Assembly: GCA_003762615.1 (NCBI GenBank)
Contig: RIAZ01000005.1
Coordinates: 124,001-188,000, forward strand
Direction of reading: 5' to 3'
DNA length: 64,000 bases
Source of the DNA: Muribaculaceae bacterium Isolate-037 (Harlan)
GTDB lineage: Bacteria; Bacteroidota; Bacteroidia; Bacteroidales; Muribaculaceae
The position numbers and the translations under genes are program-made. The notes below the pieces were generated by a model. The model did not search any database. It saw only the letters and a program-made list of their open reading frames with translations, and was not told the DNA's origin. Position 1 is the first letter of the stretch; every line of letters starts with the position of its first letter. Positions 1 through 64,000 of this stretch are shown here, piece by piece.

Positions 1-588
1 GGCAAGAATTGGAGCCCATGCCACGGGTTGCTTCAGTGCGTTCAGCACCGGTATCCATGCGCTCGGACGCTTCTTCACCACAGCTGCGGTGCCGGATGTG
101 GTGGCTGCGGCGAGTTGCTGCTTCTCGAGCGAGGCGTTCATGAGCGACAGACCCACCGGAATGCCGACGGCATTCACCACGATGCTGACTATCGCCACCA
201 CAAGTGCCACACTCGGCGTGGTGCCGAAGATCGGCTCAAGCACGGCGAAGCCGAGGAAGCCGATTGTGGGGCTTCCGCTGATCAATGCCGAGATTGCCGC
301 GTCGGCTCCGGTGTTTTTCTTGAACATCTTGAACACGTAGTAGACCAACATGAAGCAGAACATGATGCCCACCAGGGAGATGATCGACAGCTTCAGGTCG
401 CGGGCAAGCATCTCGCGTGTGGACTGCACGATCGAAACGAAAAGGGCTGCCGGTAATGCATAGTCAAGCACCACCTTGTTGAATTTCTTGGAGTCATCCC
501 CGTTGAAAATCCCCTTCTTGCCGGATATATATCCCGCCAGCATCACCACTATGATAGGGACGATGGCATAAAGTATGATGTGTTCCAT
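1..588 (-). CDS. AEC-family permease, partial (probable oxalate/formate-associated transporter)
   Basis: The reading frame opens with ATG at 588 (MEHIILYAIVPIIVVMLAGY) and stays open to base 1, so 196 codons are present and the C-terminal part lies outside the window. It is rich in hydrophobic membrane segments (roughly residues 3-22, 38-55, 68-86, 93-118 and 124-150). The N-terminal sequence followed by a KKGIFNGDDSKKFNK loop matches the auxin efflux carrier (AEC) family. It lies directly downstream of oxc and frc. Enterobacterial oxalate clusters carry an AEC permease (YfdV) in the same company, so transport of oxalate, formate or a related acid is a reasonable inference, but the substrate is not shown. 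A terminator-like hairpin separates it from oxc. Confidence 0.8.
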   Translation of the reverse strand, partial: MEHIILYAIVPIIVVMLAGYISGKKGIFNGDDSKKFNKVVLDYALPAALFVSIVQSTREMLARDLKLSIISLVGIMFCFMLVYYVFKMFKKNTGADAAISALISGSPTIGFLGFAVLEPIFGTTPSVALVVAIVSIVVNAVGIPVGLSLMNASLEKQQLAAATTSGTAAVVKKRPSAWIPVLNALKQPVAWAPILA

Positions 589-605
589 AATAATATGTTT
601 GAGGT

Positions 606-642
606 GTAAAAAAGGGGCCGTCATCCGTTGCCGGACGACGGC
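606..642 (-). terminator. Intrinsic terminator between oxc and the AEC permease gene
   Basis: Bases 617-627 pair with 632-642 around a 4-base loop. In the minus-strand RNA the one non-Watson-Crick position (623/636) becomes a G-U pair, giving an 11-bp stem. It is followed by CCCC and six U residues (608-613). It ends only about 20 bases before the permease start, so permease expression would need read-through or its own promoter. Confidence 0.7.
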
Positions 643-665
643 AAAACTTGAATAAAAACAGATTA

Positions 666-2423
666 TTATACAGTGATGGACTGGAGTGGGGCAGGGTTAA
701 GATATCCGATGTGACCGGATTCTTTACCTGAGTCAGCGGCAAGCTGCACGTCGATAAGGGTAGGCTTCTTGCTCGCAATGCCGGTCTTCAGCGCCTCGGA
801 AAGCTGTTCGGGGGTGGTGACGTAGAACGTCTGTGCGCCGAAAGCATCGCCGAGCTTGTCGTAGCGTGCACGCACGTCGAGAGTGGTGGGCGCGGGATCG
901 GTGGTTTTGTCCATCGGCACCCCGATACCGTTGTAGATGCCGCCGTTGTTGAATATCACTACGGTCACGGGAAGATTAAACCTGCATATAGTGGAGAAAT
1001 CCATTCCGGAGAATCCGAATGCGGAGTCACCCTCGATTGCCACTACGGATTTGCCTGTGGCTACGGCGGCACCGATTGCGGAGCCCATCCCCATTCCCAT
1101 GATTGCCCATGTGGCGCAGTCAACGCGATGGCGGGGCAACGACATGTTGACGGCGTCGCGGGTGTCGTCGAGCGTGTTGGCTCCTTCGTTGATGAGGATT
1201 ACGTCAGGATTTGCCTCCAGTATCGGCTTTATTGCGGAGAGGGCGGTCATGTGGTGCATCGGCATCATGCTTTTTGCCTCCTCAAAGCGTTTGGCAAACT
1301 TGGCGTTCTTTATCTTAGCCTCAGCTTGCAACCCGCTCACCCAGTCAGAGTCCGTAGCCATGCTCTTGCCATCGAGAGCATCAAGAATGGCATCCATCGA
1401 GAGTCCCATGTCGCCCACCACCGGAGCGGCTATCGGCACGTTGACGTCGATCTCCTCGGGTGCAACGTCAAGCTGTATGAACTTCATGTCGGGGTTCCAT
1501 TTCCCCTTGCCGAAAGAGAGCATCCAGTTTAGGCGTGCGCCTATGACCATCACCACGTCAGACTTCTCCATGATCGTGGATCGGCAGGAGAGCGCGCTGA
1601 GCGGACCGTCGTCGGGCATGATGCCCTTTGCCATTGACATCGGCAGATACGGTATTTGGTATTTCTCTACAAGAGTCTTTATCTTATCCTCAAGTCGGGC
1701 ATACGCCGCCCCTTTGCCAAGCAATATTGCGGGGCGTTTTGCCGAGGTGAGAATCTCCACGGCGCGTTCCACCGACCGGCTGTTGGGAGCCACCGGTGAA
1801 TATATGTCAACAGGAGTGTAGAATAGTTTGTCGGCATCCACCTTATTCATTATCTCGCCGAGGGCGGGGGTGGTCATGTCGATGTATACACCGCCGGGAC
1901 GTCCGGAGACAGCGGCTCGGTATGCCCTGTAGACGGCAGCCGGGATATCCTTCGCGTAGGTGCATCTGAATGCTGCCTTCACGAGAGGCTTGGCAGTGTT
2001 GAACTGGTCAAGCTGTTCGTAGGTGCCCATATTCATGTCTACCATGGCGGGATCGCTTGCGCCGGAGATCTGTATCATAGGATAGCAGTTGACTGTGGCA
2101 TTGGCTGTTGCTGTCAGACCGTTCATGAAACCGAGAGAGGATACGGTCATGAGCACGCCGGGTTTGCCCGTCAGATACCCTTCTGTAGCGGCTGCCATGC
2201 CCGCCTGTTGCTCATGGCGGAAGCCTACGAAACGTATCCCTTGCCCCTGAATCAGGTAGGCTGCCTCCGTGATTGGGATGCCGACGAGTCCATATACGTT
2301 GTCAATGCCGATATTCTTTAGGGCACGGGCGAGCACGTACATCCCTGTGACCTGTTCCGGGAATTTCGGAGCCGGTTTTGGGGCACATCCGCAGGCAGGA
2401 TTATTTTGAGTGTTATTTTCCAT
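666..2423 (-). CDS. oxc: Oxalyl-CoA decarboxylase
   Basis: A thiamine-diphosphate enzyme that converts oxalyl-CoA to formyl-CoA and CO2, the decarboxylation half of oxalate catabolism in the cytoplasm. The 585-residue product has the three-domain layout of the acetolactate synthase superfamily. The catalytic glutamate sits in FRHEQQAG (about residue 71), and the ThDP/Mg site in EGDSAFGFSGMDFS followed by VIFNNGG. The frame is open upstream to 2465, but the start at 2423 (MENNTQNN) is preferred because the longer version would begin inside an intergenic hairpin. A short N-terminal extension (ACGCAPKPAPKFPEQ) precedes the conserved region. It follows frc, which makes its substrate. Identity is strong because the family is recognisable and the CoA-transferase is adjacent. 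Confidence 0.95.
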   Translation of the reverse strand: MENNTQNNPACGCAPKPAPKFPEQVTGMYVLARALKNIGIDNVYGLVGIPITEAAYLIQGQGIRFVGFRHEQQAGMAAATEGYLTGKPGVLMTVSSLGFMNGLTATANATVNCYPMIQISGASDPAMVDMNMGTYEQLDQFNTAKPLVKAAFRCTYAKDIPAAVYRAYRAAVSGRPGGVYIDMTTPALGEIMNKVDADKLFYTPVDIYSPVAPNSRSVERAVEILTSAKRPAILLGKGAAYARLEDKIKTLVEKYQIPYLPMSMAKGIMPDDGPLSALSCRSTIMEKSDVVMVIGARLNWMLSFGKGKWNPDMKFIQLDVAPEEIDVNVPIAAPVVGDMGLSMDAILDALDGKSMATDSDWVSGLQAEAKIKNAKFAKRFEEAKSMMPMHHMTALSAIKPILEANPDVILINEGANTLDDTRDAVNMSLPRHRVDCATWAIMGMGMGSAIGAAVATGKSVVAIEGDSAFGFSGMDFSTICRFNLPVTVVIFNNGGIYNGIGVPMDKTTDPAPTTLDVRARYDKLGDAFGAQTFYVTTPEQLSEALKTGIASKKPTLIDVQLAADSGKESGHIGYLNPAPLQSITV

Positions 2424-2442
2424 AATTGATTTAAGAATAATG

Positions 2443-2474
2443 TCAAGAGAGTTGTATGTGTGCAACTCTCTTGA
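2443..2474 (-). promoter_or_regulatory. Perfect 12-bp inverted repeat between frc and oxc
   Basis: Bases 2443-2454 (TCAAGAGAGTTG) are perfectly complementary to 2463-2474, with an 8-base loop. The hairpin lies between the frc stop and the oxc start, about 20 bases upstream of the oxc ATG. No U-run follows on the minus strand, so it looks more like an intercistronic processing, stability or regulatory hairpin than a terminator. A dimeric-regulator operator is the alternative. Confidence 0.6.
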
Positions 2475-2496
2475 TGGTGTTATGATTTAATGTGGG

Positions 2497-3798
2497 TTAT
2501 TTCTTCAGCGGACTTGTCGTGCCGTTCTGTGCGAAAGATGCTATCTGCTCATCGGTATATCCGAGGTCTTTCAGAATCTCATCGGTATTGCCGCCGAGAT
2601 CCGGACACGGTCCGTAGTTAGGCTGGTAGTTGCTCATCGTGAAGGGACACCCTACGGTTACGAACTCACCGATCTCTCCACCCTGGTTGATATTGACGAG
2701 CGTATTGCCATCGTATAGCGATTCGTCGGTCATCACCTCCTTTGTGGAGAGCACCGGACCGACAGGCACACCATATTTGCTGAGGATCTCCACCACCTCA
2801 AATTTTGTCTTGTCGGCAGTCCATGCCCCGATACGCTTGTAAATCTCATCCTTATGCTTATCGCGGGCATCAGCCGTGTTGAAGTCGGGATTGGTGAGCC
2901 AGTCCTCAAAGCCGAGACCCTTGCAGGCAAGTTCAAAGTTTTTCGGTTCACGCTGAAGGATGATGTAGACGTAGTTGTTGGCATCTATCTCGGAGTCATA
3001 TCCGCCGGCAGGTTTGCACTTATATGTCCAACCAAGAACTCCGCCACCCTCTATATTCCCGCTTCTGGGCACACAGTCACCGAATTTTCCGTCGGGATAT
3101 TGTGGGAACTGGGTCAGATATCCGATTTTGTCAAGGGTGAGCTGATCACGTGTCTTGATACGGCAAAGGTTGAGGCATGCATTGTGCATGGATTGATAGA
3201 CGAAGCATCCTTCTCCGGTCTTGTTGCGCTGCTGTAGAGCAGCGAGCAGACCGATCAGGAGGTGCATGCCGGTGTTGGAATCGCCGAGTGCGGCACCGCT
3301 CTGGGTGGGCACGTTGTATTCACCCTCATACCATCCGGTGGTTGAAGCGGCAGCTGCTGTCACCTGAGCGATAGGCTCGTAGGCTTTCAGATCCTTATAT
3401 TTCGATGAGAGGGGAAACCCTTTGATAGTACCATAAATACATTTTGGATTCAACTGGTGAACCACTTCCCAACTGAACCCGAGTTTATCCATTGCGCCCG
3501 GATGAAGATTCTCCACGAAGATATCCGCCTCTTTGATGAGCTTTGTCAGAATCTGCTTGCCGTCGGGAGTCTTGGCATCGAGTGCGATAGATTTCTTATC
3601 GGAATTGAGCTGAAGGAAATAGTAGCTTGGGAGATCTGGATTAAACTGAAGTTCCTTTCTTGTGGCGTCACCCACGCCGGGACGTTCGATTTTGATTACT
3701 TCCGCGCCGAGCCATGCGAGCATCTGGGTGCATGATGGTCCCGACTGTACTTCTGTGAAGTCAATTACCTTGATACCTTGAAGAGGTGCTGTGTTCAT
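2497..3798 (-). CDS. frc: Formyl-CoA:oxalate CoA-transferase
   Basis: A class III (CaiB/BaiF) CoA-transferase that moves CoA from formyl-CoA to oxalate, giving oxalyl-CoA and formate. The 433-residue product matches the length of the characterised Oxalobacter enzyme (about 428). Family hallmarks visible are VIDFTEVQSGP at the N-terminus, AWLGAEVIKIERPGVGD, and ALGDSNTGMH with the catalytic aspartate at about residue 173. It is first in a minus-strand unit with oxc and an AEC permease. Together these form a minimal oxalate cycle: activation, decarboxylation, regeneration of formyl-CoA and acid transport. No clear promoter of the TAnnTTTG type was found in the 140 bases upstream. Confidence 0.93.
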   Translation of the reverse strand: MNTAPLQGIKVIDFTEVQSGPSCTQMLAWLGAEVIKIERPGVGDATRKELQFNPDLPSYYFLQLNSDKKSIALDAKTPDGKQILTKLIKEADIFVENLHPGAMDKLGFSWEVVHQLNPKCIYGTIKGFPLSSKYKDLKAYEPIAQVTAAAASTTGWYEGEYNVPTQSGAALGDSNTGMHLLIGLLAALQQRNKTGEGCFVYQSMHNACLNLCRIKTRDQLTLDKIGYLTQFPQYPDGKFGDCVPRSGNIEGGGVLGWTYKCKPAGGYDSEIDANNYVYIILQREPKNFELACKGLGFEDWLTNPDFNTADARDKHKDEIYKRIGAWTADKTKFEVVEILSKYGVPVGPVLSTKEVMTDESLYDGNTLVNINQGGEIGEFVTVGCPFTMSNYQPNYGPCPDLGGNTDEILKDLGYTDEQIASFAQNGTTSPLKK

Positions 3799-3937
3799 AG
3801 TTTTAAATAATTAAGAATTTTGTATTTAGGGTCTATTGTAAAAATTTACACTTGACCTGTAATTTAAGAGTGTTTACTAAAGAAAAACGCACGTCATACT
3901 GATAATGTTTGCAGGTTCGAAAAAAAAAAGCTCATTA

Positions 3938-3969
3938 TTTGTGAGATAGTAAAAAAAGTATTAATTTTG
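3938..3969 (+). promoter_or_regulatory. Promoter of rplU-rpmA
   Basis: TTTG at 3938-3941, a 20-base spacer, and TAATTTTG at 3962-3969 fit the Bacteroidota consensus. The predicted transcript leader is about 85 bases before the rplU start at 4060. Confidence 0.7.
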
Positions 3970-4059
3970 CATCCGGTAATTCCGCCAAGGCTTATAAAAG
4001 AGAAGGAACTGTATCCTTCCGCCCAACGGATCTAATTGACTATCAATTTTTTTATTGGC

Positions 4060-4380
4060 ATGTACGCTATTGTAGAAATCAAAGGACAGCAGTTTAAAGC
4101 TGAAGAGGGAAAATTCCTTTATGTCCATCATCTCGGCGAAGACGTTAAGGCAGGCGACGCAGTTGCCTTTGACAAGGTTCTTCTTCTTGATGCCGACGGC
4201 GACGTTAAAGTCGGAGCTCCTGCCGTTGAAGGGGTAAAAGTGAATTGTGAAGTGCTTGAGCCACTCGTGAAGGGTGAGAAGGTTATCGTTTTCAAGAAAA
4301 AACGCCGCAAAGGCTATCGTCGTAAAAACGGTCACCGTCAGCAGTTCTCCAAAATTTTGGTAAAGACAATCGAAAAGTAA
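4060..4380 (+). CDS. rplU: 50S ribosomal protein L21 (bL21)
   Basis: A structural protein of the large ribosomal subunit that binds 23S rRNA. The 106-residue product starts [19 protein letters not shown], the canonical L21 N-terminus. It ends with a basic tail, [19 protein letters not shown], typical of the RNA-binding C-terminal part. The frame extends upstream to 4036, but the start at 4060 matches the family. It is followed 18 bases later by rpmA, the usual L21-L27 pair, and a strong terminator ends the unit. Confidence 0.98.
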
Positions 4381-4398
4381 AAAAACAACTCATCAGAT

Positions 4399-4659
4399 AT
4401 GGCACATAAAAAAGGTGTCGGCAGTTCGAAGAACGGCCGCGAATCAGAAAGCAAACGACTTGGTGTGAAAATCTCCGGTGGGTCAAACTGCAAAGCCGGC
4501 AACATTATCAAACGTCAGCGTGGCACTCAGCATCACCCCGGTCTTAACGTAGGTATGGGTAAGGATCACACTCTCTTTGCTCTCATCGATGGAGTAGTAG
4601 TGTTCTCCACCGGTAAAGAGGGTCGCAGATTCATCAATGTAGAGCCTCATCAGAATTAA
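4399..4659 (+). CDS. rpmA: 50S ribosomal protein L27 (bL27)
   Basis: An 86-residue large-subunit protein whose N-terminus reaches the peptidyl-transferase centre. The sequence [16 protein letters not shown] followed by [11 protein letters not shown] is the conserved L27 start, and no N-terminal propeptide of the Firmicutes kind is present. [15 protein letters not shown] is the conserved middle motif. It is the second gene of the rplU-rpmA operon. Confidence 0.98.
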
Positions 4660-4677
4660 TCAAAGTATCCTTTGAAA

Positions 4678-4725
4678 GAATCAAAAAAAATCCCACACAA
4701 TGAAGTGTGGGATTTTTTTTGATTC
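4678..4725. terminator. Bidirectional intrinsic terminator
   Basis: A perfect 21-bp inverted repeat (4678-4698 / 4705-4725) with a 6-base loop. The core is TCCCACAC/GTGTGGGA, flanked by A8 on one side and T8 on the other, so it can stop transcription from both rpmA (plus) and the converging DoxX-like gene (minus). Confidence 0.92.
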
Positions 4726-4791
4726 AGTCAGATTGACAACTTGACAACTTGACGATAATGACGGAAAAGACATTAATGACGATTTTTCGGA

Positions 4792-5406
4792 TTAGGAATG
4801 ATGGGCATATCTGAATGCCTGATACGACATCCTCTTCTTCACGAGTTTATTTCTCTTTCCCTCAGAATGGGATATGATAGCCTTGCGTATGAGAAAATCG
4901 CAGGAATATTTTCCCGGTCCGAATATCAGAAATATGACGCACGCCATGAGGCAGGAAAGAGCTTCCATATTGAACGATGCATTCATGGCAGACGCTACTG
5001 CAAAGGCTCCGAAGCCTAATGTCGGCACGAGCATCGCCATCCTCGTCAGCATCCCCAAAGCCAGCATTGTCCCTGTCACTATCTCCATGATGGCAAAGGC
5101 GTGGGGCATGAAAAGGGATCCGGGAGGCATCGACTGTCCTGAGATTATAAGGCATCCGGAAGTGATGAGTATGGCGGCTATGCCCCATCTGACAAGGAGA
5201 AGAGCCAGACCTTTCCGGTTTGACTTCATAGAGGCGGTTGCAAAAAAGAGGTCGGCGGCAGTTTGGTTCCCTTCTCCCGATTTCTTGTCAGCATATTGTG
5301 ATATGTATGTGTTTTGATTGTCTTTGACCGGAGCTTTTAATTCGGGATGCAATTCTCCGAGTGTGATGCGTCCCGGGTCAACAGAAAGAGTATCCGAATT
5401 ATTCAT
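4792..5406 (-). CDS. DoxX-like inner-membrane protein
   Basis: A 204-residue protein with a soluble N-terminal part (about 1-62) and four hydrophobic segments (about 67-90, 101-120, 124-146 and 148-166). The sequence RWGIAAILITSGCLI, the MEIVTGTMLALGMLTR segment and the terminal FGPGKYSCDFLI motif resemble the DoxX/DoxD family, small four-helix membrane proteins linked in some organisms to quinone-dependent redox processes. The longer N-terminal extension is unusual for the family. It stands alone, converging on rpmA across a shared terminator and diverging from tdk. No specific substrate can be inferred. Confidence 0.65.
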   Translation of the reverse strand: MNNSDTLSVDPGRITLGELHPELKAPVKDNQNTYISQYADKKSGEGNQTAADLFFATASMKSNRKGLALLLVRWGIAAILITSGCLIISGQSMPPGSLFMPHAFAIMEIVTGTMLALGMLTRMAMLVPTLGFGAFAVASAMNASFNMEALSCLMACVIFLIFGPGKYSCDFLIRKAIISHSEGKRNKLVKKRMSYQAFRYAHHS

Positions 5407-5620
5407 AGTGGGGTCTGATTTGATAATTAATTATGATAGGTTTCGACAACTGTATTGAAAAAATCCTTATCTGGATTTTCTTGATATTCCCATGATAGTC
5501 CCGTTCGGTATTATGATTCCGGCAAGACTTTCAGAAGGAATTATGGCGTCGATATGTAACTATAACAAATATGATTAGGATATTGTTAGATGTGCATTCA
5601 TAAAAGTTTAAACCGGCATA

Positions 5621-5652
5621 TTTGGATAATAATGTAAAAGGTGTTACCTTTA
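5621..5652 (+). promoter_or_regulatory. Promoter of tdk
   Basis: TTTG at 5621-5624, a 20-base spacer, and TACCTTTA at 5645-5652 (one mismatch to TAnnTTTG). The leader to the ATG at 5692 would be about 35 bases and contains a tandem 14-bp repeat. A TAACTTTG on the opposite strand (5663-5656) could serve the divergent DoxX-like gene, but its -33 element is unconvincing. Confidence 0.5.
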
Positions 5653-5659
5653 CATCAAA

Positions 5660-5687
5660 GTTAATCAAACTCGGTTAATCAAACTCG
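5660..5687 (+). repeat. Tandem 14-bp direct repeat in the tdk leader
   Basis: GTTAATCAAACTCG occurs twice head to tail (5660-5673 and 5674-5687), ending four bases before the tdk start codon and spanning the expected ribosome-entry region. Confidence 0.75.
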
Positions 5688-5691
5688 TCAA

Positions 5692-6333
5692 ATGAAACAG
5701 ATCGGTAAATTATATTTCCGTTACGGCACCATGGGTTCTGCCAAGACGGCGATGCTTCTCACCAACGCCTACAACTTTGAAGAGAGGGGGATTGCCTATC
5801 TCTGCTTCAAGCCTGCCACCGATACGCGTGAGACGCGCAACGTTATCAGGAGCCGTATCGGCATAGAGCGTGAGTGCAAATGGGTGTACGCGGATAGCAA
5901 CCTTTATGAGACAATCCGCAGGATGCATGAGGAGGGGGGGATGCTCCCCGGATGGATTCTCGTGGATGAGGCGCAGTTCCTGACTACCGCACAGGTGGAT
6001 CAGCTCGCACGTATCGTTGACGATTTTGACTGCAACGTTATATGCTACGGACTGCGCACAGACTTCCGCACGCAATTGTTTGAGGGGTCGCGTCGTCTGT
6101 TTGAGATTGCCGATTCGATAGAGGAGGTCAAGTCGACATGCACGTGTGGCAGACGCACTATCGTCAATGCCAGAATTGACGGGAATGGCGATATAATCAC
6201 GGAGGGTGAGCAGGTGGAGATAGGCGGCAACGAGAGATATGTGGCTGTATGCCGCAGCTGCTGGACCAACCGTAGGATTGCAAGCATGAACCGTAGTCAC
6301 CCGCTGTTTGACGGCAACGGGCAGCGGGAATAG
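5692..6333 (+). CDS. tdk: Thymidine kinase (class II)
   Basis: Phosphorylates thymidine (and deoxyuridine) with ATP in the pyrimidine salvage pathway. The 213-residue protein has a P-loop near the N-terminus (GTMGSAKT, residues 12-19), a Walker B-like DEAQFLT motif, and the lasso/zinc domain with the cysteine pairs CTCG and CRSC. This layout and length are typical of TK1-like (type II) kinases. It has its own promoter and is followed by the desulfidase gene after 72 bases, possibly as a separate unit. Confidence 0.93.
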   Translation: MKQIGKLYFRYGTMGSAKTAMLLTNAYNFEERGIAYLCFKPATDTRETRNVIRSRIGIERECKWVYADSNLYETIRRMHEEGGMLPGWILVDEAQFLTTAQVDQLARIVDDFDCNVICYGLRTDFRTQLFEGSRRLFEIADSIEEVKSTCTCGRRTIVNARIDGNGDIITEGEQVEIGGNERYVAVCRSCWTNRRIASMNRSHPLFDGNGQRE

Positions 6334-6405
6334 CTATATGAAATAAGGTCTTTTATAACTTCAATAATACCTGAAAAAATCACAACTTATTCTGATTGGA
6401 ATACT

Positions 6406-7695
6406 ATGCTTGAGAAGAAAAAATGCGATGAAATAATCGCGCTTGTTAAGAGGGAGGTAGTGCCGGCGATTGGTTGCACCGAACCGGTGGCTGTGGCTTT
6501 GTGTGTGGCAAAGGCGACGGAACTGCTCGGTTGCCTTCCTGCGAGAATCTCTTTGCGACTGAGTGGCAATATCTTGAAAAATGCCATGGGTGTAGGCATA
6601 CCGGGCACGGGCATGATCGGGCTTCCGATAGCTGTGGCTCTCGGTGCGCTTGTAGGGCGTTCGGAATATGCGCTCGAGGTGCTCCGCGACGTTACGCCAG
6701 AATCGGTGGAGCGTGGCAAGGGATATATTTCTGAAGGGCGTATATCGATAAAACTGCATGAGGATGCACCCTCCAATCTCCACATCGAGGCTACGGTGGA
6801 GGATGAGGCGGGTCATGAGGCTGTGGCGGTGATATCCGAGGCGCATACAAATTTCGTATATCTTTCGCGCGACGGGGAGGTACTGCTGGAGAAACAGCCC
6901 ACTGCCTCTGACGACTCTGCGGAGCCGGGCGATGATCCGGAACTTGACCTTCACACCGTCTATGAGTTTGCCACTACGATGCCTCTCGCGGAGATTGCAT
7001 TCATTGATGAGGCGCGTCGTCTCAATAGCGCGGCAGCCGATCTTGCTCTTTCCGGCGAATATGGGCATTCCCTCGGATTGACGGTCAGGGATAAGGGTAA
7101 GGTGCTTTTCGGAGACTCCCCGCTGGCTCATATTGTAAGCAGCACATCGGCGGCATGTGATGCCCGTATGGGTGGTGCGCAGGTGGCTGTGATGTCGAAT
7201 TCGGGTAGTGGAAACCAGGGTATATGTGCCACAATGCCGGTTGTGGCTTATGCTAAGGATGTCAATGCAGATGAGGAGAAGACGATTCGTGCGCTTATGA
7301 TGAGTAATCTGACGAGCATCTACATCAAGCAGAGTCTCGGACGTTTGTCTGCGCTATGTGGGTGCGTGGTGGCATCGACGGGAGCTTCTGCCGGACTTAC
7401 ATATCTGATGGGTGGCGGATATGATGAGATATGTGCCTCGGTCAAGAATATGATAGCCAATCTGACGGGTATGATCTGCGACGGGGCGAAACCATCCTGT
7501 TCGTTGAAGATCTCATCGGGAGTATCGACTGCCCTTATGTCGGCAATGCTCGCCATGAACGGCAAATGCGTCACGGAAGCGGAAGGAATCATAAGTGATG
7601 ATGTTGACCGTTCGATCCACAATCTCACCTCCATCGGACGCGAGGCGATGCGCCAGACAGACCGTCTTGTCCTTGACATAATGACCGACAAATAA
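6406..7695 (+). CDS. cyuA: L-cysteine desulfidase (UPF0597/CyuA family)
   Basis: Predicted to break L-cysteine into pyruvate, ammonia and sulfide using an iron-sulfur cluster. The 429-residue protein begins with the family motif AIGCTEPVAVALC (cysteine at residue 24). It carries further conserved blocks SGNILKNAMGVGIPGTG, MGGAQVAVMSNSGSGNQG and LCGCVVASTGASAG, with cysteines suited to Fe-S ligation. The fold is related to the alpha chain of bacterial serine dehydratases. It is monocistronic, ending in a hairpin terminator. The assignment follows family membership; closely related L-serine-type activities cannot be excluded. Confidence 0.88.
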   Translation: MLEKKKCDEIIALVKREVVPAIGCTEPVAVALCVAKATELLGCLPARISLRLSGNILKNAMGVGIPGTGMIGLPIAVALGALVGRSEYALEVLRDVTPESVERGKGYISEGRISIKLHEDAPSNLHIEATVEDEAGHEAVAVISEAHTNFVYLSRDGEVLLEKQPTASDDSAEPGDDPELDLHTVYEFATTMPLAEIAFIDEARRLNSAAADLALSGEYGHSLGLTVRDKGKVLFGDSPLAHIVSSTSAACDARMGGAQVAVMSNSGSGNQGICATMPVVAYAKDVNADEEKTIRALMMSNLTSIYIKQSLGRLSALCGCVVASTGASAGLTYLMGGGYDEICASVKNMIANLTGMICDGAKPSCSLKISSGVSTALMSAMLAMNGKCVTEAEGIISDDVDRSIHNLTSIGREAMRQTDRLVLDIMTDK

Positions 7696-7726
7696 TCCCC
7701 TCTCCCTACATGCTGAACACAACAAA

Positions 7727-7752
7727 GAGACCGGGCAATTCTGCTCGGTCTC
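7727..7752 (+). terminator. Hairpin terminator after the cysteine desulfidase
   Basis: GAGACCG at 7727-7733 pairs with CGGTCTC at 7746-7752, with a possible inner GCA/TGC extension, followed by a weakly T-rich stretch. It lies 31 bases after the stop codon and also faces the converging exported-protein operon. Confidence 0.6.
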
Positions 7753-7791
7753 AATTTCAATATAACTTCTGTAGGAAGGATTACATGGATA

Positions 7792-8358
7792 TTATGGATG
7801 GGAGGTGATGGTCAGGCGCAGGGGGAGTATGGTCACTTTGTAGGGAGAGGCGACGCGTCGGGGTGCGTTGCCAAGGTAATAGTAGAAGGTGTGTTGCGTG
7901 TCCCACGTGGGGATGTCGAGCTTGCGCGTCTCGCCGGCAGGGATGTCGCACGAGATGGTGACGTCGCGTGAATGCAGCATACGCGATTGCATGTCGTAGT
8001 AGTTTATTCTGATGGCTATGCCATTTATATTGAATGGGCATCTGTTGATTAGAAAGAATGATTCCCTTGATGAGGAGATTCCTTTGTCGTAGCCGGCAAA
8101 CTGTAGGTCTCTTTTGTGAAACAGTAGGTCTTTGCCGTCAAGAGTGAATTGTATGGAGTCTGAGTAATTGAGAGAGATTTCTATTGAAGGATAGTTATCG
8201 TTCCCTTTTACCGTGTCGTTATCCTTTTTCGTCCCGCTCTTCCCCTTTGCTTCCTTCATGGTAGTCACTTTCAGAGACTGACGTATCTTCCTTGCCTCCA
8301 CATCGTGCGAGGCGAGGAGAAGAAGAGGCAATGTAATTATGAATATCAGGAGTTTCAT
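7792..8358 (-). CDS. Exported protein of unknown function
   Basis: The start at 8358 (MKLLIFIITLPLLLLASHD) gives a clear signal peptide, whereas the longer frame to 8403 would bury it and overlap the upstream gene. The mature part (about 170 residues) begins with a basic, Lys/Asp-rich linker (residues 23-55). It then continues as an apparently beta-rich domain with LDGKDLLFHKRDLQFAG, SSRESFFLINR and a closing stretch around WDTQHTFYYYLGNAP. I do not recognise a family. The start lies one base beyond the stop of the preceding exported gene, so the two are translationally coupled, and the DUF3078 barrel gene is upstream in the same unit. An envelope role beside that barrel is inferred from position only. 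Confidence 0.6.
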   Translation of the reverse strand: MKLLIFIITLPLLLLASHDVEARKIRQSLKVTTMKEAKGKSGTKKDNDTVKGNDNYPSIEISLNYSDSIQFTLDGKDLLFHKRDLQFAGYDKGISSSRESFFLINRCPFNINGIAIRINYYDMQSRMLHSRDVTISCDIPAGETRKLDIPTWDTQHTFYYYLGNAPRRVASPYKVTILPLRLTITSHP

Positions 8359-8359
8359 T

Positions 8360-8989
8360 CTACAGGTATCGTGGTTGAAGACGAGATGAGCCGTTGCCGT
8401 CATACGACGGGTAGATCTTTATCATGCCGCTCGTGCTGTTGTCATTGCCGTCGCGTGTGGAGCCGCTGATTCGCAGCATACTCTTCCAAAGACGTGGCAG
8501 CAGTGTGGTGGGATTGAGGTTCAGACGAAGACGGAATCGCGGTGCATCATGACGTAAGGTCAGCATATCGCCTTCCGATGACAGGGTACCACTACAGTTT
8601 TTCGGTTTCATGAAAGAGAGTCCCTTGCGCTCGGTGTATAATTCCACATCAAATCGGCGCACATCGTGAGTTGCGGAAATACGACCGATACGCTCACCCG
8701 GCGAGAGAGAACAGTCGGGGGAGTGTACCACGGTAATGTCATATTCCGGCAATGAATATTGTTGCCTGGAATCATTGCGGAATACGGTGACGGTCACGTT
8801 GTCGTCAGGATATATCCAGATTCCTTCCAGATTATCGAGTGCGGAGGAATCGCAAATCCCGATTGCCCGGTCTACGTCGAAAGCTATGGGTGATGACGCG
8901 CGGGCATTTGATAAATAAAGTCCGACGCATAACGAGAGCAATGCCATGCATGCCGTTGTGCGTCGGGTATCAGTGATGGATCTAATCAT
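8360..8989 (-). CDS. Exported protein of unknown function
   Basis: A 209-residue product with an N-terminal signal sequence (TTACMALLSLCVGLYLSNARA, about residues 11-31), then a mature domain beginning SPIAFDVDRAIGICDSS. It contains LDNLEGIWIYPDDNVTVTVFR, a pattern seen in small beta-barrel, lipocalin-like exported proteins of Bacteroidota. That resemblance is only structural guesswork. The C-terminal part (RISGSTRDGNDNSTSGMIK) is Gly/Ser/Asn-rich. It is the middle gene of three in one minus-strand unit: 31 bases after the DUF3078 gene and directly abutting the next exported protein. Confidence 0.6.
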   Translation of the reverse strand: MIRSITDTRRTTACMALLSLCVGLYLSNARASSPIAFDVDRAIGICDSSALDNLEGIWIYPDDNVTVTVFRNDSRQQYSLPEYDITVVHSPDCSLSPGERIGRISATHDVRRFDVELYTERKGLSFMKPKNCSGTLSSEGDMLTLRHDAPRFRLRLNLNPTTLLPRLWKSMLRISGSTRDGNDNSTSGMIKIYPSYDGNGSSRLQPRYL

Positions 8990-9020
8990 GATATGGAGAG
9001 AGGTTTACTTGTGAATAGAA

Positions 9021-10574
9021 TCATGGTTTTGAAGAGAATGTATAGGTCAGACCGAAGCTGAGCACCTCCCTCATCATGAAATGCTTCCACGAGGTTGACA
9101 TATCTGACGATGTGTCGTGGCGCAGATGCAGATATATTTGGGTTGACAGGAATTTGTTGATGGAGAAATTGACGGTATTCTCCCAATCGGCGAGGAAGTA
9201 GTCATAATCGGTGAAGAGGAACACGCGGGTGCGGTAGTTGATGTTGTGTGTCACCTGCCATGTCATGTTGAACTCGCCGTTGCTACCGATATCGCTTCTT
9301 GTCTTGCGGTCAGGCTCGATGTTGAATTGCCCGTGGTCAATCTTATCGGAGATACAGGTCTTGAGGTTGTAAGAGAGTGGAGAGATGGTTGCGGTCAGCT
9401 GTAGCGTTTTCTTCTTGTTCTGGTGGGAGTATGCCATACCGAGACCGAGGTTGAAGTCGCCCGGAGAGAGGAACGAAGACTTGCGCTTCATTGAGTTGTT
9501 TTCGTAGTTGCGGAGAATCTGTGTCTTAAACTGAAGGTTGAGCGAATAGAACCATTTTTGGAAAGCTTTCAGACCGGAGTTGAGGTTGTATTGCAGAATG
9601 TCTTCCGAAATAGAGTATGCATGCACCTCATCTTGCGGCGTGGAGTTCAGACCTATCTTGTAGGATAGGGCACTCTGAAGAAGCAGATTCGGATGATATA
9701 CCTGGTTCAACTGTACGTTCCAATAGATATTGAAAAGGAGAGAGAGATGGTTATTGCCACCCTGATACCAGTTTTTTGATATGAACGCCTGTGAGAAATG
9801 CAGGGAGGATCCGAAATTATGTAGCCAATGTTTTCTTCGTAACACCTCTTCTGGAAGGATAGCCTTTTCAGTGTCTACTTCCGGCAGTTCAAGTCGCTTT
9901 ATATATCCTGCGAAAGTCACGTCGTCCTCACGCAGGCGTGGTGGGACGGGGAGTCCCCAGTAGGAGTATTCTATATGTTCCGGCTCTGTCACCATGAGGT
10001 CATACATGAAATCCTCCTGTATGCGATATAGGTTCAGCGTGTTGCGCATCCATTTCGGGGTGGGATCGCCTGTAAGCAGTGAATAGTCGGGTGTAGGTTC
10101 TCCGATATTTGCAATATCAATAGAGTCCGATTCACTTACCTCATCCTCCGGCATATCCAGTATGGAGGATATTATATAGGAGTCGTCATAGCGGATGTCA
10201 GACGTTTCGTTGTCAATAGAGTCGTTGGTGAGCACCTTTGTCCCGGGCACCCATACCGGAAGTTTTGTATCCATCTCCTTTTTTTTCAGATGCCGATATC
10301 CGATAAATACCCATGGTGCCATAGCCTTATTGATAGGGGTTGTCGCCAATTCCGGCATATCAAGAGAAGCTATGATTTCATCCACGTCTCTCACCACCGT
10401 CAAGGCGGAATCAAGAGGGGGGATTATTTCTGCCGCTTTCTGCGCTTTTATAAGAGAATCATGCATTGCCACGATACGACGGAACTCAAGATTCTTCTGT
10501 GGCTTCGCTTGGGCCACAGCTGCGTTCGTCGCAATAAGGGAGAGAGCGGATGTCACTAAAATAGGGAGTTTCAT
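9021..10574 (-). CDS. DUF3078 outer-membrane beta-barrel protein
   Basis: The start at 10574 (MKLPILVTSALSLIATNAAV) supplies a signal peptide; the longer frame to 10658 crosses the upstream terminator. The mature N-terminal 250 residues are acidic and probably periplasmic. From about residue 265 (NWYQGGNNHLSLLFNIYWN) to the end the sequence shows alternating amphipathic strands with aromatic residues. This NWYQGG/LSYKIG/YNLNSGLKA pattern is typical of the Bacteroidota DUF3078 family, which is predicted to be a membrane barrel. The end, REVLSFGLTYTFSSKP, fits a last strand. It is the first of three exported genes read together; cargo and function are unknown. Confidence 0.75.
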   Translation of the reverse strand: MKLPILVTSALSLIATNAAVAQAKPQKNLEFRRIVAMHDSLIKAQKAAEIIPPLDSALTVVRDVDEIIASLDMPELATTPINKAMAPWVFIGYRHLKKKEMDTKLPVWVPGTKVLTNDSIDNETSDIRYDDSYIISSILDMPEDEVSESDSIDIANIGEPTPDYSLLTGDPTPKWMRNTLNLYRIQEDFMYDLMVTEPEHIEYSYWGLPVPPRLREDDVTFAGYIKRLELPEVDTEKAILPEEVLRRKHWLHNFGSSLHFSQAFISKNWYQGGNNHLSLLFNIYWNVQLNQVYHPNLLLQSALSYKIGLNSTPQDEVHAYSISEDILQYNLNSGLKAFQKWFYSLNLQFKTQILRNYENNSMKRKSSFLSPGDFNLGLGMAYSHQNKKKTLQLTATISPLSYNLKTCISDKIDHGQFNIEPDRKTRSDIGSNGEFNMTWQVTHNINYRTRVFLFTDYDYFLADWENTVNFSINKFLSTQIYLHLRHDTSSDMSTSWKHFMMREVLSFGLTYTFSSKP

Positions 10575-10623
10575 ATCAGTCCGGTTAGATTCGTTATGAA
10601 ATAGAAAAGATGAAAATAGCGGA

Positions 10624-10675
10624 ATAAAAAAGGAAACCGTATGCCGATGCGTCATCAAGACATGACCGGCATACG
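10624..10675 (-). terminator. Intrinsic terminator after the S41 protease gene
   Basis: CGTATGCCG (10638-10646) pairs with CGGCATACG (10667-10675), with a partial inner TCAT/ATGA stem. On the minus strand it is followed by a T-rich tail (10624-10637). It separates the parE-coaD-S41 unit from the DUF3078 unit. Confidence 0.7.
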
Positions 10676-10685
10676 AGGGACATTA

Positions 10686-12308
10686 TTACTTCCGTGCAGC
10701 TTCCGTGGAGAGCAGACGGTCGTATTCGGACGAGTTTATAAGCTCCAGAGCCTCGCGGAATATCGGATCATGAAGATTATAAACCTTGAAATATGTGGCG
10801 TTATCGTAGATATCTCTACCGATAAGAGCTTTTATTATCATGGAGAAGAGGGGAGCACTGGTGGCGGCTTCCTCCGCGTTATATTCAATGCCCTCTTTCT
10901 TTGCCGACTCGTCAAGCTCTGCGAGCATTGCCGGGGTGACGGCAAATCCTTTCACGAAGGCATCGTCGTTCTTGAATTTACGTTTTATATCCGCACGGTT
11001 CTTATCAACGTAGTTTATCACGTATCTGTTGATAAGACCCTTTGCCACAACGTTGCGGTAGTATTTTGTGAATTCCGTAGTATCGAGCGGCACGAATTTA
11101 TCGGGATATATGCCTCCTCCGCCGTAGATGGGGCGATGGAGCTTGAGAGTCTCCACTTTCAGCGAGTCGATATATTTTATTGAGTCGGCATGCATCAGCT
11201 CTCCGTGGTTGAAGCGTTCGAGCATATCCTCATGATAGGCTTTCTGATCCCCCTTGGTATATGGCTTCTGTATGTCGCGTCCGGTAGGGGTATAGTAGTG
11301 AGCCACGGTAAGGCGTATCATCGAGCCGTCGGGGAAGGGGATTGGTCGTTGCACGAGTCCCTTGCCAAAAGTGCGCCGTCCCACCACCAGTCCGCGGTCC
11401 CAGTCTTGGATAGCTCCCGAGGTAATCTCGGAAGCGGAAGCAGAATATTGGTTGGTCATCACTACGAGACGCCCGTCGGAAAACAGAGGTTTCTTGCCTG
11501 AAGGGCGTGTGGTATGGTTCTGACGGGAAGAGTTGGTACCTTCCGTATATACCACGAGCTTGTCCGGTTCAATAAGTTCGCCGAGCATATCCACGGCAGC
11601 ATTAAGATAGCCGCCGCCGTTGTCAACGAGGTCAAGGATAAGGCGATCCATGCCCTGCTTCTTGAGATCGGAAATGGCATTCGCAACCTCCTTGGCAGTC
11701 TCGGCTGCAAAACGGTTTATACGGATATAGCCGGTCTTGGGGTCAACCATGTAGGCAGCGTCTACGCTATAGATCGGTATGTCGGCTCGAGTGATGGTGA
11801 AGTTTATCTCCTCTGGCTTGCCACCCTGCTGGCGCAGCACCTTCACGTCTACGTCTGTTCCCTTGGGACCGCGCAGTCGCTTCATGATCTGATTGTTTTT
11901 CATCCCCACGCCAGCTATGACCGTGTCGTTGACCTCAATGATACGGTCGCCGGCAAGGATCCCCACCCTCTCTGACGGACCTCCGCTTACGGTCTGTATG
12001 ACGTAGAGTGTGTCCTGATTCATATTGAAGGATATGCCTATGCCGCTGAAGTTGCCTGTCAGTGGCTCGTTGAGTTCGCGGGTCTCTTCCGGATTGGAAT
12101 ATTGTGAATGAGGGTCAAGCCCTTCGAGCATTGCCTTTATCGCATCCTCTACAAGCTTATTCTCATTGACGGTGTCGACATAGAATTGCGAAATGGCTGC
12201 CTCAGCCATTCTCAGTTTCTGATTCTGGTTGATATAAGACTGGGCGTTTGCCAGGCCTGCAGCGCAAAGGAGCGCACCGGCTCCAAGTAGTATTAATGGT
12301 TTTCTCAT
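10686..12308 (-). CDS. S41-family C-terminal processing protease (CtpA/Prc type)
   Basis: An exported serine protease of the tail-specific type, expected to trim or degrade envelope proteins in the periplasm. The 540-residue product has a signal peptide (MRKPLILLGAGALLCAAGLA), an N-terminal helical region and a PDZ domain (about residues 83-175, GIGISFN, GDRIIEVNDT). The catalytic core contains DLVDNGGGYLNAAVDM, the nucleophile region NQYSASASEITSGA (Ser about 291) and the general-base lysine in RRTFGKGLVQ (Lys about 316), 25 residues on as in Prc. The C-terminal 190 residues form an extra domain common in Bacteroidota members. It follows coaD after 65 bases and ends at a terminator. Confidence 0.93.
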   Translation of the reverse strand: MRKPLILLGAGALLCAAGLANAQSYINQNQKLRMAEAAISQFYVDTVNENKLVEDAIKAMLEGLDPHSQYSNPEETRELNEPLTGNFSGIGISFNMNQDTLYVIQTVSGGPSERVGILAGDRIIEVNDTVIAGVGMKNNQIMKRLRGPKGTDVDVKVLRQQGGKPEEINFTITRADIPIYSVDAAYMVDPKTGYIRINRFAAETAKEVANAISDLKKQGMDRLILDLVDNGGGYLNAAVDMLGELIEPDKLVVYTEGTNSSRQNHTTRPSGKKPLFSDGRLVVMTNQYSASASEITSGAIQDWDRGLVVGRRTFGKGLVQRPIPFPDGSMIRLTVAHYYTPTGRDIQKPYTKGDQKAYHEDMLERFNHGELMHADSIKYIDSLKVETLKLHRPIYGGGGIYPDKFVPLDTTEFTKYYRNVVAKGLINRYVINYVDKNRADIKRKFKNDDAFVKGFAVTPAMLAELDESAKKEGIEYNAEEAATSAPLFSMIIKALIGRDIYDNATYFKVYNLHDPIFREALELINSSEYDRLLSTEAARK

Positions 12309-12373
12309 AATTTTTATAATTCAGATAAGGCACGGTCTGTCGATGCCGCCTTATTTTGGGTTGCCGCCGACAA

Positions 12374-12826
12374 TCACGGAAGAGGAAAGTCGCCGGCTAT
12401 ATATTTTCTTACGTCATGTCCGTTGTGCATAAGTTCCCTGACGATGGAACTTGACACGAACGAGAACTCGGGTTTTGCAATGAGAATCACCGTCTCCATA
12501 CCCGCTATCGCACGGTTGGTGTCGGCGATATTTCTCTCATATTCGAAATCTGCCATACTTCTGACTCCCCGAAGCAGCACATCCGCACCGCAGTGGCGTG
12601 CGAAATCAACGGTAAGCCCCGTATAGGTTGCCACGTCTATCCTGGGGTCGCCTTGATAGAGTGCGGATATTGCCTTCTCTCGTTGTCCGGCAGTCCATTC
12701 TCCGGGCTTGTGTTCGTTATAGCCGACTGCGATTATCAATTTGTCGAATATTTTCAATCCGCGCTCCACGATAGACTGATGACCTATCGTGAACGGATCG
12801 AAACTACCTGCAAAAAGTGCTTTCAT
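12374..12826 (-). CDS. coaD: Phosphopantetheine adenylyltransferase
   Basis: Transfers AMP from ATP to 4'-phosphopantetheine, giving dephospho-CoA, the penultimate step of coenzyme A synthesis. The 150-residue length is typical. The nucleotidyltransferase signature GSFDPFTIGH is at residues 7-16 and the ISSS-like loop appears as FSFVSSSIVRELM near the C-terminus. LLRGVRSMADFEYE is the conserved substrate-binding block. It is placed between parE (51 bases upstream) and the S41 protease gene and is probably co-transcribed with both. Confidence 0.96.
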   Translation of the reverse strand: MKALFAGSFDPFTIGHQSIVERGLKIFDKLIIAVGYNEHKPGEWTAGQREKAISALYQGDPRIDVATYTGLTVDFARHCGADVLLRGVRSMADFEYERNIADTNRAIAGMETVILIAKPEFSFVSSSIVRELMHNGHDVRKYIAGDFPLP

Positions 12827-12877
12827 TATAATGACATTCTAAAGGGGAAAAAGATTAATTGAGAGTGCTAAACTTAT

Positions 12878-14947
12878 TTAAATTTCTGAATCATCCTCCA
12901 CCACGAGATTATCGATGATGAAATTCTGACGTTCCATAGTGTTTTTACCCATATAGAATTCGAGGAGCTTGTCTACGGTGTCATCCTTTTTCAGGGTCAC
13001 CGGGTCAAGACGCATGTCGGGACCGATGAACTCGGCAAACTCCACATCGTTGATCTCGCCAAGACCTTTGAATCGTGTGATCTCGGCATTGTTGCCGAAT
13101 TTGGCTATGGCGGCTTCCCGTTCCTCGTCGGTGTAGCAATAGTATGTGTCGCGGTCGCCACTGTCGTCACCCTTGGATTTGGACCGTTTTCTTGATTTGT
13201 TGCGGCGTGTGGCATTCTTGTCCCTGACGCGGAAGAGGGGGGTCTGGAGAATGAAGACATGCCCCTTTTTCACGAGATCGGGGAAGAACATCAGGAAGAA
13301 GGTTATGACGAGCAGACGGATATGCATCCCGTCAACATCGGCATCAGTGGCAATTATCACCTTGTTGTAGCGCAGTCCCTCGATACCCTCCTCTATGTTG
13401 AGGGCTGCCTGAAGAAGATTGAACTCATCGTTCTTATACACGATCTCCTGCGTCATGCCGTAGGAATTGAGTGGCTTACCACGGAGAGAGAATACCGCCT
13501 GGGTCTCGGCGTTTCTCACTTTCGTGATGGTGCCGGATGCGGAGTCGCCCTCGGTGATGAAAATTGACGAGAGTTCACGACGGTCTTCTGTCTTGGCGTT
13601 CTGTTTCACCGTGTCGTTGTAGTGAATGCGGCAATCGCGCAGCTTCCTGTTGTGGAGGCTCACTTTCTTTGCCTTCTCACGGGCAAGCTTCGCCACACCA
13701 GCCATTGCCTTACGCTCCTTCTCGCTGGATGCTATCTTCTTTAGCATGGCGTCTGCTACGTCCTGATGCTTGTGGAGATAGTCGTCAAGCTCTTTTTTAA
13801 GGAAGTCGCCTATGAATTTGTTGACGGTTATACTGCTGTCGGGCGCAATCTCCTTGCTGCCGAGTTTTGTCTTTGTCTGGCTTTCAAACACCGGCTCCTG
13901 AATGCGGACGCTGACTGCCGCTACCATGCCGTTGCGGATGTCGGAAAATTCATATCCCTTGCCTGAGAATTCCTTTATGGTGCGGCTCACGTGCTCACGG
14001 AATGCCGAGAGGTGGGTGCCGCCTTGGGTGGTATGCTGTCCGTTGACGAATGAATAATATTCCTCGCCGTATTGGTCGGTGTGGGTCAGCACCACTTCGA
14101 TATCCTCTCCCTGAAGATGTATGATGGGATAGAGTGGGGCGGAGGTCATGTTCTCTTTCAGGAGATCGAGAAGACCATGGCGCGAGAGATATCGTTTCCC
14201 GTTGAAGAAAATCTGTAGCCCGGCGTTGAGATAGGTGTAGTTGTTGACCATTGTCTCCACAAATTCCATGCGGAACTTATAGTCGCGGAAAAGGGTGTTG
14301 TCCGGACGGAAATGCACCATTGTGCCGTTAGGCTGTCGGGTGTTTTCCGGTTGGGTCTGACTCACCACGTTGCCTTTCTCAAAATTAACGGTCACTTTCT
14401 TTCCGTCGCGCACGCTTGCCACGTCGCAGAATGTGGAGAGGGCGTTGACGGCTTTAAGTCCGACGCCATTCAGTCCGACTGATTTCTTGAAGTTCTTGTC
14501 GTCGAATTTGCCGCCGGTATTGATCTCGGATGCCACTTCCCTCACCTTGCCGAGTGGTATGCCACGTCCGTAGTCGCGTATTGTCACCTCTCCCTCGTCG
14601 GTAAGGGTGATGTCTATACGTTTTCCGGCACCCATGTTGAACTCGTCAATAGAGTTGTCAACCACCTCCTTTATGAGCACGTATATGCCGTCTTCGGCAT
14701 GACTGCCGTCGCCAAGTTTACCGATATACATGCCCGGACGCCGGCGGATATGCTCGTTCCAGTCGAGATGTTGGATAGCGTCGTCATTATATGACCCCGC
14801 ATCTGTGTTGTGGGGTTCTTCGTTATCAACGGCGTCATTCTCTGAGATAGATGCCGTGATCTCTTCTGTCTGTATGTCTGCTTCTGGAGTCCGGTCTTCT
14901 ACGCCGGAGAAATTGTCGAATTGGAAAAGGTCGTTGTTCTCTGCCAT
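12878..14947 (-). CDS. parE: DNA topoisomerase IV subunit B
   Basis: The ATPase subunit of the type IIA topoisomerase that decatenates daughter chromosomes. The 689-residue protein has GHKL ATP-binding motifs (RRPGMYIGKLGDGS, EVVDNSIDEF, DYGRGIPLG, SVGLNGVGLKAVNALS). It also has the transducer domain and the TOPRIM part with FITEGDSASG, DADVDGMHIR and RFKGLGEIN. The length and the absence of the GyrB insert favour ParE over GyrB. The first about 55 residues form an acidic, low-complexity extension with several Glu, Asp and Asn runs before HLDWNEHIRRRPGMYIG. It is first in a unit with coaD and the S41 protease. Confidence 0.9.
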   Translation of the reverse strand: MAENNDLFQFDNFSGVEDRTPEADIQTEEITASISENDAVDNEEPHNTDAGSYNDDAIQHLDWNEHIRRRPGMYIGKLGDGSHAEDGIYVLIKEVVDNSIDEFNMGAGKRIDITLTDEGEVTIRDYGRGIPLGKVREVASEINTGGKFDDKNFKKSVGLNGVGLKAVNALSTFCDVASVRDGKKVTVNFEKGNVVSQTQPENTRQPNGTMVHFRPDNTLFRDYKFRMEFVETMVNNYTYLNAGLQIFFNGKRYLSRHGLLDLLKENMTSAPLYPIIHLQGEDIEVVLTHTDQYGEEYYSFVNGQHTTQGGTHLSAFREHVSRTIKEFSGKGYEFSDIRNGMVAAVSVRIQEPVFESQTKTKLGSKEIAPDSSITVNKFIGDFLKKELDDYLHKHQDVADAMLKKIASSEKERKAMAGVAKLAREKAKKVSLHNRKLRDCRIHYNDTVKQNAKTEDRRELSSIFITEGDSASGTITKVRNAETQAVFSLRGKPLNSYGMTQEIVYKNDEFNLLQAALNIEEGIEGLRYNKVIIATDADVDGMHIRLLVITFFLMFFPDLVKKGHVFILQTPLFRVRDKNATRRNKSRKRSKSKGDDSGDRDTYYCYTDEEREAAIAKFGNNAEITRFKGLGEINDVEFAEFIGPDMRLDPVTLKKDDTVDKLLEFYMGKNTMERQNFIIDNLVVEDDSEI

Positions 14948-14999
14948 GTGGTCAAATGAATGTTTTTACCTGTCGGGCGTGGCTATGCATGCCCTCTTG

Positions 15000-15007
15000 C
15001 AAAGTTA
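15000..15007 (-). promoter_or_regulatory. -7 element of the parE promoter
   Basis: TAACTTTG on the minus strand (15007 to 15000), about 50 bases before the parE start. The -33 region is poor. Confidence 0.5.
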
Positions 15008-15106
15008 CAAAAAAAATCCCGTTATCCGAAATTTTGACCTGTCGATTTTAAATGAAATTATCTGAATTTATCTGAAAATGTCAGTTGAATTTACCGGTCG
15101 GAATTA

Positions 15107-15775
15107 TCAGTTGGAATTACCGTTCCCATCCAGCGGTTGCATTATTATCTCGAGATATTCGGAATAGGGGATGTAGCGTCCGCCCATGCTCTTGAGATGC
15201 GGTGTCTCAAACTGGCAGTCGATCAGCCTCCCTCCATTGTCTGCCATTACGGTCGCCAGGTGGATGAGGGCGAGTTTGCTTGCACTCGGCACGAGCGAGA
15301 ACATGCTCTCCCCGAAGAAGGAGTTGCCGATGCTGACTCCGTAAAGTCCGCCCACAAGCCTATCGCCGTCCCATGCCTCCACGCTTGCTGCAAAACCTTG
15401 ATGGTGGAGCTCTGTATATGCCTCTATGATGTGCTCCCCAAGCCATGCCCCCTCATGCTCTATGCGGAGCTTGCTGCATTGGGAGATGACGCCATCAAAA
15501 TCCTCGTTTATGCTGAGGCGGTATCGTCGTTTGTTGATGAGCGTACGCATGGAGTGGGAGATATGTATCTCCTCCGGGAAGATTACGAAACGATCCATGG
15601 GGCAGTACCACATCGGCTCGTCGCTGTCGCGGAAGGAATACCAGGGGAAGATGCCGTAGCTGTAGGCAAGCAGCAGGCGGTCGGTGGAGAGATCGCCGCC
15701 TACTGCGAAAAGACCGTCGGGTTCGCCGAGACGTGGGTCTGGAAACGCTATCTCCTCGTCAAGTGCAAATATCAT
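15107..15775 (-). CDS. aat: Leucyl/phenylalanyl-tRNA--protein transferase
   Basis: Adds Leu or Phe from aminoacyl-tRNA to proteins with N-terminal Arg or Lys, marking them for ClpS-ClpAP degradation (N-degron pathway). The 222-residue product contains FPDPRLGEPDGLFAVGGDL, YSYGIFPWYS and PMWYCPMDRFVIFP. It also has the GNAT-like core EGAWLGEHIIEAYTELH and GGLYGVSIGNSFFGESMFS, all diagnostic of Aat. It is transcribed with the mechanosensitive channel gene 33 bases upstream. clpS and clpA, which act downstream of this enzyme, lie about 2 kb away on the same strand. The 3' end is followed by an imperfect direct repeat of its last codons (about 15080-15095). Confidence 0.95.
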   Translation of the reverse strand: MIFALDEEIAFPDPRLGEPDGLFAVGGDLSTDRLLLAYSYGIFPWYSFRDSDEPMWYCPMDRFVIFPEEIHISHSMRTLINKRRYRLSINEDFDGVISQCSKLRIEHEGAWLGEHIIEAYTELHHQGFAASVEAWDGDRLVGGLYGVSIGNSFFGESMFSLVPSASKLALIHLATVMADNGGRLIDCQFETPHLKSMGGRYIPYSEYLEIIMQPLDGNGNSN

Positions 15776-15808
15776 AGCTATGTGTGGAATGGTTTTATGG
15801 AGTGTGGT

Positions 15809-17005
15809 TTATGGTTGAGGGGAGGGGATACGGAGATTCTTGAGGTCAGTGCCAGCCGGAGTCTGGAATATGTTGAGTCCAAACGCGTTGATTGTGGCAT
15901 ACACATGGTCGAAGATATCTGCCATGACATGCTCGTGTTTCACCCATTCCGTCGTGCCGGTGAAGAAATACAACTGTATGGGGAGTCCTGAATTTGTTGG
16001 GGGTAGCTGACGCACCATGAGGGTCATTTCCTGGTTTACATCATCACGGCTACGCAGATACGATTCGATATAGTCACGCAGTAGGCGCAGGTTGACCACC
16101 TTCCCATGTGTATGGCTTCCCTTCTCTACAAAACCCTCCTCTTTCAGCCTGTCGATCTCTTCGGCAGAGAGGAAACGCACGGTATTCATGTCAACGTAAA
16201 TGGCTCTATCCACCCGTCGGCCGCCCGACACCTGCATCGGATGATAGTTGCGAAACGATTCCGTGACGAGGGAATATGGCGGCACTGTAGTTACGGTGTT
16301 GTCCCAATTGCGCACCTTGACGGTGGTGAGTGTCACATCGAGCACTTCTCCGTTGAGGTCGCGGTTTGGCATGGAGATCCAGTCTCCACGTTTGAGCATA
16401 TTGTTGGCGGTCAGCTGGATGCTGGCTACAAGCCCCATGATGGTGTCTTTGAATAACAACATCAGGACTGCGGCAGACGCACCCAACGCAGTGATTATGG
16501 CTATTGGGGTCTTGTTCACCAGTATGCTTATGGCTATTATCACGCCTACTCCGATTACTATAAGCTTGAACATCTGGAATATGCCCTTTACTGCGTATGG
16601 CCTCAGCTTTTCACGCTTTAGGAAAGCGAGGTAAAGGTTGTTGAAGAGTATGACAATGATTCTCACGAGAGCCCAAAGGATATAGAATGACGTGAGAGTG
16701 TCTACCCATCTGACTGAATCCGGCGTGTCGGAGAAGAATTCCGGAAGAAGCCACGACACCACTATTGCGGGTGCCAATTGCGATACCGCCTTCATGAACG
16801 ACGGATTAAACATGTCGTCGTCCCATTCTGTCGGGCTCCGAAGTATTACTTTCTCCAGTACGTTCAATATCATCTTCGCGATATAATAGGCTGCAACTGC
16901 GAGCAAGCCTAACGAGAAGAGGAGAATAAGCGTGATTATTTGGGAACTGAAGGGTCCGTTAATCACGCCTTCAAGTGATTCTTTTATAGAATTTATCAAG
17001 GTCAT
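15809..17005 (-). CDS. MscS-family mechanosensitive ion channel
   Basis: An inner-membrane channel expected to open under membrane tension and release small osmolytes. The 398-residue protein has about five hydrophobic segments (residues 20-45, 70-90, 100-120, 145-165, 170-190). The MscS pore helix region is TALGASAAVLMLLFKDTIMGLVASIQ, followed by the beta domain (MLKRGDWISMPNRDLNGEVLDVTLTTVKVRNWDNT). The extra N-terminal helices and a C-terminal domain rich in charged residues resemble the larger YbdG/YnaI-like members. It is first of a two-gene unit with aat. Confidence 0.9.
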   Translation of the reverse strand: MTLINSIKESLEGVINGPFSSQIITLILLFSLGLLAVAAYYIAKMILNVLEKVILRSPTEWDDDMFNPSFMKAVSQLAPAIVVSWLLPEFFSDTPDSVRWVDTLTSFYILWALVRIIVILFNNLYLAFLKREKLRPYAVKGIFQMFKLIVIGVGVIIAISILVNKTPIAIITALGASAAVLMLLFKDTIMGLVASIQLTANNMLKRGDWISMPNRDLNGEVLDVTLTTVKVRNWDNTVTTVPPYSLVTESFRNYHPMQVSGGRRVDRAIYVDMNTVRFLSAEEIDRLKEEGFVEKGSHTHGKVVNLRLLRDYIESYLRSRDDVNQEMTLMVRQLPPTNSGLPIQLYFFTGTTEWVKHEHVMADIFDHVYATINAFGLNIFQTPAGTDLKNLRIPSPQP

Positions 17006-17023
17006 AAATTGAAAGTTTATTTA

Positions 17024-17153
17024 ACTGAAGTTTCGCAAGCTGCACTTCAGTGGTTTAACGTTTATAGTTTAAGGTTTAAGATTCACGAAAATCCACGAAT
17101 TTTTTCATTATACAAAATTTAATGATCATAAACCATAAACATTAAACCTTAAA
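17024..17153. repeat. Intergenic hairpin and AAACC/TAAAC repeat cluster between clpA and mscS
   Basis: An 8-bp perfect stem (ACTGAAGT 17024-17031 / ACTTCAGT 17044-17051) is followed by A/T-rich degenerate repeats of the type GTTTA(T/A)(G)GTTTA and, near 17115-17150, their reverse complement (ATAAACCATAAACATTAAACC). Similar stretches occur at about 40085-40195, 47455-47485 and 61950-61983. Confidence 0.5.
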
Positions 17154-19418
17154 TTATTTAATATTCTGTTTCATCATGAGACCATTGTCGGAGAGTATGA
17201 TTTCCGCTTTGCCGCCCTCTCTCAATTCCCCGAACAATATCTCCCTCATAAGGATAGGTTTCAGACGGTTAGTGATTACCCTGTCTATTTCCCTGGCTCC
17301 ATATTCGGGCGTGAATCCTTCCGAGAGGAGATATTGGTGGGCTTCGTCGGAGAGGATAAGCTCCACATTCTTATTGCTGAGCTGACGGCGCAGCATGTCA
17401 AGTTTCTTGTCAAGGATGCGCGACGCCATATCGCGTGTCATGTCGTTGAATACTATGGTGGCGGATAGGCGGTTGATGAATTCGGGCTTGAAAGATCTCT
17501 TCACCTGGCGCATCATTGCTTCGCCGGATGACGTGGTGTTGCCGAATCCCACTTTTGCTTGTGAGGCATACTGTGCGCCGGCATTGGAGGTCATTATCAA
17601 TATCACGTTTCTGAAATCCGCATGATTCCCCTTATTGTCGGTGAGACGTGCGTAGTCCATCACTTGCAGGAGGATGTTGTAGATGTCGGGATGCGCCTTC
17701 TCTATCTCGTCGAGGAGAAGGACGCAGTTGGGGGATTTGCGTATGGCATCAGTGAGTTGTCCTCCATCCTCATATCCCACATAACCTGCCGGCGAACCGA
17801 TGAGCTTTGCCACGGCGTGTTTCTCTGCAAATTCGCTCATGTCAAAACGTATCAGCTCTATGCCTAATTCCTGGGCAAGCACGCGTGCCACCTCCGTCTT
17901 TCCCACGCCGGTAGGTCCGACAAACAGCAGGGAGGCAAGGGGCTTCGAATCCTCTGTCAGCCCTGCCTTCGACATCTGTACTGCCTCCGTGACGCTCTTC
18001 ACCGCCTTGTCCTGCCCGAATATCTTGGAAAGGATCCGAGGCTCAAGCGATTCAAGACGGCTCGTGTCGTCCTCCTTGATGGATATGGAGTCTACCTTGC
18101 ATATCTTGGAAAGCACCTCGGCAATGAGATCGACATCCACGGTCTGTTCTCCGGAAGGCAGGGGATGTATGCGGCGATATGCTCCCGCCTCATCGATAAG
18201 GTCGATTGCCTTGTCGGGCAGGAAGCGGTCAGAGAGATGACGGGCTGCGGAGGTTACGGCAAACTCTATTGTCTTGTCGGGGAGAATGACACCATGGAAA
18301 TTCTCATAGTTCCCCTTCAGTTTGCTGATTATAGAGATGGTCTCCTGTATGGATGGTTCCGGTATGTCGATTTGCCGGAATCTTCTGACGAGTCCCTTGC
18401 TCTTTGCGAAATGACGTTTGTATTCATCGTATGTGGTTGATCCGATGAAACGTATCTTGCCTGTCTCGAGATACGGCTTCAGCATATTGGATGCGTCCAT
18501 CGCGCCTTCTCCGGTTGCGCCCGCGCCTACAAGACCATGTATCTCATCGATGTATATGATTGGATTCTCCTCGCGGCTTATCCCGTCCATTATCAATTTG
18601 AGACGTTTCTCAAAATCCCCTCTGAACTGTGTGCCGGCGAGAAGGGTGCCTATCTCAAGCTGATATATCTTTGAGTCCTTGAGCGAGTCGGGCACGTCTC
18701 CCTTGTTTATCAGGGCGGCAAGACCATACACGAGGGCGGTTTTGCCCACGCCCGGCTCCCCGATATGCAGCACGTTGTTCTTATCCTTACGGCAAAGCAC
18801 GCGTATCGTATTCTCCAGTTCCGTCTCCCTGCCGACAAGCGGGTTGCGTTGCTCGGTGTTGTCGTTCATGCAGACCACGAATCTCTTCCATTGCATACCG
18901 TCGTTGTCGGGCAACTCTTCCGATTCAAGCCAATCGTCGTCCATGAAATCATCTTGCATGAGATAGGAATCGGCGGTATTATAATTATCGACGATGTTGC
19001 ACATCAGGGTTGCCTCATCGCCGTCAACCTCGTTCAGCAGCAGATAGCGGGCATGTGATTCCGGAAGCTCAAGCAATGCCTTGATTACGTGGGGCACCTC
19101 GATTATATTTTTTGCGGCATTGATGGCGGATGTTGATGCCATTTCAAGCATCTGTTTCAGTTGTGCTGAGATTGCATTAGTCGTATCTTCTCCTTCCGGT
19201 ATCTTGTCAAGGATATTGAGATATGCCTGAATGTTGTTCATGAGCCGTATCATTTTGCCGCCGCAGTCTTTGATTGCTTTTCTGAATTGCATCTGATGGC
19301 AGAGCGACATAAGAAAATGTTCGGGTGTGGCATATTCATTCCTCTTCTCCTCCACAATGTCAAACATCATGTCTAAGCTTGTCTCAAGCTTCTGAGAGTA
19401 ATATATTTGATTTTCCAT
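17154..19418 (-). CDS. clpA: ATP-dependent Clp protease ATP-binding subunit ClpA
   Basis: A AAA+ unfoldase that feeds substrates to ClpP. The 754-residue protein has an N-domain (about 1-145), a first AAA module with GEPGVGKTALV and IIYIDEIHGLVG, and a second with GPTGVGKTEVA and VLLLDEIEKAHPD. The C-terminal small domain follows. The absence of the long ClpB middle coiled coil and the adjacency to clpS identify ClpA. The stretch between residues 150 and 175 is unusually acidic (DDFMDDDWLESEELPDND). It is read from the clpS side, 48 bases downstream of clpS. Confidence 0.95.
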   Translation of the reverse strand: MENQIYYSQKLETSLDMMFDIVEEKRNEYATPEHFLMSLCHQMQFRKAIKDCGGKMIRLMNNIQAYLNILDKIPEGEDTTNAISAQLKQMLEMASTSAINAAKNIIEVPHVIKALLELPESHARYLLLNEVDGDEATLMCNIVDNYNTADSYLMQDDFMDDDWLESEELPDNDGMQWKRFVVCMNDNTEQRNPLVGRETELENTIRVLCRKDKNNVLHIGEPGVGKTALVYGLAALINKGDVPDSLKDSKIYQLEIGTLLAGTQFRGDFEKRLKLIMDGISREENPIIYIDEIHGLVGAGATGEGAMDASNMLKPYLETGKIRFIGSTTYDEYKRHFAKSKGLVRRFRQIDIPEPSIQETISIISKLKGNYENFHGVILPDKTIEFAVTSAARHLSDRFLPDKAIDLIDEAGAYRRIHPLPSGEQTVDVDLIAEVLSKICKVDSISIKEDDTSRLESLEPRILSKIFGQDKAVKSVTEAVQMSKAGLTEDSKPLASLLFVGPTGVGKTEVARVLAQELGIELIRFDMSEFAEKHAVAKLIGSPAGYVGYEDGGQLTDAIRKSPNCVLLLDEIEKAHPDIYNILLQVMDYARLTDNKGNHADFRNVILIMTSNAGAQYASQAKVGFGNTTSSGEAMMRQVKRSFKPEFINRLSATIVFNDMTRDMASRILDKKLDMLRRQLSNKNVELILSDEAHQYLLSEGFTPEYGAREIDRVITNRLKPILMREILFGELREGGKAEIILSDNGLMMKQNIK

Positions 19419-19466
19419 ACGAGATTTAGAAGTGGTCTTAAATGAGTTCCTTATAGCTTGCTATGG

Positions 19467-19769
19467 TTATTCCGCCACTATCGTTAGTCGCAGCGGGAAA
19501 CCTTGCTCTCGAGCGAGGTTTGTGGCTTGTCCGGCTTTCGTGAGTGCGATGTCGTAGCTGTAGCACCCTACAGGTGCCTTGTCAGAATGATGCACTTGGA
19601 GCATGAGGCTTTCTGCTTCTGCTTGGCTTTTATGGAAGATTGTGGTGAGGATCATCACTACAAATTCCATGGTGGTGAAATCATCGTTGTGGATATAGAC
19701 GATATATCTGCGAGGCACACGCAAATCCGTGCGTTGTCTCTCCTTTGTGTTTGAATTTTCCTGTGACAT
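19467..19769 (-). CDS. clpS: ATP-dependent Clp protease adaptor ClpS
   Basis: Binds N-degron substrates (Leu, Phe, Tyr or Trp at the N-terminus) and hands them to ClpA. The 100-residue product has the conserved core YIVYIHNDDFTTMEFVVMIL and HHSDKAPVGCYSYDIALTKAGQA, including the NDD-TMEFV binding-pocket motif. The ATG at 19769 is only four bases beyond a TAACTTTG -7 element, so its mRNA may be leaderless. It forms a unit with clpA. With aat in the same window, the N-degron pathway genes are nearly all together. Confidence 0.94.
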   Translation of the reverse strand: MSQENSNTKERQRTDLRVPRRYIVYIHNDDFTTMEFVVMILTTIFHKSQAEAESLMLQVHHSDKAPVGCYSYDIALTKAGQATNLAREQGFPLRLTIVAE

Positions 19770-19773
19770 ACTG

Positions 19774-19806
19774 CAAAGTTAATCAAAAAATAATTAACTT
19801 TGTCAA
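19774..19806. promoter_or_regulatory. Overlapping divergent promoters for clpS and the HExxH gene
   Basis: The minus strand carries TAACTTTG at 19781-19774 (clpS), the plus strand TAACTTTG at 19795-19802 (gene at 19871). The two elements lie 13 bases apart in opposite orientation, so each overlaps the -33 region of the other. A TTG on the minus strand at 19806-19804 is the candidate -33 for clpS. Confidence 0.6.
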
Positions 19807-19870
19807 TTATTTTTTGGAGATTACTAATCATTCTTGATTCTTTGAATTCTTGATTCTTTGAAATGTAAAG

Positions 19871-20209
19871 ATGAAGATAATTTATAACAAAATCATACCT
19901 TTCGGACGTGGCATGTATGTGATCAATCTTTTCGGGGTTTTGTTTGCAAAGGGACCATGTAATAAGTTTATAATCAATCATGAATTGATTCATACAGCCC
20001 AGATAAAGGAGCTCGGCTACATTCCGTTCTATATTCTGTATGTTATTGAATGGGTATTCCGTCTTTTCCAATATGGATCTTCGCTGAAAGCATATTTCAA
20101 CATCTCGTTTGAGCGTGAGGCATACGCATGTCAGGATGATTTGGATTACCTTAAAACACGGAGGCATTATAGCTTTATCCGCTATGTGAAACGGGGAGGT
20201 CAGAGGTAA
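19871..20209 (+). CDS. Small HExxH protein, putative metallopeptidase-like
   Basis: A 112-residue protein that I recognise only as a conserved hypothetical of Bacteroidota. It contains NHELIHTAQ (HELIH at residues 37-41), the zinc-binding HExxH signature. About 40 residues later comes FEREAYACQDD, whose glutamates could supply the third ligand as in gluzincins. A hydrophobic segment (IPFYILYVIEWVFRLFQ, about 51-67) lies between them. The protein is very short for an active protease, so a degenerate or minimal membrane-associated peptidase is only a suggestion. It is transcribed divergently from clpS from a shared promoter region. Confidence 0.6.
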   Translation: MKIIYNKIIPFGRGMYVINLFGVLFAKGPCNKFIINHELIHTAQIKELGYIPFYILYVIEWVFRLFQYGSSLKAYFNISFEREAYACQDDLDYLKTRRHYSFIRYVKRGGQR

Positions 20210-20548
20210 GGAAAGGTTTACGGCAGTCGCCATGATTGTTTTTATTTATCAAAAAAATGTTAACTTTGCAGACTAAAGGGTAAATTAAATATTGAAATTA
20301 AATTTGTCGGTGGCAATAGGTAGAAATGTGCCGTATTTTAATTTCATTATTAACATATTTAATACAAAATAATTGCAAAAATCATGATTTCGTTATGAAA
20401 TGATGGAAGCTGTAGAAAAAGTCGTGGCATGCAATTTTACGGGGACGTGTATCCGTGTCGATTGGCACGGAGAGGTTATTGTGTGCATTTTTTACAAAGA
20501 TTAAACTAACCTAAATTATTAATAAGTATTAAAAATTGTTAATCACCA
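20210..20548 (+). promoter_or_regulatory. Promoter and long 5' leader of the giant repeat protein
   Basis: ATTG at 20235-20238, 22 bases, and TAACTTTG at 20261-20268 form a promoter, leaving a leader of about 275 bases before the ATG at 20549. The leader is A/T-rich with a GC-richer island (about 20425-20480) able to fold TCCGTG/CACGGA. It contains a 34-codon open frame at 20400-20504 (starting MMEAVEKVVACNFTG) that may be chance or an upstream ORF. No known riboswitch was recognised. Confidence 0.5.
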
Positions 20549-23500
20549 ATGAAGAAAACAATTAGAAATCCGTTTGTGATGCTGATTGTGCTTGTAGTGG
20601 CGGTCTGCTCGTTGAAGGGGGCTTTCGCTTCCGCGTGGACTGTCAATCCTGCCGATTATCGTTACGACATGAGTCTCTATTTTGAACTCTCGTTTGGAAA
20701 TCCCGCTGCGTGGGATGCTGCCTCTGATTATGAGGTGGCTGCATTTGTGGGCGATGAATGCAGAGGTGTCTCTGAGATTCTGCCCAATGCCAATGATTGT
20801 CTCTACATGCGTATCCGCAGCAATGAGGCAAATGGGGAAACAGTTACTTTTAAGCTGAGGAAGAAGGGCAGCACGGATGATGCTGTCATTGAAGGCGTGT
20901 CGATGGCTTTTGAAGCTGATAAGGCTATCGGTCTTCCCTCTGATCCCTACAAATTGGTTGTGAACAGATATTTTAATGTTGAGGTCAGTGCGGCTGATGG
21001 CGGTTCTGTAAGTTTTGAGAACGGCAGATATGCTGAAGGCACCGAGCTCACTGCTGTTGCCAATCCGGATCTGAAGTTCCGTTTCGTGAAGTGGAGCGAC
21101 GGCGACACTAATCAGGAACGTAATATTGTAGTCGATGGCGACCTGAATATCACAGCCGAGTTTGAGCAGAATATATTTATGCTTAAATATATGGTGGAAG
21201 GCAAAGAGTACAATTCGTTTGACCTGGAGGTAGGTGCCGAAATCCCTGCGGTTGAGGATCCTGTGAAAGAGGGCTTTAAGTTCAACGGCTGGGATGGTCT
21301 TCCTGAGACAATGCCTGCGAATGACGTGACGGTAAATGCGTTGTTCCTCCAATATTTTAAAGTGAATATCTCTGCCGGAGAGGGTGGTACCGTAAACTTT
21401 GAAGCTAAGGAAGAGGGTTATCTTGATGGTGATGAAATCACGGTTACTGCTACTGCCGCTGACGATAAGTTCCGTTTCGTGAAGTGGAGCGACGGCGTTA
21501 CAGAAGCTACCCGTACAATCTCAGTCAACAGCAATATTGACTTGGTAGCCGAGTTTGAGCAGTATCTCTATACTATCACTTATAAGGTAGAAGGTAAGGA
21601 TTACAAGACTGCGAAAGTTGAGAAGGGTACAGCAATCCCTGCAGTTGAGGATCCTGTGAAAGAGGGCTTCAAGTTTAATGGCTGGGAAGGTCTTCCCGAG
21701 ACAATGCCTGCTGAGGATATTACAGTAAACGCTCTCTTCCTACAATACTTTGCAGTTGCAATCACAGCCGGAGAGGGTGGTTCTGTTGACTTTGAGGCTA
21801 AGGAAGGGGGTTATCTTGAAGGTGATGAAATCACGGTTACTGCAACCGCTGGCGAGAAGTTCCGTTTCGTGGAATGGAGTGATGGCGTTAAGGATAATCC
21901 TCGAAAGATTACTGTTGCCGGAAACATCGACCTTTCTGCTAAGTTTGAGCAGAATGTCTTTACAATTACCTACATGGTGGACGGTGAGGTCTACGATACA
22001 GAGGATGTTGAGGCAGGAGCCAAGATTGAGGCAAAGGCAGGACCCGTGAAAGAGGGGTATGAGTTCGCAGGTTGGGAGGGTCTCCCCGAGACAATGCCTG
22101 CCAAGGACGTTACCGTAAACGCAACCTACACCAAATATTATACTGTAGATATTACAGCCGGAAACGGTGGTAAGGTGGACTTCAAGAACGGTCAGTACCT
22201 TGACGGCACTGAGATCGAGTTCACCGCGACCGCAGAAGGGAAGTACCGCTTCGTTAAGTGGAGCGATGGCGACACGAATGCAACCCGTAAGATGACTGTC
22301 AAGGGTGACATCAAGCTGTCCGCCGAGTTCGAGCAGTACATCTTCACCCTCACCTACATGTTGGACGGTGAGGTTTACAAGACAGTTGATGTTGAGGCAG
22401 GAGCCAAGATTGAGGCAAAGGCAGGACCGGTGAAAGATGGCTACGAGTTCGCAGGTTGGGAGGGTCTCCCCGAGACAATGCCTGCCAAGGACGTTACCGT
22501 AAACGCAACCTACACCAAATATTATACTGTAGATATTACAGCCGGAAACGGTGGTAATGTGGACTTCAAGAACGGTCAGTACCTTGACGGCACTGAGATC
22601 GAGTTCACCGCAACCGCTGATCCGAAGTACCGCTTCGTTAAGTGGAGCGACGGCGACACGAATGCAACCCGTAAGATTACAGTTGCAGGTGACATCAAAC
22701 TGTCCGCCGAGTTCGAGCAGTACATCTTCACCCTCACCTACATGTTGGACGGTGAGGTTTACAAGGCAGTTGATGTTGAGGCAGGAGCCAAGATTGTAGC
22801 CGAGGATGGACCTGAGAAGGATGGCTACGAGTTCGCAAGCTGGGAGGGTCTCCCCGAGACAATGCCCGCCAAGGACGTTACCGTAAACGCAACCTTTACC
22901 AAATACCATTCAGTAGATATCACAGCCGGAAACGGTGGTAAGGTGGACTTCAAGAACGGTCAGTACCTTGACGGCACTGAGATCGAGTTCACGGCAGTAG
23001 CTGATCCGAAGTACCGCTTCGTTAAGTGGAGCGACGGCGACACGAAAGCGACCCGTAATATTACAGTTGCAGGCGACATCAAACTTTCCGCCGAGTTCGA
23101 GCAGTATGTCTTCACGCTCACCTACATGGTGGACGGCGAGGTCTACAAGTCAGTTGATGTGGAGGCAGGAGCCACAATCGCAGCAGTTGATGCTCCTAAG
23201 AAAGAGGGTTATGAGTTCGCAGGTTGGGATGCACTTCCCGAGACAATGCCCGCTAAGGATGTTACCGTAAATGCAACCTTCACCCAGTACCATTCAGTGG
23301 AGATCACAGCCGGAGAGGGTGGTAAGGTTGAATTCAAGAACGGTCAGTACCTTGACGGCACTGAGATAGAGTTCACGGCAGTAGCTGATCCGAAGTACCG
23401 CTTCGTTAAGTGGAGCGACGGCGACACGAAAGCAACCCGTAAGATGACAGTTGCAGGCGACATCAAACTTTCCGCCGAGTTCGAGCAGTACGTCTTCACC

Positions 23501-25168
23501 CTTACCTACATGTTGGACGGTGAGGTTTACAAGACAGTTGATGTTGAGGCTGGAGCCAAGATTGCAGCAGTTGATGCACCTGAGAAAGAGGGTTATGAGT
23601 TCGCAGGTTGGGATGCACTTCCCGAGACAATGCCCGCTAAGGACGTTACCGTAAATGCAACCTTCACCCAGTACCATTCAGTGGAGATCACAGCCGGAGA
23701 GGGTGGTAAGGTTGAATTCAAGAACGGTCAGTACCTTGCCGGCACTGAGATAGAGTTCACGGCAGTAGCTGATCCGAAGTACCGCTTCGTTAAGTGGAGC
23801 GACGGCGACACGAAAGCGACCCGTAATATTACAGTTGCAGGCGACATCAAACTTTCCGCCGAGTTCGAGCAGTACGTCTTCACCCTTACCTACATGTTGG
23901 ACGGTGAGGTTTACAAGACAGTTGATGTTGAGGCTGGAGCCAAGATTGTAGCCGAGGATGGACCTGAGAAGGAGGGTTACGAGTTCGCAAGCTGGGAGGG
24001 TCTCCCCGAGACAATGCCCGCCAAGGACGTTACCGTAAACGCAACCTTCACCAAATACCATTCAGTAGATATTACAGCCGGAAACGGTGGTAATGTGGAC
24101 TTCAAGAACGGTCAGTACCTTGACGGCACTGAGATCGAGTTCACCGCAACCGCTGATGCCAAGTACCGCTTCGTTAAGTGGAGCGACGGCGACACGAATG
24201 CAACCCGTAAGATGACAGTTGCAGGCGACATCAAGCTGTCCGCCGAGTTCGAGCAGTACGTCTTCACCCTTACCTACATGGTGGACGGTGAGGTTTACAA
24301 GGCAGTTGATGTTGAGGCAGGAGCCAAAATTGAGGCAAAGGCAGGACCCGTGAAGGATGGCTACGAGTTCGCAGGTTGGGAGGGTCTCCCCGAGATAATG
24401 CCTGCCAAGGACGTTACCGTAAACGCAACCTACACCAAATATTATACTGTAGATATTACAGCCGGAAACGGTGGTAATGTGGACTTCAAGAACGGTCAGT
24501 ACCTTGACGGCACTGAGATCGAGTTCACCGCAACCGCTGATGCCAAGTATCGTTTCGTTAAGTGGAGCGACGGCGACACGAATGCAACCCGTAAGATGAC
24601 AGTTGCAGGCGACATCAAGCTGTCCGCCGAGTTCGAGCAGTACATCTTCACCCTCACCTACATGGTGGACGGTGAGGTTTACAAGGCAGTTGAGGTTGAG
24701 ACCGGAACTGAAATCGCAGCAGTTGATGCACCTGAGAAAGAGGGTTACGAGTTTACCGGTTGGGCAAATCTTCCTGAGACAATGCCTTCCGAAGACTTGA
24801 CAGTAGAGGCGGAATATACAGCAATACTCTACAACCTCACAGTATATCTTGACGGAGATATCTTCTATACCGCACAGCTTGAGATGGGTGCTCCGATTGA
24901 GATACCTGAGGTAGAACTCCCTTCCAACAGAGTATTTGATGGCTGGGAAGAGGAGATTCCGGCAACAATGCCTTCACATGATGTCGAGATCCACGGCACC
25001 ACCTCAGTAATATCCGGTCTGACAAGCATCTTCACAGATGAGAACGAGAGATTGACAGTATATAATCTCCGTGGTATCCTTATCCTGAAAGATGTCACCA
25101 TCAAGGAGGCTGCCGAGCGTCTACCCAAAGGAATGTACATCATCAATGGCAGAAAGGTGGCATTCTAA
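20549..25168 (+). CDS. Giant exported repeat protein with alternating Flg_new-type and InlB B-type repeats
   Basis: A 1539-residue protein with a signal peptide (about 1-28). An N-terminal domain (about 29-140) contains DYEVAAFVGDECRGVSE. Ten tandem units of about 128 residues follow. Each pairs a divergent InlB-B-like repeat (ITAGNGGKVDFKNGQYLDG...RFVKWSDGDTNATRK) with a Listeria-Bacteroides-type repeat (YMLDGEVYKTVDVEAGAKI...GYEFAGWEGLPETMPAKDV). A last degenerate half-unit precedes the C-terminal tail (from about 1488). That tail (LTVYNLRGILILKD, LPKGMYIINGRKVAF) resembles Bacteroidota sorting or anchoring tails. The last seven units are almost identical in DNA with a 384-bp period. Such domains form extended beta-grasp stalks, so a surface adhesin or scaffold is likely; the ligand is unknown. 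The protease gene follows after 72 bases, probably in one operon. Confidence 0.85.
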   Translation: MKKTIRNPFVMLIVLVVAVCSLKGAFASAWTVNPADYRYDMSLYFELSFGNPAAWDAASDYEVAAFVGDECRGVSEILPNANDCLYMRIRSNEANGETVTFKLRKKGSTDDAVIEGVSMAFEADKAIGLPSDPYKLVVNRYFNVEVSAADGGSVSFENGRYAEGTELTAVANPDLKFRFVKWSDGDTNQERNIVVDGDLNITAEFEQNIFMLKYMVEGKEYNSFDLEVGAEIPAVEDPVKEGFKFNGWDGLPETMPANDVTVNALFLQYFKVNISAGEGGTVNFEAKEEGYLDGDEITVTATAADDKFRFVKWSDGVTEATRTISVNSNIDLVAEFEQYLYTITYKVEGKDYKTAKVEKGTAIPAVEDPVKEGFKFNGWEGLPETMPAEDITVNALFLQYFAVAITAGEGGSVDFEAKEGGYLEGDEITVTATAGEKFRFVEWSDGVKDNPRKITVAGNIDLSAKFEQNVFTITYMVDGEVYDTEDVEAGAKIEAKAGPVKEGYEFAGWEGLPETMPAKDVTVNATYTKYYTVDITAGNGGKVDFKNGQYLDGTEIEFTATAEGKYRFVKWSDGDTNATRKMTVKGDIKLSAEFEQYIFTLTYMLDGEVYKTVDVEAGAKIEAKAGPVKDGYEFAGWEGLPETMPAKDVTVNATYTKYYTVDITAGNGGNVDFKNGQYLDGTEIEFTATADPKYRFVKWSDGDTNATRKITVAGDIKLSAEFEQYIFTLTYMLDGEVYKAVDVEAGAKIVAEDGPEKDGYEFASWEGLPETMPAKDVTVNATFTKYHSVDITAGNGGKVDFKNGQYLDGTEIEFTAVADPKYRFVKWSDGDTKATRNITVAGDIKLSAEFEQYVFTLTYMVDGEVYKSVDVEAGATIAAVDAPKKEGYEFAGWDALPETMPAKDVTVNATFTQYHSVEITAGEGGKVEFKNGQYLDGTEIEFTAVADPKYRFVKWSDGDTKATRKMTVAGDIKLSAEFEQYVFTLTYMLDGEVYKTVDVEAGAKIAAVDAPEKEGYEFAGWDALPETMPAKDVTVNATFTQYHSVEITAGEGGKVEFKNGQYLAGTEIEFTAVADPKYRFVKWSDGDTKATRNITVAGDIKLSAEFEQYVFTLTYMLDGEVYKTVDVEAGAKIVAEDGPEKEGYEFASWEGLPETMPAKDVTVNATFTKYHSVDITAGNGGNVDFKNGQYLDGTEIEFTATADAKYRFVKWSDGDTNATRKMTVAGDIKLSAEFEQYVFTLTYMVDGEVYKAVDVEAGAKIEAKAGPVKDGYEFAGWEGLPEIMPAKDVTVNATYTKYYTVDITAGNGGNVDFKNGQYLDGTEIEFTATADAKYRFVKWSDGDTNATRKMTVAGDIKLSAEFEQYIFTLTYMVDGEVYKAVEVETGTEIAAVDAPEKEGYEFTGWANLPETMPSEDLTVEAEYTAILYNLTVYLDGDIFYTAQLEMGAPIEIPEVELPSNRVFDGWEEEIPATMPSHDVEIHGTTSVISGLTSIFTDENERLTVYNLRGILILKDVTIKEAAERLPKGMYIINGRKVAF
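22141..24720 (+). repeat. 384-bp tandem repeat array inside the giant repeat gene
   Basis: About seven copies with a strict 384-bp (128-codon) period and very high DNA identity; for example the ACCTTGACGGCACTGAGATC block recurs near 22197 and 22581. Variable patches inside the A-type half define three sequence classes (EAKAGPVK, VAEDGPEK, AAVDAPEK). Upstream copies (20970-21970) keep the protein pattern but have diverged in DNA. Confidence 0.9.
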
Positions 25169-25240
25169 AGAGTAGAGGCAAGATATCTTCAATGAATATC
25201 AGAAGAAACAAATAAACAACAAATAATAAACAGACAGATT

Positions 25241-28200
25241 ATGCTTAAACAGATTTTGCAGACGCTGTTTATCGGATCATGTATGCTGACCCCGGGACTT
25301 GCCCGGGGCGGCGTACTGACCGCAGACGGTGCAAAGACCGCCGCCGCGACTTTTTTCCGCAACGGTGATGTCTCTCGTTTGGCAGACGTTGACGCGCTGA
25401 AACTTGTGCATGTGGAGACTGCTGGATCCACTCCGAAGTATTATGTGTTTAACGCCATTGACGGAGAGGGATTCATCATCGTGTCGGCAGATGACACGGT
25501 GGAGCCTGTGATCGGTTTCTCCACTACCTCGGTATGGCAGCAACAGTCTGTTCCCGAGATGGCGGGTCAGATGCTGATGCGTGTGGAACAACCTAAGATT
25601 GCCACTACCCGCAGCATTGCGGTGCCGATGGCTAATTCAGTCGAGAAAGTGCTCGCCACTCCCACATGGAGTCAGGAAGCCCCTTTCAACAACAATGTGC
25701 CCAACCGTCGTCTCGTAGGATGCGTCGGAACCGCATTGGCTGAAATCATGAAATATTATGATTATCCCGCCATGCGTCCCGCTTCTCTCGTGAAAGACGG
25801 GGAGACTACTGCATACGACTGGAAAAATATGCGCAACGACAATTATCGTAACAATGGCTATTCTTCCGAAGAGGCTGACGCGGTGGCGACTCTCGTGGCT
25901 GACGCGGCAATAGCGATAGGCACCGACTTCGGCATGTCAAGTTCAAGCGCATTCGAGGTGAAAGTGCCCGCTGCTCTTGTAGAGATGTTCGGTTATGATG
26001 CCGGTGTGTCATACAAGAAGGGTAGCGAGATGGATCGTGCATCTTGGGATGCCTTGATCGTAAATGAGATTGATGAAGGTCGTCCGGTGCTTTACAGCGG
26101 TCAGGATGTATCCGCAGGTCACGCTTTCGTGTGCGACGGCTACAGAATGATGGGCGACACCCCTTATTTCCATATCAATTGGGGCTGGGGCGGCTCTGCC
26201 GACGGTTTCTATGCATCAAACGCATTGAACCCAACCGTCAGCACATCTCATAGCTTCAACAACCTCACGACAATAGTCTACAACATCAAACCCACAGAAA
26301 GAGCCTCAAGATGGTCTCCCATACATATCACGAGCGACGAACGCCAGATCGGTATGACCATCAACGTGACCGATCTTCAGCCCGGGGTCTCATTCTCCGT
26401 GAGGGTAGGTGCGCTAAAGAACATCACCAACAATGATTTCTCCGGCAGCATATCCACCGGTCTGTTCAGTGCTGACGGCACATTCAAGGCTCTTCTCGGC
26501 AACGGAAGAAATATCGGCATACAGTCTTTGCAGATTGTAAACTACACGGACTTCTCCTGCACAGTGCCCGAAGGGACTCAGATTGCCGATGGCGATGTGG
26601 TGCGTGTCGTGACAAAAGGATCCGGCGACGACAACTGGCTGCCGGTTGCAAACGACCTTCTCACTCTTGGCGAGGCTCTGGCGAAAGGGTATGATATACC
26701 TTATTTCAACATGACCATGCCCGCTGATGTGGAGGGTGCCGTGATCACTTGCGATGATCCGCGCGTCATAAAGGGACGTGACTTCACTTTCAATGTTGTG
26801 TCTACATCTCCCGACCAGGTTGTGTCGGTGAAGGCTAACGGATTCATTCTTTCTCCGGATGCCAACCACAACTATAAGGTGACAAACGTCAACAGCGACC
26901 AGGAGATAAGCGTGATTGTGCGCAATGCTGCCGATGTAATTTCAAAACGTAACCTTTGGGTACAAGCCGGCAACCTTTCGCAGCTCATTAGTGACGAAGA
27001 TGCTGGAATAATCACTGACCTTACGCTGTATGGAACAATTGATGTGAACGACTTCACGTTCATGCGAGAGAGGATGAAACTTTCTCGTCTTGACATATCA
27101 GGTGTGAATATCGTTGCAAACGGTGCGAACCCTGCTAATGCAATTCCTGCAAAGGCATTCACGAAATGTTCATCACTCCGTCAGATTATCCTTCCGAGAA
27201 ACCTTAACACTTTCAAGAGCGGATGTTTCAGCTACAGCGGTCTTCAATCTATTGAGATTCCAGCATCGGTAAGCAATTATGAATATAATATTTTTCTTGG
27301 TTGCCGCAGCTTGAATGAGGTGATTGTGCGTCGCTCTTCTCCGGCATGGGTAAACTGGTGTGTGTTCGAGGGAACTCCAAAAGCCAAACTTGTTGTGCCT
27401 GTAGGTGCTACTGCCGCTTATAAGGCTAAGGAGAACTGGCAGGACTTCAAGGAATTTGTTGAGGAGAATGCCGTGGCTGCAACAGAATACAATGTTATAC
27501 TTCAGGAGACAAGTGGTGTTAAATTCACTGCGCTCTCTGAAGGCACTACAGTAGCTCCGGGCTCACAGTATTCATTTACTGTTGAAACGGCTGACTCTTA
27601 TGGCGATGCCATGATGGAAATGTATGCCAACAACACTCGTCTCTATCCTGACAATTCTGGTGTATACAAAGCGACCATCAATTCCAACACTCTTATCCAT
27701 GCCAACTTCCGTCAGCCGGAGGAAAGCTACGATATGTCGCCTTGGAAGATTACAGGAGCTGCCGGAGGCGTGGGTCTTGTCTCTGACGTGGTGAATGTGG
27801 CGGTTGGAAAATCGTTTACGATTCGTGCGAACGCTCTTGCCATTCCTTCTGACAATGCTGCTCTATTCTATTGTGCCGCACTTACGGATAAGGATAACCG
27901 TATTAAGGAACTGATTTCTCCGGTAGTGTCAAATTCTTCATATAACTTTGGAAATCTTCCTTGCAATTTTACTTGTCAGATAAAGGATGCTACAGTACGT
28001 GAAGGCAATATGATCCGTATCGTTTCTTCTTTTAATAAGAAGAAATGGAGTGTTGTGAAGGCTGACAGCGACACAATAACTGATTATATCTCGGCGGTGG
28101 GCAACCGTGTGGTATATCATAATATCAATATGCCTGAGAAGATTGAGGGCGCAAATATACAAGGAGCTGTAACACAAGTAGTGAGAGGGATGCCTTTGAA

Positions 28201-31200
28201 TCTAAGGGTTACTCCGGTGGCTGTGACCAACCGTATCACAATTGCTGTGAATGGAATAAACAAGGTGGTTGACGCTGCTGTGGCAAATCTTAATATACCT
28301 TCTGTTACAGAGGATCTTGAGATTGCTATTCAGGTGGTACCTCAGGGTGCTAATGCCTATACTGTAGTGAATGTGCGTGAAGGGGAGCTTGCTGCCAAGA
28401 TTGAGCAGTGTCCTGCTCGTCTTAAAGTGATAGGTACGATCCGCACCGAGGATTTTGATGCATTCCGCAACCATGCAGCCACAATCGTTGACCTTGACCT
28501 TTCAGATGCAACTATAAAGGGTGTGCGTGATCTTGCAAATGCAATCCCATCAGATGCATTTGCCTCGAAGAATGCCGGAGTTGCAACTGCTTTGCAGACA
28601 GTCATTCTTCCTAATAATCTTGTCAATATTGAGGGAAATGCATTTAGCCGTTGCTCTAAACTTTCAGAAATCACACTTCCTGCTTCCGTACAATATGTGG
28701 GAGAGGGAGCATTCTCTGCATGTATCGCATTGAAGAAGATTGTGATGAAGGGAAATGAACCTCCCGTAACGGGCAATATGACCCCCTTCCCGTCTAATCC
28801 CTCAGCTATAACATTGGAAGTACCTAAGGGGGCTGAGAACTTATATAGTACGGCAGCTTATTGGAAGGATCTGGGACAGACAACATCCATCCGTTACTTC
28901 AATATCCAGATTGATCAAGACCGCTCATTCAAATATGGTAGTGCGACTTGGGATTATGATAAGGTGCCAGAGAATATAGGCAATAACCCGCAGGTAGGTA
29001 TGCCAAATCTTAAGCCCTCGTATTATATCCCGAATCCGGTATTCCGTCCCAACGTGGCGTTCAAGGTATATGACAATGGTGTGGATAAGTCGGAGCGTAC
29101 ACCCTACTACGGTTGTTACCGAGGTGTCTATAAGGTGCCTTATTCTCCTGTTGAGAACCACGTGATAAAGGTAGTGTTCTTCTATAGTTTCGCATTTGAG
29201 ACTCCAGAATCAATCACTCCTGAGTTTGTTGATCTCGATCCGGAAAATGAATGGAAGGATATCCCTGACTTCTGGGTGTTTGATCCCGAAAGCACCACTT
29301 GGGACTACAGCAGACCCTCTAATGTGCCTACACCTACTCTTTACCGCGAGGCTTACAACTATAAGTTCCGTCTGAAGAATCCTGCTCCGAATATAGAACT
29401 GACTGTCGTTGCTGAAAGTAAGATAATGACCTCTGTCGGCAAGGAGAATCCTACATACCGCACCGAGACCACGCGTCTTGTGCCGGATGAGAATGGTGTC
29501 TATACATTCGAAAATCTCCAGGGCGATACCAAGATTAAGGTCACGACTTCTCTTGTTGTCGAAGATGGTGATGACGTTTCTCAGGATGAGGTTAAACTCG
29601 TAGAGAATGAAAACGCGAAGGATATAACCACCCTCAACATCGGCGGTGAATTGGATGAAGATGCATTCCGCAATCTCCGTGATAAGTTTGAATCGCTTGA
29701 GGTGCTCAACCTCTCGGAAATGACTAACGAGTCTATCCCGACTGATGCATTCAAAGGCATGGAGAATCTTAAGGATGTGGTGCTCCCCGCTACCGTATCT
29801 TCTGTAGGTGCCAACTCTTTCGCAGGATGTAGCAATCTTGAATCTGTGACTCTCGCAAGCGTGGAGTCTATCGGCGACAGTGCATTTGCCGGATGTTCGT
29901 CTCTTACAAGCATCATGATCATGAGCCGGACACAGGCTGCTACCCGTGCCGGTGAAGGCGTGACGGATGCTTCATTCAAGGGCATCAACCCCAACTGTCT
30001 CATCTATCTGCCCGAAGGCTTCGACGGTGTGACAGGCGATTCGCTCAACGTCATCATCAATAAGGCGGGCTCTCGTGTGGCTCGTGCCGACATTGCTATC
30101 GATGGCAAGTATGCGTTCAACGCGCCTGCAAGCTTCAGCCTTGCCGACCATAAGATCTCTCTTACTGTCGACGTTCCGGGTGCTGTAGGTGATGAGTTTG
30201 GCGGATGGAGAGGCATTGTGCTTCCGTTCACTCCGACTGAATTTGAGTTTGGCAAGGAGTTCACTCCGCGTGACAATGATGGTATCTCGCTCATTTCATT
30301 CGCTGATGAGAACGCTGAGACATTGACCCCTGTGGATACTATCAAGGCAAACCATCCGTTCCTTGCAAACGTATACGCCCCGTTTGAGTCTGTGCCCGTC
30401 ACATTCTCGGCTACCGGTGTCTCAACCCCTGATTCACTCGTCTACGACGTGGAATACACTCCGGTTCCGGAAGAGGTGAAGGCTGTAGGTAAGAACTTCA
30501 CTCTCTATGGCAACTACAACACTGAGCGTTGCGCAAGTAATCTCTATCTTCTCGATGAGGCTGGTGCTACATTCAATAAGGTAGAGGCTGACACAGTGCC
30601 TGCTGCTTTCGAAGCTTATCTATTTGCGAATGATAATGCCGCTGCTGCTTCGTTCAAAGTTGGTGAGCATGCTGTATGGGTAGTTGATCCGGCTGCTTCA
30701 TTGGCATCCGGCTCGAAACTCTACCGCTCTTCAAAAGTAGAGCTTTCAAGCTTGACCACAAAGGCTGATATCTTCTATACTCTCGACGGTTCTGAACCTA
30801 ATGAGAATAGCATTAAATACACTGAGCCTATCAGCCTCACGACCGATACCTTGACTGTGAAGGCTTATGCCAAGTATAAGGATTATGCATCTGATGTAGT
30901 AAGCCTCGACTATATGTTGAGAAAGACAAACATGGATTACGCTCTCGAAGAGGGTTGGAACTGGATCTCCCACAATGTGGAGAATGCCGTGGCTGTCGAC
31001 AGCATCCTTTCAGCAGATGTTGACCGTGTGCTTTCTCAGACTCAGGAAGTGATTCGCGACCCGCAGCTCGGTCTCGTAGGTACACTCACAGAACTAAAAC
31101 CCCTTGAGGCTTATAAGGTATTCACTAAGGGTGCAGTTCAGAACAACAATGTGGCAGGCGTTTCATTCGACCCCTCCGCTGCTATCACTCTGAACAAGGG

Positions 31201-32020
31201 CTGGAATTGGATCGGTTGCCCCGTAGATGAAGGCAGCCTCAACGTATCCGACCTCTTCTCTAATCTCGCAGCAGAGGAAGGCGACATGATCGTAGGTCGC
31301 GACGGCTTCATGCAGTTGAGCGCAGAGGGTGAGTGGATCGGTGATCTCGGTCATTTGGAACATGGTGCCGGCTACCTATTCTTCAGCAACAACGATAAAG
31401 AATTCATCTACAACATCGTTGCCGAATCAGAGGCACAGCCTTCAAGAAGAATCGAAAGAAAAGAGAGCGAGGCTGGATGGGTTGTCATGAGTGGCAAATA
31501 TCCCTCCGTAATGCCTGTGACTGCACGCATAGCTGAAGCCGGTGGCATATTCGTTGACGGCGACGACTATGAAGTGGCAGCATTCTGTGGTGACGAATGT
31601 CGTGGTATCGGAGTCGTTGTTGACGGCTACATGATGATCAGCGTCTTCGGTAACACCGGCGACGAGATCAGATTCCGTGTAATCTCAGCCATCACACACG
31701 AAGAATCCGCACTTGAGCAGAGAATCAACTTCAACGAAGACTTCGTAGGTACGCTTGGCGATCCCTACATCATCAACGTCGACGTTAAGTCAGGTGTAGA
31801 CAGCATCCAGAATGGTGAGGTAGTAGTCACTGTAGAGAATGGCAAACTCATCGTCAAAGGAGAAACCGGAGCAATCAAGAGCGTAGAGGTTTACGATCTC
31901 AACGGAATGAAAGTTGCCGAGGCTGCATCCGAAATCGAAGAGAACCTCGCAGCAGGCATCTATGTAGTAGTCATCAATACCGCCGACGGCAAAGTAAGCC
32001 GCAAGGTAGAGGTGAAATAA
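25241..32020 (+). CDS. Giant C10 (streptopain-type) cysteine protease with LRR and C-terminal modules
   Basis: A 2259-residue exported protein. After the signal sequence comes a propeptide-like region, then the C10 peptidase domain. Its nucleophile is in RRLVGCVGTALAEIMKYY (Cys161), the histidine in SAGHAFVCDGY (His294) and the HINWGWGG motif is at 311-318. Downstream are BspA-type LRR blocks near residues 627-703, 1093-1173 and 1493-1553, each with IP-AF/LPxxLxxIxxxAFxxC patterns. A chitobiase-like C-terminal module (about 1830-1890, FYTLDGSEP) follows. Near 2080-2183 is a domain with DYEVAAFCGDECRGIGV, also found at the N-terminus of the preceding protein. The end (VEVYDLNGMKVAEA, AAGIYVVVI) resembles type IX-like sorting tails. 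Its substrate is unknown; partnership with the neighbouring repeat protein is inferred. Confidence 0.87.
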   Translation: MLKQILQTLFIGSCMLTPGLARGGVLTADGAKTAAATFFRNGDVSRLADVDALKLVHVETAGSTPKYYVFNAIDGEGFIIVSADDTVEPVIGFSTTSVWQQQSVPEMAGQMLMRVEQPKIATTRSIAVPMANSVEKVLATPTWSQEAPFNNNVPNRRLVGCVGTALAEIMKYYDYPAMRPASLVKDGETTAYDWKNMRNDNYRNNGYSSEEADAVATLVADAAIAIGTDFGMSSSSAFEVKVPAALVEMFGYDAGVSYKKGSEMDRASWDALIVNEIDEGRPVLYSGQDVSAGHAFVCDGYRMMGDTPYFHINWGWGGSADGFYASNALNPTVSTSHSFNNLTTIVYNIKPTERASRWSPIHITSDERQIGMTINVTDLQPGVSFSVRVGALKNITNNDFSGSISTGLFSADGTFKALLGNGRNIGIQSLQIVNYTDFSCTVPEGTQIADGDVVRVVTKGSGDDNWLPVANDLLTLGEALAKGYDIPYFNMTMPADVEGAVITCDDPRVIKGRDFTFNVVSTSPDQVVSVKANGFILSPDANHNYKVTNVNSDQEISVIVRNAADVISKRNLWVQAGNLSQLISDEDAGIITDLTLYGTIDVNDFTFMRERMKLSRLDISGVNIVANGANPANAIPAKAFTKCSSLRQIILPRNLNTFKSGCFSYSGLQSIEIPASVSNYEYNIFLGCRSLNEVIVRRSSPAWVNWCVFEGTPKAKLVVPVGATAAYKAKENWQDFKEFVEENAVAATEYNVILQETSGVKFTALSEGTTVAPGSQYSFTVETADSYGDAMMEMYANNTRLYPDNSGVYKATINSNTLIHANFRQPEESYDMSPWKITGAAGGVGLVSDVVNVAVGKSFTIRANALAIPSDNAALFYCAALTDKDNRIKELISPVVSNSSYNFGNLPCNFTCQIKDATVREGNMIRIVSSFNKKKWSVVKADSDTITDYISAVGNRVVYHNINMPEKIEGANIQGAVTQVVRGMPLNLRVTPVAVTNRITIAVNGINKVVDAAVANLNIPSVTEDLEIAIQVVPQGANAYTVVNVREGELAAKIEQCPARLKVIGTIRTEDFDAFRNHAATIVDLDLSDATIKGVRDLANAIPSDAFASKNAGVATALQTVILPNNLVNIEGNAFSRCSKLSEITLPASVQYVGEGAFSACIALKKIVMKGNEPPVTGNMTPFPSNPSAITLEVPKGAENLYSTAAYWKDLGQTTSIRYFNIQIDQDRSFKYGSATWDYDKVPENIGNNPQVGMPNLKPSYYIPNPVFRPNVAFKVYDNGVDKSERTPYYGCYRGVYKVPYSPVENHVIKVVFFYSFAFETPESITPEFVDLDPENEWKDIPDFWVFDPESTTWDYSRPSNVPTPTLYREAYNYKFRLKNPAPNIELTVVAESKIMTSVGKENPTYRTETTRLVPDENGVYTFENLQGDTKIKVTTSLVVEDGDDVSQDEVKLVENENAKDITTLNIGGELDEDAFRNLRDKFESLEVLNLSEMTNESIPTDAFKGMENLKDVVLPATVSSVGANSFAGCSNLESVTLASVESIGDSAFAGCSSLTSIMIMSRTQAATRAGEGVTDASFKGINPNCLIYLPEGFDGVTGDSLNVIINKAGSRVARADIAIDGKYAFNAPASFSLADHKISLTVDVPGAVGDEFGGWRGIVLPFTPTEFEFGKEFTPRDNDGISLISFADENAETLTPVDTIKANHPFLANVYAPFESVPVTFSATGVSTPDSLVYDVEYTPVPEEVKAVGKNFTLYGNYNTERCASNLYLLDEAGATFNKVEADTVPAAFEAYLFANDNAAAASFKVGEHAVWVVDPAASLASGSKLYRSSKVELSSLTTKADIFYTLDGSEPNENSIKYTEPISLTTDTLTVKAYAKYKDYASDVVSLDYMLRKTNMDYALEEGWNWISHNVENAVAVDSILSADVDRVLSQTQEVIRDPQLGLVGTLTELKPLEAYKVFTKGAVQNNNVAGVSFDPSAAITLNKGWNWIGCPVDEGSLNVSDLFSNLAAEEGDMIVGRDGFMQLSAEGEWIGDLGHLEHGAGYLFFSNNDKEFIYNIVAESEAQPSRRIERKESEAGWVVMSGKYPSVMPVTARIAEAGGIFVDGDDYEVAAFCGDECRGIGVVVDGYMMISVFGNTGDEIRFRVISAITHEESALEQRINFNEDFVGTLGDPYIINVDVKSGVDSIQNGEVVVTVENGKLIVKGETGAIKSVEVYDLNGMKVAEAASEIEENLAAGIYVVVINTADGKVSRKVEVK

Positions 32021-32441
32021 AAAATAGAATAGAAATAAACAAGAAGCAGGTCGAGTGCCCCTCATCAAAACAGATCACTCGACCATCCATTAGAAAAAGC
32101 GGGTCTTCCGACCGGCGGTTACACCAACCGCCGTCAGAAGACCCGCTTTCTCGTTTGTCGTGTGTCCGAATTTTATGAGGTTAACCACGCCAACACCATC
32201 ATCCTGAAATCCCTCTAACGCGGAAGGTCTCCAAGTAATGAAATAGATTCCATCCCATGGCAATATGTAGGATATGGGCAATTGGTTGAGTTGATTTTGG
32301 AGCTTGAGAAGATTGATCTTAGCATGTCGGTCAATATGCACAAAGTTCCAAAATCGATAAAGGAGATAATGCTTATAATTATTTTTCAACAATATCTCTC
32401 GGTTTGATACGTTTTCTGACCAATAAGTCTTAAATTTTGAA
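32021..32441 (+). other. Intergenic region between the C10 protease gene and the AraC gene
   Basis: Apart from the terminator at 32096-32149, this 421-base stretch is A/T-rich and shows no convincing gene. A minus-strand open frame of 100 codons begins near 32392 but ends inside the terminator and has no recognisable domain. A TTTG at 32403 and TAAATTTTG at 32431 give a weak, poorly spaced candidate promoter for the AraC gene. Confidence 0.5.
32096..32149 (+). terminator. Strong nested hairpin terminator
   Basis: A 13-bp perfect outer stem (32096-32108 / 32137-32149, AAAGCGGGTCTTC and its complement) encloses a second stem (GGCGGTT 32114-32120 / AACCGCC 32126-32132). The flanking A and T runs are short. 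It ends the two-gene giant-protein unit. Confidence 0.8.
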
Positions 32442-33284
32442 ATGTCAAAAGTTGTTACTTTTAATACGGAAGATATCTTTACCGCTTCATATAGTAAGGA
32501 TATGGAGGGATGTCATTTCCGTCTAAGTGAACATGCTCTGCTCTATGTAGCGCGAGGAAGTATGAAGGTTATGATTGACGGTATGGTAGTGTCAGCGGTC
32601 AAGGAGAATGAATGCGTTTTTATCAGGAAGGATCATCGTGTAAGTATTGAGAAACATCCTTCCCCCGAGATGGGATACCATGTATCTGTGATGTTGTTCT
32701 TTCCAAGAGGACTGTTGTTTGATTTTTATAAATCTCTATCTCATGCCAATATCCCGGATAATATTTGCCGTAGCAAAAAAACGGTCTTGAAAATTAGACA
32801 ATCCCCAATGCTTGTCAGTTTGTTTGACTCATTCAAACCATATTGGGAGATTGGGTGCCGACCTGAGAAGGGATGGCTTGACATTAAGGTGCGTGAGGCG
32901 ATACATTTGGTTCTGCATACAGACGTGAAAACTTATGCTTCCTTATTTGATTTTACTGATAGATGGCGTCCGGATATATTGGATTTTATGCAACATAACT
33001 ATATGTATGACCTGACCATAGAGGATTTGGCTCATTATACGGGTCGGAGTTTGTCAACTTTCAAACGCGATTTTAAAAAGTTGAGTGAGATTTCTCCCCG
33101 CAATTGGATAATGCGTCGTCGTCTTCAGGTCGCACAGGAGCTAATCATGTCTACGGAACGCTCAATAGTGCAGATAATGAGCGATGTAGGATTTAAGAAT
33201 TTTTCTCATTTTTGTAGAGCCTATCGAAAGCATTTCGGTTGTTCACCTTCAAAAAGCAGAGATACTCAAACTTCTGAAAATTGA
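32442..33284 (+). CDS. AraC-family transcriptional regulator
   Basis: A 280-residue protein with an N-terminal cupin-like sensing domain (about 1-150, LSEHALLYVARGSMKVMIDG) and a C-terminal double helix-turn-helix (about 185-275). The latter contains LTIEDLAHYTGRSLSTFKRDFKKL and IVQIMSDVGFKNFSHFCRAYRKHFGCSPS, the standard AraC signature. It lies 90 bases upstream of a tripartite efflux operon in the same orientation. The intervening gap holds phased direct repeats, so it most likely controls that pump in response to a pump substrate. The effector is unknown. Confidence 0.92.
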   Translation: MSKVVTFNTEDIFTASYSKDMEGCHFRLSEHALLYVARGSMKVMIDGMVVSAVKENECVFIRKDHRVSIEKHPSPEMGYHVSVMLFFPRGLLFDFYKSLSHANIPDNICRSKKTVLKIRQSPMLVSLFDSFKPYWEIGCRPEKGWLDIKVREAIHLVLHTDVKTYASLFDFTDRWRPDILDFMQHNYMYDLTIEDLAHYTGRSLSTFKRDFKKLSEISPRNWIMRRRLQVAQELIMSTERSIVQIMSDVGFKNFSHFCRAYRKHFGCSPSKSRDTQTSEN

Positions 33285-33293
33285 TATTGAGCT

Positions 33294-33326
33294 ATACAGC
33301 ACATTTGATTGAACCATACAGCACAT
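33294..33326 (+). promoter_or_regulatory. Candidate AraC operator: two ATACAGCACAT direct repeats
   Basis: ATACAGCACAT occurs at 33294-33304 and 33316-33326, exactly 22 bp apart (two helical turns), and a related copy lies inverted at 33328-33338. The downstream copy occupies the -33 position of the TolC promoter, the usual arrangement for an AraC-type activator. Confidence 0.6.
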
Positions 33327-33343
33327 TACGTGCTGTATTTTTT
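33316..33343 (+). terminator. Possible terminator of the AraC gene overlapping the operator
   Basis: ATACAGCAC (33316-33324) pairs with GTGCTGTAT (33330-33338) around a 5-base loop, followed by a run of T residues (33336-33343). It shares bases with the proposed operator, so one element may serve both purposes. Confidence 0.6.
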
Positions 33344-33346
33344 GTA

Positions 33347-33354
33347 TAATTTTG
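33347..33354 (+). promoter_or_regulatory. -7 element of the efflux operon promoter
   Basis: TAATTTTG, 20 bases before the TolC-like start at 33375. No TTTG is present at -33; the proposed AraC repeat occupies that position, consistent with activator dependence. Confidence 0.6.
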
Positions 33355-33374
33355 CAGGATGAAATTGAACGTTT

Positions 33375-34700
33375 ATGAAGTATAGATATAATATGATACA
33401 GTTATTGGTAATGATTGTTATGGCTGTTTTCCTCTTCACGTGTAATGCATCAGCCCGATCCATTTCTCTGACCATTGAGGATTTGTTTCAACAAGTAGAG
33501 GTTGATAATACGGAAATACGCATAGCTTGTAATGAGAGGGAAGTTGCCTTTATGAGAGAAAGAGCGGAAAAAGACTGTTGGCTTCCTGATATAGGATTGA
33601 TGCTTGAGGAAGACTATCTCGGCAATGCTTATGTGCTTGACAGGGATTTAGGAGGAGGCTCAAGGTCTCCGATGACTCATTGGGGCAACTCGCTTTCAAT
33701 ATCGGTATACCAGCCGATATATACGGGAGGGGAACTGACAGCCCGTGTAGCTCGAGCTGATGCCCAGTATAGGATTGCGGATAATAATGTAGAGCTGATT
33801 AAAATTCGTATGAAAATGACGGTAGTTAAATTATATCTTGAACTGGCAAAAAATCTGAATCTCCTTGGCGTGTATGATGAAAACATAAGGATAACGTGTG
33901 GGCTTATAGATGAGATGAAGGCGCGTGCTTCCCAAGGTCTTGTTCTTGCTAATGACGTGACACGTTATGAACTAAATCTGTCAAATCTGAAATACGACAG
34001 GCTTGCAGTGGTGAATTCAATCAGCAATCTCAATTATAGTCTTGTGAGCTATTTACAAATGAATGATACGGACACTATAGTGCCGGCCATAGATTTTGAC
34101 CGTATAAATTTTTCGGCAATGCCTCTTCCGGAATGGAGAAAACTTAGTCGTGCCGAGTCGCCCGTACTCAAATATTATGAATTCCAATGGAACTTGTTGA
34201 AGTCGAGTGTAAAATTATTTAAGAGTGATCGATTGCCTAAAATTGGAATCGGTGCAGCGGCATCTCTTTCCGCACCTATCACTACGCATACCCCCGTGCT
34301 TGACAAGAATCTCGGCAAATGGTACGTTGGACTCAAGATATCTTTCACGCCATCGGCATTCTACAAGTCAACGCATAAGATTCAGGCAGCCACTCTGGAG
34401 AGGGATCATCTTATCGATTCATATAAAGGGAGTGAGGAAGAGATTGACAGGAATCTTGACCGCGCTTATCGTAATTACATAGAGGCAATAGAGCATGTGT
34501 GGACACAAAGGAAAAATGTGGATCTCGCATCGGAAAATTACCGTATCGTGGAACGTCGTTATGGCAGTGATCTTTCCCTGCTGACGGATATGCTTGATGC
34601 GTCTGCCTCAAAACTTGATGCGGAGATGCGCCTTGTCAATGCCCGGGTTGACGTGCTTTATTATTATTTCCAACTAAAATATATTTCAGGAGTTATATGA
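33375..34700 (+). CDS. TolC-family outer-membrane efflux protein
   Basis: The outer-membrane channel of a tripartite pump. The 441-residue protein has a signal peptide (about 1-28, ending ATSARS-like in CNASARS) and the duplicated helical repeats of the OEP family. Recognisable blocks include LSISVYQPIYTGGELTARVARADAQYRIADNNVELIK in the first half and LIDSYKGSEEEIDRNLDRAYRNYIEAIEHV with MLDASASKLDAEMRLVNARVDVLYYYF in the second. Its stop overlaps the start of the HlyD-like gene by four bases (ATGA), so the two are translationally coupled. Confidence 0.92.
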   Translation: MKYRYNMIQLLVMIVMAVFLFTCNASARSISLTIEDLFQQVEVDNTEIRIACNEREVAFMRERAEKDCWLPDIGLMLEEDYLGNAYVLDRDLGGGSRSPMTHWGNSLSISVYQPIYTGGELTARVARADAQYRIADNNVELIKIRMKMTVVKLYLELAKNLNLLGVYDENIRITCGLIDEMKARASQGLVLANDVTRYELNLSNLKYDRLAVVNSISNLNYSLVSYLQMNDTDTIVPAIDFDRINFSAMPLPEWRKLSRAESPVLKYYEFQWNLLKSSVKLFKSDRLPKIGIGAAASLSAPITTHTPVLDKNLGKWYVGLKISFTPSAFYKSTHKIQAATLERDHLIDSYKGSEEEIDRNLDRAYRNYIEAIEHVWTQRKNVDLASENYRIVERRYGSDLSLLTDMLDASASKLDAEMRLVNARVDVLYYYFQLKYISGVI

Positions 34701-35731
34701 TGAATCGTAAGACGAGAAGACTTATACAAAATATTTTTGTGTTGTGTGTGCTTGCGTTCGGGTTATGGTGGATAGCAAGTGAATTCATTAGATTCAATGT
34801 GTCGACGTTTACAGATAATGCGCAGGTGCGGAGGCAGATTGTGCCGATAAATGCCCGTGTGCAAGGCTATATAAAGGAGGTGCGGTTTGATGAATATACA
34901 TTTGTGCATCGCGGTGATACACTTTTGGTGATTGATGATACCGAATATGCCCTTGCACTTGCCCAGGCAAATGCACGTCTTCAGAATGCCTTATCAAGAA
35001 AATCGACTGTAAGGGCAGCTATCTCAACCACGGCGAGCGAAATCGGTGTGAGTGAGGCTTCGATTGATGAGGTGCGTGTGGAGATGGAGAATGCCGGTAG
35101 AGATCTCGGGAGATACCAAAATCTTCTGGATGATAAGGCAGTCACTCCAAAACAATATGATGATGCCCTTACCAGGTATGAGGCGTTGAAGGCAAAATAC
35201 GAGCGATTGTGTCGTAAAAGGGAATCAACAATGCTCTACAAGGATGAGAAGACACAGCAACTCGGACAGCAGGATGCAGAAATTGAACTTGCCAACGCTT
35301 CAAAGGAGCTTGCAAGGCTCAATATGTCGTATACTGTGATTACAGCTCCTGTAGATGGTTACACGTCGCGACGTAATATAGAATCCGGTCAACTTGTACA
35401 ACCCGGACAGACATTGCTTTCCATAGTTAATGAGAATGATGTGTGGGTCATTGCCAATTATAAGGAAAGTCAGACAGCAGAAATGGAAATAGGCGATAAT
35501 GTGAAGATTACCGTGGATGCTATTCCGGGGAAAACTTATGTGGGTGTCATAGAGGCAATCTCAAATGCCACAGGAGCTCAATATTCAATTGTCCCGCAAG
35601 ACAATGCAACCGGAAACTTTGTAAAGGTGGAACAGAGGCTTCCGGTAAAAATCCGATTTACCGAGGATAATTCACCGGAGGATATGACCAGACTTAAGGC
35701 AGGATTGAATGTTGAATGTGAGTTGATGTGA
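34697..35731 (+). CDS. HlyD/EmrA-type periplasmic adaptor protein
   Basis: A membrane-fusion protein linking the inner-membrane MFS pump to the TolC channel. The 344-residue product has one N-terminal membrane helix (NIFVLCVLAFGLWWIASEF, about 9-27). A lipoyl half-motif follows (VPINARVQGYIKEVRFDEYTFVHRGDTLLVID), then a long coiled-coil hairpin (about 80-205). The second half-motif is YTVITAPVDGYTSRRNIESGQLVQPGQTLL, with a beta-barrel domain at the end. This order matches EmrA. It is coupled on both sides by overlapping start and stop codons. Confidence 0.92.
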   Translation: MMNRKTRRLIQNIFVLCVLAFGLWWIASEFIRFNVSTFTDNAQVRRQIVPINARVQGYIKEVRFDEYTFVHRGDTLLVIDDTEYALALAQANARLQNALSRKSTVRAAISTTASEIGVSEASIDEVRVEMENAGRDLGRYQNLLDDKAVTPKQYDDALTRYEALKAKYERLCRKRESTMLYKDEKTQQLGQQDAEIELANASKELARLNMSYTVITAPVDGYTSRRNIESGQLVQPGQTLLSIVNENDVWVIANYKESQTAEMEIGDNVKITVDAIPGKTYVGVIEAISNATGAQYSIVPQDNATGNFVKVEQRLPVKIRFTEDNSPEDMTRLKAGLNVECELM

Positions 35732-37368
35732 TGGCAATAGGAGTGTATAAGACGGGCAATTCAATTATACGCACCCGACAGTTGCTGATGTATCATGACG
35801 GCGTGCCTCGTCGTGTGCGCGTATGGTTGATATTGATATTTGGATTCCTATATCAATATGCCGGTAGCATAAATCTTTCTTCCATGAATCAGATGGTGGG
35901 TGAGATTTCGTTTCTTAATGAGGATGTGCAGATGGCGGGCTACTGTATGCTGGCGGGTATAACGGTCTGTTTCCCCGTGATGTATCGTCTGAAGTTTGCC
36001 ATGTATACCCGTCAGTTGTTTTTTGTGTCCGGAATAGGTCTGATGTTTTGCACAGCTATCACAATGAGTATAGCAATTCCATGGGTAGTGTGTGGGGCAA
36101 GTTTTATCGCCGGTTTTTTCAAGATGCTCGGCATGTTTGGATGTACAAGCAATTTCAGGCTTTGTGTAACTCCTTCTCGAAACTATGCGATATTTTTCCC
36201 CGTAATATATTTTATGGTAGTTGGGGGAACATATCTTTCCGGATTGACCACTGCATATCTAACGTATTATGGAAATTGGAGGTTGATGAATCTTTTTGTA
36301 ATCCTATTACTGATGATTCATGTCGCAATAGTATATTTTATGATGAAACCGGATCATCGACCGGGCCCTTATATGTCGCTTAAAGGGATTGACTTAATCG
36401 GATTTATCCTTTGGTGCGGGTTTATCATATCAGGGATGTGGATTTTCTGTTATGGGGAGCATTATGAATGGTGGCGAGGTAATCAAGTATGGTTGGGCAC
36501 GTTGATTTGCTGTCTGTTTTTTGCCGGAGCGTGGTGTAGGTCGCGTTTTCATGAAAGGCCTTATCTCAGCCTGCATATTTTTTCTTATACTGCGGTATGG
36601 AAAATAATATTCTGGCTCTTTGTAGCGTCGATACTCCAATCTGCCCCAAGATTATTACAGTCAATATATGTCAATTCCATCTTGGGATACGATTCTTTGA
36701 ACGTCATATCCCTTAATTATCCAATTCTGTATGGTGTGCTTTTAGGCGCGATACTCGCATTTTATACAAAAGTGAAATGGTGCTGGAACACCAAGCAATA
36801 CCTCGTATTGTCTTTCGCGTTACTGACGTCATATATCGTAGCCATGTATTTTTTGATTGACGGCAACACCAACAAGGAAGCATTCTTCATCCCATTGGTT
36901 GCAGTCGGTATATCGGAGGTTATGATCGGATCAATTTCAAATGTATATCTTTCCCAAAGCGTACCTTTTTCTTACTTTTTCTTCGGACTTAGTGCAATCG
37001 GTTATTCGCGGTGTGGAATTGGCAATGCTGCCGGTGCTGCCCTCGTGCAACGGCTTTACAATTGGGCAGTGGTCAAAAACAGCATGTCGGCATCAGAAAA
37101 TATAGACGGTACAGTGTTGCCATTTGATATGCCGTCATGGAGCGAGACCATGGCGGTGGTTTCACGACAAAGTGTAATGATGACTTTGAAAGAATGTTAC
37201 GGATATCTTATTCTTGTAGGGATTGTCATGATATTGTTGATAATTATGAGTACGTATAAGACGACTGTCACAAGGCTCATTCCCAAAATGTCGGCTATAC
37301 GTCGGTGGATGAGCAATCCCCGCGTCGAGGATCCGGCTGATTCTGTGATAAGGAAAAAGTCTGACTGA
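35731..37368 (+). CDS. MFS transporter, 14-helix DHA2/EmrB-like
   Basis: The inner-membrane pump of the tripartite system. About 545 residues and some 12-14 hydrophobic segments fit the drug:H+ antiporter-2 type. The family motifs are weak (FVILLLMIHVAIVYFMMKP and LRxxxGIGNAAGAAL-like sequences are recognisable). The company of HlyD and TolC genes supports an EmrB-like role more than the sequence alone. An ATG at 35731 overlaps the upstream TGA by one base; a GTG at 35728 is an alternative start. The C-terminal part (about 510-545) is a basic cytoplasmic tail. Confidence 0.85.
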   Translation: MAIGVYKTGNSIIRTRQLLMYHDGVPRRVRVWLILIFGFLYQYAGSINLSSMNQMVGEISFLNEDVQMAGYCMLAGITVCFPVMYRLKFAMYTRQLFFVSGIGLMFCTAITMSIAIPWVVCGASFIAGFFKMLGMFGCTSNFRLCVTPSRNYAIFFPVIYFMVVGGTYLSGLTTAYLTYYGNWRLMNLFVILLLMIHVAIVYFMMKPDHRPGPYMSLKGIDLIGFILWCGFIISGMWIFCYGEHYEWWRGNQVWLGTLICCLFFAGAWCRSRFHERPYLSLHIFSYTAVWKIIFWLFVASILQSAPRLLQSIYVNSILGYDSLNVISLNYPILYGVLLGAILAFYTKVKWCWNTKQYLVLSFALLTSYIVAMYFLIDGNTNKEAFFIPLVAVGISEVMIGSISNVYLSQSVPFSYFFFGLSAIGYSRCGIGNAAGAALVQRLYNWAVVKNSMSASENIDGTVLPFDMPSWSETMAVVSRQSVMMTLKECYGYLILVGIVMILLIIMSTYKTTVTRLIPKMSAIRRWMSNPRVEDPADSVIRKKSD

Positions 37369-37477
37369 AGCATCTGCTTTCAAACCAAGTGATGAAAAAA
37401 GATGTTTAGGCAATAAAAATAAACAGTAATCAATGAAGGTTGGACAACTTAACTCTTACATATAAAACAAAATAATA

Positions 37478-38308
37478 ATGAGAAAAATTTTTTTATTTAT
37501 GGCAGCAATAATCTCTGCATTCGCGATTTCAGCCCAGACGCAGACGATAGTTATTCAGGGTCCTAATGGTAAACTGATGGCCGATTTAAGTGTACCATCG
37601 CTTAACACTAATGAGAAAAAAACTGTGGCAATTCTTATGCATGGTTTTGGTAGCAACCGCCATCGTCCTCTTCTTAGAGCCATCTATGACAAGTTGTCGG
37701 AATGTGGAATAGGGGCAATACGTTTTGACTTTGACGGTTGCGGCGACAGTGACGGAGAATTTGTTGATATGACGGTGCCTAAAGAGATAGCCGATGCAAA
37801 GGCAGTCTATGAGTATGTCCGCGATTTACCATGGGTTTCGGATATCTATCTGATAGGGCATTCGCAAGGTGGTGTTGTGGCTTCAATGTTAGCTGGTGAA
37901 TTGGATAAGGATGCAGTAAAGGGGGTGGCACTCCTTGCTCCGGCTGCCGTTCTGCGTGAAGATGCCATAAGGGGCAATACTCAAGGGGCAAAGTATGATC
38001 CCATTACGCCCCCTGAGTATGTGGAGTTGCCCAGCGGCATAAAAATCGGGCGCGATTATATAGTGACAGCTCAGACGCTTCCTATATACGATACCGCATT
38101 GCAGTATCAGGGTCCGGTTCTGATGCTTCATGGCACGAGTGATATCATAGTACCGTATACGTATAGCCTACGCTATAATGACATATATCAAAATGGTAGC
38201 TTGAGATTGATCAAGGGTGTTGACCATAGTTTTAATGGCTATGAGAAGGAGGCTGCTGATATCGTTGCAAATTTCTTTATTAATACAGTTAATGATTATG
38301 TATTGTAA
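37478..38308 (+). CDS. Exported alpha/beta-hydrolase
   Basis: A 276-residue serine hydrolase of the esterase/aminopeptidase-like (Hydrolase_4) group. The signal peptide is about residues 1-19 (MRKIFLFMAAIISAFAISA). The nucleophile elbow is GHSQGG (Ser at about residue 129), with the oxyanion region in HGFGSNRHRP. An Asp in GTSDIIVPY and a His in GVDHSFNGYEKEA complete the likely triad. DFDGCGDSDGEF is the conserved second strand loop. It lies 109 bases after the pump operon on the same strand; a role in cleaving the pump's substrate, such as an ester or bile-acid-like conjugate, would be speculation. Confidence 0.85.
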   Translation: MRKIFLFMAAIISAFAISAQTQTIVIQGPNGKLMADLSVPSLNTNEKKTVAILMHGFGSNRHRPLLRAIYDKLSECGIGAIRFDFDGCGDSDGEFVDMTVPKEIADAKAVYEYVRDLPWVSDIYLIGHSQGGVVASMLAGELDKDAVKGVALLAPAAVLREDAIRGNTQGAKYDPITPPEYVELPSGIKIGRDYIVTAQTLPIYDTALQYQGPVLMLHGTSDIIVPYTYSLRYNDIYQNGSLRLIKGVDHSFNGYEKEAADIVANFFINTVNDYVL

Positions 38309-38346
38309 CCCGTTGATATTTTATATATCGTTAAAAAACTGTCTCT

Positions 38347-40080
38347 TTAGCATTTGATTCGGAATACGATGGATGTGCGGCAAGGTAATTTGTCGGGTGT
38401 CGTTATCTGTAACCCGTCGGTGGTCTGTTGCCATTTGATACGTCTTTTGCTGCCAAGCATCGAGACCTCATTGACTTTCATTTCCGGCAGACCGAGTGAT
38501 TTTATCGTGATGGTCTCGCCGGAAGATGGAAGAGACATCAGGAATGCGTAGAGTGCGCCATCCTTCCCTATGGTAAAGCGTATATCTTTGGGAGAGAAGG
38601 GGTATTCCTTGTGATGTTTACCAAGTCCCCCTCCGGGAAGTTTCCGGAGATGGCCGTCCTCCATTTCTCCCTCTCCAAGCACTTTCCATGCGTGGCTTCC
38701 GTAGACGGCTTTCCCATTGATATCCATCCATTCTCCCACTTCCAGCAGCATCTTTTCACATTCCTCGTCCAAAGATCCGTCCGGACGTAGCGGGATATTG
38801 AGGGCCGCATTGCCGTCACGACATATCGCCTCAATGATGAAACGTATCACGGATGAGCTGTCATAAGTAAACCCCGGAGCGTAGAACCAGTCACCCACCG
38901 GAGCTTCTCTTATCCATGGTTGCGAAACGTTGATGGTGTCCGGAAATGCAAATTCAGCAGTGTTGACAGCCCCATTTGTGGGATGGCGGAACTTTATTAT
39001 GCTGAATCCATCTACTTTCCCTCTGTTTTTCAATTGGCGGTTATAGTAGTCTGCCATAACGGTCTGCATGGCGTTGCATTTGTAGCCTGTGCCGGTACCA
39101 TCCCCTGTGAAGGGACCCTCCACAGTGCCGTCAGTATATATGAAATCGGGGTCATAGTTGGCGGTGACGTCCATTATGCGTAATGCCCATTGTGTGGCAA
39201 ACCATTTGGCATAGTCAAGATGCCTCCAGAAGATGCCTGCTTTAGGAGGGGACCAAGGGGTGTTGGCATTTTCTGCCACTGTCTCATATTCCCTGAGGTT
39301 GATGCCGTATAGCAGGCGAGGGTCGTAGCCTTCCCACCATTTACCTTTCCCATCTTCCGGAGTGAGGTTGCCATCGTAAGGCACTCCGGCTTTATCTCCC
39401 TGCGTGTCGCATTGAAAGGCGGTCTGCCACCACCACCATGTGTATTCATGGTGAAACGTCACACCGTAATGCATATCTTGTTTGCGGCATGCGTCTGCCC
39501 ATTCTCGGAGCATATCGCGCTTTGGTCCGATGTTGACGGAGTTCCAGGGATGATAGTGAGAATCCCATAGGTCGTAATTATCGTGATGCACACCCTGTAT
39601 CATAAGGAAGCGAGCTCCGGCTTTCTTATATAATTTAGTCAGATATTCCGGATTGAATTTTTCCGGATTCCACGTGTGCAAGACGTCTTTGTAGCCTACT
39701 TCAGATGGATGCCCGTAACGGTTCAGATGGTTGCGGTAGGCAGTGGAATTCTCCTTGTAGAGGTTGCGTGCATACCAGTCGCCGCTCTCGCCTGCGGATT
39801 GTGGTCCGAAATGCACCCAGAATCCCACTTTTGCCTCCCTAAGCCATTTGGGTTCTCCGGAATAATTTGCCTCTATGGATTCCCATGATGGTTGAAAAGG
39901 ACCCTCGTGTATAGGGATGTTAAGCTGCACTTCCTGAAATGTCTTATTGTCATCCATTCGTATCATGTTTTCCCTCATCGGCTGGGGTATCTCCGGTAAG
40001 GGTGGCACTGTGGCTGATTGTTGTGCCGACACCGATAGTGTGATACCGGCAAAAATTGAAAATATTGAGAATCGTGTCAT
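38347..40080 (-). CDS. Alpha-L-fucosidase (GH29)
   Basis: A 577-residue exported glycosidase with an N-terminal signal peptide (MTRFSIFSIFAGITLSVSA). Family GH29 features include AKVGFWVHFGPQSAGE, GVHHDNYDLWDSHYHPWN (His-His at about 165-166), MHYGVTFHHEYTWWWW and the nucleophile region DPDFIYTDGTVEGP (Asp about 317). A C-terminal beta domain with YPFSPKDIRFTIGKDGALYAFLM and a SLGLPEM-type end follows. It removes terminal fucose, as expected for use of mucin or milk glycans. It is alone, without a SusC/SusD pair, and converges on the hydrolase gene with a 38-base gap. Confidence 0.9.
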   Translation of the reverse strand: MTRFSIFSIFAGITLSVSAQQSATVPPLPEIPQPMRENMIRMDDNKTFQEVQLNIPIHEGPFQPSWESIEANYSGEPKWLREAKVGFWVHFGPQSAGESGDWYARNLYKENSTAYRNHLNRYGHPSEVGYKDVLHTWNPEKFNPEYLTKLYKKAGARFLMIQGVHHDNYDLWDSHYHPWNSVNIGPKRDMLREWADACRKQDMHYGVTFHHEYTWWWWQTAFQCDTQGDKAGVPYDGNLTPEDGKGKWWEGYDPRLLYGINLREYETVAENANTPWSPPKAGIFWRHLDYAKWFATQWALRIMDVTANYDPDFIYTDGTVEGPFTGDGTGTGYKCNAMQTVMADYYNRQLKNRGKVDGFSIIKFRHPTNGAVNTAEFAFPDTINVSQPWIREAPVGDWFYAPGFTYDSSSVIRFIIEAICRDGNAALNIPLRPDGSLDEECEKMLLEVGEWMDINGKAVYGSHAWKVLGEGEMEDGHLRKLPGGGLGKHHKEYPFSPKDIRFTIGKDGALYAFLMSLPSSGETITIKSLGLPEMKVNEVSMLGSKRRIKWQQTTDGLQITTPDKLPCRTSIVFRIKC

Positions 40081-40419
40081 ATCGTTTTAAGGTAAATTAG
40101 TTTAAGGTTTAAAGGTTTAGGTCGTATATGTTTTATAGAATGAAAAATTCATAGATTTCCGTGGACTTAAACCATAACCTATAAACTGAATATGTGGTGG
40201 TTTTATTGTGAGTATGGGCGACAATCGGCTTAAATAAGAAGTTACATCTGATTTGCTTTTTGAGGTTGCAATGTTGCAGGCGAATAGGGGTGGTGGAGGG
40301 TCGGATTTATTGATATATTGCAGGATTTTGGGGCATTCGGTTTTTTATTGCGAAATTTGCGGATGTAATGAAGTTGTAATGGCTTCATTGGTAATATCAT
40401 CATTTAAGGGATTTTTATT
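40081..40419. other. Intergenic region upstream of GH29 and the truncated DUF1810 copy
   Basis: From 40085 to about 40195 this region contains degenerate repeats of the GGTTTAA/TTAAACC type in both orientations. From 40258 it is about 95% identical, without gaps, to the stretch starting at 42791. No gene, tRNA or known riboswitch was seen. Confidence 0.5.
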
Positions 40420-40553
40420 ATGGAAAACTTGGATAGATTTGTTAGGGCGCAGGAGCGGGTGTATGACGTGGCGTTGAAGGAGATCCGTAATGGCGGGAAT
40501 AGAAGCCATTGGATTTGGTATGTGTTTCCGCAACTCAGGGGATCGGGCAGAAG
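40258..40553 (+). repeat. 295-bp duplicated segment, copy 1
   Basis: Matches 42791-43086 base for base with a constant offset of 2533 and about 14 differences by eye. It includes about 160 bases of upstream sequence plus the first about 44 codons of a DUF1810 gene. Confidence 0.9.
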
Positions 40554-40560
40554 TGCATAG
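40420..40560 (+). pseudogene. Truncated DUF1810 gene copy
   Basis: Encodes 46 residues (MENLDRFVRAQERVYDVALK...SHWIWYVFPQLRGSGRSA) and then stops. It aligns with the N-terminal third of the intact 137-residue gene at 42953. Homology ends at about 40553, where about 80 bases of unrelated sequence and then an IS5-type element begin. The remainder of the gene is absent, so this is a fragment left by insertion, deletion or partial duplication. Confidence 0.85.
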
Positions 40561-40635
40561 TACATGACATTTTTATGTAGCCAAAGCGGATAGATTTTTA
40601 ACATTTGCCCAAAACTCGCGAAGGAGTTCCACATA

Positions 40636-41580
40636 GAAGTCATTTAAACTTTTTTGATTTTTTAAGAAGCAATACTGCAAAAGCCAGATAATTTCAACCT
40701 TTCCAGCTCGAAGCTGTAGTGTCGTGGCACAGGAGCAACGTCCTGAAAGAATCCATCCAGGCATTGGATTTCTCGATGACGTACCTCTCTTTATACATTT
40801 CCTCTTCAAAGCAGGAATCCGCATCCTCATGGTCATATTTGGGATTCTCCGCCACATTGGCAATCACGCCATGAGCGTTGTATACTCGGCGGAAATCGGC
40901 ACAGTCAAATCCGGCATCGGCGTTGTTGAAGATACCGTCCACGGAAATCCCAGCGCTCGTGATGGTGGAGAAAATCACTGTCATGGATTTCTCAATCTCA
41001 AAAACATCATTATGATTGCCCTCCATCGGCTCGGAGATCGCCAACGGGAGTCCATGTCTGTCTGTGAAGTAAATTGCATTTGTGGTCTTGCGTTTCTTAG
41101 GGGCTTGATATGCAGCCAATTCTCCTCCACGTGTGCAGGGAGTATGACTGCCGTTGGTATGCGTCAAAGACAAATCAACGGAAACCCTGTTTTCTCTCAG
41201 AAGATTGATGAACCTCTCTTTCCAATGCCCTCCCTTGCACCACTTTCGATAGTGATGGTACACTGCCCCATGTTTGAGTACGGTTTCACTGAAAAGATGC
41301 TCAACCGGAAGATGTTCCCACTGGCATCCGACCTTCAGCTTGTAGAGGATGGCATTGATTATCTCGATGATGCACGCTTTGGAGACAAAACCGCGTTTTG
41401 CCACGGGAAGATGCGGCAGTATTCGATTTGTTATTGTATCTTTGTCAAGTACAGTGTAATTCATAAAAGTTGCTATTATGAGAGTCGTGTCCCATAATAT
41501 GGCGATTTTCCATGTGATTACGCTGTATTTTAACATTATACAAGAATATTTAGTATTTCTAAATTAGTTTAAATGACTTC
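40636..41580 (-). mobile_element. IS5-family insertion sequence, 945 bp, probably inactive
   Basis: Bounded by 15-bp inverted repeats (GAAGTCATTTAAACT at 40636-40650, its complement at 41566-41580). It carries a single transposase gene on the minus strand whose natural stop codon lies inside the left repeat. I see no clean target duplication, which may mean later rearrangement of a flank. The transposase has two disabling changes. Confidence 0.85.
40640..41464 (-). pseudogene. IS5-family transposase with in-frame stop and altered catalytic residue
   Basis: The frame from 41464 (MNYTVLDKDTITNRILPHL) contains IS5-type landmarks: KRGFVSKACIIEIINAILYKLK, HHYRKWCKGGHWKERF, GGELAAYQAPKKRKTTNAIY, NNADAGFD and ERYVIEKSNAWMDSF. 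It ends at a TGA (40696-40694) after ASSWKG. The same frame continues for 17 codons (NYLAFAVLLLKKSKKFK) to a TGA at 40642-40640, as in complete relatives. The first aspartate of the DDE triad, normally in a DGSHTP motif, is Asn (NGSHTP, codon 41155-41153); the second Asp and the Glu are present. Both lesions suggest a dead element. Confidence 0.85.
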
Positions 41581-41786
41581 AATAAGAACTGAATGAATTT
41601 GTATTGGGTGTGTCGTCTTTAAATAGGAGATGCACCCGATACAGGTGAAAGTGGATGTTGATGGATGAGTTGAGTGATGGTGACAGGGATATTTTCATGT
41701 GTTGAAAAACCGTTGAAAATCTGTGATAAAAGTTTGCGTAAATGGATTTTAATGTCTATTTTTGTGCAAACCAAAACGCTATTGCA

Positions 41787-42683
41787 ATGTCTACTTATAT
41801 CAATCCGATGACCGATTTCGGTTTCAAGTATATATTCGGTAGGGAAGAGTCGAAGGACTTCCTTATTGATTTCCTCAACAACCTGTTGAAGGATGAGCCG
41901 GGATTTGACACGATTATCGACCTTCAGTATCTTGACAAGGAGAAGAGCCGGAGACGTAAGAGGGAGAGGGGTGTAATCTATGACATCCACTGCCAGACAA
42001 CAAATGGGAAACGCTTTACTGTCGAGATGCAGAACAGTAGCCAGAATTATTACATTGACCGAATGGTATATTATGCCTCGAAAGCGATAGTTGACCAAGG
42101 AGAGGTAGGGTCGGACTGGCTGTATGAGTTTGAGCCGATATACATCATCTCGTTCATGAATTTCTGTCTTGAACAATTTAAGGATGAGTTTAGGATAGAT
42201 GCCGCGTTGTGTGACCTCCGGACACACCAACCGATCAGCGACAAGCAACGTTACATATTCATACAGCTTCCGTTATTCGGTAAGGATAAACCGGAGGACT
42301 GCAGTGAGAAGATAGATCAGTGGTTTTATATATTTAACAACATGAGTACTATGGAAACAATGCCATTCACACAAAAGGATAGACTTTTCCACCGGTTGTC
42401 ATCGGTGGCATCATACGCGAATCTGAGTGACGAAGATAAGATGGATTATGATGCAGATCTGAAGGCCTATCGAGATATTGTCGGTCAACTCTCTTTCGCT
42501 AAAGCAGAGGGACGAGAGGAAGGACGAGAGGAAGGACGAGAGGAAGGACGAGAGGAAGGACGAGAGGAGAGGGAAACTGAGATGATTATCAATATGATGA
42601 AAGCCGGTTTGCCGATAGAACAGATTGCCGTGATTGCTAATATGGCGGTTGATAAGGTTAGGAAGGTGTTTTGCAAGATGTGA
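41787..42683 (+). CDS. Rpn-family PD-(D/E)XK nuclease (recombination-promoting/"transposase" type)
   Basis: The start at 41787 (MSTYINPMTDFGFKYIFGRE) is the family's usual beginning; the frame is open back to 41742. The 298-residue product has the nuclease core. DFGFKYIFG and the KRERGVIYDIHCQT strand are visible, followed by GKRFTVEMQNSSQNYYIDRMVYYASK with the E-x-Q of PD-(D/E)XK enzymes. The C-terminal part contains a run of Glu-Gly-Arg-Glu repeats encoded by a 12-bp microsatellite. Such proteins are widespread in gut Bacteroidota, often annotated as transposases though they act as DNA endonucleases. Roles in recombination and phage defence have been proposed for relatives. Confidence 0.9.
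   Translation: MSTYINPMTDFGFKYIFGREESKDFLIDFLNNLLKDEPGFDTIIDLQYLDKEKSRRRKRERGVIYDIHCQTTNGKRFTVEMQNSSQNYYIDRMVYYASKAIVDQGEVGSDWLYEFEPIYIISFMNFCLEQFKDEFRIDAALCDLRTHQPISDKQRYIFIQLPLFGKDKPEDCSEKIDQWFYIFNNMSTMETMPFTQKDRLFHRLSSVASYANLSDEDKMDYDADLKAYRDIVGQLSFAKAEGREEGREEGREEGREEGREERETEMIINMMKAGLPIEQIAVIANMAVDKVRKVFCKM
42510..42569 (+). repeat. 12-bp in-frame microsatellite in the Rpn gene
   Basis: Five copies of GGACGAGAGGAA (the last with a final G) encode the repeating Gly-Arg-Glu-Glu tetrapeptide. Because the unit is four codons, copy-number change alters length without changing frame. Confidence 0.9.
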
Positions 42684-42711
42684 TTTTTAATTGAAATGTA
42701 TTATGTTTTTT

Positions 42712-42766
42712 AAGCGTCTGATTTTGGTGAGTCTTGGAAAGAAACATCAGAATCAGATGCTTTTTT
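42712..42766 (+). terminator. Terminator after the Rpn nuclease gene
   Basis: AAGCGTCTGATT (42712-42723) pairs with AATCAGATGCTT (42751-42762) with one G-U pair, followed by T6. Confidence 0.75.
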
Positions 42767-42790
42767 GTAATGAAGTTTAAGATTTTTCAA

Positions 42791-43086
42791 TTTTGAGGTT
42801 GCAATGTTGCAGGGGAATAGGGGTGGAGGAGGGTCGGATTTGTTGATATATTGCAGGATGTTGGGGCATTCGGTTTTTTATTGCGAAATTTGCGGATGTA
42901 ATGAAGTTGTAATGGCTTCATTGGTAATATCATCATTTAAGCGATTTTTATTATGGAAAACTTGGATAGATTTGTTATGGCGCAGGAGCGGACGTATGAT
43001 GTCGCGTTGCAGGAGATCCGTAATGGCGGGAAGAGAAGCCATTGGATTTGGTATGTGTTTCCGCAACTCAGGGGATTGGGCAGAAC
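42791..43086 (+). repeat. 295-bp duplicated segment, copy 2
   Basis: Partner of 40258-40553. The upstream non-coding half is as conserved as the coding half. It contains GAAATTTG, one base from the -7 consensus, in both copies, so the duplicated part probably includes the gene's promoter. Confidence 0.9.
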
Positions 43087-43366
43087 TGCCAATGCCAATT
43101 ATTATGGGATTGAAGGAAAAGAGGAGGCTGTGGCTTATCTTGGTCATGAAATTCTTGGTAAACGGCTGAGGGAAATCTCGAATGAGTTGTTGAACTCGCA
43201 GGAGGATATAAGGGTGCTGATGGGGAGTGGCATTGATGTGCTGAAACTGAAGTCAAGCATGACGCTGTTTGATTTTGTCTCGCCCGGCGATGTGTTTGGT
43301 CTGGTGCTGGATAAGTTTTTTGACGGAAAGAGATGCCGTCGTACGCTGGAGATTCTGTCAACTTGA
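42953..43366 (+). CDS. DUF1810 family protein
   Basis: A 137-residue protein matching the DUF1810 family, small cytoplasmic proteins of unknown function. Family blocks seen are ENLDRFVMAQERTYDVALQEI, GGKRSHWIWYVFPQLRGLGRTANANYYGI, EEAVAYLGHEILGKRLREIS and the closing LKLKSSMTLFDFVSPGD. It is full length for the family, unlike the truncated copy 2.5 kb upstream. A weak hairpin with T-rich 3' arm (43412-43460) follows. Confidence 0.88.
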   Translation: MENLDRFVMAQERTYDVALQEIRNGGKRSHWIWYVFPQLRGLGRTANANYYGIEGKEEAVAYLGHEILGKRLREISNELLNSQEDIRVLMGSGIDVLKLKSSMTLFDFVSPGDVFGLVLDKFFDGKRCRRTLEILST

Positions 43367-43411
43367 CTGCTTCTTGCAATTTTTGTGAAAAATTGTGTGT
43401 TTTTGACTTGT

Positions 43412-43462
43412 GAAAGAGGACCGGTTCTGATGTGTTGTCACCGCAGAATCGGTCTTTCTTTA
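43412..43462 (+). terminator. Terminator-like hairpin after DUF1810
   Basis: The arm 43412-43429 (GAAAGAGGACCGGTTCTG) pairs with 43444-43458 (CAGAATCGGTCTTTC) with a bulge and one wobble, followed by a short T-rich tail. Confidence 0.5.
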
Positions 43463-43509
43463 AACTGAAAGCTGTGAAAATCCGTTTAATGTAAAAACGG
43501 AATTTATAT

Positions 43510-44262
43510 ATGAATAAGATTATTATAATGGGTGCCACTTCCGGTATCGGGTTCTTGGTGGCGCAGAGAATGGCGGAAAAGGGTTGGAAAGTTGGTGCGT
43601 GTGGAAGAAACGTTGCCTCTCTGAATGCTCTTAAATCGGATTATCCGGATAATATTTTCACGGCTCAGATCGACATAACAAGGGAGAAGGCTACCGAGAG
43701 ACTTACGGCTCTTATCAATGAGATGGGGGGTATGGACGTCTACTTCCATGTGTCGGGAGTGGGGTATGATAATACTGAACTCTCGGAAGATAAGGAGATG
43801 AAGACGCTTGAGACAAACGTGATAGGTTTTGCCCGTATGATAGGGGAGGCTTACCGTTATTTCCGCGATAATAAGGTGAAAGGGAAGATTGCGGCTGTCA
43901 CGTCGGTGGCAGGTACTAAAGGTATCGCTCAGCTTGCTGCCTATTCCTCATCTAAGAAATTCCAGCAGACTTATCTGACAGCGTTGAATCAGCTTGCCAA
44001 CAACGAGGGTGCATCGATAAAATTCTGCGACATACGTCCGGGTTGGATCCACACTCCGCTTTTGAAGGAAGGCTACTCTTATCCGATGGAGATGACGCTT
44101 GACTACGCTGTGCCGCGTATAATGAAAGCCATGCTACGGGGCAAACGCGTCGCCACTGTCGATTGGCGATGGGGTATCCTCACCTCCCTCTGGCGACTTA
44201 TCCCCACCTCCCTCTGGGTACGCCTAAACATCCCCCTCAACATGAAGCTCTCCGACAAATAA
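43510..44262 (+). CDS. SDR-family NAD(P)-dependent oxidoreductase
   Basis: A 250-residue Rossmann-fold enzyme with the cofactor glycine motif GATSGIG (residues 8-14). The catalytic tetrad region is AAVTSVAG (Ser) and AAYSSSKKFQQTY (Tyr-x-x-x-Lys), and DIRPGWIHTPL follows the active site. The Cys-Gly-Arg-Asn run after the second strand (ACGRN) suggests NADP preference. The C-terminal part (WRWGILTSLWRLIPTSLW) is hydrophobic and may contact membrane or lipid substrates. It stands alone between two terminators; the substrate is unknown. Confidence 0.9.
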   Translation: MNKIIIMGATSGIGFLVAQRMAEKGWKVGACGRNVASLNALKSDYPDNIFTAQIDITREKATERLTALINEMGGMDVYFHVSGVGYDNTELSEDKEMKTLETNVIGFARMIGEAYRYFRDNKVKGKIAAVTSVAGTKGIAQLAAYSSSKKFQQTYLTALNQLANNEGASIKFCDIRPGWIHTPLLKEGYSYPMEMTLDYAVPRIMKAMLRGKRVATVDWRWGILTSLWRLIPTSLWVRLNIPLNMKLSDK

Positions 44263-44284
44263 TAAAGAAAGCAGATAATAAAGG

Positions 44285-44335
44285 AAGCAGATTTTCCGAC
44301 ATGCGGTTGCCGGGAAATCTGCTTTTATGTTGTTT
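44285..44335 (+). terminator. Terminator after the SDR gene
   Basis: AAGCAGATTT (44285-44294) is perfectly complementary to AAATCTGCTT (44315-44324), followed by TTATGTTGTTTTT. It also separates the converging GH115 gene. Confidence 0.8.
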
Positions 44336-44364
44336 TTCACATGTTGAGAGGTATGCTTTTATGG

Positions 44365-47300
44365 TTAGTTGAGGCGGTCGAGGCGGAAGTGGTCTACTTT
44401 AAACCAGCCGTTGTTACCGGTGGAGTCAAAGGTGCCGTCTTTCTTTTTGTTACTTGTGCGGATACCGATCTTGAGGTCTTCCCCATTTTTGATGCGTACT
44501 GCCACTGCCATCTCTTTCAGTTGGAAGTTGTCGGAATTACTTCCTGTGTAGCCCGCGAAAGTGTTATCCTCTCCGGGTGTCAGCAGATTGGGGTAGTCGC
44601 TCTCAAATCCGAAGTATTGCACCTGATTGTTAGCAAACAGACGACAGGTGCCTTTTTTGTTCTCCTCCACCCAGAGTCGGCAGCGCACAAGGTAGGTGCC
44701 TTCCGGCAGTTTACCGGATTCGATGGTTTGCGACAGTTCAAACTCCTCCGGCATAGGGAAGGAGTTCATCCAGCAGAGATTGTTACCGTTGTAGTTTTTT
44801 GCATCGTTATTGATTCCGAAAGAGTTTCCGGCAAGATTACCGACTATGTTCCATCCGTAAGGCACGCCACGTTGGGTGTCTCCGTCAGTATTGAGAGTGC
44901 CTGTGGAATCATATTCAAAGTCCGGATTTATCAGTAGTTTGTCGGTAAGGCTTGTGGAATTGTCGGCAGGGTAACGCACATAGATCTCACTTAGAGCTAT
45001 CCCCGGATTCATCATCGAGACACGCAGTTTCACGTTGCCGTCTTGTTTGGCGTCATACCTTACGGTGGCATCGTTGAACCCTTGCATAACTGTGGTGTGC
45101 CATTTCCCTTGCGTTGCGACAGTCTTCAGCGACAGCACTTCCGGCTCTGCTCCATTTATACTTATGCCCACGTCAAGCGAATCGCCGCTATGTATTGGGA
45201 AAGTCGGGAGGAAACGTGCCTCTATCATATTCTCACCACTCTTTACCGGCACGATATATTCCACGTATGGAGCTTCAGAAATCTCTGCGGAGGAGTAATT
45301 GCGGTTATCCATACGCCATACTGCAATGCTGCTCCCGGATATTCCAAGATTCTTAAACTCTTTGAATCCTTCCGATACGGCAGAATATTGTACCGCCGGT
45401 ATGCGGTCGTAAGACTCAGTCGGCATCTCCACAGCCAAAGATGATATTCCAGCAGCGGATGCTGTCTCCGGCATGAAGAATTGCTGAAGATTTCTTGGCT
45501 TATAGTCCATCATACCGTCCCATTTGCCGTCGGCAATCCCTTTGTTGTACTTCTCGGTCAATTCAATGATACTGTCGAATGCCTTGTGAGCCTCATCGGA
45601 ATAAGCAAGAGCCTTTTCGCGTTGTCCGGCATTGGCAAGCGTGAAACTCTGCTTTGCGCGGAATGTCTTGACGTTCATTAGGTACGCACCCTTCACCGGA
45701 TATTCCACGAGTTCATAGAAAGCATCCTCCAATCGCTCCGGTATTCGGGATTTCAGTGTCTCCACCTTATCCACGAGCTGACGGTAGCGACTGATGCGCT
45801 GATCCATCTCGCTGTCGTTGTATGCTACTCCGAATACGTGTTCCGGTTTGCCTGCAGCGGCAAGCTCGTAATATTCAAGTTTGATGTCGGCGATGTCGTC
45901 AGCCACGTCTTCACCGAAAGTCTTTGCAGCCCAATGACGACTGTATCTGTAGGCGTTCTCCGGTTGCCATGCGTCAATATCCCACGCCAGATCCATGCAG
46001 AACTCCAATTCCTCTTCAGCCGGCTTGATGTCGCCTACGTTTATCACCCAAAGGTCGCGTATGCCGTTCTCATACCCCTTCACAAGCTCATAGCTGATAA
46101 GGGAGGGGGAGATGGATGAGAGCCACAGATAGTCGGATGGGGTGCCCCAATACGACAGATGATAATACACTCCGTGTCCCCCCTTGCGGAGCTGTTCCTT
46201 CTCGGTGGGAAGCTGACGGATGTAGCCATGATTATCATCAACCCATGTGAGAATCACGTCTTCCGGCACCTGTAGCCCGGCATTATAGGCATCAAGCACC
46301 TCCTTATACGGTATGAAAATCTGCGGCACGGAGTTAGGTTCTCCGATATGCTTCTTTATCAACGAACGTTGATAGCCGATGATTTCAGTCAATCCACGCA
46401 CCTTATCTTCGGTGGAGGGGTAGCCGCTGATTCCCCAGTCGTGCACACCGCGCATACCGAGTGTGTACATTGCTGATACCCCCTTACTCTCCGCGACACG
46501 TTCCTCCCAATATCGTTGAATCTTATCCTTGTTGGTCACGTAGTTCCAGTTGTCGTAAGTGCCAGATCCATCCTCATATCGTCGCCATTCCCATTCATTA
46601 TCGCGCAACATCTGTTCGCAATGGCTTGACCCAAGGGCGATGTCATATCTTTTTGCGACAGGTATGTTCTCCTTATTATCCCAGAATGCTTGCGAACATA
46701 GGTGCATCGCGGGCCATAGCACGTTGGCGCGTAGGCGTAGCAGAAGTTCCATCACCTTGGCATACGTGTTCGGTCCGATATTGTTATACTTTGCATCAAT
46801 GTTTTTTGCCGCCCATGGCATCAGTCCCCAATCCTCGTCATTTATGAATATTCCACGGAATTTCACCGACGGTTCACCTACCACGGTTTTTCCCGGCGTG
46901 GCATAAATGGCATTACGTTTCTCCGGCGTCACATCAGCCCACCATACGTAAGGGGATACCCCCATCAGTTTTGAGATCTCAAACAGAGCGTAGGCTGTGC
47001 CTCTCGGAGTGCTGCCGTAGACTACGAGAGCACGTTCAACCCCTTTTGCCGGTTTCTCCACTACTGCAAGTCCGTATGCCTCCCATTTCCCGGCAATGTC
47101 GGATGTGTCGATTTTTCCTTCAGCTGCCAGTTTGTCGATGAAAGAGGATTTTCCGATAGTGCCGGCTATGATAGGATATTTTACTCCTTTCAATGAATTT
47201 GTCAGTGTAGGGGTCTTGCCGGTTATCAGGCGTATGTCATCGCTGACGGCTCCGGCTACGGTGGCTACCACTTCCGCATCGGCAGGGTCAACCACGAAGG

Positions 47301-47445
47301 AGGTTGTCTCACCGCGTGTCCCGACAATGGGGAATGCGCCTTTTGACGGTATTGCCGTGATATTTACGGATTCCGCTAAAATGTTTCCGCATACCGACAC
47401 ACCGAATAGTGTTGTTGCAAACAACAATCTTGAGAATTGATTCAT
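44365..47445 (-). CDS. GH115 alpha-glucuronidase
   Basis: A 1026-residue exported enzyme of family GH115, which removes (4-O-methyl)-glucuronic acid from xylan side chains. A signal peptide (about 1-25) is followed by an N-terminal alpha/beta domain (GKWEAYGLAVVEKP, STPRGTAYALFEISKLMGVSPYVWWADV). The catalytic barrel contains KFRGIFINDEDWGLMPWA, LRANVLWPAMH, IALGSSHCEQMLR, TWVDDNHGY and VYYHLSYWGTPSDYLW. The C-terminal 300 residues form beta domains, the last (about 850-1026, LINPDFEYDS...GWNIVG) resembling a carbohydrate-binding module. It is monocistronic with its own promoter and no SusCD neighbours. Confidence 0.9.
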   Translation of the reverse strand: MNQFSRLLFATTLFGVSVCGNILAESVNITAIPSKGAFPIVGTRGETTSFVVDPADAEVVATVAGAVSDDIRLITGKTPTLTNSLKGVKYPIIAGTIGKSSFIDKLAAEGKIDTSDIAGKWEAYGLAVVEKPAKGVERALVVYGSTPRGTAYALFEISKLMGVSPYVWWADVTPEKRNAIYATPGKTVVGEPSVKFRGIFINDEDWGLMPWAAKNIDAKYNNIGPNTYAKVMELLLRLRANVLWPAMHLCSQAFWDNKENIPVAKRYDIALGSSHCEQMLRDNEWEWRRYEDGSGTYDNWNYVTNKDKIQRYWEERVAESKGVSAMYTLGMRGVHDWGISGYPSTEDKVRGLTEIIGYQRSLIKKHIGEPNSVPQIFIPYKEVLDAYNAGLQVPEDVILTWVDDNHGYIRQLPTEKEQLRKGGHGVYYHLSYWGTPSDYLWLSSISPSLISYELVKGYENGIRDLWVINVGDIKPAEEELEFCMDLAWDIDAWQPENAYRYSRHWAAKTFGEDVADDIADIKLEYYELAAAGKPEHVFGVAYNDSEMDQRISRYRQLVDKVETLKSRIPERLEDAFYELVEYPVKGAYLMNVKTFRAKQSFTLANAGQREKALAYSDEAHKAFDSIIELTEKYNKGIADGKWDGMMDYKPRNLQQFFMPETASAAGISSLAVEMPTESYDRIPAVQYSAVSEGFKEFKNLGISGSSIAVWRMDNRNYSSAEISEAPYVEYIVPVKSGENMIEARFLPTFPIHSGDSLDVGISINGAEPEVLSLKTVATQGKWHTTVMQGFNDATVRYDAKQDGNVKLRVSMMNPGIALSEIYVRYPADNSTSLTDKLLINPDFEYDSTGTLNTDGDTQRGVPYGWNIVGNLAGNSFGINNDAKNYNGNNLCWMNSFPMPEEFELSQTIESGKLPEGTYLVRCRLWVEENKKGTCRLFANNQVQYFGFESDYPNLLTPGEDNTFAGYTGSNSDNFQLKEMAVAVRIKNGEDLKIGIRTSNKKKDGTFDSTGNNGWFKVDHFRLDRLN

Positions 47446-47536
47446 GTGTATGATTTATAGAGTATTGTTTATAGTTTATAGTGAGATTGTCGTTATAAAG
47501 TTTGCCGTTAAAAGTAGGTCATTACATAAGTCATTG

Positions 47537-47568
47537 CAAAATTAATGAAATTTTAAATCTCCTGCAAA
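47537..47568 (-). promoter_or_regulatory. Promoter of the GH115 gene
   Basis: On the minus strand, TTTG (47568-47565), a 20-base spacer and TAATTTTG (47544-47537) fit the Bacteroidota consensus perfectly. The leader is about 85 bases and runs through a small TTTATAG repeat patch (47455-47485). Confidence 0.75.
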
Positions 47569-47686
47569 TTGCAAAAAAAAATAAAAAAGTCTGAAAAAAT
47601 ACTCTTGCCATAATACGTAGGTAATATTTTATTGTTTAGAAATCATCTTGTGTTATTGATTTCATTATAAAATAAATTATGATTGT

Positions 47687-49189
47687 ATGGATAAGAAAAG
47701 ACTGACCGCAGAAAACGGTCGCCCAATCGCCGACAACCAGAATATACAGACTGCTGGTCTGCGAGGACCTATGTCTGTCAATGATCCGTGGTATCTTGAA
47801 AAAATAGCCCATTTTGATCGTGAGGTGATACCGGAAAGACGTATGCACGCCAAAGGCTCCGGTGCATTCGGCACGTTTACCGTCACAAATGATATTACAG
47901 AGTTTACACGAGCCTCTATCTTTGCAGAGGTGGGTAAACAGACGCCATGTCTCGTGCGCTTCTCAACGGTGGCTGGCGAACGTGGAGCAGCCGACGCCGA
48001 ACGCGACATACGAGGATTCGCAATGAAATTTTACACGGATGCAGGCAACTGGGATTTGGTGGGGAATAATACTCCTGTGTTTTTCCTGCGTGACCCTCTG
48101 AAGTTTCCCGACTTGAATCATGCCATAAAACGCGACCCACGCACCGGTATGCGTAATCCTGCCGCCAATTGGGATTTTTGGACGCTTTTGCCCGAAGCGT
48201 TGCATCAGGTGACGATAACGATGTCGCCGCGTGGCATACCTGCCTCGTTCCGCCACATGCACGGGTTCGGTAGCCATACCTACAGCTTTATAAATAAGGA
48301 TAACAAACGCACTTGGGTGAAATTCCATTTCATCACCATGCAGGGTATAAAGAATCTTACCGACAGTGAGGCAGAGACTATCATCGCCAAGGATAGGGAG
48401 TCGCATCAGCGTGATCTTTTTGAAGCCATTGAGAGAGGGGATTTCCCACGTTGGCAACTGAAGGTGCAGCTTATGACTGAGGATGAGGCGAAGGAATACC
48501 ATATAAATCCGTTTGATCTGACAAAGGTATGGTATCATAAGGATTTCCCGCTTCGTGATGTGGGTATCCTTGAACTTAACCGTAATCCTGAGAATTTCTT
48601 TGCCGAGATTGAGCAGGCTGCCTTTAATCCGGCAAATATCGTCGACGGCATCGGTTTCTCTCCCGACAAGATGCTTCAGGGACGTCTTTTCTCCTACGGT
48701 GATGCGCAACGTTATCGTCTTGGTGTCAATCATAACCTTATACCAGTGAACAGTCCAAGATGTCCGTTCCATTCGTATCATCGCGACGGACAGATGCGCA
48801 CTGATGGCAATTGCGGCAGAACCATATCATACGAGCCGAACAGTTATGGCGAATGGCAAGATACTCCTTCAAGAAAGGAACCTCCGTTGGAGCTGCATGG
48901 TGATATGTATAACTATGATGAAAGGGAATATGACAATGACTATTACACGCAGCCCGGAAAGTTATGGCGTCTTATGAGCGCGGAGGATAAGAGGGCGACG
49001 TGTAGCAATACTGCCACTCAGATGGAGGGGGTGCCCCTCTTTATAAAGCAGCGTCATGTCAGGGCTTGCCATAATGCGGATGAGGAGTATGGCAAGATGC
49101 TTGCCGAGGCATTGGGCATAGATCTTGCGGAGGCACTTGTGGCGGAGGATCCGGCACATCCATCATGGGATAAACGTGAGATCCATTGA
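47687..49189 (+). CDS. katA: Catalase (heme, monofunctional)
   Basis: Decomposes hydrogen peroxide in the cytoplasm. The 500-residue protein is a small-subunit (clade 3-like) catalase with the active-site histidine in [14 protein letters not shown] (His54) and the distal Asn in VGNNTPVFF (about 127). The proximal heme ligand is in [15 protein letters not shown] (Tyr near 337). NADPH-binding type residues and the MQGIKNLTD region are also present. It has a 240-base upstream region divergent from GH115, without a clear consensus promoter, which may point to regulated expression. Confidence 0.97.
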
Positions 49190-49273
49190 AAGACGTGAGT
49201 CAAAGACGTTGTGGATTTTATTAAATTTTTATTAAAGATTTAATCGGATAAGGATATTTAGATTATTAAGTGG

Positions 49274-49281
49274 TAACTTTG
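49274..49281 (+). promoter_or_regulatory. -7 element for the response regulator operon
   Basis: TAACTTTG; the transcript would have a leader of about 100 bases before the ATG at 49387. The -33 region lacks a clear TTTG. Confidence 0.5.
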
Positions 49282-49315
49282 CATCGGAGGATGATGTTGC
49301 TTGAAACATGTTTAT

Positions 49316-49363
49316 TGAAGTCTTGACAATTTTATGCTCCATAATGAAGTTGTCAAGACTTCA
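49316..49363 (+). promoter_or_regulatory. 14-bp perfect hairpin in the response-regulator leader
   Basis: TGAAGTCTTGACAA (49316-49329) is perfectly complementary to 49350-49363, and the 20-base loop contains a second small stem (TTATG/CATAA). It lies downstream of the proposed transcription start and about 25 bases before the ATG. No U-run follows, so an RNA control hairpin or an operator is more likely than a terminator. Confidence 0.6.
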
Positions 49364-49386
49364 GTCTTAATAGTTGATTTGATCTA

Positions 49387-50078
49387 TGGATGCAGTGAAA
49401 ATATTGGTTATAGAGGATGATGAAACTCTCGCGGATACTCTTCAGTTTAATCTGGAGCTGGAGGGGTATGACGCCATGAAGGTATATAGTGCTGATGAGG
49501 CGATGGATTTGGATCTGCCCTCATTCTCATTGATTGTGCTTGATGTGATGATGGATGGCACAAACGGTTTTCAATTCGCAAAGAGATTGAAGAGCGATGC
49601 CGCCACCGCCTCCATACCGATTATTTTCTGCACAGCAAAAGATACGGAGGATGACATGGTGACAGGTTTCCATTTGGGTGCTGATGATTACATATATAAG
49701 CCTTACACGATACGCAACGTTCTGACACGGATAAAGGCAGTGCTCCGACGGACTGCCTCTCCGGCGACTCCAAAAAAGGATGCGGAGGAGGATGTGATAA
49801 CCTATAAGGGGATAACCGTGGATAAGAGATTCAAGCGATGTATGGTCGACGGGCAGGAGGTGAAACTCGTGAAGAAAGAATTTGAGATACTATCGCTACT
49901 TATCTCCACTCCCGGCAGGATATACACACGAGAGGAGATACTTGACCGCGTGTGGAAGAGGGAGGCGATTGTGCTCGACCGCACAATCGATGTCAATATC
50001 ACGCGCCTGCGCACGAAACTTCATCCATACGGCAGACATATAATCACCCGTTCGGGCTACGGCTATGGCTTCGAGTAG
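49387..50078 (+). CDS. OmpR/PhoB-family response regulator
   Basis: A 230-residue two-component regulator. The receiver domain has acidic pocket residues EDD (10-12), the phospho-acceptor Asp53 in LIVLDVMMDG and the conserved Lys in FCTAKD. The winged-helix output domain (about 130-230) has VKKEFEILSLLISTPGRIYTREEILDRVW and RTIDVNITRLRTKL. Its reading frame overlaps the histidine kinase gene by 14 bases. The following PiT transporter and porin genes suggest a PhoB-like role in phosphate uptake, but this is inferred from position. Confidence 0.92.
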
Positions 50079-51489
50079 AATCACGTATCATCATCGGCTG
50101 TTTCTATGGCTACTGTCGTTCCTGGGACTGTTCATGGGTTGCTTTGTGATATTTCAGTATGACCGCGAGAAGAAATATAAGGCGGAGCAGCTTAATGAGC
50201 GTCTGCAATTATATAACGTGGGGATTGCGGATGCAGTGATGAACGGTGTGTCGCCACAAGAATATCTTGCCGGATGCAAGGAGCCGTTTGAGGAATTGAG
50301 GGTGTCTATCATCAATAATGACGGCAGGGTCGTGTTTGACAACACGCTTGACACCTTGCCGACAGAGAATCATCTTTCCCGTCCGGAGATAAGGGATGCA
50401 TTGCGCAGCGGCATCGGTTTTGCCCGACGTAGACATTCGTTTACCACCAACGACACATATTTCTACTCAGCGATGTCTAACGATTCCATAATCGTAAGGA
50501 CTGCCGCTCCCTATACGATGAGTGTTCGCGAAATGCTGAAGGCTGACAGTGCGTTCCTTTGGTTTATGTTTGGCATGGCTGGGGTGATGAGCGTGATAGG
50601 GTATTATGCCACCCGTAAGATCGGGCATACGATAACGCGTCTCAATCAGTTTGCTGCAAAGGCGGAACGTGGGGAGCAGATTTATGGCGACGATCCTTTC
50701 CCACATGATGAGCTCGGGGATATTTCCGGTCATATAGTGCAGCTTTATGCCAATCTCCAGCAGGCGATGATGGAGCGCGACAGGCAACATGAGGAGTCGC
50801 TTAGACTTGAACATGAGAAGAATCTGATCAAACGGCAACTCTCTAATAACATCAACCATGAACTGAAGACTCCGGTGGCTGCGATGCAGGTGTGTCTGGA
50901 GACTATCATCGAGCATCCGGATCTGCCGCAAAGTAAGAAGGATGTATTTGTAGGACGTTGTTATGATAATTGCCGGCGTCTTCAGCAGCTGCTTGCCGAT
51001 GTCTCCACCATCACTCGTCTTGAAGATGGGCAGTCGATGATTGAGAAAGAGCCTATAGATCTTTCAACTCTGATAAAAGCGGTGGTGGAGGAATATTCTG
51101 CTTCCGGCATACCCATAAGGCTGGATATCCCGTCGGAGATGAAGACGGTTGGAAATTATTCTCTACTTTCCGCTGTATTCAGAAATCTTATATCGAATGC
51201 CAACGCCTATTCACGTGCATCGCTGATAAGTATCACTGCCCATGACTCCGTATCAGGCGAATGGATTATTGATTTTAGGGATAATGGCATAGGAGTGGAT
51301 GAGTCGCATCATTCGCGTCTGTTTGAGCGATTCTACCGTGTGGATAGCGGACGTAGCCGAAATTCGGGAGGCACTGGGCTTGGGCTTTCAATCGTGAAGA
51401 ATACGATACTCTTCCACGGAGGCACTATCACGGTCAGTAATCATCCGGAGGGTGGACTCCGGTTCCTGATCACTTTACCGGGAACATAG
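50065..51489 (+). CDS. Sensor histidine kinase
   Basis: A 474-residue membrane kinase with a first helix (about 11-32), an extracytoplasmic sensor segment (about 33-160) and a second helix (about 162-182). A HAMP-like linker follows, then a dimerisation box NNINHELKTPVAAM with the phosphorylated His265. The ATPase core has N, G1 and G2 boxes (FRNLISNANAY, DFRDNGIGVDE, GGTGLGLSIVKN). It overlaps the regulator gene by 14 bases and is its cognate partner. The sensor domain is not a recognised PAS domain. Confidence 0.93.
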   Translation: MASSRITYHHRLFLWLLSFLGLFMGCFVIFQYDREKKYKAEQLNERLQLYNVGIADAVMNGVSPQEYLAGCKEPFEELRVSIINNDGRVVFDNTLDTLPTENHLSRPEIRDALRSGIGFARRRHSFTTNDTYFYSAMSNDSIIVRTAAPYTMSVREMLKADSAFLWFMFGMAGVMSVIGYYATRKIGHTITRLNQFAAKAERGEQIYGDDPFPHDELGDISGHIVQLYANLQQAMMERDRQHEESLRLEHEKNLIKRQLSNNINHELKTPVAAMQVCLETIIEHPDLPQSKKDVFVGRCYDNCRRLQQLLADVSTITRLEDGQSMIEKEPIDLSTLIKAVVEEYSASGIPIRLDIPSEMKTVGNYSLLSAVFRNLISNANAYSRASLISITAHDSVSGEWIIDFRDNGIGVDESHHSRLFERFYRVDSGRSRNSGGTGLGLSIVKNTILFHGGTITVSNHPEGGLRFLITLPGT

Positions 51490-51503
51490 ATAACTTCAAT
51501 TTC

Positions 51504-51556
51504 ACATTTTTGAAACATTTCGGTAAGATTTATGAAATAAAATCTTGAGAACTTTG
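51504..51556 (+). promoter_or_regulatory. Candidate response-regulator operator and promoter of the PiT gene
   Basis: ACATTT at 51504-51509, ACATTT at 51515-51520 and AGATTT at 51526-51531 are spaced exactly 11 bp apart, the phasing bound by OmpR/PhoB-type regulators. They are followed by GAACTTTG (51549-51556), one base from the -7 consensus, with no TTTG at -33. Confidence 0.5.
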
Positions 51557-51582
51557 CCATAGAAACAATAAACTGTAATACT

Positions 51583-53892
51583 ATGGAGTATGTTTTTATC
51601 GGCATTGTTATTTTTCTTTTTGTACTCGCTGTGTTTGACCTCACTGTGGGGGTCAGCAATGATGCGGTCAACTTCCTCAATTCAGCAATCGGCTCCCGTG
51701 CCGCATCGTTCAAGACAGTTATCATTATCGCCGCCGTGGGGATTTTCCTGGGCGCGGTGATGAGCAACGGCATGATGGATATTGCCCGTAATGGCATATT
51801 CAGACCTGAGCAGCTGTCGTTCTTCGACGTGATGTGCATATTCACGGCTGTGATGGTCACGGATATAATCCTTCTGGATATCTTTAATTCCCTGGGAATG
51901 CCCACATCGACGACCGTCTCAATGGTGTTTGAATTGCTTGGTGCCACGTTTGCTGTCGCCCTTTTCAAGATAGCCGGGAATCCTGAGCTGTCGCTCGGTC
52001 ATCTTCTTAACACGGAAAAGGCGTTTGAGGTTATTCTCGGCATATTCTTGTCGGTGGCGATTGCCTTCTTTTTCGGTACGTTGGTGCAATATCTCAGCCG
52101 ATTGTGGTTCTCGTTTGATTACAAGAAAGGTCTCTCATGGAAGATCGGTATATTCGGAGGAATAGCCACGACAGCTATCGTCTACTTCCTGATACTTAAA
52201 GGTGCGAAAGGATTGACGTTCATGACTCCCGAAGTGAAGGGATGGATTAGTGATAATACAGGCATATTGATGGGCGTTTGCTTTGTGGTTTCTACATTGG
52301 TGATGCAGTGTCTGCATTTCCTGAAGGTGAACGTATTCAAGATTATAGTGCTTTTCGGCACATTTGCTCTTGCCATGGCATTTGCCGGTAACGACCTCGT
52401 GAATTTTATCGGTGTTCCGCTGACTGGTTTTGCCTCGTGGCAGGATTATGTAGCACATGGGGGAGGTAGTCCCGACGCATTTCTTATGACTTCATTGACA
52501 GGGGCAGCATCTACCCCGGTATATTTCCTAATCGGGGCGGGCGTCATTATGGTGGTGGCGTTGGCAACGTCAAGGAAAGCTCAGAAAGTGGTGGAGACAT
52601 CAGTCAATCTGTCGCGTCAGGATAGTGGCGAGGAGATGTTCGGTTCGTCGAAACTCGCGCGTAGAATCGTGGGATGGGCTCTTGCCGTATCGGGCTGGAT
52701 TGTATCCCACACTCCGGAGGGGGTAAGACGTTGGGTTGGGAGAAGGCTTGATACCAACCGTGCGATACTTTATAATGGTGCTGCGTTTGACCTTGTGAGG
52801 GGTTCGATCAACCTTGTGCTCGCAGGTATGCTTATCGCCTTGGGCACATCGCTGAAACTGCCTCTATCAACGACCTACGTCACGTTTATGGTGGCGATGG
52901 GCACGTCTCTTGCCGATCGTGCTTGGGGTCGCGAATCGGCAGTGTTCCGCATCACAGGCGTCATTTCAGTCATTGGCGGATGGTTCATTACAGCCGGGGC
53001 AGCCTTTATTGGAGCAGCACTGATCGTAAGCATCATGCATGTTGGGGGTGCCACAGCGATTGTGGTTGTTGCAGTAGTCGCAGTGGTGATTCTGTTACAT
53101 AGCAATCTTCGCCGACGCAAGGAGGAGACGGCAAGTGAGAACACTCTCTTCCAGAGTATCCTTGCTTCCGGCGACAAGCGCAAGGCTTGGAATCTTCTGA
53201 AACTGTACCTTGCCGAGAATCAGAAACTGTTTCTGGAGTTTGCTATGGAAACGCAGAAAAACATCATATCCGGCTTCTTCTCCGATAATTCCCGTCAGCT
53301 TGACAAGGCTATTGTCGGCATGCGTAAGCAGAAGGATGTGCTGAAGAGCAACCGTAGAAAATCCACGCTTTGCCTTCGCCATGTAGAGCCGGACGTAGCG
53401 ATTGAGATGAACACATGGTTCCATACGGCAAGCAATTGCCAGATGGGGATACTGTATAATCTTCTACGTATCGCGGAAGTATGCCATGAGCATGTCGACA
53501 ACCATTTCCGTCCGTTGCCGAAGGGATATGCCGAACTTGCCATTCCATTGTGTGAGGAGACAACCGGTCTTTTCCACACTACCATCGGATTGTTGGGAAA
53601 TCCTGAACCTTCGCGGGTAATCGGTCTGCGCAGTAGCTGCGACAATCTGAAGAATCGTCTGTCATTGTTATGCCGACGAGTGTATGGCGAGATACGTCAG
53701 GGTGAGTCGCAGGATATGGGTGTGCTCTACGTCTACGTCAATATGCTTCAGGAGATGCAGGAGATAGTGTCGAGTCTTCGCAAGTTGCTGAGGGCAGATG
53801 CAAAACTTATGTTGTCGCCGGAGACTCCAATCCGTATTCCGACCATATTTAACCGACCTGTTGATTCTGATGAAGAGTATGCGTTTTCTTAA
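51583..53892 (+). CDS. PiT-family inorganic phosphate transporter with C-terminal regulatory domain
   Basis: A 769-residue inner-membrane phosphate:cation symporter. The two PiT repeats are visible as GVSNDAVNFLNSAIGSRAA with GMPTSTTVSMVFELLGATFA, and GNDLVNFIGVPLTGF with KLPLSTTYVTFMVAMGTSLAD. There are about ten membrane segments. After the last helix (about residue 505) a 260-residue soluble helical domain begins (LRRRKEETASEN). It is compatible with a PhoU/DUF47-like regulator and is common in Bacteroidota members. The gene follows the two-component pair, and its end overlaps the porin gene start. Confidence 0.9.
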   Translation: MEYVFIGIVIFLFVLAVFDLTVGVSNDAVNFLNSAIGSRAASFKTVIIIAAVGIFLGAVMSNGMMDIARNGIFRPEQLSFFDVMCIFTAVMVTDIILLDIFNSLGMPTSTTVSMVFELLGATFAVALFKIAGNPELSLGHLLNTEKAFEVILGIFLSVAIAFFFGTLVQYLSRLWFSFDYKKGLSWKIGIFGGIATTAIVYFLILKGAKGLTFMTPEVKGWISDNTGILMGVCFVVSTLVMQCLHFLKVNVFKIIVLFGTFALAMAFAGNDLVNFIGVPLTGFASWQDYVAHGGGSPDAFLMTSLTGAASTPVYFLIGAGVIMVVALATSRKAQKVVETSVNLSRQDSGEEMFGSSKLARRIVGWALAVSGWIVSHTPEGVRRWVGRRLDTNRAILYNGAAFDLVRGSINLVLAGMLIALGTSLKLPLSTTYVTFMVAMGTSLADRAWGRESAVFRITGVISVIGGWFITAGAAFIGAALIVSIMHVGGATAIVVVAVVAVVILLHSNLRRRKEETASENTLFQSILASGDKRKAWNLLKLYLAENQKLFLEFAMETQKNIISGFFSDNSRQLDKAIVGMRKQKDVLKSNRRKSTLCLRHVEPDVAIEMNTWFHTASNCQMGILYNLLRIAEVCHEHVDNHFRPLPKGYAELAIPLCEETTGLFHTTIGLLGNPEPSRVIGLRSSCDNLKNRLSLLCRRVYGEIRQGESQDMGVLYVYVNMLQEMQEIVSSLRKLLRADAKLMLSPETPIRIPTIFNRPVDSDEEYAFS

Positions 53893-54886
53893 TACAGTAT
53901 TTGCCGTTCTGCTGGCAATGAGTTGTATGAGTGTGAATGCCGAGGAGGTAGACTATCGCCCGGTGATAAACGGCACGGTAAGGGCGAAGTATGAGTATGA
54001 GCCTCAGATTTCGGCAGGACGATTTGAGGTGAGAAATGCCCGCATGAGCATCACCGGGAAGATTCTTCCTGTGGTGGGGTATAAGGTTGAGATCGACCTT
54101 TCTGATGAGGGTCGCATAAGGATGCTTGATGCCTATTGTCGTCTGTCTGCCCGGTCGTTCCGCGGATCCCTGACGGCGGGGCAGATGCGGGTGCCGTTTA
54201 CGATAGATGCGCATCGCTCGCCACATCAGCAGTATTTTGCCAACCGTTCGTTCATCGCAAAGCAGGTGGGTAATGTAAGGGATGTGGGATTGACTGGTAT
54301 GTATGGATTTGGGGAGAGGGTACCAATCACTCTTGAAGCCGGCATATTCAACGGTTCGGGATTGACGGATCAGAAGAATTTCTGGACAAAGCGGTATAAT
54401 TTCTCAGTCAAGGCTACAGCCGTTGTTGATAATGTGACGGTGGTTGCCGGATGCCAGCGGATATCGCCGGACAGTGTTGGGATTATGATGTGGGATATAG
54501 GAGCATTTTATGACGACACTAAGTGGCACATAGAAGGGGAATATCTGCGAAAGAATTATTCCGGTAAGTTCTCCTCAGTTAATGCGGTGGATGCGTTTGT
54601 TGCACGTCGTTTTCCTTTGAAGAGGATCTTTAGTGGCATATCGGCATTAGGTCGTTATGACTACATGTCGGATCATAGCGACGGTGTGCGGGATGATTCG
54701 GGGAATCTTGTCATAAATGATCATGGGCGTCATCGTATGACGCTTGGTGCCACACTGCATTGGGGGAGCCGGTCGATGTATGCCGATTTGCGAATAAACT
54801 ATGAGCAATATTTCTACAAACCCGGAATAACGTCTGGGATCTCTGACAGAAACAAAATAGTGATAGAACTGATGTGTCGGTTCTGA
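53879..54886 (+). CDS. Phosphate-selective porin-like outer-membrane protein (OprP/O family)
   Basis: The chosen start MRFLNTVFAVLLAMSCMSVNA at 53879 gives a signal peptide; an in-frame ATG at 53870 (MKSMRF) is possible, and the frame is open back to 53798. The mature 315 residues look like a 16-stranded barrel. VEIDLSDEGRIRMLDAYCRL, FRGSLTAGQMRVPFTIDAHRSPHQQYFANRSF and a terminal Phe (IELMCRF) are visible, as in OprP/OprO-type porins. It overlaps the PiT gene by 14 bases, so phosphate would pass through this pore, then PiT. Anion selectivity is inferred from neighbours. Confidence 0.85.
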   Translation: MRFLNTVFAVLLAMSCMSVNAEEVDYRPVINGTVRAKYEYEPQISAGRFEVRNARMSITGKILPVVGYKVEIDLSDEGRIRMLDAYCRLSARSFRGSLTAGQMRVPFTIDAHRSPHQQYFANRSFIAKQVGNVRDVGLTGMYGFGERVPITLEAGIFNGSGLTDQKNFWTKRYNFSVKATAVVDNVTVVAGCQRISPDSVGIMMWDIGAFYDDTKWHIEGEYLRKNYSGKFSSVNAVDAFVARRFPLKRIFSGISALGRYDYMSDHSDGVRDDSGNLVINDHGRHRMTLGATLHWGSRSMYADLRINYEQYFYKPGITSGISDRNKIVIELMCRF

Positions 54887-55215
54887 TAAAAAGCGCACGA
54901 AGAAACAAAAGAAATTAAGAAAATATTTTTCTGCAAGAAAATTTCTTTGTTTCTTTGATTTTTTTGTGATAAATTTATAAATTTGCGGTTGAATAGTATA
55001 ACAATGATTTGGATTATTCTCGGGAAGGATGTTCCAGAAAGATAAGAAACGTTATGCGTGTCTTGAGATTCCGGTATATATGAAAATCACTAAACGTAAA
55101 ATTGCGCTGATGGTTTCCTACGACTTGAAGATTGATACATTGTATATTTGGCTCACGTTTCCGATATTATAAACTAATTTGCCTTAGAGTCAGAAGGTCA
55201 ATAGCATATCTTATT
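54887..55215 (+). promoter_or_regulatory. Intergenic region with terminator-like hairpin and promoter of the barrel protein gene
   Basis: GAAACAAAAGAAATT-type repeats (54900-54952) can fold into an imperfect hairpin followed by T-rich sequence, plausibly ending the porin unit. TTTG at 54954-54957, 20 bases and TAAATTTG at 54978-54985 form an excellent promoter. The leader to the ATG at 55216 is about 220 bases and contains a possible 47-codon frame. Confidence 0.65.
55029..55172 (+). CDS. Possible small leader-encoded protein (47 residues)
   Basis: An ATG at 55029, preceded by a GGGAAGG purine run, opens a 47-codon frame (starting MFQKDKKRYACLEIPVYMK). It is Lys- and hydrophobic-rich and ends at 55172 within the leader of the barrel protein gene. 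I recognise no family. It may be an upstream ORF or chance. Confidence 0.25.
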   Translation: MFQKDKKRYACLEIPVYMKITKRKIALMVSYDLKIDTLYIWLTFPIL

Positions 55216-55899
55216 ATGAAAAAGTATCACGTTTCAGCTGCATTGTTGCTTTTGTCGGGATTGCCGATGTTTTCGCAAAATCCTGTGGTTGACAATCCGA
55301 ATAATAAGGGTTATTTCGGTATCCGTCTTGGGGGTGAAATCACGTGTCCCGGTAAGCTGTCGGTGGAAAACTTCAGTGTGAGTGCATTCAAGAATGGTGG
55401 TGGTGTTGAGTTTGGTGGAATCTACAATTTCCCTGTGGTTGCGAACTTCTATATAGAACCAGGTTTGAAATTCTATTATAATACGTATTCATTCAAAGAT
55501 TTCTCGATAATGGATATTGAGGAGGATATCGTCATACAGAGTGCAAGTATGAGGAAATTCGGTATGCGTATTCCGGTGATGGCAGGTTATCATTTCGACT
55601 TTACGGATGATGTGAAACTGTCGTTGTTCACTGGTCCGGAACTGGAGATTGGTCTTTCCGCCAAGGGGCATGTCAAGGGTAGTTTTCAGGGTATGGTGAT
55701 AGATGAGTCGGAAAGTGCGTATGGGGATAACGGGGGCATGAACCGCGTGGATCTTCTGTGGGGAGCCGGTGCAGGCATCACGTATCAAAATTTATATTTT
55801 GGAGTGAGTGGTGGCATCGGCATGCTCAACATGCTAAGTGACTCCGATGTCAAATTCCATGAGAACAGAGTGACCTTTAGCATCGGATACAACTTCTGA
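55216..55899 (+). CDS. Outer-membrane beta-barrel protein (PorT-like)
   Basis: The start at 55216 (MKKYHVSAALLLLSGLPMF) supplies a signal peptide; the longer frame to 55132 would not. The 228-residue protein shows the alternating strands of small eight-stranded barrels: KGYFGIRLGGEI, GVEFGGIYNFPVVANFYIEPGLKFYY, MRKFGMRIPVMAGYHF and a final RVTFSIGYNF ending in Phe. This matches the general OMP_b-brl_2/PorT-like fold of Bacteroidota. No specific role can be read from the sequence. Confidence 0.8.
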   Translation: MKKYHVSAALLLLSGLPMFSQNPVVDNPNNKGYFGIRLGGEITCPGKLSVENFSVSAFKNGGGVEFGGIYNFPVVANFYIEPGLKFYYNTYSFKDFSIMDIEEDIVIQSASMRKFGMRIPVMAGYHFDFTDDVKLSLFTGPELEIGLSAKGHVKGSFQGMVIDESESAYGDNGGMNRVDLLWGAGAGITYQNLYFGVSGGIGMLNMLSDSDVKFHENRVTFSIGYNF

Positions 55900-55902
55900 A
55901 AT

Positions 55903-56000
55903 AACTACCACCAAGAACGCGGAGGTCACAGAGATTTTATATAAAAACTTTGCGTTCTCTGCGTTCTTGGCGGTAAATCCACCACGGAGAACGCTGAGAG
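55903..56000. repeat. REP-like palindromic element, copy A
   Basis: ACCACCAAGAACGCGGAG near 55908 forms an imperfect stem of about 27 bp with the stretch around 55950-55975 (ending TTCTTGGCGGT), across a TTTTATATAAAAA loop. A further CCACGGAGAACGC unit follows. Closely related to 57776-57912 and lying against the end of the converging macro-domain gene. Confidence 0.8.
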
Positions 56001-56012
56001 CATGGTATCTGA

Positions 56013-56483
56013 TTATTCGGAGATGGTGTTACCGCTCTGATAGGATTCCACTACATATAATTCGATATTCGGATAATTGGCTGATGCTTTTTCCAAAACA
56101 TCTTTCACATCATTCCATTCCAAACCACCCAATCCGGCTCCAATGGCAGGAAGGGCAATCTTGGTTACATCTTCTTCTGATGCCAGGTCCAACATCTTGG
56201 TTACCGATTTTTCAATATATTCCAACTTAGCTTTGGTTCTCCATGTGAGCTGTGTGGCAAGGTTATATATGTGTCCTATGCCATAATCGTAATCAAACAC
56301 ATCTCCGGGAATATATTCCCCGTTTTTGCACAATTCCTTATATTCCAAATACATTTCGGGATATTTATTACGGAATTGTAATGCTATGCCTTTACCCATA
56401 GCTCCGGCACAATTACATCCGTGTGCAAAACTTGTCACATCGGTTAAGGTGAAAATGTCTCCTTTTTCAATATATGTGATCAT
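56013..56483 (-). CDS. Stand-alone macro-domain protein
   Basis: A 156-residue single macro domain that should bind ADP-ribose and may remove it from proteins or nucleic acid. The start MITYIEKGDIFTLTDVTSFAHGCNCAGAMGKGIALQFRNKYP is followed by DVFDYDYGIGHIYNLATQ and ALPAIGAGLGGLEW, the phosphate-binding loop. The GAMGKGIALQF motif is closest to the DarG/Poa1-like group, whose members reverse ADP-ribosylation. No DarT-like toxin gene lies beside it within the window. It has its own promoter and a 160-base leader. Confidence 0.88.
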   Translation of the reverse strand: MITYIEKGDIFTLTDVTSFAHGCNCAGAMGKGIALQFRNKYPEMYLEYKELCKNGEYIPGDVFDYDYGIGHIYNLATQLTWRTKAKLEYIEKSVTKMLDLASEEDVTKIALPAIGAGLGGLEWNDVKDVLEKASANYPNIELYVVESYQSGNTISE

Positions 56484-56935
56484 CTGATAATGTCTATTTT
56501 ATTTGGTTTTACGGTTATACTCGGCTGATTGAGGAATGATTATACATTGACGGATAGGATCCTCGGAATGACAGATAATTTTCAATCCAAAACTCCCTTA
56601 TCATTTTGTATTATATTTAAAATTTGAGCCGTTTTCGTAGCGAAAGTACAAATTTAGCCTGAAATTTTGGTATAATCAAGAAAATATGAGAATATTTGGC
56701 ATTGAGAAATAACTTTAGAAATTGGTAAAAAAGACGCACGAAGAAATACAAGAAAAGAAGAAATTTCTTAGTGAAATTAAGAAATAAACCATGGGTAACG
56801 CGGAGTGTACGGAGAAATGTGTTTGATGGATTGTTGGAGTTTGTTTGTATGGAATATTTTTGTAAATTTGCAGATGGATAGTGTGTTGGAGAAAGTATAT
56901 GATTATGTGAATATTTTAGTTGTTGATAATGTGTT
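56484..56935. promoter_or_regulatory. Divergent promoter region between macro-domain and lipoprotein genes
   Basis: On the minus strand CTTG (56680-56677), 20 bases and TAAATTTG (56656-56649) serve the macro gene. On the plus strand TTTG (56840-56843), 19 bases and TAAATTTG (56863-56870) serve the lipoprotein gene. Between them lies an A/G-rich stretch (56725-56790, GACGCACGAAGAAATACAAG) resembling that at 54893-54930. No further gene was seen. Confidence 0.65.
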
Positions 56936-57760
56936 ATGTGTGAGAAGTCTATAAAGATTGTGATTCTTTTTGTAGTTTTATCGGTTTTGTCGGTGACGTT
57001 TCAAGGGTGTAATAAATCAAAAAAAATCTCTACAATTGCTGTTGAGGATACCAAAGATACTGTTCTTGCAGATTATGATACAGTAAGTACAAAACAGGCA
57101 GAAGCTACAGAAACAGTTTCTACTGAAGAAATCCTTAATGAAGATGAACATGCAATTATGCCTCCTACTGACAAGGATTTATATTACCTGAATGATTATA
57201 TAGCCAACCGGTTTGATGCATTATCATTAGACAATCCTATTCGGCAGAATGTCTATTCTTGGGGAATAGGTAGTGATTGTGTTCATGTATACATGATGAT
57301 TAATACTCCACGGTGGAGGAATAAGTTCCGGCAAGAAATATGTGACTCCCAACATATCAGATTTGAGGGTCCGGAAAAACCTGAGAAGATCAATATTCCT
57401 GTAAGGGCTGATATCTCTCCTGACAGTATCAGCTTGTTGCCTATTGCCGATTCATTTCCGAAAGATTCCAAGTCTGTCTCTTTTTCATTAAAAAATTATG
57501 GTTCAAGATCTATATCTTTCGGTGAAAATTATACGGTGGCATATCAAGGGGAAGATGGAACTTGGTATAAACTTCCATCTCAAGGTGTCTATAATTCCAT
57601 TGGATTCAGTTTGAGGAAGGGTGGTAACCATGAATTTAAGGTGGGAATGCGTCCTGCTCTCAATGATAACAAACCGGGCACGTATCGTCTTTATAAGAAG
57701 ATTGAATTTGAGGATAACAACGACCAATTCTGGATTATGACAGAATTTCAGTTATACTGA
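56936..57760 (+). CDS. Lipoprotein with Ig-like (Big_14-type) domain
   Basis: A 274-residue protein with an N-terminal hydrophobic stretch and lipobox-like cysteine (SVTFQGC, Cys24), so probably lipid-anchored. Residues 30-80 are a Thr/Glu/Asp-rich linker. The C-terminal domain (about 155-274) has SFSLKNYGSRSISFGENYTVAYQGEDGTWYKLP, GFSLRKGGNHEFKVGM and NKPGTYRLYKKIEF. This pattern matches bacterial Ig-like domains found in many exported Firmicutes and Bacteroidota proteins. The middle region is not recognised. It has its own promoter and lies upstream of the MoxR cluster. Confidence 0.7.
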   Translation: MCEKSIKIVILFVVLSVLSVTFQGCNKSKKISTIAVEDTKDTVLADYDTVSTKQAEATETVSTEEILNEDEHAIMPPTDKDLYYLNDYIANRFDALSLDNPIRQNVYSWGIGSDCVHVYMMINTPRWRNKFRQEICDSQHIRFEGPEKPEKINIPVRADISPDSISLLPIADSFPKDSKSVSFSLKNYGSRSISFGENYTVAYQGEDGTWYKLPSQGVYNSIGFSLRKGGNHEFKVGMRPALNDNKPGTYRLYKKIEFEDNNDQFWIMTEFQLY

Positions 57761-57775
57761 TACTAAACCCAAAAG

Positions 57776-57912
57776 GTGTAAGCAGAGAAATTATATAAAA
57801 CTTTGCGTTCTCTGCGTTCTTTGCGGTAAATCCACCACGGAGAACGCGGAGATCACGGAGATTTTTATTTAAGAACTTTGCGACTCTGTCTTAGTGGTGT
57901 TTTACCACGGGA
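57776..57912. repeat. REP-like palindromic element, copy B
   Basis: Shares the CTTTGCGTTCTCTGCGTTCTT core and CCACCACGGAGAACGC unit with copy A at 55903-56000, followed by a partial second copy ending TTAGTGGTGTTTTACCACGG. Predicted to form a long imperfect hairpin in either orientation. Confidence 0.8.
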
Positions 57913-57922
57913 GATATGAATG

Positions 57923-57953
57923 TTTGGAATTACGGAATGTTTTTGTAAATTTG
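57923..57953 (+). promoter_or_regulatory. Promoter of the SWIM-DUF5691-MoxR cluster
   Basis: TTTG at 57923-57926, 19 bases and TAAATTTG at 57946-57953. The surrounding about 35 bases (GGAAT-TTTTTGTAAATTTGCAG, then ATGGATAGT) are nearly the same as the lipoprotein promoter at 56840-56870. Confidence 0.75.
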
Positions 57954-58037
57954 CAGATGGATAGTATGGGTTAGGGTGGTTCCCTGAAATGAGGGGATGG
58001 AGTGTTTTTATACCATGTAAAATCAATCGGAATCTTT

Positions 58038-59366
58038 ATGTTGCAAAATCTGACTGAAGAACAAATCGTGCAACTGGCGCCGGATGCTGCTTCTGTAAAG
58101 GCAGGGAAGGGATTGGCTGTCAAGTCGAAATGGCCGCTGTTGCATTTTAGCCAGCGTGCAGTGTGGGGGCATTGTCAGGGTAGTGGCAAGAATCCGTATC
58201 AGACTGTCGTCGATATGAATGAGATTGCATTCCGATGTTCTTGTCCAAGCCGTAAGTTCCCTTGCAAGCATGGTCTTGGGCTACTGTTGCTTTATGCCGC
58301 ACATCCGGAACTGTTCTCTTCTGAGGAGGAACCCGACTGGGTGAGCGAATGGCTTTCCAAACGTGAGGCGAAAGCCGAGAAGAAGGAGCAGAAGGCTAAG
58401 AGTGACAAACCTGTAGATGAGGAGGCACAGGCACGTCGTGCAGCGTCACGCCATAAGAAGGTGTTGGACGGTATCGACGATTTACAGATATGGATAAAGG
58501 ATCTTTTGCGCAACGGGTTGCTTAACGTGCCGGAACGTGCATATTCTTTGTTTGACAATATAGCCCGACGTATGGTTGATGCCCAGGCTACAGGACTGGT
58601 AAACAGGTTGAGAGCCATTCAGGAGATAGATTTCTATAAAGAGAGTTGGAAATATATCCTTACCGACCGGTTGAGCAAACTATACCTACTTTCTGAAAGC
58701 TACCGTCATATTGACGCCCAACCGGAGGATTGGAAATGGGAGATACGCACCCAGATAGGTTATCCGCAATCAAAGGAGGAGGTTCTTGCCGGAGAGGGTG
58801 TCCGGGATGAATGGATGGTGGTGCACCGTAGGGTGAGCGATCAGAATGGCGTAAGGATGTCGGCTTATTGGCTATATGGCAAGGAGAGCCGACGTTTTGC
58901 AGTTTACCTTGATTTCACAGCTCCCGGGAAATTGCCTGATTTCAATCTGTTGCCCGGCAGCACGTATTCCGCAGAGATATGCTACTATAAGGGCGTGGCG
59001 CAAATTCGTGGTCTTCTCAGGGATTACTCCCCGTCAGACAATCGGTTCATCCCGGAGTTCTGTCATGATTTAGATGAGGCTACTTCACTCTATCGGAAAA
59101 CCATGCGTGAGAATCCGTTTGTGGAGGAGATTCCTATGCTTGTGGATAATCTTCGGATAGCATCGAAAGGGAAGGATTTGTATCTTTTGGATGCCGCCGG
59201 CAAAGCGGTCGTCGCAGAGGTGGATGATGCAATAAAGACAGATATCCTTGCAATCACGGGTGGAAAACCGTTCTCCGTTTTCATACTTGCCGGAAATGTG
59301 GTCTGGCAATTGAAATCTATATGGTCGGAATCTGAATTTTATTCATGGAAAGATGAAATTAATTGA
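58038..59366 (+). CDS. SWIM zinc-finger protein
   Basis: The start at 58038 (MLQNLTEEQIVQLAPDAASV) is preferred; the frame is open back to 58002. The 442-residue protein carries a SWIM finger near the N-terminus, CxCx6CxH in RCSCPSRKFPCKHGLGL (Cys67, 69, 76, His78), a zinc motif for binding nucleic acid or proteins. A charged helical segment (about 95-150) and a larger domain ending in a VWQLKSIWSESEFYSW stretch follow. Families of this kind are regularly found beside DUF5691, MoxR and DUF5682 genes. Its stop overlaps the DUF5691 start by 14 bases. Confidence 0.88.
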   Translation: MLQNLTEEQIVQLAPDAASVKAGKGLAVKSKWPLLHFSQRAVWGHCQGSGKNPYQTVVDMNEIAFRCSCPSRKFPCKHGLGLLLLYAAHPELFSSEEEPDWVSEWLSKREAKAEKKEQKAKSDKPVDEEAQARRAASRHKKVLDGIDDLQIWIKDLLRNGLLNVPERAYSLFDNIARRMVDAQATGLVNRLRAIQEIDFYKESWKYILTDRLSKLYLLSESYRHIDAQPEDWKWEIRTQIGYPQSKEEVLAGEGVRDEWMVVHRRVSDQNGVRMSAYWLYGKESRRFAVYLDFTAPGKLPDFNLLPGSTYSAEICYYKGVAQIRGLLRDYSPSDNRFIPEFCHDLDEATSLYRKTMRENPFVEEIPMLVDNLRIASKGKDLYLLDAAGKAVVAEVDDAIKTDILAITGGKPFSVFILAGNVVWQLKSIWSESEFYSWKDEIN

Positions 59367-60834
59367 ACCTATCATAAATACTGCCTTGCTTGGCACCGGT
59401 ACGCAGGAATACATACCCGGATCGCTTGCGGCTCCTCTTGATGATGCTTTCCGAAAGATCCGGGAGAGTGGTGCCGACAAGGAGAGTGCATTCTATCAGA
59501 TGTCTGCCATAGCCTTTGCATATCATAATGCCGGAATGGAGGCTGCCTCTGATGATGGCGTGCATGCGGTGGAGGAGTCGCCGGAAGAGACGTTGCCTTA
59601 TCTTCCAAAGGCAGCTGGTGAATTGTTGCGCACGCTTGTGGTCAATAAGTATAACTATCTGCTCATATATGCCTACCGCAGATGGGATAATTTGGGGCGG
59701 ATTATACCGCCATTCTATCTGCCCGAACTGATCTCCCATGCCTGCGTCAGCAATAACCCTAACCGTAGTAAGGAACAGGAATTACTTTCCCGTCTGTCGG
59801 GCAGAAGAGGGGAATGGCTTGCACGCCTCATGGGATTGAGTCTTTCCGGCGAGAAGGAACCTACGGAGTGGGACACCGCATCGCATGAGGAGAGGAAAAT
59901 GATGCTTCTCCGCATGAGGGAACGGGTGCCTTCGGAGGGGTTGGCGTTGCTTGGCTCCGAGCTTAAGAATGAGCCGGCGGCGCGGCGCGATGAACTGATA
60001 CAATGTCTGAAAGTGAATCTGAGTAAGGATGACGAACCGTTTCTTCAGGAGATTGCGAAGTCTGACCGTAGTGCGGTTGTAAGGACTACGGCATTGCGTC
60101 TGTTGTCGAAGTTGCCGGATTCCGAACTTGTAAAGAGATATTGCAGTCTGCTTGAGGGGAATATAAAGTGGAGGATGCTGATGGGATGGTCTTACGGAAC
60201 AATCTCATACACCCCGGAGATGAAGTCTCTTGGTCTGGAGGAGGTCAGCCCGAACAAGGGGGAGAAGGATAGCGACTATCTGCTGCGCCAGTTGGCTGAA
60301 CGCGTGCCTTTAAGTTTCTGGGCGAAATTATATGACTGCACCCCGGAGAAAGCGGCTGCAAAATTAGCGGCTCGTCCTCCATTCGGCAAATATTTCGACG
60401 TATGCAGTGCGATAGAGACCTTTAAGGACAGGATGTGGGCATTCCAGACCCTGAAGGACAGTCCGGAGGAGTACAGATGCGTAAGATTGATGGGACTCTT
60501 GTCGCCACAACAGAGGGAGGAGATAAAATTCACCCTTAACGAAAGGGGGCTCGATATCCCTTCATCATGGTTTAATGAGGATGGAGAGGAATGGGGAGTC
60601 AAATTCTCCACGAGGATATTGCAGCATGTGGTTCGCTCAAGATTCTATTATTTTGATAAGGATATGGTGGAGCGGCTTGCTTTGCGTATGCCTCAGTCGC
60701 TGCGTCGGGAAGTGGAGAGATATGCGTCGGAATATGATGAACAGCAGATGCTCAGTAAATTTTTCCGTATGCTGAATGAATACATGATAATAAAAGGACA
60801 AATAAACACCTTGTTAAACGACAATATATTATGA
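59353..60834 (+). CDS. DUF5691 family protein
   Basis: A 493-residue cytoplasmic protein beginning MKLIEPIINTALLGTGTQE, typical of DUF5691. It is largely alpha-helical, with several HEAT-like pairs in the middle (about 190-330, VRTTALRLLSKLPDSELVKRY). The C-terminal part includes FSTRILQHVVRSRFYYFDK and ALRMPQSLRREVERYA. No catalytic motif is apparent, so a scaffold or adaptor is most likely. It overlaps the SWIM gene (14 bases) and the MoxR gene (4 bases), indicating translational coupling. Confidence 0.85.
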   Translation: MKLIEPIINTALLGTGTQEYIPGSLAAPLDDAFRKIRESGADKESAFYQMSAIAFAYHNAGMEAASDDGVHAVEESPEETLPYLPKAAGELLRTLVVNKYNYLLIYAYRRWDNLGRIIPPFYLPELISHACVSNNPNRSKEQELLSRLSGRRGEWLARLMGLSLSGEKEPTEWDTASHEERKMMLLRMRERVPSEGLALLGSELKNEPAARRDELIQCLKVNLSKDDEPFLQEIAKSDRSAVVRTTALRLLSKLPDSELVKRYCSLLEGNIKWRMLMGWSYGTISYTPEMKSLGLEEVSPNKGEKDSDYLLRQLAERVPLSFWAKLYDCTPEKAAAKLAARPPFGKYFDVCSAIETFKDRMWAFQTLKDSPEEYRCVRLMGLLSPQQREEIKFTLNERGLDIPSSWFNEDGEEWGVKFSTRILQHVVRSRFYYFDKDMVERLALRMPQSLRREVERYASEYDEQQMLSKFFRMLNEYMIIKGQINTLLNDNIL

Positions 60835-61907
60835 ACCTGCTCAGACAACATGCCGAACAACAGTTTGCAGAAGAATTGCATGAGTTGAAAAAGAATGAAA
60901 CAAATCCGGTGCCGGAAAATTGGGAGATGTCGCCGCAATCGGTGGTCACTTATCTGATGGGAGGCACGCTAAAGAATGGGTTTGAGGTGTCGCCGAAATA
61001 TATAGGCAACCGCCGGTTGATGGAGATAGCCGTAGCCACTCTGGTCACAGACCGCGCGCTATTGCTATATGGGCTTCCCGGCACGGCGAAAAGCTGGGTG
61101 AGTGAGCATATCGCAGCGGCTGTAAGCGGTGACTCTACATTGATAGTGCAGGGTACTGCCGGAATCGGTGAGGAGGCTATACGTTATGGTTGGAACTACG
61201 CACGCTTGCTTGCAGAGGGTCCAAGCGAGGGGGCGTTGGTTCAGACTCCGGTGATGAAAGCGATGCAGGAGGGTAAGATTGCGCGTATCGAGGAGCTGAC
61301 GCGTATCGGTTCCGACGTGCAGGATACCCTTATCACTATTCTCTCGGAGAAGACTCTTCCGATACCGGAACTTAACAAGGAGGTGCAGGCTATCAGGGGA
61401 TTTAATGTGATAGCTACTGCCAACAACCGCGACAAGGGTGTGAACGATCTTTCAAGCGCGTTGAAACGAAGATTCAACACTGTGATTCTCCCATTGCCCG
61501 ACAGCATTGAGGAGGAAACGGATATAGTGCGCAGGCGTGTGGAGAGTTTTGAAAAGGTGATGAGTCTGCCTTCCGAGCGTCCGGCATTGGAGGAGATACG
61601 GCGCGTTGTGACAATTTTCAGGGAACTGCGTCAGGGCGTGACGTGCGATGGAAAGTCGAAACTTAAATCTCCTTCCGGCACTCTCAGCACAGCTGAGGCA
61701 ATATCTGTGGTCAACAACGGGTTGGCTATGGCAGGCTATTTCGGCGACGGCGTGATACATGCAGAAGATCTTGTGTCGGGAATATTGGGCGCGGTGATAA
61801 AGGATCCGGTGCAGGATAAGGTGGTATGGCAGGAGTATATGGAGACTGTCGTTAAGAAACGCGACGGCTGGAAAGACATATACCGCGCATCAATAGACTT
61901 TATATAA
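60831..61907 (+). CDS. MoxR-family AAA+ ATPase
   Basis: A 358-residue AAA+ protein with a P-loop LYGLPGTAKSW (about residues 80-90) and a Walker B-like IARIEELTR, in which the usual DE is replaced by EE. Sensor region NVIATANNRDKG and arginine motif ALKRRFNTV follow. MoxR ATPases act as chaperones that assemble complexes or metal sites, usually with a VWA protein. Overlap with the DUF5691 gene and proximity to DUF5682 place it in a coupled system. The VWA partner would be expected beyond the window end. Confidence 0.92.
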   Translation: MNLLRQHAEQQFAEELHELKKNETNPVPENWEMSPQSVVTYLMGGTLKNGFEVSPKYIGNRRLMEIAVATLVTDRALLLYGLPGTAKSWVSEHIAAAVSGDSTLIVQGTAGIGEEAIRYGWNYARLLAEGPSEGALVQTPVMKAMQEGKIARIEELTRIGSDVQDTLITILSEKTLPIPELNKEVQAIRGFNVIATANNRDKGVNDLSSALKRRFNTVILPLPDSIEEETDIVRRRVESFEKVMSLPSERPALEEIRRVVTIFRELRQGVTCDGKSKLKSPSGTLSTAEAISVVNNGLAMAGYFGDGVIHAEDLVSGILGAVIKDPVQDKVVWQEYMETVVKKRDGWKDIYRASIDFI

Positions 61908-61984
61908 AGCGGTATCAGCCCCCAGCCCCTAAAGGGGGAGTTTGTTTCCATAAACCATAAACCATAAATTATAAACCATAATCA
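61908..61984. repeat. Intergenic repeat patch between MoxR and DUF5682
   Basis: A GC-rich palindrome (AGCCCCTAAAGGGGG near 61922-61940) is followed by tandem ATAAACC units (61950-61983) resembling other patches in this window. Confidence 0.65.
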
Positions 61985-64000
61985 ATGGCTACTCATCTAT
62001 TGGGAATAAGACATCACGGTCCGGGGTCATGTCGCAATGTGGCGTCATATCTTGAGGAATTGAAGCCGGATCTCATTCTGCTTGAGGGTCCTCCCGAAGC
62101 TGACGGTCTGCTGAAAGATGTGGTGGATCCGCAAATGGTTCCGCCGATTGCACTTCTCGCTTATCAACCGGACGCTCCTCAGAATGCCGTGTTCTATCCG
62201 TTTGCAGACTTTTCCCCCGAATGGCAGACAATACGTTACGCCGTGCGTAATGGCGTGGAGATACGCATGTTTGACCTGCCGTTGTCCTACTCCATGGCAT
62301 TAAATAATGACTCCGCAAATGATGATTCCGCGCAGTCCGTTCAGGAGGATAATTCGGAGGGGAGTATGACGGATGCGGTCAAGAGAGATCCTTTTGATTA
62401 TCTTGCGGAGATTGCCGGATATGCGGATGGTGAGTCGTGGTGGGAATCCACGATAGAGATACGCCATGACAATGCCGGCGTATTCGAGGGGGTGCAGGAG
62501 GCAGTCACGGCATTGCGTGATGCGCTTCCGGAGTCTACTTCTCCGCGCGATCTGCTGCGCGAGGCGTGGATGAGGAAGATGTTGCGAGCCGCACAGAAGG
62601 AGAATTTCGAGCGGATAGCCGTGGTGTGCGGTGCATGGCACGTGCCCGCTTTGAGCCGTATGCCGAAGGTGAAGGATGACAATGAACTGCTGAAGGGTCT
62701 TCCGAAGGTAAAGGTGGAGTGTACGTGGATACCATGGACCTACGACCGCCTGTCTCTGCGTAGCGGATATGGCGCGGGTATCATGTCGCCCGGATGGTAT
62801 GACTATCTGTGGAATAATCCGGATGACGATGGTACACGATGGGTGGCAAACGTGGCGGCTCTGCTACGTCAGAAGGATATGGATATATCGGTGGCGCACG
62901 TGATAGAGACTATCCGGCTTGCTCATGCTACGGCTGCGTTACGCGGTCTACCATCTCCGTCGCTCGCAGAATATAATGAGGCAGTCACTACGGTGATGGG
63001 TTTCGGTGATGATGTGCTTCTCTCAATAATAAGAGAGCAGATGATTATCAGCGACCGTCTGGGGAGTGTGCCCGATAATGTCCCGAAGGTGCCGCTGCTC
63101 AGTGATGTGGAGCGACAGCAGAAGAGGCTGAGAGTGCCGTTTAAGGCTGGTATAAAGGAACTTGCTCTTGATCTTCGTAAGCCGGGTGATCTTGAGCGCA
63201 GCATCCTCTTCCATCGGCTGAACCTGCTTGGTATAAGCTGGGCGACACCCGGCATAAGCGAAGGGAAGGGCACTTTCAAGGAGACGTGGACGCTTTATCA
63301 TAATCCGGAGCAGATCATTCGTATAATCGAGGCGGCTATCTGGGGAAATACCTTGGAGGAGGCTGCACGGAAATATATGTTGAGTCAGACGGAGAAGGCG
63401 GAGCGTATCATGGATCTCACCCGACTCTTGAAGAATATAATCCCCGCTGATCTTCCTCAACTTGTGGAGTCGATCACGCGGCGTCTTGACAGTCTTTCGG
63501 CTGCCTCGGCAGATATAGTTGATATGATGAGGGCTTTGCCCGACCTTGCAGGTATTGTCAGATATGGAGATGTACGCAATCTCGATTTCTCGAATGTAAG
63601 GGGTATGCTCCACACGATGACCGCCCGTATCCTTGCCGGTGGCGTGCTTGCATGCGTGAATATAGATGAGGATGCGGCTGAAAGTCTTCTTGAACGCCTG
63701 ATAGCTGCCGACTACGCGCTCTCCACTCTTGATGATGCTGAACTGAATGAGATGTGGACGGGTTTCATATCCCAACTTCGCGGCGGCTCCAATGTGCATC
63801 CCGTCATAGCCGGATATGCCACCCGTATGCTCCACGATAAGCGTCTGCTCTCTTCGGAGGAGGTGGCGGATGCGTTGGAATATCGTTTGTCGGTGGGGAA
63901 TACTCCGGCAGAGATGGCTTATTGGCTTGAGGGTTTCCTACGAGCTTCCGGCACCGTCTTGCTGCTTGATGAGAATCTTTGGAACCTTGTCAATGACTGG
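61985..64000 (+). CDS. DUF5682 family protein, partial
   Basis: The frame opens with ATG at 61985 (MATHLLGIRHHGPGSCRNVA) and is still open at 64000, 672 codons in; the C-terminal end is missing. The N-terminal pattern GIRHHGPGS...LEELKPDLILLEGPPEAD resembles the TraB/ChaN-like (EREA) fold, where a His and Glu bind substrate or metal. Later segments (VVCGAWHVPALSRM, WIPWTYDRLSLRSGYGAG) are typical of DUF5682. It belongs to the SWIM-DUF5691-MoxR cluster. Enzymatic function is not established. Confidence 0.85.
   Translation, partial: MATHLLGIRHHGPGSCRNVASYLEELKPDLILLEGPPEADGLLKDVVDPQMVPPIALLAYQPDAPQNAVFYPFADFSPEWQTIRYAVRNGVEIRMFDLPLSYSMALNNDSANDDSAQSVQEDNSEGSMTDAVKRDPFDYLAEIAGYADGESWWESTIEIRHDNAGVFEGVQEAVTALRDALPESTSPRDLLREAWMRKMLRAAQKENFERIAVVCGAWHVPALSRMPKVKDDNELLKGLPKVKVECTWIPWTYDRLSLRSGYGAGIMSPGWYDYLWNNPDDDGTRWVANVAALLRQKDMDISVAHVIETIRLAHATAALRGLPSPSLAEYNEAVTTVMGFGDDVLLSIIREQMIISDRLGSVPDNVPKVPLLSDVERQQKRLRVPFKAGIKELALDLRKPGDLERSILFHRLNLLGISWATPGISEGKGTFKETWTLYHNPEQIIRIIEAAIWGNTLEEAARKYMLSQTEKAERIMDLTRLLKNIIPADLPQLVESITRRLDSLSAASADIVDMMRALPDLAGIVRYGDVRNLDFSNVRGMLHTMTARILAGGVLACVNIDEDAAESLLERLIAADYALSTLDDAELNEMWTGFISQLRGGSNVHPVIAGYATRMLHDKRLLSSEEVADALEYRLSVGNTPAEMAYWLEGFLRASGTVLLLDENLWNLVNDW

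What the first reader, a model, noticed from the sequence alone, without database searches (positions are those of the whole stretch)
57923..64000. Coupled SWIM-DUF5691-MoxR-DUF5682 cluster of unknown function
Four consecutive genes share overlapping start/stop codons (14 and 4 bases) and one strong promoter. They combine a zinc-finger SWIM protein, a HEAT-like scaffold, an AAA+ MoxR ATPase with an altered Walker B (EE instead of DE), and a DUF5682 protein with a TraB/ChaN-like N-terminus. Families of this type are known to co-occur, and a conflict or stress role has been suggested for MoxR-centred systems, but I know of no assigned activity. The window ends inside DUF5682; a VWA partner probably follows. 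This is the best candidate here for an uncharacterised system.
Basis: partly seen in the sequence, partly recalled or inferred. Interest (0 to 1): 0.8.

Follow-up and report, generated by a model that had tools for sequence, protein, structure and literature searches.

The report
Five-gene ATPase–hydrolase machine, function unknown
A run of five genes found together in many kinds of bacteria, including E. coli, probably builds one protein machine in which an ATP-driven motor works with an enzyme of the TraB/EreA fold; I found no report of what it does, and the predicted active site makes that testable.

Summary
The cluster is real. Sequence beyond the window supplies the predicted VWA gene, so the unit is SWIM–DUF5691–MoxR–DUF5682–VWA. 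Of 80 homologous loci (the best 80 of at least 589, biased to this form), 61 hold all five genes, 60 of them in one order and strand. In 296 genomes of the phylum, MoxR, VWA and DUF5682 occur in the same seven. Where the operon has come apart, partners are mostly kept elsewhere. Fusions join SWIM to DUF5691 and DUF5682 to VWA. E. coli yehI-L-M-P-Q is a second form, with DUF4132 for DUF5691. The 'altered' Walker B is a subfamily trait. The predicted N-terminus of DUF5682 has the TIKI/EreA/ChaN/TraB fold, with His–Glu–His in 68 of 68 proteins; sequence methods alone do not show this. I propose a MoxR–VWA motor controlling a TIKI-type hydrolase, with SWIM and DUF5691 recognising the client. A defence role is not supported but not excluded: yehM is in 5284 of 5426 E. 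coli genomes and no defence family recurs among neighbours. The substrate is unknown. No paper in the searched library mentions DUF5682 or DUF5691.

The parts
57923..57953 (+). Bacteroides-type promoter match (TTTG, 19 bases, TAnnTTTG) before the cluster
   Evidence: Exact pattern match; 8 in window against mean 1.21 in shuffles. Lies in a 47-nt repeat, 85% identical to 56839-56885. Consensus recalled; activity not tested.
58038..59366 (+). SWIM zinc-finger protein, 442 aa from ATG 58038 (a longer GTG start at 58002 is possible)
   Evidence: Reading frame. Pfam SWIM E 6e-05, 22.9 bits against cut-off 19.6; C66, C68, C75, H77 invariant in 29 of 29 aligned relatives of both forms (numbering of a 441-aa version that begins at 58041).
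59353..60834 (+). DUF5691, 493 aa, HEAT-like scaffold (fold inferred)
   Evidence: Pfam DUF5691 E 2.9e-64; HEAT_2 E 0.11; its profile weakly matches designed alphaRep chains, best E 0.0019.
60831..61907 (+). MoxR AAA+ ATPase of the YehL subfamily, 358 aa; Walker A GLPGTAKS, Walker B ending EE
   Evidence: Pfam AAA_5 E 3.9e-36; 37% identity to E. coli YehL over 359 columns; EE in 12 of 12 aligned.
61908..61984 (+). 77-base gap between MoxR and DUF5682 with the palindrome CCCCTAAAGGGG at 61926-61937
   Evidence: Sequence; one match in the window, 0.01 expected; listed as terminator-like, but the number of such hits (7) is near the shuffled mean (5.9).
61985..64000 (+). DUF5682, 744 aa, cut by the window end (runs to L003:2720). 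N-terminal TIKI/EreA/TraB-like domain, C-terminal helical solenoid (both from predicted models). The fifth gene, VWA (CoxE-like, 375 aa), follows at L003:2760-3887, outside the window.
   Evidence: Pfam DUF5682 E 1.4e-265, VWA_CoxE E 2.2e-46; models; fold comparison.

Best explanation
The five genes make one ATP-driven machine, probably cytosolic, and E. coli yehL-yehM-yehP-yehQ encode its second form. Shown here by computation: the genes form a conserved unit; MoxR, VWA and DUF5682 are present and absent together; the MoxR keeps its ATPase motifs and the VWA its metal-site motif; DUF5682 has a TIKI/EreA/ChaN/TraB-type domain in its predicted model and an invariant His-Glu-His set. Inferred: the MoxR ring and the VWA adaptor grip an exposed peptide of a client protein and remodel it. 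The zinc-finger SWIM protein, held on the HEAT-like DUF5691 (on DUF4132 in the E. coli form), chooses the client. The solenoid of DUF5682 docks on the VWA protein, and its TIKI domain cuts a peptide or ester bond in the presented client. The likely role is processing or quality control of a particular protein under some stress, rather than phage defence. Which client is cut, or whether the TIKI domain is itself the thing switched on, is not known.
For: Order and strand: 61 of 80 loci hold all five genes, 60 of 61 in the same order and strand; median junction distances 3, 12, 15 and -4 bases, with start codons chosen by rule. Co-occurrence in 296 genomes of the phylum: DUF5682 in 7, YehL-type MoxR (E up to 1e-20) in the same 7, VWA (E up to 1e-10) in the same 7, DUF5691 in those 7, one below the Pfam cut-off, plus one further weak hit; SWIM was not counted in this set. 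Dispersed but kept: in G037 the five genes lie on four contigs; of ten genomes examined MoxR is found in 9, VWA in 10, DUF5691 in 9, SWIM in 8. Fusions: SWIM-DUF5691 in L058, L078, L095; DUF5682-VWA in L014. Fold: the N-terminal model (pLDDT 85.1, pTM 0.83) has as its twelve best chains TIKI/EreA/ChaN/TraB proteins (about six different proteins): TraB Z 10.5 (186 residues, 5.3 A), ChaN 9.4 (150, 4.1 A), HopBA1 8.4 (137, 3.5 A), EreC 8.0 (165, 5.1 A); the first other fold has Z 6.8. H10, H11, E34, H219 in 68 of 68 rows of one alignment and in 13 of 13 of another that includes three rows of the second form. Against PrgY, H10 and E34 fall on its His and Glu without a gap. RRSP and EreC need this His-Glu-His set (PMC6254334 and PMC7979712, passages). 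VWA [DE]xSGSM in 84 of 86 hits; the other two are pieces of one broken gene.
Against: No activity, interaction or phenotype was found for any of the five proteins. Sequence comparison does not show the TraB kinship: no Pfam TraB hit; against a GumN-type TraB alignment the profile comparison (0.3%) is no better than two unrelated controls (0.4%, 0.3%). Foldseek gives no PDB match at E 0.001 or better (best 0.0023, a TraB chain). The second Glu of RRSP and EreC, two or three residues before the first His, is not there in DUF5682 (I and G). The fold can be used without this chemistry: PMT lacks the motif (PMC6254334 passages), and 2g5g is titled as haem binding to ChaN. Nothing tells a client from a regulator. 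In the dispersal test, drafts are included; G298 and G301 lack SWIM hits, G301 lacks MoxR and DUF5691 hits, the SWIM hit of G162 covers only positions 137-431 and so not the zinc finger, and the VWA matches of G037 and G166 each contain one stop codon.
Confidence: 0.45

Rival explanations
1. A maturation chaperone in the manner of CoxD-CoxE, NorQ-NorD or RavA-ViaA: MoxR and VWA help a metal or cofactor into a client enzyme, and DUF5682 is the client or a non-cutting binding part with a TIKI-like fold.
For: The VWA gene belongs to Pfam VWA_CoxE. Known MoxR-VWA pairs are described as chaperones or insertases (PMC7159879 section 8; PMC3893208 passages). 2g5g, the second-best fold match, is titled as haem binding to ChaN.
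Against: No metalloenzyme recurs beside the cluster: the commonest neighbour families are in 3 of 84 genes (25 of 123 families were shown). The His-Glu-His set is invariant in 68 of 68, which suggests catalysis or metal binding in DUF5682 itself.
Confidence: 0.27
2. A defence or conflict system: MoxR-VWA acts as a threshold switch that frees the TIKI-domain enzyme as an effector when a phage or plasmid protein is sensed.
For: MoxR-VWA pairs lie at the core of predicted conflict systems (PMC7159879, passages and sections 8, 21, 22). The locus is patchy (7 of 296; 1 of 61 in the genus) and has hits in 36 plasmid-collection records. SWIM and DUF5691 evolve fast: mean column identity 29% and 27%, against 58% for MoxR and for VWA and 43% for DUF5682, in alignments of different make-up, as sensing parts might. 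In this genome a DarG-like macro gene, a HipA-like gene and an OLD-like ATPase lie within about 10 kb of the cluster's ends.
Against: yehM is in 5284 of 5426 E. coli genomes. No PADLOC family in more than 2 of 84 neighbours (no control set was run). Operons dissolved with genes mostly kept. DUF5682 has one hit in 50,697 phage records, an unverified scaffold. Several 'plasmid' records are chromosome-sized.
Confidence: 0.2
3. A nucleic-acid-linked stress module: SWIM (and the DUF4132 partner of the E. coli form) bring the machine to DNA or RNA, where MoxR-VWA removes or cuts a bound protein. This does not exclude the first explanation; it names another kind of client.
For: SWIM ligands are invariant (29 of 29); DUF4132 genes lie in 8 of 80 loci and in the E. 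coli form. A DUF4132 protein of Deinococcus radiodurans is strongly upregulated on DdrO depletion (PMC8533742 passages); it was not shown to be a partner of a YehL-type MoxR.
Against: SWIM domains also bind proteins (recalled). No DNA repair family is among the 25 neighbour families shown of 123.
Confidence: 0.15
4. Chance neighbours without a common function.
For: A few homologues have unrelated neighbours, judged by eye (L034, L042, L043, L082, L088).
Against: 60 of 61 in one order, identical sets of seven genomes, fusions, partners mostly kept when unlinked.
Confidence: 0.01

Closest known systems
E. coli yehI-yehL-yehM-yehP-yehQ (YehL subfamily of MoxR ATPases)
   Same: Same MoxR, DUF5682, VWA and SWIM families side by side; MoxR 37% identical; His-Glu-His set kept. 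YehL is one of seven named MoxR subfamilies (PMC3893208 and PMC9964418 passages).
   Different: DUF4132 instead of DUF5691, SWIM protein longer (666 aa) and last instead of first. DUF5691 and DUF4132 are not shown to be related.
RavA-ViaA, CoxD-CoxE, NorQ-NorD, CbbQ-CbbO (MoxR-VWA chaperones; last two recalled)
   Same: An AAA+ MoxR with a VWA partner; VWA of the CoxE family.
   Different: Those pairs have no DUF5682, DUF5691 or SWIM partner (recalled). Among the 50 rows shown of 68 plasmid records, YehL-type hits score 217 bits or more; other MoxR proteins at most 72, apart from one short 60%-identical fragment with 93.
MoxR-VWA ternary conflict systems (VMAP, iSTAND, FtsH, beta-propeller)
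   Same: MoxR-VWA core plus further conserved proteins; P-loop of the form GxxxTAKS.
   Different: None of the defining third parts is seen. The bpMoxR Pfam hit is unspecific: 286 of 296 genomes pass its cut-off; high-scoring bpMoxR proteins are 21-25% identical to ours over 124 to 288 columns.
TIKI/EreA/ChaN/TraB fold superfamily (RRSP, EreC, HopBA1, TraB, Tiki)
   Same: Predicted fold and His-Glu-His pattern.
   Different: Large helical C-terminal part, tied to an AAA+ machine, no signal peptide seen by eye; not recognised by Pfam TraB.

Membership tests
MoxR AAA+ ATPases, YehL subfamily | MoxR-type AAA+ domain with intact Walker A | tested here: met
   AAA_5 E 3.9e-36; GxPGTAK[ST] in 89 of 92 hits, 3 not matching.
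MoxR AAA+ ATPases, YehL subfamily | Closer to E. coli YehL than to other MoxR proteins | tested here: met
   221 bits to YehL; other MoxR at most 72 bits in the rows shown. No tree of all subfamilies was built.
MoxR AAA+ ATPases, YehL subfamily | VWA partner gene | tested here: met
   VWA next to DUF5682; same seven of 296 genomes.
TIKI/EreA/ChaN/TraB superfamily | Common core fold | tested here: met
   Predicted model; twelve best chains of this group, Z 10.5 to 7.1, first other fold 6.8, a tie at the tail. 6a7h and 6a8j are read as RRSP from their residue numbers. Predicted, not solved; Foldseek best E 0.0023.
TIKI/EreA/ChaN/TraB superfamily | Catalytic His-Glu pair and second His | tested here: met
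   As a sequence pattern: H10 (and H11), E34, H219 in 68 of 68; H10 and E34 on the His and Glu of PrgY without a gap.
TIKI/EreA/ChaN/TraB superfamily | Second Glu before the first His (2His/2Glu of RRSP; E47 of EreC) | tested here: not met
   Positions 7 and 8 of DUF5682 are G and I in the window's protein. Not an absolute feature: in PrgY the letters before that His read GTA.
Pfam TraB_PrgY_gumN (PF01963) | Score over the Pfam cut-off | tested here: not met
   No PF01963 hit at E 0.5; PrgY itself scores 117.9.
MoxR-VWA ternary conflict systems (Kaur et al. 2020) | VMAP, iSTAND, double FtsH or beta-propeller third part | tested here: not met
   None in the Pfam scans of the five proteins; the paper's main text holds no 'Yeh', SWIM or TraB.
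CoxD-CoxE maturation systems | Linked client metalloenzyme | tested here: not met
   No recurring client: commonest neighbour families in 3 of 84 genes (25 of 123 families shown). Single cases were not examined.
Anti-phage defence systems | Match to known defence models | tested here: not met
   PADLOC: only IetA hits in the MoxR P-loop region (E 0.00016 and 0.0017) and GajB E 0.06.
Anti-phage defence systems | Setting in defence islands | tested here: inconclusive
   80 PADLOC families match some neighbour at E 1e-10, none more than 2 of 84; no control set; own locus has TA-like neighbours.
Anti-phage defence systems | Protection in a phage challenge | not testable with these tools
   Needs an experiment.

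The most novel reading that the evidence does not exclude
A new class of AAA+-driven hydrolase machine: a MoxR-VWA motor feeding a TIKI-superfamily peptidase (DUF5682), with client choice by a SWIM-HEAT pair. It would be widespread in bacteria and encoded by a near-universal but uncharacterised operon of E. coli.
Probability: 0.25. Interest if true: 0.85.

Novelty: new variant of a known kind. Interest (0 to 1): 0.6.

Why it matters
The YehL subfamily of MoxR ATPases has long had a name (Snider and Houry 2006, seen here only as cited by PMC9964418) but no function that I found. Its DUF5682 partner now gets a predicted enzyme fold and named candidate catalytic residues. E. coli K-12 MG1655 carries YehL (PMC3893208, passages), so ordinary gene removals and point changes in a laboratory strain can test this. 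If the TIKI domain cuts, the system would join MoxR-VWA motors, known as chaperones, to proteolysis or ester hydrolysis.

Tried and rejected
Walker B as an oddity of this protein: rejected, EE in 89 of 92 hits.

Membership in the beta-propeller ternary systems on the strength of the bpMoxR Pfam hit (28 bits, cut-off 27): rejected, 286 of 296 genomes pass that cut-off and high-scoring bpMoxR proteins are remote. The P-loop form GxxxTAKS, named in PMC7159879, is shared but I give it little weight.

DUF5691 as a relative of DUF4132: profile comparison 1.1%, not shown.

TraB kinship by sequence: negative against a nine-row GumN-type alignment (0.3%) where unrelated controls gave 0.4% and 0.3%; weak for single PrgY (18.5%, E 0.0013). 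The assignment rests on fold and on the residue pattern.

Whole-protein fold search of DUF5682 gave mostly solenoids, with the Tetrahymena TraB chains among the first ten, so the N-terminal domain was modelled alone. Sequence searches of solved structures with the DUF5682 and VWA profiles found nothing of use; the MoxR profile matched midasin best.

Literature: at least two of yehL, yehM, yehP, yehQ only in two genome papers (listing); a broader search was swamped by unrelated words; no paper holds DUF5682 or DUF5691; DUF4132 in three papers, of which I saw passages of two and only the listing of the third. Subscription journals are mostly missing from the library, so absence there is not absence in print.

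Weaknesses of my counts: the 80 loci are the best 80 of at least 589 and were found by one peptide pattern, so E. coli-like forms are thinly sampled; the family profiles were built by iteration on the same loci; the hits include fragments and a few genes twice; neighbour genes were called by a simple longest-ORF rule, and 84 of the 182 collected neighbours were scanned, picked by hand as mostly the nearest on each side with several near-duplicate Chitinophaga loci dropped; no control set was run. That the window's phylum is Bacteroidota is inferred from its nearest named relatives; the tool names no phylum.

Full report
What is there. The window ends inside the fourth gene, so I located it in its genome (G000, contig C58, window = 124001-188000) and read on (L003). 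The unit has five genes: a SWIM zinc-finger protein, DUF5691, a MoxR ATPase, DUF5682 and a CoxE-like VWA protein. The first two junctions overlap by 14 and 4 bases; the third has a 77-base gap; the fourth has 39 bases. After VWA comes a HipA-like gene on the other strand, so the unit ends there. A Bacteroides-type promoter match lies at 57923-57953.

It is a unit in evolution. A scan of one-per-species genomes found at least 589 encoding stretches; the best 80 were kept. Of these, 61 hold all five genes and 60 of the 61 have them in the same order on one strand; the exception, L052, has VWA upstream. Where a partner is missing although the contig had room, the counts are MoxR 6, DUF5691 4, SWIM 6, VWA 5 of 80 loci. 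Median distances between genes are 3, 12, 15 and -4 bases, with overlaps in 25 of 60, 18 of 70, 11 of 71 and 38 of 69 measured junctions; starts were chosen by rule and junctions outside -200 to 3000 bases were left out. A quick tree of 68 DUF5682 proteins spans 12 groups of phylum rank in the tool's labels and is clustered by them (15 label changes, least possible 11, shuffled mean 38.4; 7 rows without a label), so the family looks old rather than freely moving. The window's protein pairs with that of Butyricimonas synergistica, 60% identical, from which I take the phylum to be Bacteroidota.

The genes live and die together. In 296 genomes of the phylum DUF5682 is in 7, the YehL-type MoxR in 7 (E up to 1e-20) and the VWA in 7 (E up to 1e-10): the same seven, from seven genera. 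DUF5691 is in those seven, one of them below the Pfam cut-off, and weakly in one other. SWIM was not counted in this set. In some lineages the operon has dissolved. I looked in ten genomes with unlinked, partly linked or linked copies: MoxR was found in 9, VWA in 10, DUF5691 in 9 and SWIM in 8. In G037 the five genes lie on four contigs. The picture is not perfect: G301 lacks MoxR, DUF5691 and SWIM hits, G298 lacks SWIM, the SWIM hit of G162 misses the zinc finger, and the VWA matches of G037 and G166 each hold one stop codon. Loci with an isolated DUF5682 sit among unrelated genes, judged by eye. Keeping scattered genes together is hard to explain without a shared task. Fusions add contacts: SWIM with DUF5691 in two planctomycetes and an actinomycete (L058, L078, L095), DUF5682 with VWA in a Streptomyces plasmid (L014).

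Two forms. The plasmid collection gave annotated copies of the window's form in Deinococcus, Rhizobium and Methylosinus (the last with a broken VWA gene) and of a second form in Iodobacter, Allorhizobium and E. coli, in which DUF4132 stands in for DUF5691 and SWIM comes last. In E. coli this is yehI-yehK-yehL-yehM-yehP-yehQ. YehL names one of the seven MoxR subfamilies (PMC3893208 and PMC9964418, passages). The window's MoxR is 37% identical to YehL; other MoxR proteins among the 50 rows shown score at most 72 bits. Eight of 80 loci of the first form also carry a DUF4132 gene, so the two scaffolds are not strictly alternatives.

The proteins. VWA: the metal-site motif is kept, [DE]xSGSM in 84 of 86 hits; the two misses are pieces of the broken Methylosinus gene. 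SWIM: the four zinc ligands are invariant in 29 of 29. DUF5691: a weak HEAT signal. SWIM and DUF5691 are the least conserved parts, mean column identity 29% and 27% against 58% for MoxR and VWA. DUF5682: a confident model (68-row alignment, pLDDT 90.4, pTM 0.84) with an alpha/beta N-terminal domain and a helical solenoid (about 415-713).

The N-terminal domain of DUF5682. Modelled alone (pLDDT 85.1, pTM 0.83) and compared with solved structures, its twelve best matches are of one superfamily: the Tetrahymena TraB protein (Z 10.5, 186 residues, 5.3 A), ChaN (9.4), HopBA1 (8.4), EreC (8.0), two chains that I read as RRSP from their residue numbers (7.8, 7.1) and Bcr135 and its like (7.7 to 7.3); the first outsider has Z 6.8, a tie with the tail, and a third RRSP chain has Z 6.2. 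Foldseek alone puts the same TraB chains first with E 0.0023 at best. PDB names the Tetrahymena chain a TraB family protein, and the paper on the supercomplex says that complex IV there holds one (PMC10060162, passages). PMC6254334 groups RRSP, HopBA1, Bcr135 and ChaN as TIKI superfamily (passages). Among viral models the best match is again a TraB family protein (E 6.9e-5). RRSP and EreC use His-Glu plus a second His: RRSP H3902, E3930, H4030; EreC H50, E78, H289; both are described as metal-independent, Tiki as metal-dependent. DUF5682 has H10/H11, E34 and H219 in 68 of 68 proteins, and in 13 of 13 rows of an alignment with three rows of the second form. In the alignment to PrgY, H10 and E34 fall on its His and Glu without a gap. 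Limits: the sequence methods do not reach significance, a further Glu of RRSP and EreC is absent, and I could not measure distances in the model.

How it probably works. MoxR-VWA pairs are said to share one scheme: the VWA grips a peptide of a substrate and the ATPase ring changes its shape (PMC7159879 section 8). I propose that here the gripped client is presented to, or released by, the TIKI domain of DUF5682, which cuts it; SWIM on DUF5691 would choose the client. The fusions fit a SWIM-DUF5691 arm and a DUF5682-VWA arm joined by MoxR. The steps from 'presented' onward are inference.

Defence or housekeeping. yehM is found in 5284 of 5426 E. coli genomes, 5166 with at least 80% of the gene. 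Among 84 neighbour genes no Pfam family occurs more than 3 times and no PADLOC family more than twice; there was no control set. PADLOC does not know the five proteins beyond weak hits. These weigh against a mobile defence system. On the other side, the locus is rare in the phylum and sits in 1 of 61 genomes of its genus (22 of the 61 are at least 90% complete and at most 5% contaminated), its G+C content (0.51-0.53) is above the window mean of 0.47, SWIM and DUF5691 evolve fast, and TA-like genes lie near it here. Gain by transfer in this lineage is likely; that does not tell the function.

Novelty. MoxR-VWA machines and the YehL operon are known as such, so this is not a new kind of system from nothing. 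The five-part definition over many phyla, the co-retention after operon loss, the two scaffold forms and the TIKI-type assignment with named residues were not found in the papers searched (listings, and passages of twelve papers, with three sections of PMC7159879). I rate it a new variant of a known kind.

Noticed in passing
window 56839-56885 and 57922-57968: Two 47-base copies, 85% identical, of a promoter-bearing stretch stand before two consecutive transcription units, a Big_14 lipoprotein gene and the SWIM gene.
   Followed up: partly
window 55908-57870: A dispersed element like CCACGGAGAACGCGGAG: four of the five matches in the window (up to 3 mismatches, 0.06 expected) crowd into these 2 kb.
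   Followed up: no
window 56013-56483, minus strand: Macro-domain protein like the N-terminal part of DarG (127.8 bits, below the NCBIfam cut-off of 250; PADLOC DarG 1-144 of 329). No DarT was looked for.
   Followed up: no
L003:3920-4948, minus strand: HipA-like protein (HipA_C E 3.9e-40) directly downstream of the VWA gene.
   Followed up: no
L003:11923-13466, minus strand: AAA_15/OLD-like ATPase with a 179-aa partner that has no Pfam match at E 0.05; the ATPase hits many PADLOC models (AbiLi, AriA, GajA).
   Followed up: partly
L016:11217-12382: The VWA gene of the cluster on a Methylosinus trichosporium OB3b plasmid falls into three reading-frame pieces and is absent from the gene table.
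   Followed up: no
L146:1450-3564 (MT835988.1): A DUF5682 gene on an unverified 'Bacteriophage sp.' scaffold from human faeces, the only record hit among 50,697 phage records; possibly bacterial DNA.
   Followed up: partly
L020, L021, L022, L027, L032, L036, L037, L039: DUF4132 gene (with HEAT repeats in L020, the one scanned) beside the window-type cluster, the partner family of the E. coli form.
   Followed up: partly
window 60831-61907: Among solved structures the profile of this MoxR subfamily matches the AAA modules of eukaryotic midasin best (E about 2e-30), far above a bacterial MoxR-like chain (2r44, E 1.8e-8).
   Followed up: no
window 40694-41536 minus and 41742-42683 plus: IS4/5-like transposase (DUF4096) and a PD-(D/E)XK family transposase about 16 kb upstream.
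   Followed up: no
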